A DNA stretch of 64,000 nt from Lentzea sp. NBRC 102530 (GTDB taxonomy: Bacteria; Actinomycetota; Actinomycetes; Mycobacteriales; Pseudonocardiaceae): positions 496,001-560,000 of the forward strand of contig NZ_BSTF01000004.1 in the NCBI RefSeq assembly GCF_030269365.1. The letters are read 5' to 3'. Every line of letters begins with the position of its first letter. Position 1 is the stretch's first letter. This document shows, piece after piece, positions 1-64,000 of the stretch. The notes beneath the pieces were generated by a model. The model made no database searches, was not told where the DNA came from, and worked only from the letters and a program-made list of their open reading frames with translations. The position numbers and the translations under genes are program-made.

Positions 1-1
1 G

Positions 2-88
2 CTCAAGCGAGCGGGGTCCGTCCGCAGGCTCAGCGTCGAGGACATCTCCGGCCCCGACGAGAAGTGGTGGTCCCGCGGCAAGAGTTAA
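2..88 (+). CDS. C-terminal end of an unidentified protein (partial)
   Basis: An open frame enters from the left edge and stops at TAA 86-88, giving 28 residues that are strongly charged and end WWSRGKS. Codon third positions are GC-rich, as in real genes here, and the stop lies 21 nt from the stop of the convergent binding-protein gene, which fits a genuine 3' end. Too little is present to assign a family. Confidence 0.5.
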   Translation, partial: LKRAGSVRRLSVEDISGPDEKWWSRGKS

Positions 89-109
89 GGCGGAAGTTGT
101 GGCCAGGAG

Positions 110-1075
110 TTACGGCTTGGCCTTGGTGAGCCAGTCCTCGACGCGGTCGGGGTTGGCCTCGACCCACCGCTTCGCCGCCTCGTCCGGCGACATCTTGTAC
201 TTCGCGATGAACGACGCGACCGTGTCCTGCTCGTCGTTGCTCCACTGGAAGTTCTGGACCAGCCGGGCAGCGGGGCCGCCCTTGTCCACGAACTTCTTGG
301 ACGCGATCTTGTCGAGCTCGTAGCGCGGGTAGTCGCAGGCCACCTTGGTGGCGTCGGCGTCGCAGCCGGCGGTGTACTCGGGCAGTTCGACCTTGACCAG
401 TTCGATGTCGAGGTGCAGCCACTGCGGTTCGAAGAAGTAGCCGATCAGCGGCGTCTTCTTCTCCTCCGCCTGGCGGAACGCCTTGATCGACGCCTGCTCG
501 CTGCCCGCGTAGACGACCTTGTAGTTGAGGTTCAGGTTCTTGACCAGGGCCTCGTCGTTGGTCACGAACGACGGGTCGCCGTCGAGCACCTGGCCCTTGC
601 CCTCGGACTGGGCGGTCTTGAACTTGTCCGCGTACTTGTTGAGGTTCTGCCAGTTCGTGATGTCCGGGAACTCTTTCTTCATCCACGGCGGCACGTACCA
701 GCCGATCACACCCTTGTTGCCGGTCGGGCCGACCCGGACGGCGGTGCGCTTCTCCTCGATGTACTTCTGCTTCAGGTCCTCGTGACCCCAGTTCTCCAGG
801 ATCACGTCGATCTCGCCCGAGTCGAGGCCCTGCCAGGCGGTCTGTTCGTCGACCTCCTTCTTCGTCACCTTGCAGCCCAGCCGCTTCTCGGCGAGGTACG
901 CGACGACCGCCGCGTTGGCCTCGTAGCCGACCCAGGGGTTGACCGCGATGGTGATGGAGTCGCAGGGCTCGGTGGGTGCTGCCGAGCTGGAGCGCGGTGA
1001 CGCCGTTGATCCGCTGCCACAACCGGCGATCGTCAACACGAACGTCATTGCCAGAGCGATTCTGGGGGCTTGCAC
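110..1075 (-). CDS. Glycine betaine/choline-type ABC transporter substrate-binding lipoprotein (copy 1)
   Basis: Extracytoplasmic binding protein of the ProX/OpuAC type, 321 residues, expected to be lipid-anchored and to deliver a quaternary ammonium compound to the ABC importer encoded divergently. The start is GTG 1075 with a GAGGAG ribosome site. The signal peptide ends in a lipobox, TIAGC, with Cys19 the lipidated residue. Motifs shared with the family include NPWVGYEANAAV, ENWGHEDL and GWYVPPW; their aromatic residues are of the kind that cage trimethylammonium groups. It is a close paralogue of the binding protein at 4265-5221, sharing stretches such as NDEALVKNLNLNYK. It faces away from the ATPase gene across a 212-nt gap, so it has its own promoter. 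The exact ligand (betaine, choline, proline betaine) cannot be told. Confidence 0.93.
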   Translation of the reverse strand: MQAPRIALAMTFVLTIAGCGSGSTASPRSSSAAPTEPCDSITIAVNPWVGYEANAAVVAYLAEKRLGCKVTKKEVDEQTAWQGLDSGEIDVILENWGHEDLKQKYIEEKRTAVRVGPTGNKGVIGWYVPPWMKKEFPDITNWQNLNKYADKFKTAQSEGKGQVLDGDPSFVTNDEALVKNLNLNYKVVYAGSEQASIKAFRQAEEKKTPLIGYFFEPQWLHLDIELVKVELPEYTAGCDADATKVACDYPRYELDKIASKKFVDKGGPAARLVQNFQWSNDEQDTVASFIAKYKMSPDEAAKRWVEANPDRVEDWLTKAKP

Positions 1076-1287
1076 GAACAGCTCCTCATCAGGGGGAGAG
1101 AGCGATGCAGAAGACCGCTCAGTTCAGCTTTTCCCCATCGATCAGACCGCGTCAAGTCATGGGATGATCGGCTGTCCACAAGGGATCAGATTTGTATCAG
1201 ACCTTGACCGTACTCGTGCGAAGGGTCAATGCTGTCGCGCATCGAGAAACGGTGTGCGCAGTCCGCAACAGGTCGGAGTGGTTTGGC

Positions 1288-2310
1288 GTGGATCCCGTGA
1301 TTTCGGTCAGGGACCTGTGGAAGGTGTTTGGCCCCAACGCATCGCAACTGGTGGCCTCGGACGAGCTCAAAGCGCTGTCACGGCAGGAGCTGATGGACCG
1401 CACCGGTTCCGTCGCCGCTGTGCGGGGAGTCGACTTCGACGTCGCTCCCGGCGAGATGTTCGTGGTCATGGGATTGTCCGGTTCGGGCAAATCCACACTG
1501 GTCAGATGTCTGACGCGGTTGGTGGAACCCACCGCCGGCACGATCACGTTCGAAGGCGAGAACATTCTCGACGCGGACGCGAAACGCTTGCGCGACCTGC
1601 GCAGGAACAAGTTCTCCATGGTGTTCCAGCACTTCGGTCTGCTTCCGCACCGGACGGTCGCCGACAACGTCGGTTACGGGTTGGAAATTCGCGGGGTACC
1701 GCGGGCGAAACGTGGAGAACGGTCGCAGGAGGTAATCGACCTCGTGGGCCTGTCCGGTTACGAGAAGTCCTATCCGGATCAACTCTCCGGTGGTATGCAG
1801 CAACGCGTCGGCCTCGCGCGCGCCCTCGCGGGCGACCCCGACGTCCTGTTCTTCGACGAACCCTTCTCGGCCCTCGACCCGCTGATCCGGCGCGACATGC
1901 AGTCCGAGGTGATCAGGCTGCACCGCGAGGTCGGCAAGACGATGGTCTTCATCACCCACGACCTGAGCGAGGCGCTCAAGCTGGGCGACCGCATCCTGAT
2001 CATGCGCGACGGCAAGGTCGTGCAGGTCGGCACCGGTGACGAGCTCGTCGGCGCGCCCGCGGACGACTACGTGCGCGACTTCGTGAGGGACGTGCCGCGC
2101 TCGCACGTGCTGACGCTCAAGTGGATCATGCGCCCGCCGCGCCCCGACGACGACCTGGACGGGCCGGAGCTCGCGCCGGAAACCGTTGTGCGGGAAGCGG
2201 TGCGCAGCGTGCTGAGTGCCGACAAGCCGGTGAAGGTCGTGCGGGACGGCGAACTGCTCGGCGTGGTCGCGGACGAGGAGATCCTCGGGGTCGTGGCCGG
2301 GGAGGCGTGA
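1288..2310 (+). CDS. Glycine betaine/proline-type ABC transporter ATP-binding protein
   Basis: ATPase of a ProV/OpuAA-type osmoprotectant importer, 340 residues. I chose GTG 1288, which follows GGAG with 9-nt spacing and gives the usual N-terminus; an upstream in-frame ATG at 1192 would add a non-homologous extension. Walker A is GLSGSGKST (about residues 62-70), the ABC signature is LSGGM, and Walker B ends [11 protein letters not shown]. After about residue 265 there is a C-terminal extension resembling a CBS-type regulatory region, which in OpuA and ProV relatives senses ionic strength; it looks shorter than a full CBS pair. The stop is 1 nt before the permease ATG, so the two genes are co-translated. 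Confidence 0.93.
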
Positions 2311-2311
2311 C

Positions 2312-4252
2312 ATGGTCGCCGTCGCCGCCTCTTCCGGGCACCAACCGCGCCTGTTCCAGTACAGGAAGTCGCTGATCCTCGGCGGGATCCTCCTCGCCTG
2401 GCTCGTGCTGTGGGTCGTGCTCCGCAACGTCGGGACGCTGTCGCTCGGCGCCGCCGACCTCACCCCGCTGCACCGCTGGATCAACAGCGTCAACGACGCC
2501 GTGGGCGCGTCCAGGAACTCCAACCCGGTGTTCCTCTACTTCTTCAACGAGATCCGGCTCGTCATCGACGAGTTCGTGACGTTCATCCAGGCGTTGATCG
2601 CACAGCCGTCGTTCGGGCGGCCCGTGCCGGTGATCGGCTGGCTCGGCGTGGTCGCCATCGCCGGGTTCGTGAGCCTCGCGGTCGCCGGCTGGCGGATCGC
2701 GCTGCTCGCGGTGGCGGGCTTCGTCTTCCTCGGCCTGCAGGGGTTGTGGCAGGAGAGCATGGACACGCTCTCCCTGACGCTCGCCGCCGTCGCGATCTCC
2801 TTGCTCATCGGCATTCCGCTGGGCATCTGGGCCGGCCTGTCCGATCGGGCCCACCGCGTGCTGACGCCGGTGCTCGACTTCATGCAGACGATGCCGACGT
2901 TCGTGTACCTGGCGCCGCTCACGTTGTTCTTCCTGATCGGTCCCGCCAGCGCGACGATCGCGACGCTGATCTACGCGGCGCCGCCCGCGATCCGGATCAC
3001 CGCGCACGCCATCCGCTCGGTGCCGCGCAACACCGTCGAGGCGAGCGAATCCCTTGGCGCGACCCGGAAGCAGACGCTCGTGAAGGTGCTGCTGCCGTCC
3101 GCGCGCAAGACCATCGTGCTCGGCGTCAACCAGACGATCATGGCCGCGCTGTCCATGGTCACGATCGCCGCGCTGATCGACGCGCCGGGCCTCGGCAAGA
3201 CCGTCGTGAAGGCGCTGCAGACGCTCGACGTCGGCACCGCGTTCAACGCCGGTCTCGCGATCGTGGTGCTGGCGATCGTGCTGGACCGCGTCACCACAGC
3301 CGCGACCGAACGCCGCAAGCTGCCGCGCTGGGCGTTGTTCGGCGGGGCCGGCGTCACGGCCGTGTGCGTGTACCTCTCGTACACCTACCTGTGGGCGGCT
3401 GAGTTCCAGACGGACGTGGAGATCGGCAGCTCGATCAACAAGGGCGCGACCGCGGTGACGGAGTGGGCGCAGGACTCGCTCCCGGTGCTCACCGGCGGTT
3501 TCAAGGACTTCGTCACGTTCGCGTTGATCAATCCGCTGCAGGCGTTGCTGGCCGAGTCGCCGTGGTTCCTGGTGGCGCTGGTGATCGTCGCGGTGTCGTT
3601 CATGATCGGCGGGGTGCGGCCGGCGATCATCTCCGCGGTGTGCGTCGCGCTGCTGATCGCGACGGGCCTGTGGCAGGACTCGATGATCACGCTGGCGTCC
3701 ACGCTGGTCGCCACGATCATGGTGATGCTGCTCGGGATCGTCGTCGGCGTCTGGATGGGACGCAGCAGGCGGGCCGACCGGTTCATCCGGCCGGTGCTCG
3801 ACGCCGCGCAGGTCATGCCGGCGTTCGTCTACCTGGTGCCCTTCCTGGCGTTGTTCTCCGCGTCGCGGTTCACCGCCATCATCGCGGCCGTGGTGTTCGC
3901 GGCCCCGGTGGCGATCAAGATCATCGCGGACGGGATCCGCGCGGTGTCGCCCGCGACGGTCGAGGCGTCGACGGCGCTGGGGTCCAGTTCGTGGCAGACG
4001 ATCGTGAAGGTGCAGCTCCCGATGGCGCGCGGCGCGTTGACGCTCGCCGCCAACCAGGGGCTGATCTACGTGCTCTCGATGGTCGTCGTCGGCGGTCTCG
4101 TCGGCGCCGGCGCGCTCGGCTACGACGTGGTCGCCGGGTTCTCGCAGGGTCAGTTGTACGGCAAGGGGCTCGCGGCCGGTCTCGCGATCGTCGTGCTGGG
4201 CGTGATGCTCGACCGCCTCACCCAGGCGGCCGCCAAGCGGTGGACCAACTAG
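2312..4252 (+). CDS. Betaine-type ABC transporter permease, tandem double domain
   Basis: Membrane permease of 646 residues with two ProW/OpuAB-type transport domains in one chain. The first half (about residues 150-340) and second half (about 430-640) each carry the same pattern: a segment like MQTMPTFVYL or AQVMPAFVYL, then an EAA-type loop (VEASESLGATRKQ and VEASTALGSSSWQ), which contacts the ATPase. Ordinary ProW is about 350 residues, so this protein probably supplies both permease halves of the transporter from one gene. It starts 1 nt after the ATPase stop and is followed 12 nt later by a second binding-protein gene, forming an ATPase-permease-binding protein operon. Confidence 0.93.
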   Translation: MVAVAASSGHQPRLFQYRKSLILGGILLAWLVLWVVLRNVGTLSLGAADLTPLHRWINSVNDAVGASRNSNPVFLYFFNEIRLVIDEFVTFIQALIAQPSFGRPVPVIGWLGVVAIAGFVSLAVAGWRIALLAVAGFVFLGLQGLWQESMDTLSLTLAAVAISLLIGIPLGIWAGLSDRAHRVLTPVLDFMQTMPTFVYLAPLTLFFLIGPASATIATLIYAAPPAIRITAHAIRSVPRNTVEASESLGATRKQTLVKVLLPSARKTIVLGVNQTIMAALSMVTIAALIDAPGLGKTVVKALQTLDVGTAFNAGLAIVVLAIVLDRVTTAATERRKLPRWALFGGAGVTAVCVYLSYTYLWAAEFQTDVEIGSSINKGATAVTEWAQDSLPVLTGGFKDFVTFALINPLQALLAESPWFLVALVIVAVSFMIGGVRPAIISAVCVALLIATGLWQDSMITLASTLVATIMVMLLGIVVGVWMGRSRRADRFIRPVLDAAQVMPAFVYLVPFLALFSASRFTAIIAAVVFAAPVAIKIIADGIRAVSPATVEASTALGSSSWQTIVKVQLPMARGALTLAANQGLIYVLSMVVVGGLVGAGALGYDVVAGFSQGQLYGKGLAAGLAIVVLGVMLDRLTQAAAKRWTN

Positions 4253-4264
4253 GAGGTCTGGAAA

Positions 4265-5221
4265 GTGGCAAGGCACAGCGTGCTGGGAGCGGTGCTCGTC
4301 GGAGCACTCGCTTTGGCTGGTTGCGGTGGCGCCAAGGTCGGTGACACCTCCTCGGGTGCGACCGGCGACTGCGGCACGTTCAACCTCGCGATCAACCCGT
4401 GGGTCGGTTACGAGGCGAACGCCGCCGTGCTCGCGTACGTGGCCGAGAAGGAGCTGGGCTGCAAGGTCACCAAGAAGGAGCTCAAGGAAGAGGTGGCCTG
4501 GCAGGGCTTCGGCACCGGCGAGGTCGACGCGGTCGTCGAGAACTGGGGTCACGACGACCTGCGCAAGAAGTACATCGACGAGCAGAAGACCGCCGTCAGC
4601 GCGGGGTCCACGGGCGTGAAGGGCCAGATCGGCTGGTACGTGCCGCCGTGGCTCGCCAAGGAGCACCCCGACGTCCTGGACTGGAACAACCTCAACAAGT
4701 ACGCCGAGCAGTTCAAGACGTCCGAGTCCGGCGACAAGGGCCAGCTGCTCGACGGCGACCCGTCGTTCGTGACCAACGACGAGGCTCTGGTGAAGAACCT
4801 GAACCTCAACTACAAGGTCGTCTACGGCGGCAGCGAGACCGCGTTGATCCAGGCCTTCCGCCAGGCGGAGAAGGACAAGAAGTGGGTCATCGGCTACTTC
4901 TACTCGCCGCAGTGGCTGCTCAACGAGGTCAAGCTCGAGAAGGTGAAGCTGCCCGAGTACAAGGCGGGCTGTGACGCCGACGCCGAGAAGGTCGCCTGCG
5001 ACTACCCCGACTACGACCTCGACAAGATCGTGTCGAAGAAGTTCGCCGACGCGAACGGCCCGGCCTTCCAGCTGGTCAAGAACTTCAAGTGGACCAACGA
5101 GGACCAGAACACCGTGGCGAAGTTCATCGCCGAGGACAAGATGAAGCCCGAGGACGCCGCCAAGAAGTGGGCGGAGGCCAACGCCGACAAGGTCAAGGCG
5201 TGGCTGCCGGGCAAGGCGTAG
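4265..5221 (+). CDS. Glycine betaine/choline-type ABC transporter substrate-binding lipoprotein (copy 2)
   Basis: Second ProX/OpuAC-like binding protein, 318 residues, last gene of the importer operon. The GTG start follows AGGAGG, and the signal peptide ends LALAGC with Cys20 as the lipid-modified residue. It keeps the same ligand-site motifs as copy 1 (NPWVGYEANAAVL, ENWGHDDL, GWYVPPWL). Differences from copy 1 are scattered surface substitutions, many of them to Lys, for example in KVKLPEYKAGC against KVELPEYTAGC. Having one binding protein in the operon and another transcribed divergently suggests the same permease is served by two receptors with different regulation or ligand preference. 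A very strong hairpin follows. Confidence 0.93.
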   Translation: MARHSVLGAVLVGALALAGCGGAKVGDTSSGATGDCGTFNLAINPWVGYEANAAVLAYVAEKELGCKVTKKELKEEVAWQGFGTGEVDAVVENWGHDDLRKKYIDEQKTAVSAGSTGVKGQIGWYVPPWLAKEHPDVLDWNNLNKYAEQFKTSESGDKGQLLDGDPSFVTNDEALVKNLNLNYKVVYGGSETALIQAFRQAEKDKKWVIGYFYSPQWLLNEVKLEKVKLPEYKAGCDADAEKVACDYPDYDLDKIVSKKFADANGPAFQLVKNFKWTNEDQNTVAKFIAEDKMKPEDAAKKWAEANADKVKAWLPGKA

Positions 5222-5232
5222 CCGCTTGAAGA

Positions 5233-5283
5233 GGTCGTAGGGGGTGTGGTTCCCGGACGAGAGGAACCGCGCCCCCTACGACC
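5233..5283. terminator. Strong bidirectional hairpin terminator
   Basis: A 21-bp stem (arms 5233-5253 and 5263-5283) pairs completely, with only two G-U positions when read on the plus strand, around a 9-nt loop. It lies between the plus-strand binding-protein gene and the minus-strand small gene, so it can serve both. There is no long T tract, as is usual in high-GC actinomycetes. Confidence 0.8.
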
Positions 5284-5293
5284 ACCCCCGGCA

Positions 5294-5479
5294 TCACGCA
5301 GCCTGTGGCCCGGCGGGGACCTCAGGCTCGTGCCGGTGCGTCATGCGGTGCCACCACGAACGGGGCCTGCCGCCGTTGCGGTAGAACTCCTGCACGCGAC
5401 GCGCGTCCTCGCGCAGCGCGGTCTGCCGGTAGTCCATCTCCGCCTTGATCGCCTCGGGCGTCCACTCCATCTGACTCAC
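5294..5479 (-). CDS. Small hypothetical protein, helical with a basic tail
   Basis: A 61-residue protein not assigned to a family. The start ATG is preceded by GAGGAG (reverse strand of 5484-5492), a good ribosome site, which supports a real gene despite the size. The first 35 residues should form one amphipathic helix (YRQTALREDARRVQEFYR) and the rest is basic, with Trp-Trp and His residues (SWWHRMTHRHE). There is no signal peptide. It sits alone between two hairpins. Its YRQ...ARRVQ pattern resembles that of the 53-residue protein at 28472-28633, hinting at one family of actinomycete microproteins. Confidence 0.65.
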   Translation of the reverse strand: MSQMEWTPEAIKAEMDYRQTALREDARRVQEFYRNGGRPRSWWHRMTHRHEPEVPAGPQAA

Positions 5480-5597
5480 TCCTCAGTTCGTTTTCCGACA
5501 ACGCTGAGGTTGCTCCTGAGGGGTGGGCGATCACATCGGACGATCACCCAAGGCAGGGCCGCCGGACCCCTTACCCGCGTCCGAGGCGGACACGACA

Positions 5598-5635
5598 GAG
5601 CCCCCGCGACCTCACCTGAGGGGTCGCGGGGGCTC
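5598..5635 (-). terminator. Hairpin terminator after the alpha-mannosidase gene
   Basis: Two perfectly complementary 14-nt arms (5598-5611 and 5622-5635, GAGCCCCCGCGACC and its complement) enclose a 10-nt loop. It lies 18 nt past the stop of the carbohydrate operon. Only a weak T-rich run follows on the minus strand. Confidence 0.7.
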
Positions 5636-5652
5636 GGCAACACCCGTCCGGC

Positions 5653-8559
5653 CTAGCGGTGGAACCGCAGCGTGCGCACCTGGAACGGGCGCAGCGCCAC
5701 CTCGGCCGACGCGTCCGCCAGCGGTCGTTCGAGCAGGTCGGTCTCCTCGACGCGGTCGTAGTCGAACGACGTGGTGAGCGTTGCGCGCGCCCGGCCGCCG
5801 TGCGCCTCGTAGAGCCGGACGACGACGTCGCCGGACCGGTCGTCGGCCAGTTTGACGGCCTCGATCCTGACCGCCGGGTTGTCCGTGCGCACCAGCGGTT
5901 CCGGCGCGGTGGAGCCCCGGACGGTCCGCGGCGGCAGGTTGATGCGGTAGCCGGCGTCGATGGCGGCCGGCAGGTCCCCGACCACGAGGGCGTACCGGAA
6001 GCTGTGCTCGCCCTGGTCGGTCTCGGGGTCGGGGAACCGCGGCGCGCGCAGCAGGGAGAGTCGCACGGTCGTGGTGGTGCCGCCGTCCTCTCGGGTGGTG
6101 CGGGTGACCTCGTGGCCGTAGGTCGAGTCGTTGACCACCGCGACGCCGTAGCCGGGTTCGCCGACGTGCAGGAAGCGGTGGGCGCAGATCTCGAACTTCG
6201 CGGCCTCCCACGAGGTGTTGGTGTGGATCGGGCGGTGCAGGTGGCCGAACTGCGTCTCCGCCGTGGACACCTCGGCGCGCAGGTCGAGCGGGAACGCGAT
6301 CTTGAGCAGCTTCTCCCGTTCCTGCCAGTCGACCTCGGTCTCGAAGTCGACCTGCTTCGCGCCCTCGCGCAGCCGGATGGTCTGGGTGAGCACGGAATCG
6401 CCGAACTCGGCCCGCACCACCACGCCGTCATCGCCGTCGATCCGCTCGGACGGGATCAGGTCGGCCTTCCAGTTGCGGTAGAACGGGTCGATGTCCCAGG
6501 CGTCCCACTGGTTCGGGTTGTCGCGGTGCAGCTGCGGCATGCCCGCGAACCCGTGCGGGGGCAACACCTCGCGGTCGTTCTCGAGGTCGAGGATCGAGGT
6601 GACGATGCCGTCGGCGTCGATCGTGACGCGCAACCTGCCGTTGTCCAGCACGCCGCCCACCGGAGTGGCGAACGGTTCCGGGGCGTCGCCGCCGAACACG
6701 TCGAACGTCAGCGGCTCGTCGCCGTCGCCCTTCAGCGCGTCGATCGCGGCGGTGGTGAGCGCCTTCAGCTCGGACGCCACGCGGGCGTAGGTGGCCTCGG
6801 CCTCGCGGTGCACCCAGGCGATCGAGCTGCCGGGCAGGATGTCGTGGAACTGGTGCAGCAGCACGGTCTTCCACAACCGGTCGAGGTCTTCGTACGGGTA
6901 GTCGGCGCCCTGCAGCGCCGCCGCCGTCGCCCAGTGCTCGGCCTCGCGCAGCAGGTGTTCGCTGCGGCGGTTGCCCTGCTTGGTCTTGGCCTGCGTGGTG
7001 TAGGTGGCGCGGTGCTTCTCCAGGTACAGCTCGCCCGCCCACACCGGCGCGTCCGGGTACTCGTCCTGCGCGGCCTGGAAGAAGTCGCGCGGGGGTTCGA
7101 CCTCGACCGTCGGTGAGCCTTCGAGGTTCGCGACGCGGTGCGCGGTCTCCATCATCTCGCGGGTGGGACCGCCACCGCCGTCGCCGTAGCCGAACGGGAC
7201 CAGCGACCGCGACGCCTTGGCGTGCTCGGCGAACTGGCGGGAGGCCCGCGCGAGTTCCTCGCCGGACAGCGAGGAGTTGTAGGTGTCGACGGGCGGGAAG
7301 TGCGTGAAGATCCGGGTGCCGTCGATGCCCTCCCACCAGAACGTGTGGTGCGGGAACTTGTTGATCTGGTTCCACGACAGCTTCTGGGTGAGGAACCAGC
7401 GGGAGCCGGACAGCTTGATCAGCTGGGGGAGCGCCGCGCTGTAGCCGAACGAGTCGGGCAGCCAGACCTCCTCGGTCTCGACGCCGAAGTTGTCCAGGAA
7501 GAAGCGCTTGCCGTGCACGAGCTGGCGGGCCATCGCCTCGCCGCCGGGCATGTTCGTGTCCGACTCGACCCACATGCCGCCGACGGGCACGAACTGTCCA
7601 CCGCGGACCTTCTCGCGGACGCGGTCCCAGACGTGCGGGTGGTGTTCCCGCATCCACGCGTACTGCTGGGCCTGCGAGCAGGCGAAGTAGAAGTCCGGGT
7701 ACTCGTCCATCAGCTTGGTGACGTTCGAGAACGTGCGGGCGCACTTGCGGACCGTCTCGCGCAGCGGCCACAGCCAGGCGCTGTCGATGTGCGCGTGGCC
7801 GATCGCGGAGACCTTGTGCGCGGAGGCGTTGGCGGGCGAGGTGAGCACTCCCGCCAGTTCCCCGCGGGCCAGGTCGGCGGTGGCGGCGACCTCGTTCAGG
7901 TCGAGCGCGTCCATCGCCCGGTCCAGCGCGTGCAGGATCTTGTGCCGGCGCGGGTCGTGGTCCTGGAGCTCCTTCATCAGGCCCTGCAGGACCTCGATGT
8001 CGAGCATCAGGTGCCAGACCTGCGGCTGGAACACCGCGAGCTCGGCCTTGAGGATCTTGTACAGCGGCTCGGTGCCGGCGGTGTCCTTGTCACCCAGCCG
8101 GGTCGGCAGGAACGGGTGGAAGTCGAGGATCGTCGGGTTGCCCGCCGCCTCCAGGTAGAACAGCACTTCGCGGCCGTCGACGGGCAGGTAGGTGTTGCGC
8201 GGTTCGATGCCCTTGATGGGCAGGCCGTCCGCCGTGTAGGCGAGACCCTCGGACTGGAAGCCGGGGCCGGGGTGGGTGAAGCCGAGGTCCAGCACGACCT
8301 CGACCTGCCTGCCCTCCCACGCCTGCGGCACGGTGCCGGTGAGCCGGAACCAGCTGGTGCTCCACGGTGCGCCCCAGGCGTCGCCGACGTTCGCCGGTGC
8401 GTAGGTGGCCCGCAGGGCTTCGTCGACCGGGACGGGCTCGTCCGGCACGGTCCAGACGGCCAGTTCCAGCGGCGCGGTCTCGCCGTAGACGGCCGGGCGG
8501 ATGCGTTCCTTCAGCGTGCGGTTGAGTCGGTCTTCCAGCAGCGAGCGTTCGTCATGCAC
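5653..8559 (-). CDS. Alpha-mannosidase, glycoside hydrolase family 38
   Basis: Retaining, zinc-dependent exo-alpha-mannosidase of 968 residues, the usual length for bacterial GH38. The N-terminal catalytic part contains HAHIDSAWLWP (about residue 255), whose His and Asp bind zinc, then SDTNMPGGE, and LPDSFGYSAALPQ (about residue 367), which holds the nucleophile Asp; a beta-sandwich C-terminal half follows. No signal peptide is present, so it acts in the cytoplasm on imported oligosaccharides. The start is GTG 8559, 7 nt after the stop of the GH5-like gene, so it is the last gene of the sugar operon. Family knowledge makes alpha-mannosides, including N-glycan-derived or alpha-mannan oligosaccharides, the likely substrate. 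Confidence 0.93.
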   Translation of the reverse strand: MHDERSLLEDRLNRTLKERIRPAVYGETAPLELAVWTVPDEPVPVDEALRATYAPANVGDAWGAPWSTSWFRLTGTVPQAWEGRQVEVVLDLGFTHPGPGFQSEGLAYTADGLPIKGIEPRNTYLPVDGREVLFYLEAAGNPTILDFHPFLPTRLGDKDTAGTEPLYKILKAELAVFQPQVWHLMLDIEVLQGLMKELQDHDPRRHKILHALDRAMDALDLNEVAATADLARGELAGVLTSPANASAHKVSAIGHAHIDSAWLWPLRETVRKCARTFSNVTKLMDEYPDFYFACSQAQQYAWMREHHPHVWDRVREKVRGGQFVPVGGMWVESDTNMPGGEAMARQLVHGKRFFLDNFGVETEEVWLPDSFGYSAALPQLIKLSGSRWFLTQKLSWNQINKFPHHTFWWEGIDGTRIFTHFPPVDTYNSSLSGEELARASRQFAEHAKASRSLVPFGYGDGGGGPTREMMETAHRVANLEGSPTVEVEPPRDFFQAAQDEYPDAPVWAGELYLEKHRATYTTQAKTKQGNRRSEHLLREAEHWATAAALQGADYPYEDLDRLWKTVLLHQFHDILPGSSIAWVHREAEATYARVASELKALTTAAIDALKGDGDEPLTFDVFGGDAPEPFATPVGGVLDNGRLRVTIDADGIVTSILDLENDREVLPPHGFAGMPQLHRDNPNQWDAWDIDPFYRNWKADLIPSERIDGDDGVVVRAEFGDSVLTQTIRLREGAKQVDFETEVDWQEREKLLKIAFPLDLRAEVSTAETQFGHLHRPIHTNTSWEAAKFEICAHRFLHVGEPGYGVAVVNDSTYGHEVTRTTREDGGTTTTVRLSLLRAPRFPDPETDQGEHSFRYALVVGDLPAAIDAGYRINLPPRTVRGSTAPEPLVRTDNPAVRIEAVKLADDRSGDVVVRLYEAHGGRARATLTTSFDYDRVEETDLLERPLADASAEVALRPFQVRTLRFHR

Positions 8560-8566
8560 TTCGTCT

Positions 8567-9685
8567 TCACCCCAGCTCGATCGAAGCCCGCACGCCCTGC
8601 CGCGCGAGGCCCATCCACTCTTCGAAGAAAGCGCCGCCCGGACCCCACGAGGGCCGGTCGCCGTGCAGCGTGACCGGCGTGCGTTCGGCCGGCTCGTGCA
8701 CTGCCTCGCGCACGATCCGGGCGATCGCCTCGCCGAGCGGTTTGACCCCGCGTTCCGTCGTCAACAACCCCAACTCGTACTCGCGTTCGGGGAAGTCCAC
8801 CAACGCACGGTCGACGTCGTGCGAGCACCACCACGTGATGCCCCACAGGTTCGAGCAGGTCAGCACGTTCGCAAGCGTGTGCTCGGCGAACTGCGGCGCC
8901 TGCTCGGCGGTGATCTCCGGCTGGGCGGCGCCGACCTCCTGCAGCCACACGGGCCGCTCGGGGTCCTTGGCGTGCGCCTTGGCCAGTTCGACCAGGTACT
9001 CGGCGTGGTGGACGCTCTCCGGGCTGAGAGATCCGTAGCGCTGTGCCGTGCCGTTGAAGACCCACGAGTGCACGGTCGTCATCGCGCCCTTGTTGGCGGC
9101 GTGCTCCGGCAGGAACGCGTGCTCGCTCTCGTACCAGACGGCGTCGTACTCGGAGTGGACGTGCGGACGGCCCGGCGCTGACCGTTCGCACTCGGCGAGC
9201 AGCGCGTCGATCCACTCGCCGGCCTGCTCGGGCGCGCACGGGTTGGACTCGGTCAGCAGGTTGACCTCGTTGCCCAGGGTGAAGCCCAGGAAGTTCGGCT
9301 TGTCCCGCAGGGCCTCGGCGAGCGTGCGCACGTAGAAGCGCTGCCCGTCGATCACGTCGGGGTCGGTGAAGATGTTGCGGCGGTGCCAGGTCTGCACCCA
9401 CGACGGGTAGAAGTCGAAGCTCGACAGGTGCCCCTGCAGGACGTCGACCTGGACGTCGAGGCCGCAGTCGTGCGCCGCGTCGAGCATCCGGGAGAGCTGG
9501 TCGACGGCCTGGGGGCGGACGAGTCCCCGGTTGGGCTGGAACACCGGCCACAGCGGGAACACCCGCACGTGGTCGAGGCCGAGGCCCGCGATGGACTCGA
9601 AGTCTGCTCTGACGTCGTCGAGGGAGAAGTCGAGCCAGTGGTGAAACCAGCCCTGGGAGGGGGTGTAGTTCACGCCGAAACGCAA
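8567..9685 (-). CDS. Cytoplasmic glycoside hydrolase, GH5/clan GH-A type
   Basis: A 372-residue (beta/alpha)8-barrel enzyme. The start is TTG 9685, with GAGGAG 8 nt upstream, giving an N-terminus (RFGVNYTPSQGWF) that opens directly on the first barrel strand. The expected acid/base Glu lies in FTLGNEVNLL (about residue 139) and the nucleophile Glu in PVWLQEVGAA (about residue 247), the two-Glu arrangement of clan GH-A. There is no signal peptide. It lies between the sugar permeases and the GH38 enzyme, so it probably trims the same imported oligosaccharide. A beta-mannosidase or mannanase role fits the context but the linkage specificity is an inference. Confidence 0.8.
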   Translation of the reverse strand: MRFGVNYTPSQGWFHHWLDFSLDDVRADFESIAGLGLDHVRVFPLWPVFQPNRGLVRPQAVDQLSRMLDAAHDCGLDVQVDVLQGHLSSFDFYPSWVQTWHRRNIFTDPDVIDGQRFYVRTLAEALRDKPNFLGFTLGNEVNLLTESNPCAPEQAGEWIDALLAECERSAPGRPHVHSEYDAVWYESEHAFLPEHAANKGAMTTVHSWVFNGTAQRYGSLSPESVHHAEYLVELAKAHAKDPERPVWLQEVGAAQPEITAEQAPQFAEHTLANVLTCSNLWGITWWCSHDVDRALVDFPEREYELGLLTTERGVKPLGEAIARIVREAVHEPAERTPVTLHGDRPSWGPGGAFFEEWMGLARQGVRASIELG

Positions 9686-9704
9686 GGTTGAGCTCCTCGG
9701 GGTG

Positions 9705-10526
9705 TCAGCCCTTGATCGCGCCTTCTCCCACTCCGCGGAAGAAGTGCTTCTGCAGCAACAGGAACAGCAGGATGAGCGGGACGACGGCGATGATCGTGCC
9801 CGCCGCCACCAGCCGCTGGTTCTGCACGAACGTGCCCTGGAGGTACGCCAGGCCGATGGTGAGCGTGTACTTCTCCTGGTCGCTCAGCACGATGAGCGGC
9901 CACAGGAAGTCGTCCCAGCTGAACATGAACGAGAACAGCGCGACGACGACCAGCGTGCCCTTGACCGACGGCAGCGCGAGGCGGGTGAAGCGCTGCCACG
10001 CGTTGGCGCCGTCGATGATCGCGGCCTCCTCGACCTCGGCGGGGAGTGCGAGGAACGCGTTGCGCAGCAACAGGACGTTGAGCGCGGCGATCGCGCCGGG
10101 CAGCACGACGCCGGTGAGCGTGTTGGTGAGGCCGAACCCGCGCATCACCAGGAACAGCGAGATCATGATCGCCTCGAACGGCACCAGGATGCTGCTCGCG
10201 AAGACCACCGCGGCGAACCTCCGGCCGCGGAACCGCAGGCGTGCCAGGGCGTAGCCGGCCATGGCCGCGCCGAGGCAGTTCGTGACGACGTTGACGCTCG
10301 CCACGGCCAGCGAGTTGAGCGCGAACGTCCAGACCGGCACCACGTCGGCGACGGCGGCGTAGTTGGCGAACGTCGGGTCGTCGGGGAAGAAGTCGGGCAC
10401 GAAGACGTCCTCGTTCGGGCCCTTGATGCTGGTGGCGAACTGCCACAGGAAAGGCCCGATGCTGATCGCGAGGATGGCGAGCAGCCCGAGGTACCGCAGT
10501 GCCAGGAAGGCGTGGGCGCGCTTCAC
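9705..10526 (-). CDS. Carbohydrate ABC transporter permease, MalG type
   Basis: Inner-membrane permease of 273 residues with six predicted helices. I place the start at GTG 10526, which overlaps the stop of the upstream permease in a GTGA junction and yields a short N-terminus (KRAHAFLALRY) before the first helix. The EAA loop, EEAAIIDGANAWQRFTRLALP, lies near residue 185 and is the ATPase contact. No ATPase gene is present in the operon, so a shared MsiK-type ATPase elsewhere in the genome probably energises it, as is common in actinomycetes. The stop lies 19 nt before the GH5-like gene start. Confidence 0.9.
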   Translation of the reverse strand: MKRAHAFLALRYLGLLAILAISIGPFLWQFATSIKGPNEDVFVPDFFPDDPTFANYAAVADVVPVWTFALNSLAVASVNVVTNCLGAAMAGYALARLRFRGRRFAAVVFASSILVPFEAIMISLFLVMRGFGLTNTLTGVVLPGAIAALNVLLLRNAFLALPAEVEEAAIIDGANAWQRFTRLALPSVKGTLVVVALFSFMFSWDDFLWPLIVLSDQEKYTLTIGLAYLQGTFVQNQRLVAAGTIIAVVPLILLFLLLQKHFFRGVGEGAIKG

Positions 10527-11392
10527 AGTTGATCCTCCCTGCGGTTGAGCTTCAGGGTGATCAGCAGCAGGCCCAGCAGGATCACGAACAGGACGACGCT
10601 GAGCGCCGACGCGTACCCGACCTCGCCGGTGAGGCCGCGGCCGACCGACTGGATGAGCATCACCAGCGTGGTGCTCGCCCCGCCCGGCCCGCCGGTGCCA
10701 CCCGACAGCAGGTAGATCTCGGAGAACACGCGGAACCCGTTGACCGCGCTCAGCGCCGCGACCAGCACCATCGTCGGCCGCAGGCTGGGCACGGTGACCG
10801 ACCAGAACCTCCTGACCGGTCCCGCGCCGTCGACCATCGCGGCCTCGTGCAGGTCCTTCGGCACGTTGGCGAGCGCGGCCAGGTAGATGACCATGTAGTA
10901 GCCCAGGCCGCGCCAGACCGTCACCACCATCGAGCTGATCAGCAGCAGCGTCGAGTCGGTCAGGAACCCGATCCTGGTGCCGCCCAACGCTTCCACCACG
11001 CTGTTCACCAGGCCGCGGCTGTCGAGCAGCCACGTCCAGATGAGCCCGACCACGACCGTGGACGCGATCACCGGCGTGAAGAACGCCGTCCGGAAGATCC
11101 CGATGCCCGGCACGACCTTCTGCGCCAGCATCGCGATCAGCAGCGGCAACAGCACCAGCGGCGGGACGACGCCCGCCATGTACAGCGCGCTGTTGCGCGC
11201 GGCCGCCCAGAACTTCGGGTCCTGGAGCATCCGCACGAAGTTGTCCGCACCGGTGAACCGGCCGCCGCCCAGCGCGCTCGCGTCGGTGAACGCGAGCACG
11301 ATCATGTTGATGAACGGGAAGAGGACGAACAGGCCGCAGACGACCAGTCCCGGTGCCAGGAACAGCCACGGTGTGTACGGGCGATGGGTCAT
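10523..11392 (-). CDS. Carbohydrate ABC transporter permease, MalF type
   Basis: First of two sugar permeases, 289 residues. The start ATG 11392 comes 5 nt after the stop of the binding-protein gene and gives MTHRPYTPWLFLAPG, a standard MalF/UgpA opening into the first membrane helix. The EAA loop reads HEAAMVDGAGPVRRFWSVTVP (about residue 185). It forms a heterodimer with the product of 9705-10526, with which it overlaps by 4 nt. The 712-residue open frame running through the binding-protein gene in this reading frame is not a real fusion: the true start is set by the coupling to the upstream gene. Confidence 0.9.
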   Translation of the reverse strand: MTHRPYTPWLFLAPGLVVCGLFVLFPFINMIVLAFTDASALGGGRFTGADNFVRMLQDPKFWAAARNSALYMAGVVPPLVLLPLLIAMLAQKVVPGIGIFRTAFFTPVIASTVVVGLIWTWLLDSRGLVNSVVEALGGTRIGFLTDSTLLLISSMVVTVWRGLGYYMVIYLAALANVPKDLHEAAMVDGAGPVRRFWSVTVPSLRPTMVLVAALSAVNGFRVFSEIYLLSGGTGGPGGASTTLVMLIQSVGRGLTGEVGYASALSVVLFVILLGLLLITLKLNRREDQL

Positions 11393-11397
11393 CGTGC

Positions 11398-12651
11398 CTA
11401 CTTCAGGAGCCGGTTGCACTCGGCGACGGCGTCGTCCAGCGCCTGCTTCGGCGACTTCTTGCCGAGCATGGCGTCCGCGAGTTGCTGCAGCAGCGCCTCG
11501 CGCATCTGGTCGCTGAACTGGACGGGCGTGTAGTTCACCGCGGTCTTGAGCTGCTTGGCCGCGGCGACCCGCACCCGTGCCTCGTCGGTGCCGTCCTCGG
11601 TGGTGAAGTAGGGGTCGTCGCCGCCCTTGGACGTGCTCGGGAAGATCGAGGCGAGCTTGGCGAACTTCACCTGGTTCTCGGCGTTGGTGACGAACCGCCC
11701 GAACGCCAGCGCCGTGGCCTGGTTCTTGCTGCTCTTCGGCACGCTCACGCCGTGCAGGAACATGTTGGCGCTGCCCGTGTTCGTGATGGGCGTGGTGATG
11801 CCGATGTTCGCGTAGAGGCTCGGCGCGTCGGTCTTGAACTTGCCCAGGTCGTACGCGCTGCCGGGGTTCATCGCCGTCTGCTGCGCCATGAACTTGGCCC
11901 CGGCCCCGGTGTAGTTCTGCGTGAGCGCCTCGGGGATGAGCGCGCCCGCGTCGTACATCCGCTTGTAGGTCTCGACGAACTCGACGCCCTTGGGCTCGTT
12001 GAAGGCGAACTTGCCGTCCTTGAAGAGGGTGACGCCGTACAGCCCGAAGTCGGCGATGCTCGGCGTCTGCCCGAGGATCGCGACCTTCTTCTCGGCCAGC
12101 TTGAGCGCCGTGGCCTCGAGTTCCTTGAAGTTCGTGGGTGGCTTGTCCGGGTCCAGGCCCGCCTGCGTGAACAGGGCCTTGTTGTAGAACAGCGGGCCGG
12201 TGTTGAGGTACCACGGGAAGCCGTAGCAACCGCCCTTGCCGGGGATCTCGAACGCCTGCCAGGCGTTGTCGAGGTACTCCGGCTTGGCCTCTTCGAGGCT
12301 CTCGTCTAGGTTCACGAGCTGCCCGGCCTTGGCGAGCGGGAAGCTCAGGTCCGGCGGCACGTTGATGACGTCGGGCAGGCTCCCGGCGCTCGCGTCCGCC
12401 ATGACCTTCTGCAGGTACCCGTCCGCGGGCTGGTCGACCCACTTCACGGTGGTGCCCGCGTGCTGCTTCTGGAACGCGTCGACGACACCGTTGACGTAGT
12501 CGGTGTACTTGGGTTTGAGGGACCAGGTCTGGAACGTGATCTCGCCAGTGACCTGGCCGTTCGTGGCCGTGCCGGTGTTCGACGTGCCGGACAGACCGCA
12601 TCCCGCCACGGGCACCGCCGCCAGGCCCGCGAGGAACGTGCGCCTCTTCAT
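11398..12651 (-). CDS. Carbohydrate ABC transporter substrate-binding lipoprotein
   Basis: Extracellular solute-binding protein family 1, 417 residues. Between GTG 12657 and ATG 12651 I prefer the ATG because AGGAGG (12661-12666) is then 9 nt away. The N-terminus has a twin-arginine-like RRTFLAG followed by a lipobox ending VAGC (Cys18). The body has the usual two-lobed binding-protein signature (GEITFQTWS, ADASAGSLPDVINV, and a late INTGPLFYNKALF-like segment). It is the first gene of the mannoside operon and is transcribed divergently from a LacI repressor, so it is very probably induced by its own substrate. Confidence 0.9.
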   Translation of the reverse strand: MKRRTFLAGLAAVPVAGCGLSGTSNTGTATNGQVTGEITFQTWSLKPKYTDYVNGVVDAFQKQHAGTTVKWVDQPADGYLQKVMADASAGSLPDVINVPPDLSFPLAKAGQLVNLDESLEEAKPEYLDNAWQAFEIPGKGGCYGFPWYLNTGPLFYNKALFTQAGLDPDKPPTNFKELEATALKLAEKKVAILGQTPSIADFGLYGVTLFKDGKFAFNEPKGVEFVETYKRMYDAGALIPEALTQNYTGAGAKFMAQQTAMNPGSAYDLGKFKTDAPSLYANIGITTPITNTGSANMFLHGVSVPKSSKNQATALAFGRFVTNAENQVKFAKLASIFPSTSKGGDDPYFTTEDGTDEARVRVAAAKQLKTAVNYTPVQFSDQMREALLQQLADAMLGKKSPKQALDDAVAECNRLLK

Positions 12652-12683
12652 TGACACCCACCTCCTTGGTCGCGGACCCTAGC

Positions 12684-12695
12684 TAAACCGGTTTA
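12684..12695. promoter_or_regulatory. LacI-family operator palindrome
   Basis: TAAACCGGTTTA is a perfect 12-bp palindrome with the central CG typical of LacI-family operators. It lies 32 nt before the binding-protein ATG and 56 nt before the lacI-type GTG, so one bound repressor could control both divergent promoters. Confidence 0.75.
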
Positions 12696-12751
12696 TCTCC
12701 GGCTAGCCTCCGAACGTCTTGTTGTCTCGTTCCGGACAGGGTGCGCGTGCT

Positions 12752-13750
12752 GTGAAGAGGCCGACCATCAAGGACATCGCTGCCGCGGCAGGCGTCTCCA
12801 AGGGCGCCGTCTCGCTGGCCCTGAACGGCCGAGCGGGCGTGTCGGAGTCGACCCGCGCCCGCGTGCTGGACGTCGCGTCCGCCCTGGGGTACCGGCCGTC
12901 CGTGACCGCGCGCGCGTTGTCGTCCGCCTCGGCCGACGCGGTCGGGCTGGTGCTGGTGCGACCGCCTCGCGCTCTCGGCGACGAGGCGTTCTTCTTCCAG
13001 CTGATCGCCGGCATGCAGTCGGAGATGTCGTGCGCTCTGCTGTTGCAGGTGGTCGCCTCGCGCGAGGAGGAGATCGCTCTGTACCAGCGGTGGTGGGCCG
13101 AGCACCGGGTCGACGGCGTGTTCCTGGTCGACCTGCTGGTGTCCGACCCCCGGGTCTCGCTGATGTCCTCGCTGGGGTTGCCGGCCGTTGTCGTCGGCGG
13201 GTCCGGGCACCACGGGTCGCTGGCATCCGTGTGGGCCGATGACTACGCGGCCATGACCTCGGTGGTCGAGCACCTGAAGTCGTTGGGGCATCGGCGGATC
13301 GCCCGGGTGGCCGGGTTGTCGTCGTTGTTGCACACGGTGCGGCGGGACGCCGCGTTCGCTTCGTCCGTTGTGGACGGCGTGGTGGTGGCCGGGGACTACA
13401 CGGCGGAGTCCGGGGCCGCGGCTACCCGGGACCTGTTGTCGGGCGAGGCGCCGCCCACCGCGATCGTCTACGACAACGACGTGATGGCGGTGGCAGGGGC
13501 GGAGGTCGCTGCCTCGCTCGGGGTTTCGGTGCCTTCGGAGCTGTCCCTCGTCGCCTGGGACGACTCCGTGTTGTGCCAGCACGGGCGGTTGACGGCGTTG
13601 TCCCGGGACACGTTCGCGTTCGGGGCTCGGGCGGCTCGGGCGCTGGTGTCGGTGATCGGAGGGGCGTCGCCCACCGATGTCCAGGACGTGTTGCCCGAGT
13701 TGGTGGTGCGGGGGAGTTCCGGGCCGGCGCCAGGGGGCTCAGCGCCGTGA
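12752..13750 (+). CDS. LacI-family transcriptional regulator of the mannoside operon
   Basis: DNA-binding regulator of 332 residues. GTG 12752 gives the canonical opening KRPTIKDIAAAAGVSKGAVSLALN, a LacI helix-turn-helix in residues 3-24, followed by the hinge helix (SVTARALSS). The rest is a periplasmic-binding-like effector domain, ending in the usual PELVVRGSS. The in-frame ATG 33 nt upstream would place an atypical tail before the HTH. The gene is divergent from the sugar operon, and the palindrome between them is the likely operator. The inducer is probably the imported oligosaccharide or mannose. Confidence 0.9.
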   Translation: MKRPTIKDIAAAAGVSKGAVSLALNGRAGVSESTRARVLDVASALGYRPSVTARALSSASADAVGLVLVRPPRALGDEAFFFQLIAGMQSEMSCALLLQVVASREEEIALYQRWWAEHRVDGVFLVDLLVSDPRVSLMSSLGLPAVVVGGSGHHGSLASVWADDYAAMTSVVEHLKSLGHRRIARVAGLSSLLHTVRRDAAFASSVVDGVVVAGDYTAESGAAATRDLLSGEAPPTAIVYDNDVMAVAGAEVAASLGVSVPSELSLVAWDDSVLCQHGRLTALSRDTFAFGARAARALVSVIGGASPTDVQDVLPELVVRGSSGPAPGGSAP

Positions 13751-13756
13751 CCGCGC

Positions 13757-13799
13757 CGGGCGGGCGGCGTCGTGAGCCAGGAGCTCCGCCGCCCACCCG
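13757..13799. terminator. Bidirectional hairpin between convergent regulator genes
   Basis: Arms 13757-13769 and 13787-13799 pair over 12 of 13 positions (CGGGCGGGCGGCG against its complement, one mismatch). The hairpin fills the 57-nt gap between the stops of the LacI and LysR genes and can terminate both. Confidence 0.6.
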
Positions 13800-13807
13800 G
13801 GCCGCTG

Positions 13808-14707
13808 TCAGGTCAGCGAGGCGACCTGGTCGCTCACCACCTGCGCCGCCGCCGACACCAGGGCCGTCACCGCCGGGTTCGTCGAGTTGTCCTGGCGCCA
13901 CCCGAACTGCGTGTACACGCGGAACGTCGGGGACCAGGGCAAGCGGACCAACCTGCCGTCGGACAGTTCGGCGGACACGGTCACCTCCGGCATGAGGGCG
14001 ATGCCCAGGCCCGAGGCCACGGCGCGCTTGGCGGCGTCCACCGAGTCCAGTTCCAGCACGGGGGCCCTCGTGTCGTCGTAGCCGAGGGAGTGCTCGAAGA
14101 GTTCGTGGTAGGCGGCGCCGTTCTCGGCCCTGATCAGGGTGCTGCTCGTGAGGTCGTCCTCGGTCAGCGACTGGCGTTGGGTGAGCACGTGGTTCGGGCC
14201 CGCGACCATGACGAGGGGTTCCGGGCAGAGCACCGTGGTCTCGAGGCCCTCGCGGGGCTCGATGGCGCCGATGAAGAAGGCGCAGTCCAGCTGGCCGTCC
14301 CGGACCGAGTTCAGGTTGTTCAGGGCGTTGCGCGAGTGCAGGGAGAGTTGGACCGACGGGTAGCGCCAGCACATGTATTCGATGAGCGGTAGCAGACGGT
14401 AGTCGGTCAAACTCTGTGCGGAACCGATGACGAGTTTGCCGTGCGGCTCGCCGTTCATCGTGATGGCTTTTCGGGCTTTTTCGGTGAGGTTGATGATGTT
14501 TCGCGCGAACGGGAGTAGTTCCACGCCCGCGGACGTCATCTGGATACCTCGGGGGAGGCGCCGGAAAAGGACGACCCCGAGGGCCTCCTCGAGCGCCTTG
14601 ATGCGGGTGGTGATGGTCGGCTGCGAGCAGTTGAGCGTGGCAGCGGCCTTGGTGAAACTCCCTGTCTGAACCACGGTCGTGAACGCGAGAAGCTGGCGTG
14701 TCTCCAT
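13808..14707 (-). CDS. LysR-family transcriptional regulator
   Basis: A 299-residue regulator with an N-terminal winged helix-turn-helix (METRQLLAFTTVVQTGSFTK through LFRR, residues 1-55) and a C-terminal LysR substrate-binding domain (KLVIGSAQSLTDYRLLP onward). The length and start are standard. It converges on the lacI gene, and no divergent target lies immediately upstream: the next gene reads in the same direction 289 nt away. Its target and inducer cannot be read from the sequence. A TTTT-rich, less GC-rich stretch upstream probably holds its promoter. Confidence 0.88.
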   Translation of the reverse strand: METRQLLAFTTVVQTGSFTKAAATLNCSQPTITTRIKALEEALGVVLFRRLPRGIQMTSAGVELLPFARNIINLTEKARKAITMNGEPHGKLVIGSAQSLTDYRLLPLIEYMCWRYPSVQLSLHSRNALNNLNSVRDGQLDCAFFIGAIEPREGLETTVLCPEPLVMVAGPNHVLTQRQSLTEDDLTSSTLIRAENGAAYHELFEHSLGYDDTRAPVLELDSVDAAKRAVASGLGIALMPEVTVSAELSDGRLVRLPWSPTFRVYTQFGWRQDNSTNPAVTALVSAAAQVVSDQVASLT

Positions 14708-14948
14708 CAGGCGGATCCTCGGGGTAAAACGGTGCGACGACTTTTTCTCGTTCGTTCCCGTGGTCCTGTTACGGATGGTGCGGGAGCAGTAACGCTACCT
14801 GTCCGCCCTGCGGCGCAGATTGGTGCTTATGGAGTCATCTCGATCGCTCTGGAATCGTGGTTGCGGCCAAAAGAGTGAAATTGGAACTGCCGCCTTCGAC
14901 GGGCCGTAGTTGCTCGACTCTTTACAGTTAAGTCGTTTGCTGAACGAA

Positions 14949-14982
14949 CAAAAAGCGCCACCCCCGAGTGCGGGACGGCGCT
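14949..14982 (-). terminator. Rho-independent terminator after the secreted-protein gene
   Basis: On the minus strand AGCGCC and GGCGCT (14977-14982 and 14954-14959) pair around a G/C-rich inner stem and are followed by five T residues (14949-14953). It is 14 nt past the stop of the gene starting at 15767. This is one of the few terminators in the window with a true T tract. Confidence 0.75.
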
Positions 14983-14996
14983 GCGGAGCGGTGGTG

Positions 14997-15767
14997 TCAG
15001 CAGGAGACGGCGACGGCCCCCGCCAGCAGGCTGAGCACGGTCGTGCCGGACTGCCCGTGGACCTTCAGGGTGATCTCGTGGCCGCTCTGGCGGACGACGT
15101 TCCGTCCCGCGTACTTCTGGAACGGCGTGTGGGCGGTGAGCTGGGCGGTGGTGGACACCGGCTTCACCTCCACCGAGATGTCGGACGTGGTCGTGTCGGT
15201 CGCCGACGTCGCGGGCGTGACGCTCTCGGCGCGGGCGACGGCGTTCCGGTCCGCCTCGTGGAGCTCGCCGTCCCACTTGCGCACGAAGACGCGCGGGCCG
15301 TTCAGCGGCACCTCGCTGAAGTCGCCGCAGGTCACACTCCGCGACGGGAGCTTCACCACCAGGAACGGGACGTCGTACCGGTTCTGGTCGATGATCGACA
15401 GGAAGCCGCCGGCGGTGGCGAAGGCGGTGCCGCCGTTGAGGCCCGCCCTGACCGCGAAGTTCTGGCGGGGCAGGCCCGCGCCCAGCTTCTCGTCGGACAG
15501 GTGGACGTCCCAGCCGGGGTGCGCGGACGTGCGGCCCGACTCGTGCGACGCCACCACCCAGTGCTGGTTCTCGATCGTGACCGACTCCTGCCCGCCGGCG
15601 TAGCTGTAGCCGACGGCGGTCGCCTCCGGGGTGCCCGCGGACGCCACCTGGGGTGTGCCGGCCGGCTGCCGCGGGTCCGCCGCCCGGGCGCCCGCCGAGG
15701 TCGTCAGGCCGAGCAGCAACGCGACCGCCGCGGTCGCGGCCACAACTCTGGAACCCTTGTGCGTCAT
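14997..15767 (-). CDS. Secreted protein of unknown function
   Basis: A 256-residue exported protein. The start is ATG 15767, chosen because it gives a clean signal peptide (MTHKGSRVVAATAAVALLLG, then cleavage near AGARA-ADP). The longer open frame, up to 15917, would bury this signal. The mature part has no motif I recognise. It looks beta-rich, contains two Cys (in VTCGDF and the last residue, VAVSC) that could pair, and a Thr/Ser-rich stretch (TPATSATDTTTS). No membrane helix follows the signal, so the product is probably released. A rho-independent terminator follows, so it is a single-gene unit. Confidence 0.75.
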   Translation of the reverse strand: MTHKGSRVVAATAAVALLLGLTTSAGARAADPRQPAGTPQVASAGTPEATAVGYSYAGGQESVTIENQHWVVASHESGRTSAHPGWDVHLSDEKLGAGLPRQNFAVRAGLNGGTAFATAGGFLSIIDQNRYDVPFLVVKLPSRSVTCGDFSEVPLNGPRVFVRKWDGELHEADRNAVARAESVTPATSATDTTTSDISVEVKPVSTTAQLTAHTPFQKYAGRNVVRQSGHEITLKVHGQSGTTVLSLLAGAVAVSC

Positions 15768-15932
15768 CGTGATCCCCCAGGTCTCTTCCGTTCGCGGGCC
15801 GGTGCGCCGCTGCCGGGAAGCCAACCGGAGCGCGCTGACGCCGTGCTGGCGCCGCACTGACACTCGCGCGGGCCGCAGGCGCCCGGCACCGGCCCAAAGC
15901 GGGGTGGCGGCGGTCACAGCGCGGGTCTCGCC

Positions 15933-15938
15933 TAGACT
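15933..15938 (+). promoter_or_regulatory. Candidate -10 element for tig
   Basis: TAGACT matches the actinobacterial TANNNT -10 consensus and lies 74 nt before the TTG start of the trigger factor gene, leaving room for a leader of about 70 nt with the GAGGAG ribosome site. No convincing -35 hexamer is present. Confidence 0.35.
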
Positions 15939-16012
15939 CGCTGGGAATCCGGGCGTCCCGAGTGGCGGTACCGGCTGTCTTGCACGTTCTTGTTCGTATC
16001 GAGGAGTCCACG

Positions 16013-17362
16013 TTGAAGAGCACCGTCGAGCACCTGAGCCCGACGAGGGTCCGGATCAACGTCGAGGTGCCGTTCGACGAGCTCAAGTCGAACTTCGACC
16101 AGGCGTACCGGAAGCTCGCGAAGCAGGTCCGCATCCCCGGTTTCCGCCCGGGCAAGGCCCCCGCCAAGGTTCTGGAGAACCGCATCGGCCGCGCTCCGGT
16201 GCTGGACGAGGTCATCCAGGAGGCCATCCCGGCCAAGTACCTGGAGGCCGTCAACGCCGGCGAGGTGCGCACGCTCGGCCGTCCGGACTTCGAGGTCACG
16301 AAGATCGAGGACGGTCAGACCCTCGAGTTCACCGCCGAGGTCGACGTCCGCCCCGAGATCACCGTGCCGGCGTTCGGCGAGCTCGCCGTGACCGTTGACG
16401 AGCAGGAGGTCACCGACGAGGACGTGGCGACCCAGCTCGACGAGCTGCGCGCCCGCTTCGGCACGCTGACCGGCGTCTCCCGCCCGGTCGAGACCGGCGA
16501 CTTCGTCATCGTCGACCTGTCCGCCACCGTCGACGGAGAAGAGGTCGAGGAGGCGCGCACCAGCGGCCTGTCCTACGAGGTCGGCTCCGGCCAGCTCGTC
16601 GAGGGCATCGACGACGCGCTCGTCGGTGCGTCCGAGGGCGAGTCCAAGACCTTCACCACGACGCTCGTCGCCGGTGAGCACGAGGGCCGCGAGGCCGAGG
16701 TCACCGTCGTGCTGAGCTCCGTCAAGGAGCGCCAGCTCCCCGAGCTCGACGACGAGTTCGCGCAGCTCGCCAGCGAGTTCGACACGCTGGAGGAGCTCAA
16801 GGCCGACCTGCAGACCCGCCTCGGCCGCGTCAAGAAGATGCAGCAGGGCGTCCAGGCCCGCGACAAGGTGCTCGAGGCGCTGCTGGAGACCACCGAGGTC
16901 CCGCTGCCCGAGGGCATCGTCCAGGGCGAGATCGACGCCCGCAAGCACGACGCCGTGCACGCGTTCGACCACGACGACGCGAAGTTCGCCGCGTGGCTGA
17001 CCGAGCAGGGCCAGACGGAGGAGGAGTTCGACACCGAGCTCCGCACCGCCGCCGAGCAGGCCGTGAAGACGCAGCTCGTGCTCGACTCGATCGCCGACGC
17101 CGAGCAGGTCACGGTGTCCGACGGCGAGCTGACCGAGCGGATCATCTACCAGGCCCAGCGCTTCGGCATCTCGCCCGACGAGTACGTCAAGCGCGCGCAG
17201 CAGTCGGGTCAGCTCGGCGCCATCTTCGCCGACGTCCGCCGGGGCAAGGCGCTCGCGAGCGTCGTGCGCCAGGCTGAGGTGTCCGACACCAGCGGCACCA
17301 AGCTCGACCTCGACGAGCTCTTCGGCGAGACCAAGTCCGAAGAGGACGGCGAGAAGGCCTGA
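16013..17362 (+). CDS. tig: Trigger factor, ribosome-bound chaperone
   Basis: Peptidyl-prolyl isomerase and chaperone that binds at the ribosome exit tunnel, 449 residues. The start is TTG 16013 with GAGGAG 6 nt upstream, giving [20 protein letters not shown], the standard N-terminus. The ribosome-binding signature is in [22 protein letters not shown] (about residues 42-63), followed by an FKBP-like domain ([16 protein letters not shown], about 160-240) and the long helical C-terminal chaperone region. The extreme C-terminus is acidic ([11 protein letters not shown]). It is followed by a hairpin and then clpP1, the conserved actinobacterial order that joins nascent-chain folding to proteolysis. 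Confidence 0.97.
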
Positions 17363-17369
17363 GCCGGTC

Positions 17370-17398
17370 GTCTGAAGGCGGCGAAGCCCCCTTCAGAC
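17370..17398 (+). terminator. Hairpin terminator after tig
   Basis: GTCTGAAGG and CCTTCAGAC (17370-17378 and 17390-17398) form a perfect 9-bp stem around an 11-nt loop, starting 8 nt past the tig stop. No T tract follows. Confidence 0.65.
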
Positions 17399-17441
17399 GG
17401 GTGACTCAGGCGCCCGACCGCGAGCGGGCGAGCCAGAGGAA

Positions 17442-17459
17442 ATACTGCTGATAGCGAAC
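17442..17459 (+). promoter_or_regulatory. Candidate ClgR operator upstream of clpP1
   Basis: The segment TGCTGATAGCGAAC fits the published ClgR consensus core CGCYNANRGCG followed by WWS, with one mismatch in the core (T for the first C). ClgR is the known activator of clpP1P2 in corynebacteria, mycobacteria and streptomycetes. The site is about 100 nt ahead of the clpP1 start, a sensible activator position. Confidence 0.5.
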
Positions 17460-17560
17460 GCGGGCGGTGTCGGGCATCTGACGCCGCCCGCCTTCGTTAA
17501 GGTCGATCGCAGAGAGTTTTTGCTTCCAGATTCGTTCCACCTGGAGTTAGGCAGGCAGAC

Positions 17561-18175
17561 GTGACGCAGCACTCCTTCCCGACCCCCGAGATGCGGTCGG
17601 CCACCGCCGGGATGAACCTCAACGACTCGGTGTACGAGCGGCTGCTCCGCGAGCGGATCATCGTCCTGGGATCGCAGGTCGAAGAGGGCATCGCCAACCA
17701 GATCACCGCTCAGCTGCTGCTTCTCGCCGCTGAGGACCCCGAGAAGGACATCACGCTCTACATCAACTCGCCGGGTGGCTCCGTCACGGCGGGCATGGCC
17801 ATCTTCGACACGATGCAGCTGATCCAGCCGGACGTGGCCACCTACGCGATGGGCCTCGCGGCCTCGATGGGGCAGTTCCTGCTCTCCGCGGGTGCGCCCG
17901 GCAAGCGCCACGCGCTCCCGCACGCGCGCATCCTCATGCACCAGCCGTCGGCCGGTGTCGGCGGTACGGCCGCGGACATCGCGATCCAGGCGGACATGCT
18001 GACGCGCACCAAGCGCGAGATGGCAGAGCTCATCGCGGAGCACACCGGCCAGTCGGTCGAGACCATCACCCGCGACTCCGACCGCGACCGCTGGTTCACG
18101 GCTCAGGAAGCGCTGGAGTACGGCTTCGTCGACAAGGTCGTCACCCGCGCGCAGCCGGTCGGCTCGAGCAACTAG
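17561..18175 (+). CDS. clpP1: ATP-dependent Clp protease proteolytic subunit 1
   Basis: Serine peptidase subunit of 204 residues that assembles with ClpP2 into a heptameric double ring and is fed by ClpX or ClpC. The catalytic triad is visible: Ser102 in [10 protein letters not shown], His127 in LMHQPSAG, Asp176 in RDSDRDRW. The start is GTG 17561. Like other actinobacterial ClpP proteins it has a short N-terminal propeptide before [12 protein letters not shown]. clpP2 begins 19 nt after the stop, so the two are one transcript. The candidate ClgR box upstream fits stress-induced regulation. Confidence 0.97.
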
Positions 18176-18194
18176 CAGCTGAGGAGATCTCGAA

Positions 18195-18824
18195 GTGAGC
18201 CAGTTCCACGCCCCTCAGTCGCGGTACGTGCTGCCGTCGTTCGTCGAGCGCACCAGCTACGGCATGAAGGAGTCGAACCCGTACAACAAGCTGTTCGAGG
18301 AGCGCATCATCTTCCTCGGCGTGCAGGTTGACGACGCTTCGGCCAACGACGTCATGGCGCAGCTGCTGGTCCTCGAGTCCGAGGACCCGGACCGCGACAT
18401 CCTGATGTACATCAACTCGCCGGGTGGCTCGTTCACCTCGTTGATGGCCATCTACGACACCATGCAGTTCGTGCGTCCGGACATCCAGACGTACTGCCTC
18501 GGCCAGGCCGCCTCGGCCGCCGCGGTGCTGCTGGCCGCCGGCACCCCCGGCAAGCGCCACGCGCTGCCGAACGCGCGAATCCTGATCCACCAGCCCTCCA
18601 TGGAGGGCGCGTACGGTCAGGTGTCCGACCTGGAGATCCAGTCGAACGAGATCCAGCGCGTGCGCCGCCTGATGGAAACCACCCTCGCGCGGCACACCAA
18701 CCGGACGGCGGAGGAGGTTCGCGAGAGCATCGAGCGCGACCGCATCCTCACGGCCGAAGAGGCCAAGGAATACGGCATCGTCGACTCGGTGCTGCCCTAC
18801 CGCAAGCTTTCCGCCAAGTCCTGA
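18195..18824 (+). CDS. clpP2: ATP-dependent Clp protease proteolytic subunit 2
   Basis: Second ClpP paralogue, 209 residues, partner of ClpP1 in the mixed tetradecamer. Catalytic residues are Ser107 in [10 protein letters not shown], His132 in LIHQPSMEG and Asp182 in IERDRIL. The GTG start follows GAGGAG. The N-terminal part ([30 protein letters not shown]) is the usual ClpP2 extension, processed on assembly. A 13-bp perfect hairpin follows, so clpP1P2 is a closed operon separate from clpX. Confidence 0.97.
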
Positions 18825-18832
18825 GCCAGGTT

Positions 18833-18862
18833 CCCGAGCTCTGGGAAACCCCAGAGCTCGGG
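18833..18862 (+). terminator. Strong hairpin terminator after clpP2
   Basis: CCCGAGCTCTGGG and its exact complement (18833-18845 and 18850-18862) form a 13-bp stem with a 4-nt loop (AAAC), starting 8 nt after the clpP2 stop. It lacks a T tract. Confidence 0.8.
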
Positions 18863-18940
18863 CACTGCGCGCCCATCCGACACGCCGGTGTGACGGTCAA
18901 CAGGCCTGATCGACGCGTCGGGGGGACGCTGGTCCTCCCC

Positions 18941-18966
18941 GGAAACGGGGTCGGCCAGGTACCGTC
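18941..18966 (+). promoter_or_regulatory. Candidate SigR/SigH-like promoter of clpX
   Basis: GGAAA, 18 nt, GTC resembles the thiol-stress sigma SigR/SigH pattern GGAAT-N18/19-GTT with two mismatches. It lies 101 nt before clpX, and clp genes are known SigR targets in Streptomyces. A housekeeping-type TACCGT overlaps its 3' end (18960-18965), so either reading is possible. Confidence 0.3.
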
Positions 18967-19066
18967 AGGAGAACGGGCTCAGCACCCACAGCCAGTGGGA
19001 CTGCCACAGCAAGTCAGCAGGCGCACTACAGCAGGTGTGCGCCGGAGGGGACATAGGTCAGCGGTC

Positions 19067-20347
19067 ATGGCGCGTATCGGTGACGGCGGCGACTTGCTGA
19101 AGTGCTCTTTCTGCGGAAAGAGCCAGAAGCAGGTGAAGAAACTCATCGCCGGCCCCGGCGTCTACATCTGCGATGAGTGCATCGATCTCTGCAACGAGAT
19201 CATCGAGGAGGAGCTGGCGGAAGCCGGCGACGTGAAGCTCGACGAGCTGCCGAAGCCCGCCGAGATCCACGAGTTCCTCGACCAGTACGTCATCGGCCAG
19301 AGTGATGCCAAGCGCACCCTCTCCGTCGCCGTCTACAACCACTACAAGCGCATCCAGGCGGGCGACCGCGGGCGCGAGGGTCGTGACGACGGCGTCGAGC
19401 TGGCGAAGTCGAACATCCTGATGCTCGGCCCGACGGGGTGCGGCAAGACCTACCTCGCGCAGACACTCGCGAAGATGCTGAACGTCCCGTTCGCCATCGC
19501 CGACGCGACGGCGCTGACGGAGGCCGGGTACGTGGGTGAGGACGTCGAGAACATCCTCCTCAAGCTCATCCAGGCCGCCGACTACGACGTGAAGCGCGCC
19601 GAGACGGGCATCATCTACATCGACGAGGTCGACAAGATCGCTCGAAAGAGTGAAAACCCGTCGATCACGCGCGACGTCTCCGGCGAGGGCGTGCAGCAGG
19701 CGCTGCTGAAGATCCTGGAAGGCACCACCGCCTCGGTGCCCCCGCAGGGCGGCCGCAAGCACCCGCACCAGGAGTTCATCCAGATCGACACGACGAACGT
19801 CCTGTTCATCGTGGCAGGAGCCTTCGCGGGCCTGGAGAAGATCATCCAGGACCGGGTGGGCAAGCGAGGCCTGGGCTTCGGCGCCGAGGTCCGCTCCAAG
19901 GCGGAAACGGACGCGGCGGACTACTTCGCCGACTCCATGCCGGAAGACCTGATCAAGTTCGGCCTGATCCCGGAGTTCATCGGCCGTCTGCCGATGGTCG
20001 CCTCGGTGACGAACCTGGACAAGCCGTCCCTGGTCATGATCCTCACCGAGCCGAAGAACGCCCTGGTGAAGCAGTACCAGAAGCTCTTCGAGATGGACGG
20101 CGTAGAACTCGAGTTCACCAAGACCGCGCTGGAGGCAGTGGCCGACCAGGCGATCCTGCGCGGAACGGGTGCCCGAGGCCTGCGCGCGATCATGGAAGAG
20201 GTCCTGCTCCCGGTGATGTACGACATCCCGAGCCGCACGGACGTCGCCAAGGTCGTCATCACCGAGCAGACGGTGAAGGAGAACGTGAACCCGACCATCG
20301 TGGCCCGGCAGCCCTCGCGCCGCGAGCGCCGCGAGAAGTCGGCCTAG
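19067..20347 (+). CDS. clpX: ATP-dependent Clp protease ATP-binding subunit ClpX
   Basis: AAA+ unfoldase of 426 residues that feeds substrates to ClpP1P2. The start is ATG 19067, which gives [20 protein letters not shown]; the frame continues upstream to 18890 but that part is not ClpX-like. The zinc-binding domain has Cys13, Cys16, Cys35 and Cys38. Walker A is [12 protein letters not shown] (about residue 120), Walker [10 protein letters not shown], the pore loop [10 protein letters not shown], and sensor motifs follow ([14 protein letters not shown]). It has its own 204-nt upstream region after the clpP2 terminator and is closed by a strong hairpin, so it is a single-gene unit. Confidence 0.97.
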
Positions 20348-20378
20348 GGTTCGACACAGCACCAACAGCACAGCCGAA

Positions 20379-20410
20379 GGGGCGCCGGTGGATTCCACCG
20401 GCGCCCCTTT
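20379..20410 (+). terminator. Strong hairpin terminator after clpX
   Basis: GGGGCGCCGGTGG and its exact complement (20379-20391, 20395-20407) form a 13-bp stem with loop ATT, followed by TTT. It begins 32 nt after the clpX stop. Confidence 0.85.
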
Positions 20411-20554
20411 CGCATGTCCGGGGTCAGAAGGGGCGCCCACCCCGGACCGAAGAGGCAAGAAGAGGGAAGCAGGGAAAGAAGAGGAGCAGGGGAGAAGGGA
20501 CAGGGAGGGTGCGGCCGGAGCAGGAACGCCATGCGGTGGTGCCAACCGCAGTCG
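20411..20554. other. Non-coding stretch with a second hairpin and a polypurine tract
   Basis: No credible gene is present: the open frames here have low-complexity compositions. Two elements are visible. GTCCGGGGT and ACCCCGGAC (20416-20424, 20439-20447) form a 9-bp hairpin. From about 20448 to 20509 the plus strand is almost entirely purine, with only a few C residues. The remainder up to 20926 is the dispersed repeat described separately and the promoter of the next gene. Confidence 0.6.
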
Positions 20555-20905
20555 TCAACGCAGAGCGACCACGTGCCCAGGCCCGGCGCGCGGTGCCAAC
20601 CGGACAGCCAAAGGCGTAAGCCGCCCACGTACGAGTCCTGGCGTGGCGACGCGGAGCGAGCCCGAACGGGCTGATGCCCACCACCGAGCCGGTTCCCCCT
20701 GCCTTGGCGATGGAGGCTTCACCTTGAGGGGGCGGGGTGCCAACCTGTTCGGTCCGGCCGGGGCTCTTTCACCCCGGCTTGTGAGGCCGCGAATGCGCCC
20801 CGCCAGAGGCTCAAGGTCAAGCCCCAATCGCACCCCAACTCTCTTTCGTCCCGACCCAACCGGACCACCCTCGCAACCGCAGCCCGACCAACAGAACGCG
20901 ACCAG
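20555..20905 (-). repeat. Diverged dispersed intergenic repeat, copy A
   Basis: Read on the minus strand, this segment aligns with 51485-51720 on the plus strand. Shared landmarks, in order, are GGCTGCGG, GGGGTGCGAT.GGGGCTTGAC, GAGCCTCTGGCGGGG, CACGCCAGG, GGCGGCTTACG/GGTCGGCTTGCG, GGCTGTCC and GTGGTCG...TGCGTTG. Copy A carries roughly 110 nt extra in the middle (near 20665-20785). Both copies lie just downstream of the terminator of a housekeeping gene. No terminal inverted repeats or transposase are visible. Confidence 0.7.
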
Positions 20906-20932
20906 CCCGCCCCCGCGACTAGGCTGATGACC

Positions 20933-21511
20933 ATGACGCTGCCCCACGTCCTCCTGCTCCACGGCTACACCGGCTCAGGCCCAGGCCACTGGCAGCGCTG
21001 GCTGGCCCAGACCGTGAGCGAACACGGCGGCATGGCCGACATGCCCCACTTCAGCAGCCCGGAAGCCCCGGACCGGGACACCTGGCTCACGGAACTGGAC
21101 ACGCACCTGGAAGCCCTTCCCGCCGACCGGGAACGGGTGGTGGTCGCCCACTCCCTCGGCTGCTACCTCTGGCTCCACCACGCAGCGCGCGAGAACATCG
21201 CCCACGTGGACCGGGTCCTCCTGGTGGCGCCACCCCAGCTGGACCACCCGGAACCGGCGATCAAGTCCTTCTTCCCGGCCCCGCTGGACCCGGCGAACCT
21301 CCGCCGCGCCGCCACCGAGACGAGGCTGATCGCGGGCGAGGGCGACCCGCACTGCTCCATGACCGAGGCCAAGCAGCTGGCGGAGGCACTGCGCATCGAA
21401 CTCGACGTGCTCCCGAACGCCGGCCACATCAACATCGACGCGGGCTACGGCGAATGGCCCGCGGTGCTCAAGTGGGTGCGCTCGAGGACGGTGCCCCTCT
21501 CACCTCGCTAG
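20933..21511 (+). CDS. RBBP9/YdeN-family serine hydrolase
   Basis: Small alpha/beta hydrolase of 192 residues. Two ATGs are available, 20927 and 20933. I prefer 20933 because TAGGCT (20920-20925) is a TANNNT -10 element 7 nt upstream, making the mRNA leaderless. The nucleophile is the Ser of VVAHSLGCY (about residue 74), the acid is in AGEGDPHCS, and the His is in NAGHINIDAGYGEW, the typical RBBP9/YdeN ending. The N-terminus, LPHVLLLHGYTGSGPGHWQ, is diagnostic for the family. It is cytoplasmic, with unknown natural substrate. The next hydrolase gene starts 21 nt after its stop, so the two probably form one transcript. Confidence 0.85.
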   Translation: MTLPHVLLLHGYTGSGPGHWQRWLAQTVSEHGGMADMPHFSSPEAPDRDTWLTELDTHLEALPADRERVVVAHSLGCYLWLHHAARENIAHVDRVLLVAPPQLDHPEPAIKSFFPAPLDPANLRRAATETRLIAGEGDPHCSMTEAKQLAEALRIELDVLPNAGHINIDAGYGEWPAVLKWVRSRTVPLSPR

Positions 21512-21532
21512 TCGAAACATCCTGGGGGATGC

Positions 21533-22837
21533 ATGACCATCGAACTGTTCGACCTGGACGCCCTGATCGCCGAACACGACATCGTGGGTGCCCAGGTGGC
21601 CGTGCTGCACGACGGCGAAGTACGTGAAGCCGCCGCAGGTGTGCTGAACAACGTCACCAACGAGAAGGTGACCACCGACGCGGCGTTCCAGATCGGGTCG
21701 ATCACCAAGATCTGGACCGCCACGCTGATCGTGCAACTGGTCAACGAAGGCCTGCTCGACCTCGACCAGCCGGTGCGGACCGTGCTGCCGAACTTCACGC
21801 TCGCCAACGAGAACGCCGCCGAGACGATCACGCCGAGACACCTCCTCACCCACACGGGAGGCTTCGACGGCGACCTCTGGTTCGAAACCGGCGACGGCGA
21901 CGACAAGGTCGAGAAGTACGTGGCCATGATGGCGGACGCACGCCAGGTGGTGGAGCCGGGCGAGCTCTACACCTACTGCAACAGCGGGTTCGTGGTGCTC
22001 GGCAGGATCGTGGAAGTGCTGCGCGGCAAGCCCTTCCACGAAGTCGTCCGCGAACGCCTCGCCAAGGACCTCGACACCGTGGCCACGACCTTCGCCGAGT
22101 ACGCGAACCAGACCGTCGCCACCGGCCACACGGGCAAAGAACACACCCCGGCCGACAAGTACCTGACCGAGGCCGCCGCACCGGCCGGCACCGTGCTGGC
22201 GATGAGCGCACGCGACCTGGTCCAGTTCGCGAGGATGCACCTCGAGTCGGACGAGTTCGCGGCGATGCGAAACGTCGAACTGACGCTGCCCAACTTCGGG
22301 CTGGGCGGCAAACAGGGCCTCGGCTGGGTCCTCCAGACCTATCCCGGCGGCCAGAAGGGCATGGCCCACACCGGCTCCACGCTGGGCTTCGAGGCGTCGC
22401 TGCGGGTCCTCCCCGAAGCAGGCCTGGCGATCGCGATCCTCACCAACGGCGGCGAGAGTCTGCCGCTGGTGCGCGCGGTCCACGAGAAGGTGCTGAGCGA
22501 CAAGGTGAGCATCAAGCCGCAGCCCCTGCCGACGCCGCCGTTCGTGCCGGTGCCGGTCGACGTCGAGAAGGTCGTCGGGGTCTACCGGTCTGCCGGGCTG
22601 GAGGCGCACGTGACCGAGGGCGACGGCGGCACGGTGCGGATGCGGTTCGTGGCCCTCGACGACATCTGGAAGACCCTGGTCGACGACGACGAGCACGAGT
22701 ACACCGGGCTGCGCGACGACGCGTTGATCGCCGTGCAGAAAGAAGACGGCTACCACCCCGTGCTCGTCCTCTGTGGACGCGACGAGGAGAACCGGGTCAA
22801 GTACCTGCACTGGGGCCGGGCGGCCGCCCGGGTCTAG
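21533..22837 (+). CDS. Serine hydrolase of the beta-lactamase class C family
   Basis: A 434-residue penicillin-binding-protein-like hydrolase (Pfam beta-lactamase fold). Motifs: SITK at residues 56-59 holds the nucleophile Ser and the Lys; YCNSG (about residue 147) supplies the Tyr; HTGST (about residue 280) replaces KTG. No signal peptide is seen, so unlike true beta-lactamases it seems cytoplasmic. These proteins are usually esterases or D-amino-acid peptidases rather than resistance enzymes. The C-terminal 100 residues form a separate lipocalin-like region, common in this family. The 3' end overlaps the convergent esterase gene by 4 nt. Confidence 0.85.
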   Translation: MTIELFDLDALIAEHDIVGAQVAVLHDGEVREAAAGVLNNVTNEKVTTDAAFQIGSITKIWTATLIVQLVNEGLLDLDQPVRTVLPNFTLANENAAETITPRHLLTHTGGFDGDLWFETGDGDDKVEKYVAMMADARQVVEPGELYTYCNSGFVVLGRIVEVLRGKPFHEVVRERLAKDLDTVATTFAEYANQTVATGHTGKEHTPADKYLTEAAAPAGTVLAMSARDLVQFARMHLESDEFAAMRNVELTLPNFGLGGKQGLGWVLQTYPGGQKGMAHTGSTLGFEASLRVLPEAGLAIAILTNGGESLPLVRAVHEKVLSDKVSIKPQPLPTPPFVPVPVDVEKVVGVYRSAGLEAHVTEGDGGTVRMRFVALDDIWKTLVDDDEHEYTGLRDDALIAVQKEDGYHPVLVLCGRDEENRVKYLHWGRAAARV

Positions 22838-23724
22838 ACGGCGCGCTTCGCGTACTTCGCGAGGAACTGCACGACGTCGGGCGTCACCTTCCGGTACAGC
22901 CCGTCGTCGTGCCCGCCGCCCTTCACCGTGCCCACCAACGGCCGTGCGTCGCGGATGAAGCGGCGGGTGCCCTCGATGAACTTGTCGCGGTCGCCGATCC
23001 ACACGCCGACCGCGGTCGAGCCGGTGGCCTTGAGGTGGCGCAACGGGTCGAGCGACGCCCACTCGCCCTCGTTCTTGAACGCGCGGCGCTTGGCCATCTC
23101 CGGCCACGTCGTGATCAGGCCGGGGGAGATGGCCGCGGCGGCCGCGACCGGGTCGCCCCGTTCGGCACGGCGGCGCGCGTAGAGCAGCGAGCCGAAGCCG
23201 CCCATCGACGTGCCGGTCACCGCGAACGGTTCGCCGTAGCCGCGGTCCTTGAGCCAGCGCGGGATCTCGTCGAGCAGCATCGCCATCGGGTCGTCGCCGG
23301 GGACGTTCTCGTGCCAGTAGTTGTTGCCGCCGTCGACCGCGACGAAGCCGAACGCGGGCACTGAACCCTTCGCGACGGCGGCGGCCAGCACGGCGGGCAG
23401 GTCGCCGACGGCGGCGTGGCGGGCGTCGCCGTTCAGGCCGTGCAGCAGGATCGACATCGGCAGGCCGCGCGGGTTGACGCCGGACGGCAGGTAGAAGGCG
23501 AGGGTGACCTCGCGGTGGCGGGCGGCCGAGTACACGCGCTCGAAGCGGATCGACGGCTTCGCGGCGGAGTTGGCACGCACCTTGTCCGCCGTGGCGATCT
23601 GCTGCTCGACGGCACCGGAAGACGACGACGACACGTACGTCGCGACGCCTGCGGCTGTCGCGATGACCACGCCGATCGCCGCGAGGAGGGTGCGGCGGCT
23701 GTACCTCGGTTCCCCCATGCTCAC
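22834..23724 (-). CDS. Exported esterase-like alpha/beta hydrolase
   Basis: A 296-residue protein with an N-terminal membrane anchor or signal (SRRTLLAAIGVVIATAAGVATYV), preceded by a twin arginine. The nucleophile Ser is in VTGTSMGGFGSLLYARRR, and a His in GGGHDDGLYRKV, as in the esterase D/antigen 85-like families. Start codons GTG 23724 and ATG 23718 are both possible. The product probably acts outside the membrane on an unknown ester. It is the last gene of a minus-strand run, fdhD - CoA-transferase - esterase, though the 33-nt gap and different function make co-regulation uncertain. Confidence 0.82.
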   Translation of the reverse strand: MSMGEPRYSRRTLLAAIGVVIATAAGVATYVSSSSSGAVEQQIATADKVRANSAAKPSIRFERVYSAARHREVTLAFYLPSGVNPRGLPMSILLHGLNGDARHAAVGDLPAVLAAAVAKGSVPAFGFVAVDGGNNYWHENVPGDDPMAMLLDEIPRWLKDRGYGEPFAVTGTSMGGFGSLLYARRRAERGDPVAAAAAISPGLITTWPEMAKRRAFKNEGEWASLDPLRHLKATGSTAVGVWIGDRDKFIEGTRRFIRDARPLVGTVKGGGHDDGLYRKVTPDVVQFLAKYAKRAV

Positions 23725-23757
23725 CTCATCGCGCGGGCACCGTTCCTCGTTTCCTTC

Positions 23758-24903
23758 TCAGAGGACGGAACGCACACGTAACGAGGACAGTTCCTCACCC
23801 GAATAGCCCAGCCACGTCAGCACGCGCTCATTGTGCTCGCCGAGCTCCGGCACCGCACCCGCTGACCACTCGAACCCGGCCACCGGCGGCGCCAGCATCC
23901 GGGCCGTCCCGCCGGGAACCCGCACGTCAACCCACGTGTCGAGCTGCGGGTGGGTGGGCAGGTCGGTGACCGGCCGGGTCAGCGCGCACGGCACGTCGGC
24001 CTCGTCCAACGTGACCAGCAACTCAGCCGCGGTGAGATCTGAAAAGGCCTGTTCGAGCAGCTTCTGCAGCTCACCCCGGTGCTCCACGCGGGACGCCACT
24101 GTGGCGAACCTCTCCTCCGCACCCAGCCCGATCAGGCCGCACAGCCGCTGCCACTGCCCGTCGTTCTGCACGGCCAGGTGCACCGAACCGTCCGCGCAGG
24201 CCACCGGCCCGTACGGCGCGATGCTCGGGTGGTGCGCCCCGGACCGGGGAGCTTGAGCACCCGTCCCGGAGGCGTAGAGCATCGGCTGGTGCATCCACTC
24301 CGCCATCGCCGCGAAGAGTGACAACCGCAGCCGGGCGCCTTCACCCGTCCGGCCGCGTTGCAGCAACGCCGCCAGCACGGCCGACTGGAGCTGCACGCCC
24401 GCCGCGATGTCCGCGACCGAGATGCCGGCGCGCGCCATCACGTCGCCCTCGCCGGTCAGCGTCACCAGCCCCGCCTCGGACTGCACCAGCGCGTCGAACG
24501 CCTTGCGGTCCGCGTAGGGCCCGTCCCAGCCGTAGCCGGACAGCTCACCGACGATCAGCGAGGACGGCAGCTCCAACGCCAACCGTGCCCAGACCCGCGG
24601 CGAAAGGTTGCACAGCAGCACGTCGGCCCGTGCCACCAGTCGTTCGAGCACCTCGCGGCCGTCGGGGTGGGTGATGTCCAGCGACACCGACTCCTTGCCG
24701 ACGTTCGTCCACGCGAAGTACGACGACACCTCACCGCACGCGGAGTCGTAGTGGCGGGCGAAGTCGCCGACCCCGGGGCGTTCGACCTTGATGACCCGCG
24801 CGCCCAGATCGGCCAGCAACCGCGTCGCGTACGGCACGGCGACGGCCTGCTCCAGGCTCACCACCACGACCCCGTCAAGCGGTCTCAACCACGCGCTCCC
24901 CAC
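23758..24903 (-). CDS. CaiB/BaiF family (type III) CoA-transferase
   Basis: A 381-residue member of the family that moves CoA between carboxylic acids. The N-terminus ([40 protein letters not shown]) is the family signature, and the catalytic Asp is expected in [14 protein letters not shown] (about residue 140). The start is GTG 24903, overlapping the end of fdhD by 29 nt; TTG 24888 is an alternative. The overlap implies translational coupling to fdhD. The substrate pair cannot be read: relatives include formyl-CoA:oxalate CoA-transferase, racemases and carnitine CoA-transferases. Confidence 0.88.
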
Positions 24904-25702
24904 CGGTGTAGACGTTCATCGAGTCGCCGCGCAGGAACCCGACGAGCGTCATGCCCTGCTCCTCGGCGAGTTCGACCGCGAGCGACGACGGCGCCGACAC
25001 CGCCGCGAGCACCGGGATCCCGGACATCGCGGCCTTCTGCACCAGTTCGAACGACGCCCGCCCGGACACCATCAGCACCGCGCCGCGCAACGGCACCAGG
25101 TTCTGCAGCACCGCCCAGCCCAGCACCTTGTCGACGGCGTTGTGCCGGCCCACGTCCTCGCGCACGACGAGCAGTTCGCCGTCCACGAACAGCCCCGCGG
25201 CGTGCAGCCCACCGGTGCTCTCGAAGACCTTCTGCCGTTCCCGCAACGCGTCCGGGAACGTCGTCAGCAGCTCCGGCGTGACCCTGACCTCGTCGAACGC
25301 GGGCGAGTAGCGCGTCTTGAGCTTGACCGCGTCCAGCGCGCCCTTGCCGCACACCCCGCACGACGAGGTGGTGTAGAAGTTCCGCTCCACGCCGGTGTCC
25401 GGTGGCGGCACGCCCTCGGCCAGCGCGATGTCCAGCACGTTGTAGGTGTTCAGCCCGTCCGGCCCGGTGCCCTCGCAGAACCGGGCGATCGAGATGTCGG
25501 CGGACGACCCGATGACACCCTCGCTGAGCAGGAAACCGTGCGCGAGCTCCACGTCCTGACCGGGCGTGCGCATCGTGACGGCCAAGGCCTTGCCGTTGAC
25601 CCTCAGTTCCAGCGGTTCCTCGGCGGCGAGCGCGTCGACTCTGCGGCGACGACCGCTCGACGACACCCGTTCGACCGCTCGGCGCACCGTCACTCGGCCC
25701 AT
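24875..25702 (-). CDS. fdhD: Formate dehydrogenase accessory sulfurtransferase FdhD
   Basis: FdhD passes sulfur from a cysteine desulfurase to the bis-MGD molybdenum cofactor of formate dehydrogenase-type enzymes. The protein has 275 residues from ATG 25702, preferred over GTG 25708 because GGAG is then 8 nt upstream. The conserved CGVC motif is present ([11 protein letters not shown], about residues 110-120), as are the [10 protein letters not shown] and [12 protein letters not shown] segments. Its probable client is the FdhF/YdeP-type oxidoreductase at 28639-30927, 3 kb away on the same strand. It is divergent from the desaturase-like gene across 65 nt. Confidence 0.95.
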
Positions 25703-25767
25703 GTGCACATCTCCTTCGGACCGCTATGTTCCCCACCGACCAGGCTACGTGGGAGGGATTCCGGGGC

Positions 25768-27282
25768 ATGGACGACGTCGTGATCGTGGGGGGCGGCCAC
25801 AACGGATTGGTGGCGGCCGCGTACCTCGCCAGGGCGGGGAAGTCAGTCAGGGTGCTGGAGAAGCTGCCGCACGTCGGCGGGGCCGCGGTGAGCGCCTCAC
25901 CCTGGGCGGGCGTCGACGCCCGCCTCTCGCGCTTCTCCTACCTCGTCTCGCTGCTGCCCGACCGGATCGTGCGAGATCTGGGGCTGAACCTGGCGCTGAA
26001 GTCCCGTTCGGCCTCGTCCTACACACCGGACGGCAAGGGCGGGCTGCTGGTCGAGCGCACCCCCGGCGAGGCGACCGAGCAGTCGTTCGAGGCCGTGTGC
26101 GGGTCGCTCGACGACTGGGAGCGGTGGCAGCGCTGGTACGCCGACCTGGAGCAGGTGGCCGCCGCGCTGGCCCCGACGCTGCTGGAACCGTTGGTGTCCC
26201 GGGAACACCTGCGCGTGCACGTCGACGCGGTGACCCGCGGCCGGGTGTGGGAGCAGGTCTTCGAACGGCCGATCGGCGCCACGTTGCAGGAGCTCTTCGA
26301 CAACAACCTGGTGCGCGGCGTCGTCGCCACGGACGCGTTGATCGGCACGCACTCGTCGCTGCATTCGTTGCGCGCCAACAAGTGCTTCCTCTACCACGTG
26401 ATCGGCAACGGCACGGGTGAGTGGAAGGTCCCGGTCGGCGGCATGGGCGGGGTCACCGCCGAGCTGGAACGGGTCGCGCGCGAGGCCGGGGCGCAGATCA
26501 TCACCGGCGCCGAGGTGACGTCGATCGAGTCGGACGGCAGGACCGCGTCGGTGACGTACGGGGACACCACCGTCGAGGCCGGCTTCGTGCTCTCCAACGT
26601 GGCGCCGTCGGTGCTGGGACGCTTGCAGGGCAAGGAGGTCCACGACGCGCCGGGCTGCCAGTTGAAGATCAACATGTTGCTGCGGAGGCTGCCCGAGCTC
26701 AAGTCCGGCGTGGACGCGCGGATCGCGTTCGCCGGCACGTTCCACCTCGACGAGTCCTACGACCAGCTGGAGACCGCGTACCTGGAGAGCTCGGCCGGGC
26801 AGGTGCCGTCGGTGCTGCCGGGCGAGATGTACTGCCACTCGCTGACCGACCCGTCGATCCTCGGGCCGTCGCTCGCGGGCCACGAGACGCTGACGCTGTT
26901 CGGCCTGCACCTGCCCGCGTCGTTGTTCGAGGGCCGCAACGACGAGCTGCGCGACGAACTGGTGGGGCGCTACCTCGACCAGCTCAACGCGCACCTGGTC
27001 GAGCCGATCCAGGACTGCCTCGCCGCGGACGCCGACGGCAACCCGTGCATCGAGGCCCGCACCCCGCTCGACCTGGAGGAGGAACTCGGCCTGCCGGGCG
27101 GCAACATCTTCCACGGCGAGCTCGACTGGCCGTTCGCCGAGACCGACGAGCAGGTCGGCCAGTGGGGCGTCGAGACCGACGTGGACAACGTGTTCGTCTG
27201 CGGTGCGGGCTCCCGGCGCGGTGGCGGGGTCAGCGGCATCGGCGGCCACAACGCGGCGAGGGCGGTCCTCGAACGCGGTTGA
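25768..27282 (+). CDS. Phytoene desaturase-like FAD-dependent oxidoreductase
   Basis: A 504-residue flavoprotein of the NAD(P)/FAD-dependent CrtI/PDSH-like group. The start is ATG 25768 with GGGAGGG upstream; the frame also opens at 25726 but that adds a tail before the dinucleotide-binding fold. Residues 4-40 carry the Rossmann motif VVIVGGGHNGLVAAAYLARAGKSV and a later EK-hVGG motif. The C-terminus has VFVCGAGSRRGGGVSGIGGHNAA, the usual FAD-binding end. No other carotenoid genes are nearby, so a pigment role is doubtful; relatives of this subgroup (pyridine nucleotide-disulfide oxidoreductase domain type) have unclear substrates. Confidence 0.87.
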   Translation: MDDVVIVGGGHNGLVAAAYLARAGKSVRVLEKLPHVGGAAVSASPWAGVDARLSRFSYLVSLLPDRIVRDLGLNLALKSRSASSYTPDGKGGLLVERTPGEATEQSFEAVCGSLDDWERWQRWYADLEQVAAALAPTLLEPLVSREHLRVHVDAVTRGRVWEQVFERPIGATLQELFDNNLVRGVVATDALIGTHSSLHSLRANKCFLYHVIGNGTGEWKVPVGGMGGVTAELERVAREAGAQIITGAEVTSIESDGRTASVTYGDTTVEAGFVLSNVAPSVLGRLQGKEVHDAPGCQLKINMLLRRLPELKSGVDARIAFAGTFHLDESYDQLETAYLESSAGQVPSVLPGEMYCHSLTDPSILGPSLAGHETLTLFGLHLPASLFEGRNDELRDELVGRYLDQLNAHLVEPIQDCLAADADGNPCIEARTPLDLEEELGLPGGNIFHGELDWPFAETDEQVGQWGVETDVDNVFVCGAGSRRGGGVSGIGGHNAARAVLERG

Positions 27283-27291
27283 GACATTTTT

Positions 27292-27310
27292 GATGACACC
27301 TCCCGTCATC
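27292..27310. promoter_or_regulatory. Candidate operator of the HTH gene at 27330
   Basis: GATGAC and GTCATC (27292-27297, 27305-27310) form a perfect inverted repeat with a 7-nt spacer, just upstream of the -10-like TACGCT (27317-27322). The position suggests autorepression by the following regulator. Confidence 0.45.
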
Positions 27311-27329
27311 TCTGGTTACGCTCTGCGGC

Positions 27330-27821
27330 GTGGGGGACTTCTACGGGATCGCGGAGATCGCCGACGCCATGGGGCTCAGCCGGCAACTCGTTGCTGTGTG
27401 GCGAAAGAGGCGCTCGCACGGCATCCCCGAGCCGGACGCGGAACTCGCGTCCGGCCCGATCTGGCGCCGCGAGACCGTCGAGCCGTGGATCGAACGCACC
27501 CGCGGCCGCCTGGGCCTCGCGGGCACGCGCGAGTCCGCGAGCCGGAGCCTGAGGCTGCGCACGTGTCGCCGGGTGCTGCGGCTGGCGGCGTTGATGCTGG
27601 AGGAGCCGCAACGGCCGCGCGTGCTCAACGAGGCCGCTGATCAGCTGCGCGACCTGATCCACGAGGTCGACCAGTCCGCGGACGACGTCGTGGGGGCGTT
27701 GCTGCGTGAACTCATCGAACCTGTGCGCGACCCCGATGTACCCGCCGAACTGCTGCGGGTGCCGGTCATCGAGTCGTTGCCGCTGGTCACGGCGGTGGCG
27801 CGGAACTCGCCGGATTGGTGA
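27330..27821 (+). CDS. Helix-turn-helix DNA-binding protein of unknown target
   Basis: A 163-residue protein. Residues 5-30 (YGIAEIADAMGLSRQLVAVWRKRR) look like a MerR/AlpA-type helix-turn-helix, followed by an excisionase-like SGPIWRRETVEPWIE. The C-terminal half is helical, with Leu/Arg repeats and an acidic stretch (HEVDQSADDV), possibly for dimerisation. The start is GTG 27330. TACGCT lies 7 nt upstream, so the transcript is probably leaderless, and an inverted repeat sits further upstream. I know no named family; a phage-derived or developmental regulator is possible. Confidence 0.65.
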   Translation: MGDFYGIAEIADAMGLSRQLVAVWRKRRSHGIPEPDAELASGPIWRRETVEPWIERTRGRLGLAGTRESASRSLRLRTCRRVLRLAALMLEEPQRPRVLNEAADQLRDLIHEVDQSADDVVGALLRELIEPVRDPDVPAELLRVPVIESLPLVTAVARNSPDW

Positions 27822-27842
27822 TGAGCTAACTCAAGACTTCTA

Positions 27843-27874
27843 TATCAAGGAACCTTGCTAAGGGTTCCTTGATA
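27843..27874. promoter_or_regulatory. Operator dyad and leaderless promoter of the ArsR-type gene
   Basis: TATCAAGGAACC and its exact complement (27843-27854, 27863-27874) are separated by 8 nt, a 12-bp perfect inverted repeat. The left arm also contains the smaller palindrome CAAGG-AA-CCTTG. TTGCTA (27855-27860) and TACCGT (27879-27884), 18 nt apart, give a promoter whose -35 and spacer are covered by the dyad. The -10 is 6 nt before the ATG. Confidence 0.7.
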
Positions 27875-27890
27875 CGCGTACCGTGGTGGC

Positions 27891-28448
27891 ATGACGGACG
27901 CTCCGATCACCGACCCCAAAGCACTGCGGGCGCTCTCGCACCCGTTCCGGTGGAAGCTGCTCCAGCTGCTGACCGAGGAGGGGCCGCAGACGGCGACCCA
28001 GTGCTCCGCCGCGTTGGGGGAGAGCGTCGCGAGCTGCTCGTACCACCTGAACATGCTGTCCAAGTACGGCTTCGTCGCCGAGGTGGAGGGACCCGGCCGG
28101 CAGAAGCCCTGGAAGATCGTCCCGAAGCGCCAGTCCATCTCGTCGGAGGGGCTGGAGGGCGAGGCGGCCATGGCGGCCGAAGCGGCGTCGATGGCCTACC
28201 TGGACCAGGAGTTCGAGCGCATGCGCACCCGTCTGCGCCAGTACGACCTCCTGCCCGAGGAGTGGCGTCCGGTGGTCGGCACCGAGGGCACGGTCAAGTT
28301 CGTCACCGCCGAGGAAGCTCTCGCCCTCGTGGAGGAGCTGCGGACGCTCCTGGACAAGTACGACGAGCGTCGGCTGAACCCTGAGCTGCGGCCGGAAGGG
28401 GCCAAGGCGGTCAGGCTCTTCCTCAGCCACACGGTCGCGCCCGAGTAA
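27891..28448 (+). CDS. ArsR-like winged-helix transcriptional regulator
   Basis: A 185-residue regulator. Residues 8-75 form an ArsR-type winged helix (KALRALSHPFRWKLLQLLTEEGPQTATQ, then CSYHLNMLSKYGFV), with no metal-binding Cys cluster. The C-terminal region is helical (AAMAAEAASMAYLDQEFERM, VTAEEALALVEELRTLLDKYDERR) and probably senses a ligand or dimerises, as in the HTH_20 group. The promoter carries a 12-bp dyad, so autoregulation is very likely. Translation appears to begin at the 5' end of the mRNA. A 53-residue gene follows 23 nt downstream with its own ribosome site, so the regulator probably controls it too. Confidence 0.87.
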   Translation: MTDAPITDPKALRALSHPFRWKLLQLLTEEGPQTATQCSAALGESVASCSYHLNMLSKYGFVAEVEGPGRQKPWKIVPKRQSISSEGLEGEAAMAAEAASMAYLDQEFERMRTRLRQYDLLPEEWRPVVGTEGTVKFVTAEEALALVEELRTLLDKYDERRLNPELRPEGAKAVRLFLSHTVAPE

Positions 28449-28471
28449 CAACCAACCGAAGGAGATCAGCT

Positions 28472-28633
28472 GTGTTCTCGCACCACGAAGCGTTTGCTAT
28501 CGCGAAGTACCGTCAGCAGGACTTCGAGGCCGACGCCGCCGCGCGCCGGCTCGTGCAGAAGTCCGAGGAGGAGGTCGCACCGAAACCCGAACGACGCCGC
28601 TTAGGGCTGTTCGTCCGGGTCCGGCACGCCTGA
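28472..28633 (+). CDS. 53-residue hypothetical protein in the ArsR-type operon
   Basis: GTG 28472 is preceded by GAAGGAGAT with 8-nt spacing, and the frame runs to TGA 28631-28633. The protein begins FSHHEAFAIAKYRQQDFEAD, predicted helical, continues AAARRLVQKSEEEVAP and ends basic and hydrophobic (RRRLGLFVRVRHA), which might touch the membrane or a nucleic acid. The stop lies 5 nt from the stop of the convergent oxidoreductase gene. I know no family for it; the YRQ...ARRLVQ pattern echoes the protein at 5294-5479. Confidence 0.65.
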   Translation: MFSHHEAFAIAKYRQQDFEADAAARRLVQKSEEEVAPKPERRRLGLFVRVRHA

Positions 28634-28638
28634 AGGGG

Positions 28639-30927
<2,289 letters not shown>

Positions 30928-31076
30928 GCCTCCATTGTTCGCTGATCGACGTCGGCGCCGCCAGCGCCCCCGAAGAACGCGGCGGCGCCGTCGACACGGG
31001 CCCCAAGGGGTGTGAACGGTCCGTGACGGCCAATTGTGATCGCCGTCACTCGTGTCCGGCACCTCTGAAAGGGTGA

Positions 31077-31778
31077 TCAACCACAGGTGTTCGGGGTCGG
31101 CAGCGGTCCCTCGGCGGAGAAGTAGCGGCGGTCGTCGTCCGCGAGGCCGGTACCGGGCCGCGCCGGTTCGGTGAACTGCGGTGCCAGGAAGCCGTCGCGG
31201 GCCGCGCCGCACGCGACCGAGTACTGAAAACCCCTGGCCTCCGAGGGCCAGACCCCGTCCGGCGTGACGGCGTACGACACCTGGTTCCTGCTCGCCACGA
31301 CCATCTCGCGCTGGTGCCGCAGCTTCGAGGGGTCCGGCGGCGCGAAGGCGTAGGCGAACACGTAGTCGGTGACCACGAGCGGGTGGCCGTCGCGCTCGCT
31401 CATCGTCATCCGGCCGCTGGCCTTGACGCCGAGCAGCCGCACACCCGCCTTGATCCGCGTGGACCAGCCGGGGAGGTTGCCCGCGACCTCGGCGCGCACC
31501 TGCGGGTCGAGCAGCGCGAGGAACTGCTCCGGGTTGTGCCGCGCGATCATCTCGTGGTCGGTCCTGGACGCGACGAGCGCCTTGCGGACCAGGGCGAACT
31601 CACGACTGCCGTCCGGCACGACGATGCCGTCGGCGCCGTCGGGCCACTGCTCGGCCGGGGTGCCGGCGAACGGGACCGCGAGGTTGATCGCGGGGGGCTC
31701 GCGCCACGCCGGGTGCAGGGCGACGAGCACGGCGACGATGACGACCAGGGAGAGGGCGGACACCGTCCTGTTCTTCAC
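31077..31778 (-). CDS. Membrane-anchored or secreted hypothetical protein
   Basis: About 233 residues from GTG 31778 (GTG 31790 and 31787 are also in frame). The chosen start gives [24 protein letters not shown], one hydrophobic helix acting as a signal or anchor. The outer part has no recognised motif. It contains two Cys (SVACGAA and the penultimate residue, NTCG), which could form a disulfide, and a beta-rich middle ([14 protein letters not shown]). It stands 149 nt upstream of the oxidoreductase gene on the same strand and is divergent from valS. No function is proposed. Confidence 0.7.
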
Positions 31779-31861
31779 GCAGAACACCACGTTCGCGGGC
31801 CTGCCGGGGTTGCCCGCACCTCTAGCAGGTATCTCGTTTCAAGTCGAGACCCCGCCCTCCG

Positions 31862-31867
31862 TAGACT
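31862..31867 (+). promoter_or_regulatory. Leaderless -10 element of valS
   Basis: TAGACT (TANNNT) lies 8 nt before the valS GTG, with TTCAAG 18 nt further upstream. No ribosome site is present, which fits translation from the 5' end of the mRNA. Confidence 0.5.
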
Positions 31868-31875
31868 TCTCGGCT

Positions 31876-34503
<2,628 letters not shown>

Positions 34504-34508
34504 GCACC

Positions 34509-35846
34509 GTGGAGAACAACCTCGACGAGTTCCTCGACGTCGAGAACGAGCTCAACCAGCGGTGGCCCGAGACGAAGCTCGAGCCGTCGCTGGAGCGGAT
34601 CAAGGCGCTCGCCCACGTGCTGGGCGACCCGCAGACGTCGTACCCGGTCGTGCAGCTGACGGGCACGAACGGCAAGACGTCGACGTCGCGCATGGTCGAT
34701 GCGCTCTTCACGCGCATCGGCCTGCGCACGGGCCGGTTCACGAGCCCGCACCTGCAGCTCGCGACCGAACGCATCAGCCTCGACAACCAGCCGATCAGCC
34801 CCGAGCGCTACGTCGAGGTCTACCGCGACATCGAGCCGTACATCGCGATGGTCGACAGCCAGTCCGAGATCCGGATGAGCAAGTTCGAGGTGCTCACCGG
34901 CATGGCCTACGCGGCCTTCGCGGAGGCCCCGGCGGACGTCGCCGTCGTCGAGGTCGGCATGGGCGGCACGTGGGACGCGACGTCCATCGTGGACGCGCAG
35001 GTCGCCGTCCTGACCCCGATCGGCGTGGACCACACCGAGTACCTCGGCAACCGTCCCGAGGACATCGCGGTCGAGAAGTCCGGCATCATCAAGCCGGGCT
35101 CGGTCGCGATCATCGGCGAGCAGTCCGCCGAGGTCATGAAGGTGATCCTGACGCGCGTGGCCGAGGTCGACGCCACCGTCGCCCGCTTCGGCAGCGAGTT
35201 CGGCGTCATCTCCCGCGCCGTCGCGGTCGGCGGCCAGATGATCACGCTGCAGGGCCTCAGCGGCGTCTACGAGGACATCTTCCTGCCCCTGCACGGCGAA
35301 CACCAGGCAGCGAACGCGGCCATCGCACTCGCCGCCGTCGAGGCCTTCTTCGGCGCGGGCCCCGACCGCCAGATCAACATCGACTTCGTCCGCGAGGGCT
35401 TCGCGTCCGTCATCACGCCGGGCCGCCTGGAACGAGTCCGCAGCGCCCCCAACGTCTTCGTGGACGCGGCCCACAACCCGCACGGCGCTGCAGCGCTGGC
35501 TCGCGCGCTGGAATCCGAGTTCGGCTTCCGCAAACTGGTCGCCGTCGTGGCCGTGATGTCCGACAAGGACGCCGAGGGCATCCTCGCGGCCTTGGAACCG
35601 GTCGTGCAGGAACTGGTGATCACCACCAACTCCTCCCCTCGAGCAATGGACCCGGACGTCTTGGCGGGCCTGGCCGTCCCGATCTTCGGCGAGGACCGCT
35701 TCGAGGTCCGCCCGCGCCTCGTCGACGCCATCGAGGAAGCCATCCACCTCACCGAGGACGAACAGTCCGGCGGCGGCATCATCGTCACCGGCTCCGTCGT
35801 CACCGCGGGCGAGGCCCGCGCGCTGTTCGGGAAGGAACCGGCATGA
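34509..35846 (+). CDS. folC: Folylpolyglutamate synthase / dihydrofolate synthase
   Basis: Mur-ligase-like enzyme of 445 residues that adds glutamate to dihydropteroate or folates. The start is GTG 34509, with GGAGG about 11 nt upstream. The P-loop is LTGTNGKTSTSR (about residues 55-66), followed by RFTSPHL, the folate-site element, VGMGGTWDATS, and VDHTEYLGN, then the C-terminal domain with DAAHNPHGA. It is a typical bifunctional FolC in length and motifs. It is coupled upstream to valS and downstream to the DUF4233 gene, whose ATG overlaps the stop (ATGA). Confidence 0.96.
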   Translation: MENNLDEFLDVENELNQRWPETKLEPSLERIKALAHVLGDPQTSYPVVQLTGTNGKTSTSRMVDALFTRIGLRTGRFTSPHLQLATERISLDNQPISPERYVEVYRDIEPYIAMVDSQSEIRMSKFEVLTGMAYAAFAEAPADVAVVEVGMGGTWDATSIVDAQVAVLTPIGVDHTEYLGNRPEDIAVEKSGIIKPGSVAIIGEQSAEVMKVILTRVAEVDATVARFGSEFGVISRAVAVGGQMITLQGLSGVYEDIFLPLHGEHQAANAAIALAAVEAFFGAGPDRQINIDFVREGFASVITPGRLERVRSAPNVFVDAAHNPHGAAALARALESEFGFRKLVAVVAVMSDKDAEGILAALEPVVQELVITTNSSPRAMDPDVLAGLAVPIFGEDRFEVRPRLVDAIEEAIHLTEDEQSGGGIIVTGSVVTAGEARALFGKEPA

Positions 35847-36265
35847 CCGCCCCGGCCCCGCTGAAGAAAGACCCGATGAAGGCGTTCCGCGGCATCATGG
35901 CCGGAACCCTCATCCTCGAAGTGATCGTCGTGGCCCTGGCCCTCCCGGTCATCGCCAAACTGCACGGCGGCGTCGGCTCCCTGGTCGGCGGCGTGGCGTT
36001 CGGCTTCATCGTGGTCTTCATCGCCATGTGCGCCTTCGTCCGCCGGCCCTGGGCCATTCCCGCCGTCGTGGGTCTGCACGTCCTGCTGATCGCCACCTGG
36101 CTGCTGCTGCCGGCGATGGGCGTGATCGGCGTGATCTTCGGCCTCGTCTGGGTCTACATGCTCTGGCTGCGCAAGGACCTGCTGAAGCGCATGGCGGAGG
36201 GCCGCCTCCCGGCCCAGCAGGCAGCTCAGAAGGCCGAACAGCAGAACGACGCAGCGGCTTCCTGA
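35843..36265 (+). CDS. DUF4233 integral membrane protein
   Basis: A 140-residue protein with four predicted membrane helices (LILEVIVVALALPVIA, LVGGVAFGFIVVFIAMCAF, IPAVVGLHVLLIATWLLLP, GVIGVIFGLVWVYMLW) and a charged, Gln/Ala-rich cytoplasmic tail. The start ATG overlaps the folC stop. Proteins of this family follow folC in many actinobacteria, in mycobacteria being directly ahead of ndk. No biochemical function is established. Here ndk has been displaced about 15 kb downstream. Confidence 0.9.
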   Translation: MTAPAPLKKDPMKAFRGIMAGTLILEVIVVALALPVIAKLHGGVGSLVGGVAFGFIVVFIAMCAFVRRPWAIPAVVGLHVLLIATWLLLPAMGVIGVIFGLVWVYMLWLRKDLLKRMAEGRLPAQQAAQKAEQQNDAAAS

Positions 36266-36484
36266 CGCAATCGGGTGAAGGCGCTCGCACAATTCGGAAA
36301 GACTATTTGCGGTGCCGTCGAATAGCTCGAGCTAAGGGCGGCGTCGAAGTACGTACCCTTGCTTGTCGCAATGCAACTACACTTCCGCCTTGTTCACCCG
36401 ATCGTGCTTTGAATCCGGGACGGGTCCCGCCACCTGGCGCTATGCTGATCGGCGCACGATTCTGCACGGGGGAGGGCACTGGGG
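36266..36484. promoter_or_regulatory. Intergenic region ahead of the type VII cassette, candidate promoter
   Basis: No gene is visible in these 219 nt. It is less GC-rich than its surroundings. TATGCT (36441-36446) is a good -10 element 39 nt before the next start, though no clear -35 precedes it. GGGAC-GG-GTCCC (36418-36429) is a small palindrome just upstream of it, a possible regulator site. Confidence 0.4.
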
Positions 36485-36784
36485 ATGAGCGGTACCAAGG
36501 TTGATCTCGAGACGCTTCGCGCTGCCATCAAGGAGTACGAGTCGATCTACGCCGACCTCTTGAAGGCGCACGACGCAGGCAACATGCTGGTGGCGATTCA
36601 GCCTGCCGGCCTGGACAGGCCGAGTGGTGTCTACAACAACTGGGCCGTGACCGCTGGCGCGGCGCACCAGACGTCGAACGAGCAGTTGCAGGAAACCTTG
36701 AAGACGCGGATCAAGAACCTCAAGGCAACGCTCGCCCAGTACGAGCAGACCGAACAAGAGAACGCCCGCAAGGTCAGCGGATGA
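36485..36784 (+). CDS. Small helical type VII secretion-associated protein (WXG100/PE-like)
   Basis: A 99-residue protein with no signal peptide, predicted as two helices joined by a turn near QPAGLDRPSGVYNNW. That is the size and shape of WXG100/PE proteins, although the turn has no strict W-x-G. Near the C-terminus QYEQTEQENAR contains a Y-x3-E (YEQTE), the type VII export signal pattern. The ribosome site GGAGGG precedes the ATG. The stop overlaps the ATG of the DUF3558 lipoprotein gene, and the WXG/PPE-like and EspG-like genes follow. The assignment rests on neighbours and fold prediction, not on a clear family match. Confidence 0.7.
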   Translation: MSGTKVDLETLRAAIKEYESIYADLLKAHDAGNMLVAIQPAGLDRPSGVYNNWAVTAGAAHQTSNEQLQETLKTRIKNLKATLAQYEQTEQENARKVSG

Positions 36785-37437
36785 TCCGCCGAACCCAGCA
36801 GCAGGCCGACCACCAAAGCCGAAGGACTGAGTTGTTGCGCATCCGAACCGCCGTCGTCGGCGCTGCCGCACTTGTTCTGCTGGTGGGATGCGGCACAAGC
36901 GGTGGCACCAGCGGCACGCCGACCACTGCCTCGCAGCCGACCAGCACGAGCAACAGTGCAGGCGCGCCGAAGATCTCGAACCCGATCGATGTGAAGGTCG
37001 CCGAGGCCGATCCGTGCGGGGTGGTCACCGCGACGCAGCTGCAGACGTTCGGCCTCCCCGGGGTCGTGGGCTCGCTGAACACGACGTCCGCAGGAGCGGG
37101 GTGCCTGTGGCCCGGCACCTTCACCGAGGCGGAGATGGCGCCCGGCATGATCATTTCCCCGGCCGGTACCAGCTTGGAGTCCCTCTACGCGAAGAAGGAC
37201 GCGACGTATCCGGTGTTCGAGCCGCTGGAGGTCCAGGGGTACCCCGCGGCCATTGCGCTCGTCGTGGACCAGCGCAAGAAGGGCAACTGCGAGCTGTTCG
37301 TCGGTGTCTCGGAGGATCGGGTGATCATGTTCTCCCTTCAGAGCGAAGAGAAGAGCAAGTACTTCGCCGACCCGTGCGCCGGCGCCACTGAGTTCGCGAA
37401 TCTGGGAATGACCACCATCAAGGCAGGTGCGAAATGA
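36781..37437 (+). CDS. DUF3558 lipoprotein
   Basis: A 218-residue lipoprotein with lipobox LLVGC (Cys37 from ATG 36781) and a Ser/Thr/Gly-rich linker before a globular domain beginning DPCGVVTATQLQTFGLP and containing paired Cys (AGCLWPG, NCELFVG, DPCAGA), the DUF3558 pattern. The ATG is coupled to the previous stop. TTG 36832 or 36835, preceded by GAAGGA, would give a shorter, more usual signal peptide and may be the true start. In Pseudonocardiales these lipoproteins commonly occur beside type VII secretion substrates. The stop overlaps the next ATG. Confidence 0.85.
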   Translation: MIRRTQQQADHQSRRTELLRIRTAVVGAAALVLLVGCGTSGGTSGTPTTASQPTSTSNSAGAPKISNPIDVKVAEADPCGVVTATQLQTFGLPGVVGSLNTTSAGAGCLWPGTFTEAEMAPGMIISPAGTSLESLYAKKDATYPVFEPLEVQGYPAAIALVVDQRKKGNCELFVGVSEDRVIMFSLQSEEKSKYFADPCAGATEFANLGMTTIKAGAK

Positions 37438-38741
37438 CACGACCCGCGCCCAGCTGTTTTTCTGAGGACACCTCGCGAGCTGAAGGCTTCTCCGGAGCCG
37501 AGATCTACGCGCAGATGCACGGTGGCAAGGGCACTGGTACGGCGCAGATCGCTGCGGACAAGGCCAAGGAGCTCGAGAAGAGTTACGTCCTCATCGAGTC
37601 GAGGCTCAAAAAGGTCGGCGAAACCCTGGGCGAGGCCTGGACCGGCGCCAGTGCGGACGCCGCGCAGGCCGCAGCCAACCCGATCAACCAGGCCATGATC
37701 CAGATGCAGGACGCGCTGCGGCAGGCCGACCACTCGATCTCGAACCAGGTCTACCAATTCAACCACAACAAGGGTCAGCTCAAGAACATGCCGGCCTCCA
37801 AGCCGGACACGAACCTGTACGACGACCTGACCCCGTGGGACACGGACACCGAAGACAAGATCAACGCTTACAACAAGGAAGAAGAGTACAACCGCAACGT
37901 CTACCGGGAGTTCCAGAGCGCGAGCAACACCAACCGCGGTGAGCTTCCCAAGGAATTCCCGGGCGTTGTCGCTGACACGCTGAACGTCGAGGTCATCAAA
38001 GAGAACGGTGGCGGCGACGACGACAAGAAGTGGAACAAGAACGTCGATCAGACGCGGTCTTCCACTTCGTCGACCAGTTCCACCACTAGCACGCAGAGCA
38101 CGATCGGCACGGGCTGGACGGTTCCCACCACCAACGGGGACAACACCAACACGAGCTGGGTCGACAACACGAACCCGAGCAACACCAACAACACCGGCCG
38201 GCCGATCGTCGACAACCTGACCGGCAAGCCGCCGGTCGGCAGCGTCATCGACCGCCCGCCGACAACGGGTCTCCCGCCCGTCGGCGTGCCGGTGCGCCCG
38301 AACATCGGCGGCCCGAACGGGACCGGTGGCGGTCGTGGCACCGGTGGGCCCGGTGGTGCGGGCGGCGGCCGCTTCGGTGGTGGTGGCGGTGCCGGTGGCA
38401 TGGGTGGTGGCGCCGGCAAGTTCGGTGGCGCCGGCGGCATCGGCGGCGGCATGGGCAGTGCCGGCTCGGCTGGTTCGGCTGGGCAGCAGCCTGGTGGCAA
38501 GGCCGGGGTGTTCGGTGGCATGGGCGAGACGGCGGCCGGTGGTGGTGCCCGTGGTGGCGCTGCCGGTGCGGCTGGTCGCGCGGGTGCCGCCGGTATGGGC
38601 GGGATGGGTGGTCACGGGGCCAAGGGCCAGGGCGAGGACGACCTGGAGCACAAGAGCGCCGACTACCTCATCACCGAGGAGAACACGAACGAGATCATCG
38701 GTGACATGCCGATGGTCGCACCGCCGACGATCGGGGGGTGA
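37434..38741 (+). CDS. WXG/PPE-like type VII secretion substrate with Gly-rich domain
   Basis: A 435-residue protein without signal peptide. Residues 40-110 form a helical hairpin with a W-x-G motif in GEAWTGASADAAQ. This is followed by a hydrophilic Ser/Thr/Asn-rich section (about 195-255), then a Gly-rich segment (about 285-400) with GGRFGGGGGAGGMGGG-like repeats. The last 35 residues (HKSADYLITEENTNEIIG, ending PPTIGG) form a conserved-looking C-terminal tail. This layout is that of actinomycete PPE-like ESX substrates. The ATG overlaps the DUF3558 stop; the EspG-like chaperone follows 1 nt after its own stop. Confidence 0.8.
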   Translation: MTRPAPSCFSEDTSRAEGFSGAEIYAQMHGGKGTGTAQIAADKAKELEKSYVLIESRLKKVGETLGEAWTGASADAAQAAANPINQAMIQMQDALRQADHSISNQVYQFNHNKGQLKNMPASKPDTNLYDDLTPWDTDTEDKINAYNKEEEYNRNVYREFQSASNTNRGELPKEFPGVVADTLNVEVIKENGGGDDDKKWNKNVDQTRSSTSSTSSTTSTQSTIGTGWTVPTTNGDNTNTSWVDNTNPSNTNNTGRPIVDNLTGKPPVGSVIDRPPTTGLPPVGVPVRPNIGGPNGTGGGRGTGGPGGAGGGRFGGGGGAGGMGGGAGKFGGAGGIGGGMGSAGSAGSAGQQPGGKAGVFGGMGETAAGGGARGGAAGAAGRAGAAGMGGMGGHGAKGQGEDDLEHKSADYLITEENTNEIIGDMPMVAPPTIGG

Positions 38742-38742
38742 C

Positions 38743-39441
38743 GTGCTGCGGTCGTCCATCCAACTGTCCGACCTCGCCTTCGACGTGCTGTGGAAGCAGG
38801 AGAAGCTCGGGGAGTACCACCCGGCGCTGAGTGTCGCCTCGCCCGGCGAGACCGAGGACGAACGCGTGCTCATCGAGCGTGACGTCATCGGGGAGTTGCG
38901 GCGGGTCGGGCTCGACCACCCGGACGTCCGGGGCACCTTGCACCTGATCGCCAAGGCCGAGCACGACTACTCGGCGTGGATCGCGGTGACGCCGAACGAG
39001 ACCCGGCCCGTGGTCGTCGCGGCGAACTCGCAGCACGGGGTGCTCGCCGTGCACGACAACGGGTTCGTGCAGTTGCACCCGATCCGGCCGGAGAACGCGC
39101 CCGAGGTGCTCGCCATGCAGTTGCCGGACGTGCCGGCGGGTCGTGGGGCTTCGATCAACGTGCACGCCAGCGAGATCAACGTGCACCAGCCCGGCAAGGC
39201 GTCGCCCTCGATCTCGTTGCGGCAGTTGCTCGCGCAGCCCCGCAAGGGCACGGCGAAGCTGTACGCGGCCAGGCGCGACGGGGAGAGCAGGCAGCGCGCC
39301 AAGACGTTCCTCACCACGATCGACTTCGAGGACGGGCGCTGGCTCGTGGTCAAGTACACCGACCAGAACCACCAGACGTGGGTGCACGCGACGCCGGCGT
39401 CGCGGCAGATCATCACCGACTGGCTCAAGCGCCTGACGTAG
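38743..39441 (+). CDS. EspG-like ESX secretion-associated chaperone
   Basis: A 232-residue cytoplasmic protein of the EspG family, which binds the tips of PE-PPE-type helical dimers and keeps them soluble until export. The start is GTG 38743 with GGGGGGTGA upstream, 1 nt after the stop of the putative substrate. The N-terminus (SSIQLSDLAFDVLWKQEKLGEYHPAL) and the central VTPNETRPVVVAANSQHGVLA are family-like. It closes a four-gene operon. No core type VII genes (EccB, EccC, EccD, MycP) are in the window, so the apparatus would lie elsewhere. Confidence 0.85.
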   Translation: MLRSSIQLSDLAFDVLWKQEKLGEYHPALSVASPGETEDERVLIERDVIGELRRVGLDHPDVRGTLHLIAKAEHDYSAWIAVTPNETRPVVVAANSQHGVLAVHDNGFVQLHPIRPENAPEVLAMQLPDVPAGRGASINVHASEINVHQPGKASPSISLRQLLAQPRKGTAKLYAARRDGESRQRAKTFLTTIDFEDGRWLVVKYTDQNHQTWVHATPASRQIITDWLKRLT

Positions 39442-39486
39442 AACGGATTTACCGCCCCATAACCGGACTGCCGCAGCGTCGCGGCT

Positions 39487-39909
39487 GTGAGAAAGCCACT
39501 TGCCCTCGCCGCCGCACTGGCCGCGACGCTGCTGTCCGTCACCACGGGTACCGCCCACGCCGAGACCGTCCCCGGTTGCCCGACCGCCAAGCAGATCGGC
39601 ACGACCGGGTACGTCCTGCACAAGGGCGAGAAGATCGCCTCCGTCAAGCAGTTCGCCGGGTGCGGCAAGAACGTCGCCTACACCTGGGTCTGGGACTCCT
39701 ACGCCAAGAACAACTCCTTCCGCGTCACCAACTGGATCGCGGTGATCGACGGCACCGAGGAGTACCCCGGCAGCGAGTCCCGCAGCGGCACCAGGCAGGA
39801 GCTCTGGGGTGCGCCGGCGGCCACGCTCAAGCAGTGCACGCGCGCCGTCGCGAGCGTCACTGTGCCCGGCGGGACCTACGTCTCCGGCTGGACGGACCTG
39901 CGCTGCTGA
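39487..39909 (+). CDS. Small secreted hypothetical protein
   Basis: A 140-residue protein with a clear signal peptide (RKPLALAAALAATLLS, cleavage near TAHA-ETV). The mature 115 residues contain four Cys (GCPTAK, AGCGKN, KQCTRA and the C-terminal Cys), consistent with two disulfides, and are aromatic-rich (AYTWVWDSY, TNWIAVID). The start is GTG 39487. No family is recognised. It could be a small beta-sandwich binding or inhibitor protein. It lies between the EspG-like gene and phoD with no terminator visible. Confidence 0.7.
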   Translation: MRKPLALAAALAATLLSVTTGTAHAETVPGCPTAKQIGTTGYVLHKGEKIASVKQFAGCGKNVAYTWVWDSYAKNNSFRVTNWIAVIDGTEEYPGSESRSGTRQELWGAPAATLKQCTRAVASVTVPGGTYVSGWTDLRC

Positions 39910-39910
39910 A

Positions 39911-39943
39911 GTTCACCTCGGGTTCGGTCCCCGGTCAGAACCG
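39911..39943 (+). promoter_or_regulatory. Candidate PHO box (PhoP operator) with three 11-nt direct repeats
   Basis: Three units in exact 11-nt phase are seen: GTTCACCTCGG (39911), GTTCGGTCCCC (39922), GGTCAGAACCG (39933). Against the Streptomyces PhoP unit G(G/T)TCAYYYR(G/C)G the first matches at 10 of 11 positions and the other two at about 7. A -10-like TAGAAA follows at 39949, 6 nt before the phoD ATG. Confidence 0.6.
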
Positions 39944-39960
39944 GCGACTAGAAACCGCGC

Positions 39961-41469
39961 ATGACCTTCGACCGTCGTACGTTGTTCAAGGCAGGCGCAC
40001 TCGGCACGGCCGCCGCGCTGGTGCCGGGTGGCGTCAGCCTCGCCAGGTCCGACCGTCCGATCCTCACCCACGGCGTGCAGTCCGGCGACGTCACCTGGGA
40101 CGGCGGCATCGTGTGGACGCGCGCCGACCGGCCCTCGCGGATGCTCGTCGAGGTGTCGAACGACCCGGAGTTCCGGGTCTGCCGCCGGGTTCGCGGGCCG
40201 TTGCTCACGCCGGAGACCGGGGGCACGGGCCAGGTGCGCCTGAACGGCCTGTTGCCCGGCCGCACCGCCTACTACCGCGTCACCGCCGAGGACCTGCACG
40301 GCCGCAGCGTCAGCGCACCGATCACGGGCAGCTTCTCCACCGCCCCCGTCGGCCGCGACGACGTCAGCTTCGTCTGGTCCGGTGACGTCGCGGGCCAGGG
40401 CTGGGGCATCAACCCCGACATCGGCGGCATGCCGATCTTCCGGGCGATGGCCGACCGCAGGCCCGACTTCTTCATCCACAGCGGCGACAGCGTCTACTCC
40501 GACAACCCGATGCAGGCGAGCGTCACGCTCCCGGACGGCCGGATCTGGCGGAACCTGGTCACGCCCGAGAAGTCCAAAGTGGCCGAAACGCTCGACGAGT
40601 ACCGCGGCCAGTTCGCCTACAACTTCCTCGACGACAACGTGAAGCGCTTCGCCGCCCAGGTGCCCACCTTCGCGCAGTGGGACGACCACGAGGTCACGAA
40701 CAACTGGTACCCCGGCGAGATCCTGGATCTGCCGCAGTACACCGAGAAGCGTGTGGACGTCTTGGCGCAACGGGCTTTCCAGGCGTTCCACGAGTGGATG
40801 CCGCTCGACCGGAAGCGCGCCGTGGACGGCCGCGTCTACCGGAAGTTCGCCTATGGCCGCAACGTCGAGATCTTCGTGCTCGACATGCGCACCTACAAGG
40901 ACAAGAACACCTCCCCGAAGGACCAGCCCGGCGTCATCCTGGGCGCCAGGCAGGCGAAGTGGTTGGTAGACGGCCTCGACCGCAGCACCGCCACCTGGAA
41001 GATCATCGCTGCGGATCTGCCGATCGGTTTGACCGTACCGGACGGCACCGACGTCGAAGGCGTGGCGAACGGCCTGCCCGGCGCCCCCAACGGCCGCGAG
41101 CACGAGATCGCCTGGGTGCTGCGGGAACTCAAGAAGCGCAAAGTCAAGAACACCGTGTGGCTCACGGCGGACGTCCACTACACCGCCGCCCACCACTACT
41201 CACCCGATCGGGCGGCGGTCGGCGACTTCGACCCGTTCTGGGAGTTCGTGTCCGGCCCGTTGCACTCCGGCGCGTTCGGTCCCAACACGCTCGACCCGAC
41301 GTTCGGCCCGCAGGCCGTGTTCGTGCACGCCCCGCCCGCCGCCAACACCACGCCGCTGGACAACTTCCAGCACTTCGGCGAGGTCAAGGCGACGCGGCAC
41401 GAGCTCACGGTGTGGCTGCGCGACGCGACAGGCGCCTCGCTCTGGAGCAAAACGCTCAGGGCTTCCTGA
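39961..41469 (+). CDS. phoD: PhoD-family alkaline phosphatase/phosphodiesterase
   Basis: Secreted metallophosphatase of 502 residues. The N-terminus has a Tat signal (MTFDRRTLFKAGALG) and an N-terminal Ig-like domain (THGVQSGDVTWDGGIVWTRAD), then the PhoD metal site: SGDVAGQGWGIN, HSGDSVYSD, and WDDHEVTNNWYPG, followed by the WLTADVHYTAAHHY His cluster. PhoD enzymes use Fe3+ and Ca2+ and release phosphate from esters. The upstream region carries a PHO-box-like array, so induction by phosphate starvation through PhoRP is expected. The next gene follows 21 nt after the stop but has its own promoter-like element. Confidence 0.93.
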   Translation: MTFDRRTLFKAGALGTAAALVPGGVSLARSDRPILTHGVQSGDVTWDGGIVWTRADRPSRMLVEVSNDPEFRVCRRVRGPLLTPETGGTGQVRLNGLLPGRTAYYRVTAEDLHGRSVSAPITGSFSTAPVGRDDVSFVWSGDVAGQGWGINPDIGGMPIFRAMADRRPDFFIHSGDSVYSDNPMQASVTLPDGRIWRNLVTPEKSKVAETLDEYRGQFAYNFLDDNVKRFAAQVPTFAQWDDHEVTNNWYPGEILDLPQYTEKRVDVLAQRAFQAFHEWMPLDRKRAVDGRVYRKFAYGRNVEIFVLDMRTYKDKNTSPKDQPGVILGARQAKWLVDGLDRSTATWKIIAADLPIGLTVPDGTDVEGVANGLPGAPNGREHEIAWVLRELKKRKVKNTVWLTADVHYTAAHHYSPDRAAVGDFDPFWEFVSGPLHSGAFGPNTLDPTFGPQAVFVHAPPAANTTPLDNFQHFGEVKATRHELTVWLRDATGASLWSKTLRAS

Positions 41470-41490
41470 CCGGAGACGTAGTGTCGACGG

Positions 41491-42735
41491 GTGCCCATCT
41501 CGTTCGACACCACCGGCTTCCGCCAGCTCGACCAGAACACCTGGCAGCACCAGAGCGGTGACCAGGCCCGACTGACCTACTACGGCCTGGTCCCCGACCT
41601 GCCCGCCGGCCTGGACGACCTGCCGAAGCTCAGGCACGACCTCGCGCTCGTCCACGGCGAGACCGGCTGCCTGATCGAGGCGCACGTCGTCCAGCTCGGG
41701 GGAACGCAGGCGCTGCTGCGGATCATCAAGATGCCGCTGCCGAACCAGCCCAACGGCCAGGTGTTCGTCGCCTCCTTCACCATCCCGAAGGAGGCCAGCA
41801 GTGCCGTGCTGCAACTCGGCGCGGTCGAACGCGGCATGACGGGCACGCGCGAGGCCGTGCTCGCGGCCGAGATCGGGTTCGAGAACTGGGCCATGCAGCA
41901 CCCGTACGCGCCCGAGCTGCAAGGCGTCCTGCCGTTCCACGCGGGCGATGACCCACGCCACGACGCACGGTTCCCCGACCACCCGTTGACCCGTGTGCGC
42001 GCGTGGGCCCATCACGTCGTGCGCACCGCACGGGTCGATCCGGGGTTCGCCTCGCTGCCGCCGTTCCGCGCTCAGCCCCCGAAACCCCCGATCGAGCCCG
42101 GCCAGAGCCTCGTCACGGCGATGCCGAGCCTCCCGGTCCGGGACTTCGTCGGCCTGCGCGTCGGCGAGCAGACCACGTTCTGGCGCGTCACCGACCCGAA
42201 GCTGCACGAGATGCTCGGCCGCGGCCTCATGGGGCGGTCGCCGCTCGCCGAGACCCGCTTCCGCGACATGCTCATGATCGACGTCGAGACCGGCGACGCG
42301 ATGATCCCCGACCGCTTCACCACCAACGGCCAGATGACCGCGCACAGCACCCGCCTGCAGCAGGTCACCCTCCGGGAGGCGGACGCGGAGCTCTCCGACG
42401 ACGACGTCATGAACGCCTTCAAGTGGGCGGGCCGGATGGCGGGCGAGGCGGCCGGACGCGGTGAGTTCCTGTCCCTGGAGCCGATCGAGAACGACGGCGA
42501 GCAGGCCGAGCCACACGTTCTGCTCGCTGTGCAGCAGCACGAGGGCCGGCAGGTGGTGATCGCCCAGTTCGCCCCGGCTCCCACCGAGGGACCGCTCGCG
42601 GGATCGACGAGCCGCAACGCCCCGGCGACGGCCGAGTCGGTCGAGGGCATCGGCGTGATCGCGGGCCTGGCGGTCAACGAGTGGCGCTCACATCCGTTGC
42701 GGATGGCGATCACCTACCGGCGAGCGGCAGGCTGA
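41491..42735 (+). CDS. Hypothetical protein, 414 residues
   Basis: A soluble protein without signal peptide or membrane helices, not recognised as a known family. The N-terminal part (ISFDTTGFRQLDQNTWQHQSGDQARLTYYGLVPDLPAGLDDL) and the middle (GLRVGEQTTFWRVTDPKLHEMLGRGLMGRSP) look like conserved globular segments. Proteins of this kind occur in Pseudonocardiales as uncharacterised. The start is GTG 41491; TAGTGT lies 6 nt upstream, so its mRNA may be leaderless. It sits between phoD and the amylopullulanase, with no evidence that it acts with either. Confidence 0.7.
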   Translation: MPISFDTTGFRQLDQNTWQHQSGDQARLTYYGLVPDLPAGLDDLPKLRHDLALVHGETGCLIEAHVVQLGGTQALLRIIKMPLPNQPNGQVFVASFTIPKEASSAVLQLGAVERGMTGTREAVLAAEIGFENWAMQHPYAPELQGVLPFHAGDDPRHDARFPDHPLTRVRAWAHHVVRTARVDPGFASLPPFRAQPPKPPIEPGQSLVTAMPSLPVRDFVGLRVGEQTTFWRVTDPKLHEMLGRGLMGRSPLAETRFRDMLMIDVETGDAMIPDRFTTNGQMTAHSTRLQQVTLREADAELSDDDVMNAFKWAGRMAGEAAGRGEFLSLEPIENDGEQAEPHVLLAVQQHEGRQVVIAQFAPAPTEGPLAGSTSRNAPATAESVEGIGVIAGLAVNEWRSHPLRMAITYRRAAG

Positions 42736-42751
42736 CTGCAAATATTTGCAG
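42736..42751. promoter_or_regulatory. Perfect 16-bp palindrome upstream of the amylopullulanase gene
   Basis: CTGCAAATATTTGCAG is a perfect palindrome, 78 nt before the ATG. Its TTGCAG half-sites resemble the CTTGCA/TGCAAG repeats found at maltose-regulated amylase promoters of streptomycetes, bound by the LacI-family MalR. The regulator gene is not in the window. Confidence 0.6.
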
Positions 42752-42800
42752 GACCCGACGTATTGTTTCCTGCTGTTTGTCGTGGTTTCGTGCAGCAACC

Positions 42801-42815
42801 CTGCAAGAAGTTGCG
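42801..42815. promoter_or_regulatory. Second candidate MalR-like site next to the ribosome site
   Basis: GCAA-GAAG-TTGC (42803-42814) is an inverted repeat of the same half-sites as the upstream palindrome and lies directly before AAGGAGG. With the palindrome at 42736 it could support looping or a double block. Confidence 0.4.
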
Positions 42816-42829
42816 ACAAGGAGGTCGCG

Positions 42830-48229
<5,400 letters not shown>

Positions 48230-48278
48230 TTCCGCTGAGAAATAGTTTTGTTTCGGATTAGTTTGCTACCGTTGGGTC

Positions 48279-48761
48279 ATGGGCACGACGGGGTGTACTG
48301 ACCTGATGATGCTGCTGCATCGGGCGTCGCACGCGCTCGAGACGGAGTTGACGGCGCGGCTCGCGGAGATCGGACTGACTCCGCGAGCCCGCTGCGTGCT
48401 GGCCAGCGCGCTGGACGCCGGACTCACGCAGATCGAGATCGCGGACCGGGTCGGCATCGACAAGACGACCATGGTCGTGACGCTGGACGCCCTCGAATCC
48501 GCCGGGTACGCCGAGCGTCAGCCGTCGCCCACGGACCGTCGTGCGCGCGTGGTGGTGGTGACCGACGCCGGCCGCACGATGACCGCCAAGGCTGACGAGG
48601 TGTACGTGGACGTCGTGAGCAGTGTGCTCGGCGCGTTGCCAGATGACGAACGATCTGGCCTGGTCGGAGGCCTGACCCGGCTGGTCGAAGGCCGGTTGAG
48701 CAGCCCGCCCCCGTGTGAGAAGCCGCCCCGCAAACGTGCCGTGCGTCATGCAGTTGGATAA
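48279..48761 (+). CDS. MarR-family transcriptional regulator
   Basis: A 160-residue winged-helix regulator. The DNA-binding core is LTQIEIADRVGIDKTTMVVTLDALESAGYAERQPSPTDRRARVVVVTDAG (about residues 48-98), with flanking dimerisation helices. TACCGT (48267-48272) lies 6 nt before the ATG, so the transcript is probably leaderless. Two TAGTTT half-sites (48243 and 48259) lie upstream and resemble in reverse the ACTAT arms before the MFS gene. It almost certainly represses the efflux gene 40 nt downstream and perhaps itself. The C-terminal 20 residues are rich in Pro, Lys and Arg. Confidence 0.9.
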   Translation: MGTTGCTDLMMLLHRASHALETELTARLAEIGLTPRARCVLASALDAGLTQIEIADRVGIDKTTMVVTLDALESAGYAERQPSPTDRRARVVVVTDAGRTMTAKADEVYVDVVSSVLGALPDDERSGLVGGLTRLVEGRLSSPPPCEKPPRKRAVRHAVG

Positions 48762-48803
48762 GAGATAGTCCCGTAAAAAACTATCTGTTACGGTCTCTCT
48801 TAT
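48758..48803. promoter_or_regulatory. Nested operator dyads over the MFS promoter
   Basis: AGATAGT and ACTATCT (48763-48769, 48780-48786) are perfect arms 10 nt apart. An outer pair, ATAAGAGA and TCTCTTAT (48758-48765, 48796-48803), encloses them. TACGGT (48789-48794) is the -10 element, 7 nt before the MFS ATG, so a bound MarR dimer would cover the promoter. Confidence 0.7.
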
Positions 48804-50244
48804 GACTTCAGGGGGATCGAGGACCGACGCGCGCTGGCTCGCGCTGATCGTGCTGTGCGCGGGGATGTTGATGATCGTGCTGGACCAGACGATCGTGAAC
48901 GTGGCGCTGCCCGCCATCGCGCAGGACCTCCAGTTCGGCCAGGCCGGACTCGCGTGGGTCGTGAACGCGTACCTGATCGCCTACGGCGGTCTGCTGCTGC
49001 TCGCGGGCCGCCTCGGCGACCTGATCGGGCACAAGAAGGTGTTCCTGATCGGCCTCGGCGTGTTCACCGTCGCCTCGCTGCTGTGCGGGCTGTCGTTCAG
49101 CGCCGAGATGCTGATCGTGTCCCGGTTCGTGCAGGGTGCGGGTGGTGCCCTGGCGACGTCCGTGACTTTGGGAATGGTCGTGACGATGTTCCCGGAGCCG
49201 GGGGAGCAGCGGCGCGCGATCGGCATCTTCAGCTTCGTCGCCGCGGCCGGTGCGTCACTCGGGCTTCTGCTGGGTGGTGTGCTGACCGACGCCATGTCGT
49301 GGCACTGGATCTTCTTCGTGAACATCCCGATCGGCCTGGTGGCCGCGGTGTTCGCCGTTCGGCTGGTGCCTGACTCGGTCGGTCTCGGGCTGCGCGCGGG
49401 CGCGGACGTCGTCGGGGCGTTGTTGATCGTCGCCGCGGTGATGCTCGGCGTGTACACGATCGTCAAGGCCGAGCACTACGGCTTCGGGTCCGCGCACACG
49501 TTGGTGCTTGGCGCCGTTGCCGTCGCGTTGTTGGTGGGCTTTGTCGTGCGCCAACGGACTGCCGCACGGCCGTTGCTGCCGTTGCGGGTGTTCCGCTCTC
49601 GCAACGTGACCGGGGCGAACCTGGTGCAGATCTCCATGGTGGCGGGGATGTTCGGGCTGTTCTTCCTCGGCACGCTCTACATGCAGCTCGTGTTGCAGTA
49701 CACGCCGTTGCAGATCGGGCTCGCCTTCATGCCCGTCGCCGGTGCCATCGCGGTGTTCTCGGTGTCGTTGTCGGCCCGGCTCAACTCGCGGTACGGCGAG
49801 CGCAACATGCTGATCGTGGGGCTGCTGTTCATGCTCGCCGGGATGCTGGTGTTCACGCAGGTGCCGGTCGACGGCTCCTACGTGGCGCACATCCTGCCCG
49901 CGGTGGCTCCTCTCGGGGTCGGACTGGGGTTGTCGTTCCCCGCGCTGATGTCGCTGGCGATGTCCGGTGCCTCGCCCGACGAGGCCGGGCTCGCGTCCGG
50001 GCTGGTGAACACGACCGCGCAGGTGGGCGGGGCTTTGGGGCTCGCCGTGCTGGCCACGACGTCGACCTCGTACACGTCGTCGTTGCTGGCCTCGGGGGTT
50101 GGCCGGTTGGAGGCGTTGACCTCCGGGTTCCACCTGGCGTTCTGGATCTCCGCCTCGCTGGTGGCGGTGGCTCTCGGGCTCGCGGTGTTCGTGTTGCGGC
50201 AGGTCGCGGTCGACCGTTCCGCCCAGCCGGTGCTGGTGCACTAG
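48802..50244 (+). CDS. DHA2-type MFS multidrug efflux transporter
   Basis: A 480-residue proton-driven drug exporter with 14 predicted helices, of the EmrB/QacA (DHA2) family. Motif A, GRLGDLIGHKKVFLIG, lies between helices 2 and 3, and the early LDQTIVNVALPAIAQDL is the DHA2 signature. The ATG falls within the outer operator arm, and the -10 element is 7 nt upstream, so the mRNA is leaderless and expression is under the adjacent MarR protein. The substrate is unknown; these pumps export lipophilic antibiotics. The 3' end overlaps the convergent membrane-protein gene by 4 nt. Confidence 0.92.
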   Translation: MTSGGSRTDARWLALIVLCAGMLMIVLDQTIVNVALPAIAQDLQFGQAGLAWVVNAYLIAYGGLLLLAGRLGDLIGHKKVFLIGLGVFTVASLLCGLSFSAEMLIVSRFVQGAGGALATSVTLGMVVTMFPEPGEQRRAIGIFSFVAAAGASLGLLLGGVLTDAMSWHWIFFVNIPIGLVAAVFAVRLVPDSVGLGLRAGADVVGALLIVAAVMLGVYTIVKAEHYGFGSAHTLVLGAVAVALLVGFVVRQRTAARPLLPLRVFRSRNVTGANLVQISMVAGMFGLFFLGTLYMQLVLQYTPLQIGLAFMPVAGAIAVFSVSLSARLNSRYGERNMLIVGLLFMLAGMLVFTQVPVDGSYVAHILPAVAPLGVGLGLSFPALMSLAMSGASPDEAGLASGLVNTTAQVGGALGLAVLATTSTSYTSSLLASGVGRLEALTSGFHLAFWISASLVAVALGLAVFVLRQVAVDRSAQPVLVH

Positions 50245-50858
50245 TGGTCGGCTAGTTCTTCTCGCTTCTGAACGTCCTCGGTGCGCAGGATCTTGAACTT
50301 GCGGTCCTTCGCCTCGAGGACCTTCAGGAAGCCGGGGCTCGTCTCGAAGACGTAGACCTCTTCGGAGTCGTTGATGCGTTCCTTCGGCACCCACGGGGTG
50401 CTGACGATCGCGGCGACGGCCAGGGCGGAGCCGGCCAGGATCCAGGCGAACCACTTGAGGATCCAGCGGGCGTTGTGGATCGCGAGCACCATGGCCGCAC
50501 CGATCGCGACGGCGCCCAGGGCCAGCCACCAGCGGTGGTAGGTCAGGGTGTGGCTGACCATGAGTGCGATGAGGACGATCAGCGCGAGGAGTGCGGTCGT
50601 GTTCGGACGTTCCGGGTCCTTGCGGGTGCGCAGGTAGTAGAAGAACGTCGCCGGGGTGACGATCATCAGCAGGACCGTGCTGATGCGGTCGTCCGCCATG
50701 AACGTGCCGAGGAACAGGCCCGGGGCGTCGTCCAGTTCGAGGGTGTGCAGGAGCGCGAAGCTCGTGTGCCAGTCGTAGTGGGAGACGGCGAGGAGCCTGA
50801 GGAGGACGAACAGGACGGCGGCGCCCGTTACGGCGGAACCCGTGTGCTTTGCACTCAC
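50241..50858 (-). CDS. Hypothetical integral membrane protein
   Basis: About 205 residues from GTG 50858 (ATG 50876 is also possible; neither has a good ribosome site). Five or so membrane helices are predicted (AVTGAAVLFVLLRLLAV, ISTVLLMIVTPATFFYYL, LLALIVLIALMVSHTL, WLALGAVAIGAAMVLA, WFAWILAGSALAVAAIV), then a cytoplasmic or extracellular tail of about 45 residues (ERINDSEEVYVFETSPGFLKVLEAKDRKFKILRTEDVQKREE). No family is recognised. It is a single gene between the efflux pump and ndk, convergent with the pump. Confidence 0.75.
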   Translation of the reverse strand: MSAKHTGSAVTGAAVLFVLLRLLAVSHYDWHTSFALLHTLELDDAPGLFLGTFMADDRISTVLLMIVTPATFFYYLRTRKDPERPNTTALLALIVLIALMVSHTLTYHRWWLALGAVAIGAAMVLAIHNARWILKWFAWILAGSALAVAAIVSTPWVPKERINDSEEVYVFETSPGFLKVLEAKDRKFKILRTEDVQKREELADH

Positions 50859-51013
50859 GGCAGCACTATGGCGCATTCCTGGCTGATGGATCGCCTGGTG
50901 TGCTGCGCGGCTGCTTCGAGTAGTCCCCGTCACAGCCCTGTCGGAGGGCGCCGCACGTGCGCGGTTACCCTTGTCGGCACATCCCGTACCTGTTTTTGAG
51001 GAGTCACACCGTC

Positions 51014-51424
51014 GTGTCCGAGCGCACCCTGGTTCTCGTTAAGCCCGATGGCGTCGCCCGTGGTCTCGTCGGCGAGGTGATCGCCCGCATCGAGCGCAAG
51101 GGCCTCAAGCTCGCCGCGCTCGAGCTGCGCACCGCCGACCGCGCCACCGCCGAGCAGCACTACGCGGAGCACGACGGCAAGCCGTTCTACGGTGACCTGG
51201 TCGACTTCATCACCGGTGGGCCGCTGGTCGCGATCGTCGTCGAGGGCGTTCGGGCCGTGCCGGCGTTCCGTCAGCTCGCCGGTGGCACCGACCCCGTCGA
51301 GAAGGCCACGCCCGGCACGATCCGCGGTGACTTCGGCACCGAGGTCCAGTACAACCTGGTGCACGGGTCGGACTCGGCCGAGTCGGCCGAGCGCGAGATC
51401 AAGATCTGGTTCCCGAACCTCTGA
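51014..51424 (+). CDS. ndk: Nucleoside diphosphate kinase
   Basis: A 136-residue enzyme that balances NTP pools by transferring the gamma phosphate through a phosphohistidine. The start is GTG 51014, with GAGGAG upstream, giving [21 protein letters not shown]. The active His is H117 in [16 protein letters not shown]. In mycobacteria ndk directly follows the folC-DUF4233 pair; here 14.7 kb of other genes intervene. A good hairpin follows the stop. Confidence 0.97.
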
Positions 51425-51440
51425 TCTGGTCCGGCTTTGA

Positions 51441-51474
51441 GGGGACGTGCCGGCTTGCGCCGGCGCGTCCCCTT
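51441..51474 (+). terminator. Hairpin terminator after ndk
   Basis: GGGGACGTGCCGGC and GCCGGCGCGTCCCC (51441-51454, 51459-51472) pair throughout with one G-U, loop TTGC, followed by TT. It starts 16 nt past the stop. Confidence 0.8.
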
Positions 51475-51484
51475 CCTGTTCCAG

Positions 51485-51720
51485 CGGGGTTGGTTGCGTT
51501 TGCCGGGTCCTGGCTGCGGGGTCGCGCGGGTCGGTTCGACCATGTGGGGTGCGATCGGGGCTTGACGTCGAGCCTCTGGCGGGGGCGCTTTCGGCTTCAC
51601 CACGCCAGGTTTCGCAGGTGGTCGGCTTGCGATGCCGGCTGTCCAATCGAGTGCGCGCACCTGGCCAAGACGGTGGTCGGCTTGCGTTGGCGAGTGCGGC
51701 CGGCACCGCTTCCAATGCCT
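51485..51720 (+). repeat. Diverged dispersed intergenic repeat, copy B
   Basis: Plus-strand counterpart of 20555-20905. It lies directly after the ndk terminator and lacks the middle part present in copy A. Inside it, GTGGTCGGCTTGCG occurs twice (51618-51631 and 51673-51686), a duplication also traceable in copy A in diverged form. No coding frame is credible. The rest of this 307-nt gap (51721-51781) is C-rich and low in complexity, without a visible signal. Confidence 0.7.
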
Positions 51721-51781
51721 CGGCGCCACCCGCCTTCGACACCTTCACACCGCCGCCTCCACCTTCGCTGCCCCTGCGCCC

Positions 51782-52360
51782 TCACCGCCGTCGCGGGCTG
51801 CTGCCCAAGCCCCCTGCCGCGGCCCCGTTGAGCGTGGTGCCCTCCGGGTAGCCGAGTGGCAGGTACATCCACACGTCGTCCCAGCGCTCCGTCCCCACGG
51901 CAATGGCGTTGGGCATCCGCCCGCACTCCCGAAACCCGAGGCTCTCGTACAGCTCGATGGCGCCGTGGTTGTTGCCGCGCACCCCGAGCATCAGGATTTC
52001 GAGGCTTGCGGAGCGGGCGTTGGCGATGAGGCCCTCCATCACCTGCCTGCCCAGTCCGAGGCCGCGGGCCGACGGGTGCGCCATGATCTGCTGGACCTCG
52101 GCCCGGTGCCCGAACACGGCGGTCGAGCCCCGGCGCCACAGGCCCACCGCGCGCACCACGCCGTCCACCTGGACCGCGCAGAACGCGGCGTCACCATCGC
52201 GGACCTGCTTCAGCACACCGTCCAACCAGGTCGAAATGCGCTCGAAGGAGGGAGGCGAGTGGTAGCCGACGGCTCCGCCCGCGGCCACCACGTCGTGGAC
52301 CACCGCGTGGATCTCGGTGCGGAGGTGGTCGTCGGCTTCCGAGAGCCAGAGCAGCGTCAT
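51782..52360 (-). CDS. GNAT-family N-acetyltransferase
   Basis: A 192-residue acetyl-CoA-dependent acetyltransferase. The start is ATG 52360, and TACGAT (reverse strand of 52367-52372) lies 6 nt upstream, so the mRNA may be leaderless. The acetyl-CoA loop is RGLGLGRQVMEGL (about residues 105-117), preceded by the strand VQQIMAHPSA, and followed by ILMLGVRGNNHGAIELYESLGFRECG, the standard GNAT C-terminal half. The substrate is unknown; the sequence is like single-domain small-molecule or antibiotic acetyltransferases. It is divergent from the ABC exporter genes across 55 nt. Confidence 0.88.
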   Translation of the reverse strand: MTLLWLSEADDHLRTEIHAVVHDVVAAGGAVGYHSPPSFERISTWLDGVLKQVRDGDAAFCAVQVDGVVRAVGLWRRGSTAVFGHRAEVQQIMAHPSARGLGLGRQVMEGLIANARSASLEILMLGVRGNNHGAIELYESLGFRECGRMPNAIAVGTERWDDVWMYLPLGYPEGTTLNGAAAGGLGSSPRRR

Positions 52361-52402
52361 GGGGCGATCGTAATTGCGGTGAAAATTGTCAGACCTGTTC
52401 GT

Positions 52403-52408
52403 TAACGT
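52403..52408 (+). promoter_or_regulatory. Leaderless -10 element of the ABC exporter operon
   Basis: TAACGT (TANNNT) lies 7 nt before GTG 52416, and no ribosome site precedes that start. Together with TACGAT on the other strand it makes a compact divergent promoter within 55 nt. Confidence 0.45.
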
Positions 52409-52415
52409 CGGGCGG

Positions 52416-53330
52416 GTGGAGAACCTCGTTGAGGCCAAGGCCCTGACCAAGCACTTCGGGTCGTTCGAGGCCGTGCGCGGCATCGACGTCGAGGTGCGGC
52501 GGGGCGAGGCGTTCGGGTTTCTCGGGCCCAACGGGGCCGGGAAGTCGTCGACCATGCGGATGATCTCGTGCGTGTCCGGGCGGACCGGCGGAGATCTCAA
52601 GGTGCTCGGGATGGATCCCGGGACGGACGGGCCGAAGATCAGGGCGAGACTCGGCGTGGTGCCGCAGCTGGACAACCTCGACACGGAGTTGACGGTCCGG
52701 CAGAACCTGCAGATCTACGGGCGGTACTTCGGCATGTCCCGGCAGAAGTGCCGGGAAAAGGCGGTGGAGCTGCTGGAGTTCGCGCAGCTCGCGGATCGGG
52801 CGGACCACGAGGTCGAGCCGCTGAGCGGCGGCATGAAGCGCCGGCTCACGATCGCGCGGTCGCTGGTGAACGATCCGGAGCTGCTGCTGCTGGACGAACC
52901 CACCACCGGGTTGGACCCGCAGGCCCGGCACCTGTTGTGGGACAGGCTGTTCCGGCTGAAGCAGGAGGGCGTCACGCTCATCATCACCACGCACTACATG
53001 GACGAGGCGGAGCAGTTGTGCGACCGGCTCGTGGTGATGGACGGCGGGCGGATCGCGGCCGAGGGGTCGCCCAAAGAGCTGATCACCAGGTACTCCACCA
53101 AAGAGGTGCTGGAGCTGCGGTTCCAGCCCGACGAGGAGAAGCCCGACCTCACGAGGTTCGCCGAACGGGTCGAGGTGCTGCCGGACCGGTTGCTGCTGTA
53201 CACGGTGGACGGTGAGGCGACGTTGCAGAGGGTGCACGAGCAAGGGGTGACACCTGTGCAGAGCCTGGTGCGCAGGAGTTCCCTGGAGGACGTGTTCCTC
53301 AGGCTCACCGGCCGGACGTTGGTGGACTGA
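52416..53330 (+). CDS. ABC exporter ATP-binding protein, DrrA/NodI type
   Basis: ATPase of 304 residues that powers the two permeases downstream. I prefer GTG 52416, which gives the family N-terminus (VEAKALTKHFGSFEAVRGIDVEV) and sits 7 nt after a -10-like TAACGT, over ATG 52386. Walker A is GPNGAGKSS, the signature LSGGMKRRL, Walker B LLLLDEPTTGLDP, and the switch His is in TTHYMDEAEQL. The C-terminal 70 residues (VEVLPDRLLLY to SSLEDVFLRLTGR) are the DrrA-type extension. The stop overlaps the next ATG. Antibiotic self-resistance or lipid export are typical roles. Confidence 0.93.
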   Translation: MENLVEAKALTKHFGSFEAVRGIDVEVRRGEAFGFLGPNGAGKSSTMRMISCVSGRTGGDLKVLGMDPGTDGPKIRARLGVVPQLDNLDTELTVRQNLQIYGRYFGMSRQKCREKAVELLEFAQLADRADHEVEPLSGGMKRRLTIARSLVNDPELLLLDEPTTGLDPQARHLLWDRLFRLKQEGVTLIITTHYMDEAEQLCDRLVVMDGGRIAAEGSPKELITRYSTKEVLELRFQPDEEKPDLTRFAERVEVLPDRLLLYTVDGEATLQRVHEQGVTPVQSLVRRSSLEDVFLRLTGRTLVD

Positions 53331-54103
53331 TGGACACGTTGCGGGCGAGTTGGTTCGGGTTCGAGAAGACCTGGACGTGGTACCGGCGCAACTGGCGGGC
53401 CACGGCCGTGTCGGGCTTCCTCACGCCGGTGTTGTTCCTGTTGGCGCTCGGGGTCGGGTTCGGGTCGCAGGTGCAGTCGACGGCGTTGATCGGGGGCGTG
53501 CCGTACCTGCAGTACCTGGCGCCCGCGCTGGTCGTGGTCACGGCGGTGCAGGGGGCCACGTTCGAGTCGACGTTCCCGGTCATGTCGCAGTTCATGTGGC
53601 AGAAGTCGTTCATCGCCATGGTGGCCACGCCGATCACGCCCGCGCAGGTGCTCTACTCGCAGGTGATGTGGCTCGGCTCGCAGCTGTTGTTGCGGTCGGT
53701 GGTGTTCGTGGGCGTCGCGGCCGTGCTCGGGGCGGCGGCGGGGCCGGGGATCCTGCTCGCGATCCTGGCCGGGACGCTGGCGGGGCTCGCGTTCGGCGTG
53801 CCGTTGGTGGCCTACAGCGCCACGTTGGAGAAGCCCGAGGCGTTCAACAACATCTTCCGGTTCGTGCTCATGCCGATGACGTTGTTCACCGGCGCGTTCT
53901 TCCCCGTCAGCCAGCTGCCGGACTGGTTGGTGCCGGTGGTGTGGCTGACGCCCGCCTGGCACGGCATCGAGCTCGCGCGCGGCGCGACGTTCGGCACGTT
54001 GGACCTGTTGCCGGCGTTGGGGCACGTCGTGTACCTCGGGGCGTTGGTCGTCGTCGGGATCGTGCTCGGCGTGAAGTTCTTCCACCGGAGGCTGGCGGTA
54101 TGA
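53330..54103 (+). CDS. ABC-2 type transporter permease, NodJ-like (first)
   Basis: Membrane protein of 257 residues with six predicted helices and the ABC-2 layout. The N-terminal amphipathic part (FGFEKTWTWYRRNWRATAVSGFLTPVLF) and the late FVLMPMTLFTGAFFPVSQLPDWL match NodJ/lipooligosaccharide-type permeases. The ATG overlaps the ATPase stop by one base, and the stop overlaps the next ATG (ATGA), so the three genes are tightly coupled. It probably pairs with the next permease as a heterodimer. Confidence 0.9.
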   Translation: MDTLRASWFGFEKTWTWYRRNWRATAVSGFLTPVLFLLALGVGFGSQVQSTALIGGVPYLQYLAPALVVVTAVQGATFESTFPVMSQFMWQKSFIAMVATPITPAQVLYSQVMWLGSQLLLRSVVFVGVAAVLGAAAGPGILLAILAGTLAGLAFGVPLVAYSATLEKPEAFNNIFRFVLMPMTLFTGAFFPVSQLPDWLVPVVWLTPAWHGIELARGATFGTLDLLPALGHVVYLGALVVVGIVLGVKFFHRRLAV

Positions 54104-54945
54104 CGCAGACCCTCGACCGCGCCGACCAGGCCCGGCCCGCGAGCGTGGGGCTGCTGTGGCGGGTGATCCCGCCGGGGTTGTACGGCGGCAAGGCGAGCAA
54201 GCTCGTCGAACGGTCCGCGATGGTGAACCGGCGCGCGTGGTTCGTGCTGGTCGGCGGCGCGTTCGAGCCCATGCTGTTCCTCTGGTCGCTCGGGCTCGGG
54301 TTCGGGCAGATGGTCACCTCGGTGGCCGGGCCGGACGGGCAGCCGATCAGCTACGCGGCGTTCGTGGCGCCCGCCCTGCTCGCGGCCAGCGCGATGAACG
54401 GGGCCGTGTACGACGCGACGTTCAACGTGTTCTTCAAGTTCAAGTACGCGAAGCTCTACGACGCGATGCTCACGACCCCGATGGGGCCGATGGACATCGC
54501 GATCGGTGAGATCTCCTGGGCGTTGCTGCGCGGCGGGCTGTACTCGGCCGGGTTCATCGCGGTCATGCTCGGCATGGGGCTGGTCTTCTCGCCGTGGGCG
54601 TTGCTGGCGTTGCCCGCGGCACTGCTGGTGGCGTTCGCGTTCGCGGCGGTGGGCATGGCGGCGACGACGTTCATGAGGTCCTGGCAGGACTTCGACCTCG
54701 TGCAACTCGCGGTGCTGCCGATGTTCCTGTTCTCGACGACGTTCTACCCGCTCAGCGTCTACCCGGGCTGGTTGCAGGCGGTGGTGTCGTGGACGCCGCT
54801 CTACCACGCGGTCGAGCTGATGCGCGGTCTCACGCTCGGCGTCGTCGGCTGGGGCATGCTCGGGCACGTCGCGTACTTCGCGGTGCTGTCGGCCGTCGGA
54901 ACGGTGGTCGCGGCACGCCGTCTGGGCAAGTTGTTGCTGGACTGA
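54100..54945 (+). CDS. ABC-2 type transporter permease, NodJ-like (second)
   Basis: Second permease, 281 residues, with six helices and the same plan as its neighbour (MVNRRAWFVLVGGAFEPMLFLWSLGLGFG, and VLPMFLFSTTFYPLSVYPGWLQ). It has an N-terminal 50-residue hydrophilic extension. Start ATG 54100 overlaps the stop of the first permease. Two different permeases with one ATPase suggest a heterodimeric membrane channel. The next gene begins 44 nt downstream with its own leaderless -10 element. Confidence 0.9.
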   Translation: MTQTLDRADQARPASVGLLWRVIPPGLYGGKASKLVERSAMVNRRAWFVLVGGAFEPMLFLWSLGLGFGQMVTSVAGPDGQPISYAAFVAPALLAASAMNGAVYDATFNVFFKFKYAKLYDAMLTTPMGPMDIAIGEISWALLRGGLYSAGFIAVMLGMGLVFSPWALLALPAALLVAFAFAAVGMAATTFMRSWQDFDLVQLAVLPMFLFSTTFYPLSVYPGWLQAVVSWTPLYHAVELMRGLTLGVVGWGMLGHVAYFAVLSAVGTVVAARRLGKLLLD

Positions 54946-54989
54946 CCGCCGATTCGGCCGTCGCCTGTGGGGGCCGTTACTCTGGTCGT

Positions 54990-56951
54990 GTGAGTGTCGA
55001 GTCTGTTTTCCCCAGGTTGGAGCCACTGCTGCCGCGGATCTCCAAGCCGGTGCAGTACGTCGGCGGGGAGCTCAACGCGACCGTCAAGGACTGGGACGCG
55101 GCGTCCGTGCGCTGGGCTTTGATGTACCCCGACGCGTACGAGGTCGGCCTGCCCAACCAGGGCGTCATGATCCTCTACGAGATCCTCAACGAGCTGCCGG
55201 ACGTGCTCGCCGAGCGCACCTACGCGGTGTGGCCGGATCTCGAAGCGCTCATGCGTGAGCACGACGTCCCGCAGTTCACGGTCGACGGGCACCGTCCGCT
55301 CAAGGCGTTCGACCTGATGGGCATCAGCTTCGCGACGGAGCTGGGCTACACCAACATGCTGACGGCGCTGGACCTCGCCGGCATCCCGCTGCACGCGCAG
55401 GACCGCACCGAGGACGACCCGATCGTGGTCGCCGGCGGGCACGCGGCGTTCAACCCCGAACCGATCGCCCAGTTCGTGGACGCGGCGGTGCTCGGCGACG
55501 GCGAGGAGGCCGTCCTCGAGATCACCGAGATCGTGAAGAACTGGAAGGCCGAAGGCTGCCCCGGTGGCCGCGACGAGGTGCTGACCAGGCTCGCCGAGAC
55601 CGGTGGCGTGTACATCCCGCGCTTCTACGACGTGGAGTACCTGCCGGACGGCCGCATCCAGCGCGTCGTGCCGAACCGCGACCGGGTCCCGTACCGCGTG
55701 TTCAAGCGCACCACGATGGACCTCGACGCGTGGCCGTACCCGAAGCAGCCGCTGGTGCCGCTCGCCGAGAGCGTCCACGAGCGGATGAGCGTCGAGATCT
55801 TCCGCGGCTGCACGCGCGGCTGCCGCTTCTGCCAGGCGGGCATGATCACCCGCCCGGTGCGCGAGCGGTCCATCGAGGGCATCGGCGCCATGGTCCAGAA
55901 GGGCCTGGAGGCCACCGGCTTCGAAGAGGTCGGCCTGCTGTCCCTGTCCAGCGCGGACCACAGCGAGATCGCCGAGATCACCAAGGGCCTCGCGGACCGC
56001 TACGAGGGCACCAACACGGGCCTGAGCCTGCCGTCCACGCGCGTCGACGCGTTCAACATCGACCTCGCGAACGAGCTGTCCCGCAACGGACGGCGCTCGG
56101 GTCTCACCTTCGCGCCCGAGGGCGGCAGCGAGCGGATGCGGCGCGTCATCAACAAGATGGTGTCCGAGGAGGACCTCATCCGGACGGTGTCGGCCGCGTT
56201 CTCCAACGGCTGGCGGCAGGTGAAGCTCTACTTCATGTGCGGTCTGCCGACCGAGGAGGACGAGGACGTCCTGCAGATCGCGGAGATGGCGAAGAACGTC
56301 ATCCGCGCGGGCCGGCAGGCGAGCGGCCGCAACGACGTCCGCTGCACCATCTCGATCGGCGGGTTCGTGCCCAAGCCGCACACGCCGTTCCAGTGGGCGC
56401 CGCAGTGCGACCCGGACGTGGTCGACGACCGCCTCCGCAAGCTCCGCGAGGCCGTCAACGCCGACCGCAGCCTCGGCCGCAACATCGGCATGCGCTACCA
56501 CGACGGCAAGCCGAGCCTCATCGAAGGCCTGCTCAGCCGGGGTGACCGCCGCATCGGCAAGGTCATCGAGGCCGTGTGGCGCGACGGCGGCCGGTTCGAC
56601 GGCTGGAGCGAGCACTTCAGCTACGACCGGTGGACCGCCATGGCCGCGCAGGAGCTCGAGCCGCTCGGCGTCGACCTCGCCTGGTTCACCACCCGCGAGC
56701 GCGAGGAGCTGGAGGTCCTGCCCTGGGACCACCTCGACTCGGGCCTCGACAAGGAGTGGCTCTGGGCCGACTGGCAGGACGCGCTCGACGAGCGCGAGCA
56801 GGACGACTGCCGCTGGACCCCGTGCTTCGACTGCGGTGTCTGCCCCGCGATGGGCACCGACATCGAGGTCGGCCCGACCGGGCGCAAGCTGCTGCCGATC
56901 TCCCCGGTCGGCATCGGTTCGCCGGTGAAGAACCCCTCGCTCACGCCGTGA
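54990..56951 (+). CDS. B12-binding domain/radical SAM protein, TIGR03960 family
   Basis: A 653-residue protein. The start is GTG 54990; TACTCT lies 6 nt upstream, suggesting a leaderless mRNA. N-terminal residues to about 240 look like a cobalamin-binding fold (MGISFATELGYTNMLTALDLAGIPL, VAGGHAAFNPEP). The radical SAM cluster is CTRGCRFCQ (C-x3-C-x2-C, about residues 273-280). The C-terminal extension ends with a further Cys set, WTPCFDCGVCPAMG. In most bacteria this protein is encoded with the TIGR03936 (DUF2344) protein, which here follows after two inserted genes. The reaction is not established. Its 3' end overlaps the convergent phzF-like gene by 11 nt. Confidence 0.92.
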   Translation: MSVESVFPRLEPLLPRISKPVQYVGGELNATVKDWDAASVRWALMYPDAYEVGLPNQGVMILYEILNELPDVLAERTYAVWPDLEALMREHDVPQFTVDGHRPLKAFDLMGISFATELGYTNMLTALDLAGIPLHAQDRTEDDPIVVAGGHAAFNPEPIAQFVDAAVLGDGEEAVLEITEIVKNWKAEGCPGGRDEVLTRLAETGGVYIPRFYDVEYLPDGRIQRVVPNRDRVPYRVFKRTTMDLDAWPYPKQPLVPLAESVHERMSVEIFRGCTRGCRFCQAGMITRPVRERSIEGIGAMVQKGLEATGFEEVGLLSLSSADHSEIAEITKGLADRYEGTNTGLSLPSTRVDAFNIDLANELSRNGRRSGLTFAPEGGSERMRRVINKMVSEEDLIRTVSAAFSNGWRQVKLYFMCGLPTEEDEDVLQIAEMAKNVIRAGRQASGRNDVRCTISIGGFVPKPHTPFQWAPQCDPDVVDDRLRKLREAVNADRSLGRNIGMRYHDGKPSLIEGLLSRGDRRIGKVIEAVWRDGGRFDGWSEHFSYDRWTAMAAQELEPLGVDLAWFTTREREELEVLPWDHLDSGLDKEWLWADWQDALDEREQDDCRWTPCFDCGVCPAMGTDIEVGPTGRKLLPISPVGIGSPVKNPSLTP

Positions 56952-57678
56952 CGGCGAGCCCGCCCACCATCACGCCCGCCTCCGACGAGGTGGCCGTGAT
57001 GGTGGCGGGCCGGCCGAGCGAGTCGCCCATGTCGACGGTGACGTCCGCGCCCAGGTGAGCCGCGAGACAGGCCGTGCTGTTGGCGTTCGCGATGTCCTCC
57101 GGAACGCCGATGGACGGCGCGAACATCCTTGCCGCGTACCGGCTTCCGCCTGAGTAGGTGTAGCAGCCGAGCAGTCCGGACTCGTCGGTCGCCGCCTTCA
57201 GCAGGTCCAGGTCAGGACTCAGCGCGGCGACGTCCGGCACCTCGATGAGCATCCGCGGCCTGCCGAGCGTGGCGATCACACACGAGCCGTCAGTGCCCAA
57301 CGCGCGCACGACCGCGTCTCGTTCCGCGGAGCTGGCTTCACGGACCTGGATCGGGCCCGGATCGAAGAACGCCTCGACGCCCGCGGACGTGAGTTCCGCC
57401 GTGCCCCGGAACGTCCGCGCGCCCGCCCGCAACGTGAACTCGCGCGTGCCGTCGGCGGCCAGCACCGCCAGCGCCGCCACGGTTCCGTGCCCGCAGCCCG
57501 GCAGCTCGCCCTCGGACGTGAAGAACCGCAACGCGCCCTGCGGCCCGAGGAAGACGGCGTGCGAGGTGCCGTGCTCGACGGGCAACGCCCGTCGTTCGGC
57601 GTCGCTGAACTCCCCGTCGGGCAGCACCAGCGTCGGACTGCCGCCGGACCCGTCGCGCAGGCAGGCGTTGACGATCAC
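56941..57678 (-). CDS. PhzF-family isomerase/epimerase
   Basis: A 245-residue member of the PhzF/diaminopimelate epimerase-like fold. The start is GTG 57678, overlapping the stop of the subtilase gene in a GTGA junction, and gives VIVNACLRDGSGGSPTLVL. The catalytic Glu expected in PhzF is replaced or moved: the corresponding opening reads SGGSPTLVLPDGEFSDAERR, with a plausible Glu in EHGTSHAVF. ELPGCGHGTVAALAVL is the classical PhzF substrate-loop motif. The function is unknown; it is probably an isomerase on a small metabolite. Co-transcription with a secreted protease is unusual. Confidence 0.85.
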   Translation of the reverse strand: MIVNACLRDGSGGSPTLVLPDGEFSDAERRALPVEHGTSHAVFLGPQGALRFFTSEGELPGCGHGTVAALAVLAADGTREFTLRAGARTFRGTAELTSAGVEAFFDPGPIQVREASSAERDAVVRALGTDGSCVIATLGRPRMLIEVPDVAALSPDLDLLKAATDESGLLGCYTYSGGSRYAARMFAPSIGVPEDIANANSTACLAAHLGADVTVDMGDSLGRPATITATSSEAGVMVGGLAVTA

Positions 57679-59105
57679 TTCGTGACGGCGGCGAGGGCGT
57701 CCACGAGCCCGTGGCCGTAGAACGAGTTGTACTCCGAGTACCCGGTGCAGAACGCGTCCTGCACGCCCGTGCCGTTGAGGTCGTAGTCGTCCGGGCAGGC
57801 CAGTGTCTGCGCCTGCGCGTTCAGCATGCGGCCCAGCGACACCGCGTCGGTGTCGGGGTGCGTCGACGCGATCAGCGCCGCGACGCCGGACGCGTGCGGG
57901 GCCGCCATCGACGTGCCGCACGAGTAGTCGTAGCCGGACGGCACGGTCGACAGCACGCACCCGTTCGGTGTGCGCGGATCGCCACCCGGCGCCGTCACGT
58001 CGATCGCGCCGAGCCCGTAGGAGCTGTACCCGGCCTTGGTCCGGTTCGAGTCGACCGCCGACACGCCCACCACGTTCTTGAGCTGCGCGGGCAGCACCAC
58101 GCACGTCGAGTCGACCGGCCGCGTCTGCGCCTCGCCGTTCGTCGGCGACAACGAGTCGCGGCCCGGCCGGGACAGGTCGGCGGCGGCGTTCCCGGCGGCG
58201 GCGACGGTCAGCACGTTGCGCGAGGTCGCGTAGTCCACGGCCCGGCGCACGGCCTCGTAGACGACCCGCTGGCCCGGCTCGCTCTGGCACGTGAACAGGT
58301 ACGGGTCGATGAAGTAGCTGTTGTTGGTGATGGTCATCTGCTGTGAGGCGGCCCACATGAACCCGCACACCGCGTACTCGGGGTAGATGAACCCGTCGTC
58401 GTCGACGACCTTCACGGACGCGATGCGCACGCCCGGCGCCACGCCGGTGGTGCCGCGGCCGTCGTCAGCGGCGGCGATGGTGCCCGCGACGTGCGTGCCG
58501 TGCGGCGACGTCGTCGGGATCCACGCGGACGGCGAGGTGTCGGGCTTGCCGGTGAGGCAGCCCGCGGACAGTTCGGGGGCCAGCGCGCCCACCAGGTCGG
58601 GGTGGCGGGCGTCGACGCCGGAGTCCAGCACGCCCACGACGACGGACTTGGAGCCCGTGGTGATCTCGTGCGCCTGCGGGGCCCGGATGAGATCCATGTC
58701 CCATTGTTCGGACGAGCGCCCACCGGAGGGCCGGAAGAGCTCCGTGTCGTCCTTCTTCCGCTTCGCCGACCGCTTGGCGACGCTCTCGGCCTGCGCGCTG
58801 TAGGCGCGGTCCGGGCCGATCCGCTTGAGGAAACCGGGGTCCGGCGAGGTGGCCACCGCGACCGCGATCTGGGGGTAGTAGACGGTCGTCAGACCACACG
58901 CCCCGGTGACCTCCGCGTTGGCCTGCTCGGCGGTCGTGGCCTGCGGAAACACCACCAGGTACCGCAGCAGCGGACCCGGCTGGATGCAGGCGGGGGCCTC
59001 GGGCGTCGACTCCGGCTCGGCGCCGGCGGGCAGGGACGCCGCCAATACCCCGGCCACGAGCAGTGCGGTCATCGCCGCCGCTCGGGCGCGGTGGAGCAGA
59101 GGCAC
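57675..59105 (-). CDS. Secreted subtilisin-like serine peptidase (S8)
   Basis: A 476-residue exported protease. The signal peptide is about 29 residues (AMTALLVAGVLAASLPAGA), followed by an inhibitor-like propeptide that ends near residue 125 in a Lys/Arg-rich linker (KRSAKRKKDD). The catalytic triad is Asp161 (VLDSGVDARHPD), His202 (SPHGTHVAGT) and Ser399 (CGTSMAAPHASGVA), with the oxyanion Asn in AAAGNAAAD. Paired Cys suggest disulfides. No C-terminal membrane helix is present, so it is secreted rather than a mycosin-type anchored protease. The stop overlaps the start of the phzF-like gene. Confidence 0.94.
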   Translation of the reverse strand: MPLLHRARAAAMTALLVAGVLAASLPAGAEPESTPEAPACIQPGPLLRYLVVFPQATTAEQANAEVTGACGLTTVYYPQIAVAVATSPDPGFLKRIGPDRAYSAQAESVAKRSAKRKKDDTELFRPSGGRSSEQWDMDLIRAPQAHEITTGSKSVVVGVLDSGVDARHPDLVGALAPELSAGCLTGKPDTSPSAWIPTTSPHGTHVAGTIAAADDGRGTTGVAPGVRIASVKVVDDDGFIYPEYAVCGFMWAASQQMTITNNSYFIDPYLFTCQSEPGQRVVYEAVRRAVDYATSRNVLTVAAAGNAAADLSRPGRDSLSPTNGEAQTRPVDSTCVVLPAQLKNVVGVSAVDSNRTKAGYSSYGLGAIDVTAPGGDPRTPNGCVLSTVPSGYDYSCGTSMAAPHASGVAALIASTHPDTDAVSLGRMLNAQAQTLACPDDYDLNGTGVQDAFCTGYSEYNSFYGHGLVDALAAVTK

Positions 59106-59199
59106 CAGGGACCTCCAGGTAGGCAGGGCGTCCAGTCAGCCGGACCGTAGCCACGCGCAACGATCTAGACAAGCTGAACGTTCTGAATCGGGTTCACGG

Positions 59200-59275
59200 T
59201 ACCGTCCTCATGGACGAACAGCCTGCGCCGATGGGACCGCTCACCCATCGGAACACCACTCGGGAGCACCACTGA
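59200..59275 (+). promoter_or_regulatory. Promoter-like element and 21-codon upstream ORF ahead of the TIGR03936 gene
   Basis: TACCGT (59200-59205) is a -10 element 4 nt before ATG 59210, which opens a 21-codon frame (MDEQPAPMGPLTHRNTTREH...) ending at TGA 59273-59275. That stop overlaps CTG 59272, a possible start of the next gene, with GGGAG a few bases before. This may be a translationally coupled leader, but could be chance. Confidence 0.35.
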
Positions 59276-59310
59276 GCCGCAACCTGCCCAACAACCCGTC
59301 GGCCGCCGCC

Positions 59311-60036
59311 GTGCAGAAGCTGCGCCTCCGCTACACCAAGCGGGGGAGGCTGCGTTTCACTTCGCACCGCGACATCGCTCGCACGTTCGAACGCGCGCTG
59401 CGCAGGGCAGGCGTACCCATGGCGTACTCGCAGGGGTTCAGCCCTCACCCGAAGGTGTCGTGGGTGGGGGCCGCGCCGACCGGCGTGGCGAGCGAGGCCG
59501 AGTACGTCGAGGTGTCCGTGGTCGAGAAGGTCGACCCGGTGGCTCTCAAGATCGCGCTCGACGCGGCGTTGCCCCCCGGCATCGACGTCGTCGACATCGT
59601 CGGGTCGCTCGGCGGCAACCTCACCGAGCGCATCGACGCGAGCGAGTGGCGGATCGAGCTCGACGGGGTCGCCCCCGACGAGCTGGCCAAGGCCGTGGAG
59701 GTGTTCCTCTCGGCGGAGTCCGTCGAGGTCGAACGGCTCACCAAGAGCGGTGTGAAGATGCTCGACGTGCGGCCTGCCGTCGTGTCGGCGCTGGTCGAAC
59801 CACGTTCGAGCGACGCCGGACACGATGACACCGCTTTGTCACAACCGTGTGGGATACTCATGACGGTCGTACGGCAGGTAACGCCTACCGTTCGACCCGA
59901 CGACGTGCTGAATGCGCTTCGCGTCGTGGCCGATCTCGTGCCGCCGGTACCTGCGAAAGCAACCCGGATGGCGCAGGGACGCCTCGATGACGACGGCAGG
60001 CTGGTGGACCCGCTCCAACAGGACAGAGAGTCCTGA
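59311..60036 (+). CDS. TIGR03936 (DUF2344) radical SAM-associated protein
   Basis: A 241-residue protein from GTG 59311, giving QKLRLRYTKRGRLRFTSHRD, which is how many relatives begin. A CTG at 59272 preceded by GGGAG would add 13 residues (SRNLPNNPSAAAV) and may be the real start. Conserved motifs are FTSHRDIARTFERALRRAGVPMAYSQGFSPHPK and GVASEAEYVEV. It is the usual partner of the TIGR03960 radical SAM protein and normally lies between it and rne, as here. The molecular role is unknown, perhaps RNA modification. The C-terminus after residue 200 is low in conservation. Confidence 0.9.
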   Translation: MQKLRLRYTKRGRLRFTSHRDIARTFERALRRAGVPMAYSQGFSPHPKVSWVGAAPTGVASEAEYVEVSVVEKVDPVALKIALDAALPPGIDVVDIVGSLGGNLTERIDASEWRIELDGVAPDELAKAVEVFLSAESVEVERLTKSGVKMLDVRPAVVSALVEPRSSDAGHDDTALSQPCGILMTVVRQVTPTVRPDDVLNALRVVADLVPPVPAKATRMAQGRLDDDGRLVDPLQQDRES

Positions 60037-60251
60037 CAGGAGCGCGGGTCGCGCCAGCTGCGACGCGCAAACAGGAGGAGCGGCGCTGACAGCGGCGTCG
60101 TCGTGGGACCTGCGCAAGCGTGCGCCCGGTGAGGCGCCACGCCGCTGCGCGCGAGGCAAGGATTCCCGCCGCGAGCAGCGGTGGAGAGAGACAAGAGAGG
60201 CCCCTGCGCGGCCGCGTCCTCACGGGACGCGCCCGGGGGTGGAGGAGCTGC
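60037..60251 (+). promoter_or_regulatory. rne leader region with a hairpin before the ribosome site
   Basis: No gene is visible in these 215 nt. CGCGTCC and GGACGCG (60213-60219, 60225-60231) form a 7-bp hairpin with loop TCACG, ending 10 nt before the GGAGGAG ribosome site. RNase E controls its own mRNA through leader structures in enterobacteria; a similar role here is only a suggestion. Confidence 0.35.
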
Positions 60252-63200
60252 ATGTCGAACAAGGAACAGCCTGCCGGTGGCACCGGCGGGCAGGGTGTGG
60301 TTGCCGCACGCCCTGAACTGGCGGACCTGCCGGACAAGTTGCGGGTCCACGCGCTGGCGAAGCTGCTGGAGGTCAGCAGCAAGGACGTGATGACGGCGCT
60401 GGCCGACCTCGGTGAGGTCGCCCGCAGCGCGCAGTCGAGCGTGAGCCGCGACGTGGCCCTGAAGGTCGCCGAGACGCTCATCGACTGGGACGACGTCGTC
60501 ACGGGCGAGGTCACCGAGGACTACGAGGCCCCCGCGGTCCCGGCGTTCGAGGCACCCGCGCTCGCGCCGATCTTCGCCGCGCCGAGCGCCGTCTTCCTGC
60601 CCCCGACGCCGGTCGAGCGCCCCAAGGCGCCCGTCTCGCCGTTCGTGGTCGAGGAGACGCCGGTCGTCGAGGAGAAGTCGGTCGGCGAGATCGCCGCGGA
60701 CGAGCTCGACGCCGCCGAGGCCGCTGCCGAAGCGGACGCCGACGCCGACGCGGACGCGGACTCCGACGACGAGGGTGACGGCCGCCGTCGCCGCCGCCGG
60801 GGCCGTCGCGGCCGCGGCCGGGGCAAGGGCACCGACGCCGAGGCCGGCGACGAGACCGACGAGGCTCCCGCCGAGGACGCGGGCGAGACCTCCGAGGAGA
60901 CCGAGGCCTCCGACGAGACCGACGACGAGGGCGACGAGAGCTCGACCCGCCGTCGCCGCCGTCGCCGTCGCCGCAAGACCGGCACGGACGACGACGTCAC
61001 GTCCGAGGACGACCCGCCGAACACCGTCGTGCACGTGCGTGACTCACGGGACGCACGCGACGACAAGGCCGACTCCGAGGCCGCCCAGAGCGAGGTCCGC
61101 AGCATCCGCGGCTCCACGCGCCTCGAGGCCAAGCGCCAGCGCCGCCGCGACGGTCGCGAGGCCGGCCGCCGCCGTGCCCCGGTGCTGACCGAGGCCGAGT
61201 TCCTGGCCCGCCGCGAGGCCGTGGCCCGCACGATGGTCGTCCGCGAGCGCGGCGACCGCACCCAGATCGGCGTCCTCGAGGACGGCGTGCTGGTCGAGCA
61301 CTTCGTCACGTCGTCGGGCTCCGGCTCGATCGTCGGCAACGTGTACCTCGGCCGCGTGCAGAACGTGCTGCCGAGCATGGAAGCCGCGTTCATCGACATC
61401 GGCCGCGGCCGCAACGCCGTGCTCTACGCCGGTGAGGTCGACTGGGACGCCGCCGGTCTCGAGGGCAAGTCCCGCAAGATCGAGCAGGCGCTCTCCAGCG
61501 GCGACTCGGTGCTCGTCCAGGTCACCAAGGACCCGGTCGGCCACAAGGGCGCCCGTCTGACCACCCAGATCAGCCTCCCCGGCCGCTTCCTGGTCTACGT
61601 GCCGGGCGGCGGTGCCACGGGCATCAGCCGCAAGCTGCCGGACAACGAGCGCAAGCGCCTCAAGGACATCCTGAAGAGGGTCGTCCCCGAGGACGCCGGC
61701 GTGATCATCCGCACCGCCTCGGAGGGCATCTCCGAGGAGGAGCTCGGCCGCGACGTGACGCGTCTGCAGGCCCAGTGGAAGGTCATCCGGGAGAAGGCCG
61801 ACAGCACCTCCACCAAGGCGCCGACGCTGCTCTACGAAGAGCCGGACCTGCTGGTGAAGGTCGTCCGCGACCTGTTCACCGAGGACTTCGCGCAGCTCGT
61901 CGTCCAGGGCGACGAGGCGTGGGAGGTCATCGACTCCTACGTCCGCCACGTGGCGCCGGACCTGCAGGACCGCCTGAAGAAGCACGTCGGCAACAACGAC
62001 GCGTTCGTCGAGTACCGCATCGACGAGCAGCTGATGAAGGCGCTCGACCGCAAGGTCTGGCTGCCCTCGGGCGGCTACCTGATCATCGACCGCACCGAGG
62101 CGATGACGGTCATCGACGTCAACACCGGCAAGTTCACCGGGTCGGGCGGCAACCTCGAAGAGACCGTCACGCGCAACAACCTGGAGTCGGCGGAGGAGAT
62201 CGTCCGCCAGCTCCGGCTGCGCGACATCGGCGGCATCATCGTCATCGACTTCATCGACATGGTCCTGGAGTCGAACCGCGACCTGGTCCTGCGCCGCCTC
62301 ACCGAGTGCCTCGGCCGCGACCGCACGCGTCACCAGGTCGCCGAGGTCACCTCGCTGGGTCTCGTGCAGATGACCCGCAAGCGGGTCGGCACCGGCCTGC
62401 TCGAGGCGTTCAGCCAGACGTGTGAGCACTGCCGCGGCCGTGGCGTCGTCGTGTCCACCGAGCCCGTGCACTCGCACGGCGGCGGTGGCAACGGCGGCGG
62501 CCAGCAGCAGCCGCAGGGCGGTGGCCGCAAGTCGCGCCGCAACAAGGGCGGCTCCGAGCACGCGGCGGAGACCACCGAGGTCGTCGAGGTGTCCGTCGAG
62601 GCGCCCGAGGCATCGGTCGTGCCCGAGGTGGTCGAGCCGGGCGAGCCCGAGGACACCTCCGAGGACGCGGTCGCGGCCGACCAGGAGCACGAGGGCCACG
62701 GCCGTCGCCGCCGCCGTCGCCGGGGCAGGGACAAGGAGCCGCAGGCCGTCGTCGACGCGGTCGTGGTCGAGGAGCAGGCGCTCAACGGTCACGTGTCGCA
62801 CGAGGACCCGGCGCCCGTCGAGCTCGAGCCCGTCGCCGAGCCCGAGGTGATCGAGGAGACCACCGAGGAACTCGTCGAGCCGGTCGCCGAGCCCGAGCCG
62901 CCCAGGCCGAAGCTGTCGGGCCGGATCGGCTCCCAGCAGCCCGCGGTCACCGGCCGCATCGGCTCCCAGCAGCCCGCCGTGACCGGACGCATCGGCGCCC
63001 AGCTCCCGGAACCCGCTGAGGTCGAGCAGGAGCCCGTGGTGGCCCCTGAGCCGGTCGCAGCGCCCGAGCCCGTCGCCGAGGCCCCTGCGGCCGTCGTGGC
63101 GGCCCCCGCGGCCCGTCCGCGGCGCCGTGCGGCCAAGCGCGCCGCCGGTGCGCCCGCGGCGACCGAGGCGCCGTCCGCGCCGATCGTCGTCGAGGTGCCC

Positions 63201-63299
63201 AAGCAGCCCGAGGTCCAGATGCCCGCGCCGGTGGTCACCACCACTCGCCGTCGCCGCGCCGTGTCGCGGCCGGCGGGACCGCCGGTCCAGGAGGACTGA
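60252..63299 (+). CDS. rne: Ribonuclease E/G family endoribonuclease
   Basis: A 1015-residue RNase for mRNA decay and rRNA processing. The start is ATG 60252 with GGAGGAG. Residues 22-75 (PDKLRVHALAKLLEVSSKDVMTALADLGEVARSAQSS) resemble the IF-2 N-terminal domain. Then come acidic and Arg-rich blocks (about 140-330), the S1 domain (GNVYLGRVQNVLPSMEAAFIDIGRGRNAVLY, about 355-400), the catalytic DNase I-like part with DRTEAMTVIDVNTG (about 612-625), and the zinc link CEHC (about 724). The C-terminal tail is disordered, Arg/Glu-rich, with GRIGSQQPAVT repeated in tandem (residues 890-911 plus a third degenerate unit). As in other actinobacteria the catalytic core is central, with unstructured tails on both sides. 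Confidence 0.96.
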   Translation: MSNKEQPAGGTGGQGVVAARPELADLPDKLRVHALAKLLEVSSKDVMTALADLGEVARSAQSSVSRDVALKVAETLIDWDDVVTGEVTEDYEAPAVPAFEAPALAPIFAAPSAVFLPPTPVERPKAPVSPFVVEETPVVEEKSVGEIAADELDAAEAAAEADADADADADSDDEGDGRRRRRRGRRGRGRGKGTDAEAGDETDEAPAEDAGETSEETEASDETDDEGDESSTRRRRRRRRRKTGTDDDVTSEDDPPNTVVHVRDSRDARDDKADSEAAQSEVRSIRGSTRLEAKRQRRRDGREAGRRRAPVLTEAEFLARREAVARTMVVRERGDRTQIGVLEDGVLVEHFVTSSGSGSIVGNVYLGRVQNVLPSMEAAFIDIGRGRNAVLYAGEVDWDAAGLEGKSRKIEQALSSGDSVLVQVTKDPVGHKGARLTTQISLPGRFLVYVPGGGATGISRKLPDNERKRLKDILKRVVPEDAGVIIRTASEGISEEELGRDVTRLQAQWKVIREKADSTSTKAPTLLYEEPDLLVKVVRDLFTEDFAQLVVQGDEAWEVIDSYVRHVAPDLQDRLKKHVGNNDAFVEYRIDEQLMKALDRKVWLPSGGYLIIDRTEAMTVIDVNTGKFTGSGGNLEETVTRNNLESAEEIVRQLRLRDIGGIIVIDFIDMVLESNRDLVLRRLTECLGRDRTRHQVAEVTSLGLVQMTRKRVGTGLLEAFSQTCEHCRGRGVVVSTEPVHSHGGGGNGGGQQQPQGGGRKSRRNKGGSEHAAETTEVVEVSVEAPEASVVPEVVEPGEPEDTSEDAVAADQEHEGHGRRRRRRRGRDKEPQAVVDAVVVEEQALNGHVSHEDPAPVELEPVAEPEVIEETTEELVEPVAEPEPPRPKLSGRIGSQQPAVTGRIGSQQPAVTGRIGAQLPEPAEVEQEPVVAPEPVAAPEPVAEAPAAVVAAPAARPRRRAAKRAAGAPAATEAPSAPIVVEVPKQPEVQMPAPVVTTTRRRRAVSRPAGPPVQED
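62919..63008 (+). repeat. Tandem 33-nt repeat inside rne
   Basis: Two 33-nt units (62919-62951 and 62952-62984) encode GRIGSQQPAVT twice and differ at only a few third positions; a third, shortened unit follows (GRIGAQLP). It lies in the disordered C-terminal tail. Confidence 0.85.
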
Positions 63300-63313
63300 A
63301 GCGCATGAGCGAG

Positions 63314-63345
63314 ACCGGGGTCGCCTGTCGGCGGCCCCGGTTTTG
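63314..63345 (+). terminator. Hairpin terminator after rne
   Basis: ACCGGGGTCGCC and GGCGGCCCCGGT (63314-63325, 63330-63341) pair fully with one G-U, loop TGTC, followed by TTTT. It begins 15 nt past the rne stop and separates rne from rplU. Confidence 0.85.
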
Positions 63346-63408
63346 CTTTGTCCGGAGGCGTTGTGAGGGACCGCACAGCCTGCGGAAACGCGATCGGGGC
63401 ACCCCAGT

Positions 63409-63438
63409 TTGCTCCCGGCGTACCCACTCCCGTAACCT
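63409..63438 (+). promoter_or_regulatory. Candidate promoter of rplU-rpmA
   Basis: TTGCTC (63409-63414) and TAACCT (63433-63438) are 18 nt apart, a reasonable housekeeping promoter. It would give a leader of about 120 nt before rplU. No other strong signal is visible in the 219-nt gap after the rne terminator. Confidence 0.35.
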
Positions 63439-63564
63439 TGACGACGGCCCGCCATCCGACGGGTCCTGTCGTGTGCCTCCTCTGGTGCCTTTGGTGGAAA
63501 CACCGTTCCCAGACTGGTTGGCGCACGGCCCGTCACCATCGAGTAGCAGGAGACTTCCGTCCTG

Positions 63565-63876
63565 ATGTACGCGATCGTCAAGACCGGCGGCAAGCAGTAC
63601 AAGGTCGCTGTCGGCGACATCGTCGAGGTCGAGAAGCTCGAGGGCGAGCCGGGCACCGAAATCTCCCTCCAGGCGCTGCTCGTGGTCGACGGCACTGACG
63701 TCACCGCTGACGCGGACGCCCTGGCGAAGTTCTCGGTTACCGGCAAGCTGGTCGAGCACACCAAGGGCCCGAAGATTCGCATCCACAAGTTCAAGAACAA
63801 GACCGGCTACCACAAGCGACAGGGTCACCGTCAGAAGTTGACCCGCGTCGAGGTCACCGGCATCACCGGTAAGTGA
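63565..63876 (+). CDS. rplU: 50S ribosomal protein L21
   Basis: A 103-residue 23S rRNA-binding protein of the large subunit. [25 protein letters not shown] is the L21 signature and [22 protein letters not shown] the conserved C-terminal RNA-binding part. The ribosome site AGGAG lies about 13 nt upstream of the ATG, a little far. rpmA begins 14 nt after the stop. The rne-rplU-rpmA order is the standard actinobacterial one. Confidence 0.98.
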
Positions 63877-63890
63877 GGACCTGACTTCTC

Positions 63891-64000
63891 ATGGCACACA
63901 AAAAGGGTGCATCCAGTTCCCGCAACGGCCGTGACTCCAACCCCCAGTACCTGGGTGTGAAGCGGTTCGGCGGTCAGGTCGTCAAGGCCGGCGAGATCCT
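63891..64000 (+). CDS. rpmA: 50S ribosomal protein L27 (partial at window edge)
   Basis: ATG 63891 opens [20 protein letters not shown], the L27 N-terminus, and continues in frame to the edge (36 residues visible, ending KAGEI). L27 reaches into the peptidyl transferase centre. The N-terminus starts directly with the mature form and has no cleavable extension of the Firmicutes type. It forms an operon with rplU. Confidence 0.97.

Follow-up and report, generated by a model that had tools for sequence, protein, structure and literature searches.

Two related sequences lie downstream of clpX and ndk

The window, a 64,000-nt stretch of DNA, belongs to the genome of a Lentzea (9.53 Mb in 72 contigs; G000 below). 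Two related intergenic sequences were found in it: copy A, in the gap after clpX (minus strand, approximately 20539..20909), and copy B, in the gap after ndk (plus strand, approximately 51478..51699). The limits of copy A were drawn from an alignment of 24 genomic copies and a genome search, those of copy B from the genome search and the copy alignment; the ends of both are approximate. A terminator-like hairpin precedes each copy (20379-20408 for A, 51441-51472 for B), and neither copy contains a transposase or a believable gene, in agreement on both counts with a first-pass annotation made from the sequence alone. This annotation had also claimed that the minus strand of the clpX gap aligns with the plus strand of the ndk gap. 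Alignment of the minus strand of 20420-20930 with the plus strand of 51425-51860 bore the claim out: the strict local score was 74, against a mean of 23.9 and a maximum of 35 for 500 dinucleotide shuffles, and a lenient local alignment scored 64 against a shuffle maximum of 37.5. In the other relative orientation the two gaps scored only 23 (strict) and 21.5 (lenient). A score no better than that of shuffled sequence, together with a lack of further copies, had been named as grounds for dismissing the repeat; neither was observed.

Copy A is nearly complete. At its centre lies an imperfect palindrome, hereafter the core (20707..20831, minus strand), which showed folding z-scores of -5.76 on the minus strand and -4.83 on the plus strand, and whose pairing is backed by covariation over 45 cores. 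Its 5′ outer arm, GCGATTGGGGCTTGACCTTGAG (20810..20831, minus strand), was recognized from arm-pattern matches; the 3′ outer arm (20707..20728, minus strand) has diverged and, read on the plus strand, differs from the arm pattern at three positions. A second, small hairpin, AGCCCGTTCGGGCT (20659..20672, minus strand), is located in the 3′ part of the repeat; most aligned copies retain it. In copy B the greater part of the core is gone; its 5′ outer arm, GCGATCGGGGCTTGACGTCGAG (51551..51572, plus strand), is left and matches the arm pattern. The two copies differ by a single gap of ∼137 nt. Since the palindrome is wholly or partly kept in the other 23 aligned copies, and copy B breaks off within it, this difference is read as a loss in copy B; the first-pass annotation had put it at 110 nt and had left the choice between insertion in A and loss in B.

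The repeat is numerous in the genome and appears specific to Lentzea

At E ≤ 0.01, copy A had 43 matches in the window genome and copy B had 51. In the best 19 for copy A, A itself included, the aligned part of the 391-nt query was 285-391 nt long and the identity 77-100%. The core-arm pattern, allowing up to three mismatches, matched 69 times (34 + 35), while the reversed pattern used as a control did not match at all; when clustered within 150 nt, these matches correspond to 48 places. The numerous family predicted from two copies in the window is therefore present. Twenty-four copies aligned in one orientation indicated a repeat unit of up to ∼390 nt. In the window genome 24 copies lie outside called ORFs, 14 in tandem gene settings, seven in convergent and one in a divergent setting, with two left unassigned (the settings were derived with a crude GC3 gene caller); those in tandem settings point seven one way and seven the other. 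The core is thus dispersed between genes as an imperfect palindrome, as REP sequences are in REP/RAYT systems.

When 60 genomes were searched with a 411-nt query, matches came from 22, all in the genus of the window (22 of its 24 members, none of the 36 others). Similarly, the arm pattern with at most one mismatch was found in 21 of 297 genomes of the family, corresponding to 21 of the 24 genus members and none of the 273 others; the reversed arm gave one match in each of two of the 297 genomes. Among the matches listed, the arm-bearing contigs were from Lentzea, some of them labelled Nocardia sp. NRRL S-836. Searches of plasmid and phage collections returned no relevant match to the repeat. 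These distributions suggest a Lentzea-specific family scattered through the genomes of the genus.

The core is kept by compensating changes

The palindrome at the centre of the family is ∼125 nt long. Its outer arm, of 16 nt, is strongly conserved, its inner helix covaries, and its internal loop is asymmetric. Covariation, a check proposed in the first-pass annotation, was assessed in 45 representatives with less than 93% identity, taken from 137 distinct cores. In the 30 pairs considered, 22 in the outer helix and 8 in the inner one, 94.8% of the cells were Watson-Crick. Sliding the partner by 1-3 columns lowered this value to 15.5-34.4%, and 1000 row shuffles averaged 84.6% and did not exceed 86.6%. 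Two-sided changes occur in the inner helix (for example GC to AT, or CG to TA) as well as in the outer one, where pair 2 can be CG, GC or AT. The structure of the core is therefore maintained by compensating changes. The spacers between the helices are unequal, the 5′ one being 7 nt in 43 of the 45 cores and the 3′ one 2-4 nt, and core length varies from 95 to 127 nt with no regard to frame.

Three cores folded on both strands showed z-scores from -4.8 to -10.3, while those of the whole 361-nt repeat (-0.26 and -1.01) were not unusual. The mismatches present in the chosen orientation were A-C in 45 cases and G-T in six, a bias that gives a mere hint of strand because 40 of the 45 A-C mismatches sit in two columns. 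An Rfam search with the copy A region and five loci yielded no match at a gathering score. The suggestion that the repeat is a structured RNA stands as regards structure in the ∼125-nt core, not as regards the repeat as a whole.

A related core forms the ends of a DUF222-HNH element

In several Lentzea genomes, cores occur as an inverted pair around one ORF containing both PF02720 (DUF222) and PF01844 (HNH). This element is multicopy, measures 1.6-2.3 kb and consists of a single gene with a core at its ends; these terminal cores, termed T-type, are related to that of the window. Of 114 core-bearing stretches listed, 24 hold an ORF matching an HNH regular expression, a few of these being short pieces. 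Forty DUF222 loci were fetched with their flanks, 32 of them from four genomes (G019, G004, G015 and G007). All 32 had a core on at least one side, although that of locus L389 is just a 40-nt piece, and 26 had cores on both sides, an enzyme gene between two inverted palindromes as in REP/RAYT systems; an inverted repeat of 61-388 nt was present in 29. The flanking-core counts are favoured by the sampling, since the loci were picked for their good match to a protein that had been discovered by way of cores; core density would lead one to expect, roughly, a core beside fewer than 1% of random genes. Twenty elements with both ends found were 1553-2251 nt long; their ends recur, and no direct target repeat was seen by eye. 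Comparison of 17 copies (136 pairs) gave dN/dS values of 0.09-0.46, with a median of 0.26. A second core subfamily, in inverted arrangement, therefore forms the ends of a multicopy DUF222-HNH element under purifying selection.

The window-type core was not found as an inverted pair around a gene in the loci read. The core is common to the window-type repeat and the DUF222 elements, while their outer flanks and ends differ. Degenerate islands of GGTTGCGT, GGTCGCCTT and GGTTCCAGCGGGG flank many cores on one or both sides (L135, L141, L171 and L227 are examples); they are absent at some empty sites and around several G019 elements.

Genome G023 has a different arrangement. None of its seven DUF222 loci had the core, but six showed an inverted repeat of 117-198 nt with a quite different palindrome, which also presents compensating changes (fold z -9.85). 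At L408 and L410-L414 this is a near-perfect hairpin of ∼60 nt, ACGTTGGCATTTTCG ... CGAAAATGCCAACGT, the inner stem of which changes in step between copies. Locus L415 had neither core nor inverted repeat, and no flanking inverted repeat was found at 11 low-copy Lentzea DUF222 loci. Over the 24 genomes, and counting pieces, DUF222 matches numbered 10-22 in seven and 0-7 in the other 17.

DUF222 genes were present in 64 of 81 genomes searched across the order, often in many copies. Inverted ends bearing a hairpin were seen at none of 30 DUF222 loci from other genera, and short, weak inverted repeats at three of 20; in G327, from another genus, the DUF222 units are ∼1.4 kb long and lack a flanking inverted repeat. 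At L443, from another genus of the same family, a DUF222 gene lies between two near-perfect palindromes (982-1027 and 2526-2574 of that locus) that are unlike each other. To our knowledge, DUF222 is a large actinobacterial family with no assigned function. A structure predicted from 17 DUF222-HNH sequences was poor (mean pLDDT 49.8), and a sequence search of the PDB at E ≤ 0.1 found no relative. An assignment to IscB (NCBIfam) was rejected, its 20.5 bits being far below the 175-bit cut-off.

Occupied and empty sites in related genomes

The window genome was alone among 24 clpX loci in having a core in the gap. The downstream gene of G002 was not found at its expected place, and the one arm-like match of G023 lay beyond the gap. 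The clpX gaps of the other genomes range from 4 to ∼882 nt. The three genomes closest by clpX (G006, G005 and G009; loci L267, L268 and L269) hold unrelated, repeat-rich gaps of 417-882 nt in place of copy A. A core arm was likewise present at the ndk locus of the window genome only, of 23 considered; this count leaves out L309 and a second G023 match, L314, and no downstream gene was found for L311. In many relatives (for example L292, L294, L297 and L299) the ndk gap contains, in place of copy B and after a CCTGGGGCTCCGCCCCAGACCCC block, another long palindrome around GGGGTGTCAACTCGACGAAAAGCGTGTCGAGTTGACACCCC. Its stem bases change in step between species, and it looks like a second repeat family.

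Ten element sites, seven solo and three with DUF222, entered a flank search, and four of them were compared residue by residue. Solo site L137 was empty in G014 and G016. At solo site L163, G011 was empty, and G014 and G016 kept remnants that lack the core. At L183, such remnants were found in G016, and G014 and G017 were empty. G012 and G022 lacked the DUF222 element of L149. An arm scan allowing up to two mismatches in 14 nt found no match in the ten intervals of relatives named for these four sites. The DUF222 element at L380 was absent between the flanks in six of six relatives, three of which hold another gene-sized stretch there. Because the gaps diverge, the exact joints between filled and empty sites cannot be read, and it is with approximate joints that neither terminal inverted repeats nor a target duplication of the window-type unit was seen by eye in the alignments and the filled/empty comparisons. 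The repeat is dispersed between genes, its occupancy of a given site differs between related genomes, and deletion has repeatedly removed its hairpin. Copy number, and presence or absence at loci in related genomes, support the earlier idea of an old non-autonomous element.

Over the 24 genomes the correlation between cores and DUF222 matches was weak (Spearman 0.18, p 0.39), although arms were somewhat more numerous in genomes with at least 10 DUF222 matches (p 0.049). No DUF222 match was found in G008, a genome with 46 arm matches. G009, G006 and G000 are arm-rich and have one or two diverged DUF222 genes; no core was found beside those examined.

Insertion sequences break the core at a fixed point

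At L220, an IS110-type gene (PF01548, PF02371) is part of an element whose right end joins GACTTCGGGG of the core, while the left end of another copy joins GGGGCTTGA. The same element ends were found at L139, L171 and L192, from L. aerocolonigenes. Both junction types, GGGGCTTGA and GACTTCGGGG, thus place insertion at a fixed point of the palindrome, as for IS110 elements. In the window genome seven contig ends carry one identical sequence, joined to GGGGCTTGAC of the core in the six that were read, and five further contig ends break at the complementary place of the core and carry another sequence. This is most simply explained by one element inserted many times at one point, an element known in G000 from its ends, at contig ends. 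At least 12 contig ends of this genome lie inside cores broken by an insertion sequence, and the assembly breaks there. The core would therefore serve, secondarily, as a landing site for insertion sequences, an IS110-type one among them. One report (PMC1525189) describes REPs as targets of IS110 elements. The Lentzea palindrome resembles these REPs in being broken at one point by insertion sequences, although it is not a described REP and the insertion sequence of the window genome is known from its ends.

Comparison with known systems

In REP/RAYT systems, as presented in PMC2817692, an enzyme gene lies between two inverted palindromes and solo palindromes occur as well. The Lentzea family shares with the REP/BIME and RAYT sequences described there the dispersed, intergenic, imperfect palindromes, the solo copies, the lineage-specific hairpin sequence and the enzyme gene flanked by two inverted palindromes. 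It differs in that the gene between the cores codes for a DUF222-HNH protein rather than a Y1 tyrosine (HUH) transposase, that the palindrome is ∼125 nt long within a unit of up to ∼390 nt and has tens rather than more than 100 copies, and that enzyme and repeat numbers show no clear correlation over genomes.

The REP13E12 repeat genes of actinobacteria are DUF222-HNH genes, according to PMC10589994 and PMC13061034. The T-type element agrees with this description in being a multicopy gene with both domains in one ORF (the window copies are geneless), and many DUF222 copies are also found in other genera of the order. Unlike 50 DUF222 loci of other genera, three of which had short, weak inverted repeats, the Lentzea elements have inverted, hairpin-bearing ends; REP13E12 itself enters this comparison by its description. 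Like bacterial MITEs, the window repeat is small, non-coding, hairpin-containing, dispersed and non-autonomous; unlike them, it shows neither terminal inverted repeats nor a target duplication in its window-type unit, and no matching IS of a known family was found. A literature search by title and abstract, with most subscription journals outside its scope, returned neither hairpin ends of DUF222-HNH genes nor a palindrome family of Lentzea. What is new is that in several Lentzea a DUF222-HNH element is bounded on both sides by related cores in inverted orientation. The palindrome as the centre of the repeat, and its links to DUF222-HNH elements and to insertion sequences, go beyond the first-pass annotation.

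Origin of the window copies

The presence of a related hairpin at both ends of the DUF222-HNH gene hints at how the repeats spread. We favour, at about even strength, the reading that copies A and B belong, as non-autonomous and decaying members, to a mobile family specific to Lentzea and centred on the palindrome, that its spread was driven by DUF222-HNH proteins, and that insertion sequences use its members as landing sites. The window copies may then be relics of a REP/RAYT-like system whose enzyme would be DUF222-HNH; this protein, or a lost relative, would have moved the window subfamily, which has nothing but the core in common with the DUF222 elements. The core hairpin would be the recognition site of the endonuclease of the element. 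If the ends were cut in a folded or cruciform state, subsequent repair or replication could copy the element with no duplication of the target. The window copies and other solo end modules would be moved in trans, much as RAYT transposases are thought to move REPs, or might be left-over single ends. A broader version, in which DUF222-HNH proteins recognize lineage-specific hairpins at their own ends and mobilize both their gene and solo modules, with IS110-type elements exploiting the hairpins, is tentative and rather doubtful.

Against a role for DUF222-HNH stand the weak correlation over genomes, the core-rich genomes without flanked DUF222 genes, the other genera without such ends and the distinct outer ends of the window subfamily. 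The first two of these observations (the core-rich genomes concerned being many) fit a second explanation, which we hold to be somewhat less probable: REP-like palindromes would be spread by another enzyme, such as a RAYT or some other HUH transposase, and the DUF222-HNH genes, as hitch-hikers or homing genes, would have inserted between palindromes or taken them over as their ends. The G327 units of ∼1.4 kb with no flanking inverted repeat are in line with this, as is G023, where T-like solo cores coexist with DUF222 elements carrying a different palindrome. Yet the same G023 elements have an independent hairpin, of other sequence, at their ends, the two-sided association of DUF222 genes and cores is tight in four genomes, and no other enzyme gene lies between paired cores in the loci read; all three count against this explanation.

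A service to the host, the element being kept for its structure as a bidirectional terminator, a stabilizer of mRNA 3′-ends, a protein-binding palindrome or a structured RNA, would account for the covarying hairpin and for a location between genes with one divergent setting among the 22 determined. The excess of A-C over G-T mismatches (45 to 6) would also agree with G-U tolerance on one transcribed strand, 40 of the 45 being in two columns. However, presence and absence vary site by site between close genomes and the core is often deleted, copy B included; the even split of orientations in tandem settings, together with the Rfam result, disfavours a host RNA. We consider such a service unlikely. 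Decayed coding DNA, also raised in the first-pass annotation because short translated peptides of the two copies are similar, is far less probable still. The likeness of the peptides is real, but we read it as a by-product of the conserved palindrome arm: core lengths ignore frame, indels between copies are many, conservation follows base pairing, and no reading frame was seen by eye to be kept across the 24 aligned copies.

An element with defined, covarying hairpin ends provides a testable substrate for DUF222 proteins. If the spread by DUF222-HNH proteins is correct, an HNH-based route would join the few known ways in which bacterial palindromic repeats spread, and it would account for a genus-wide repeat that coincides with assembly breaks and with the landing of other insertion sequences.
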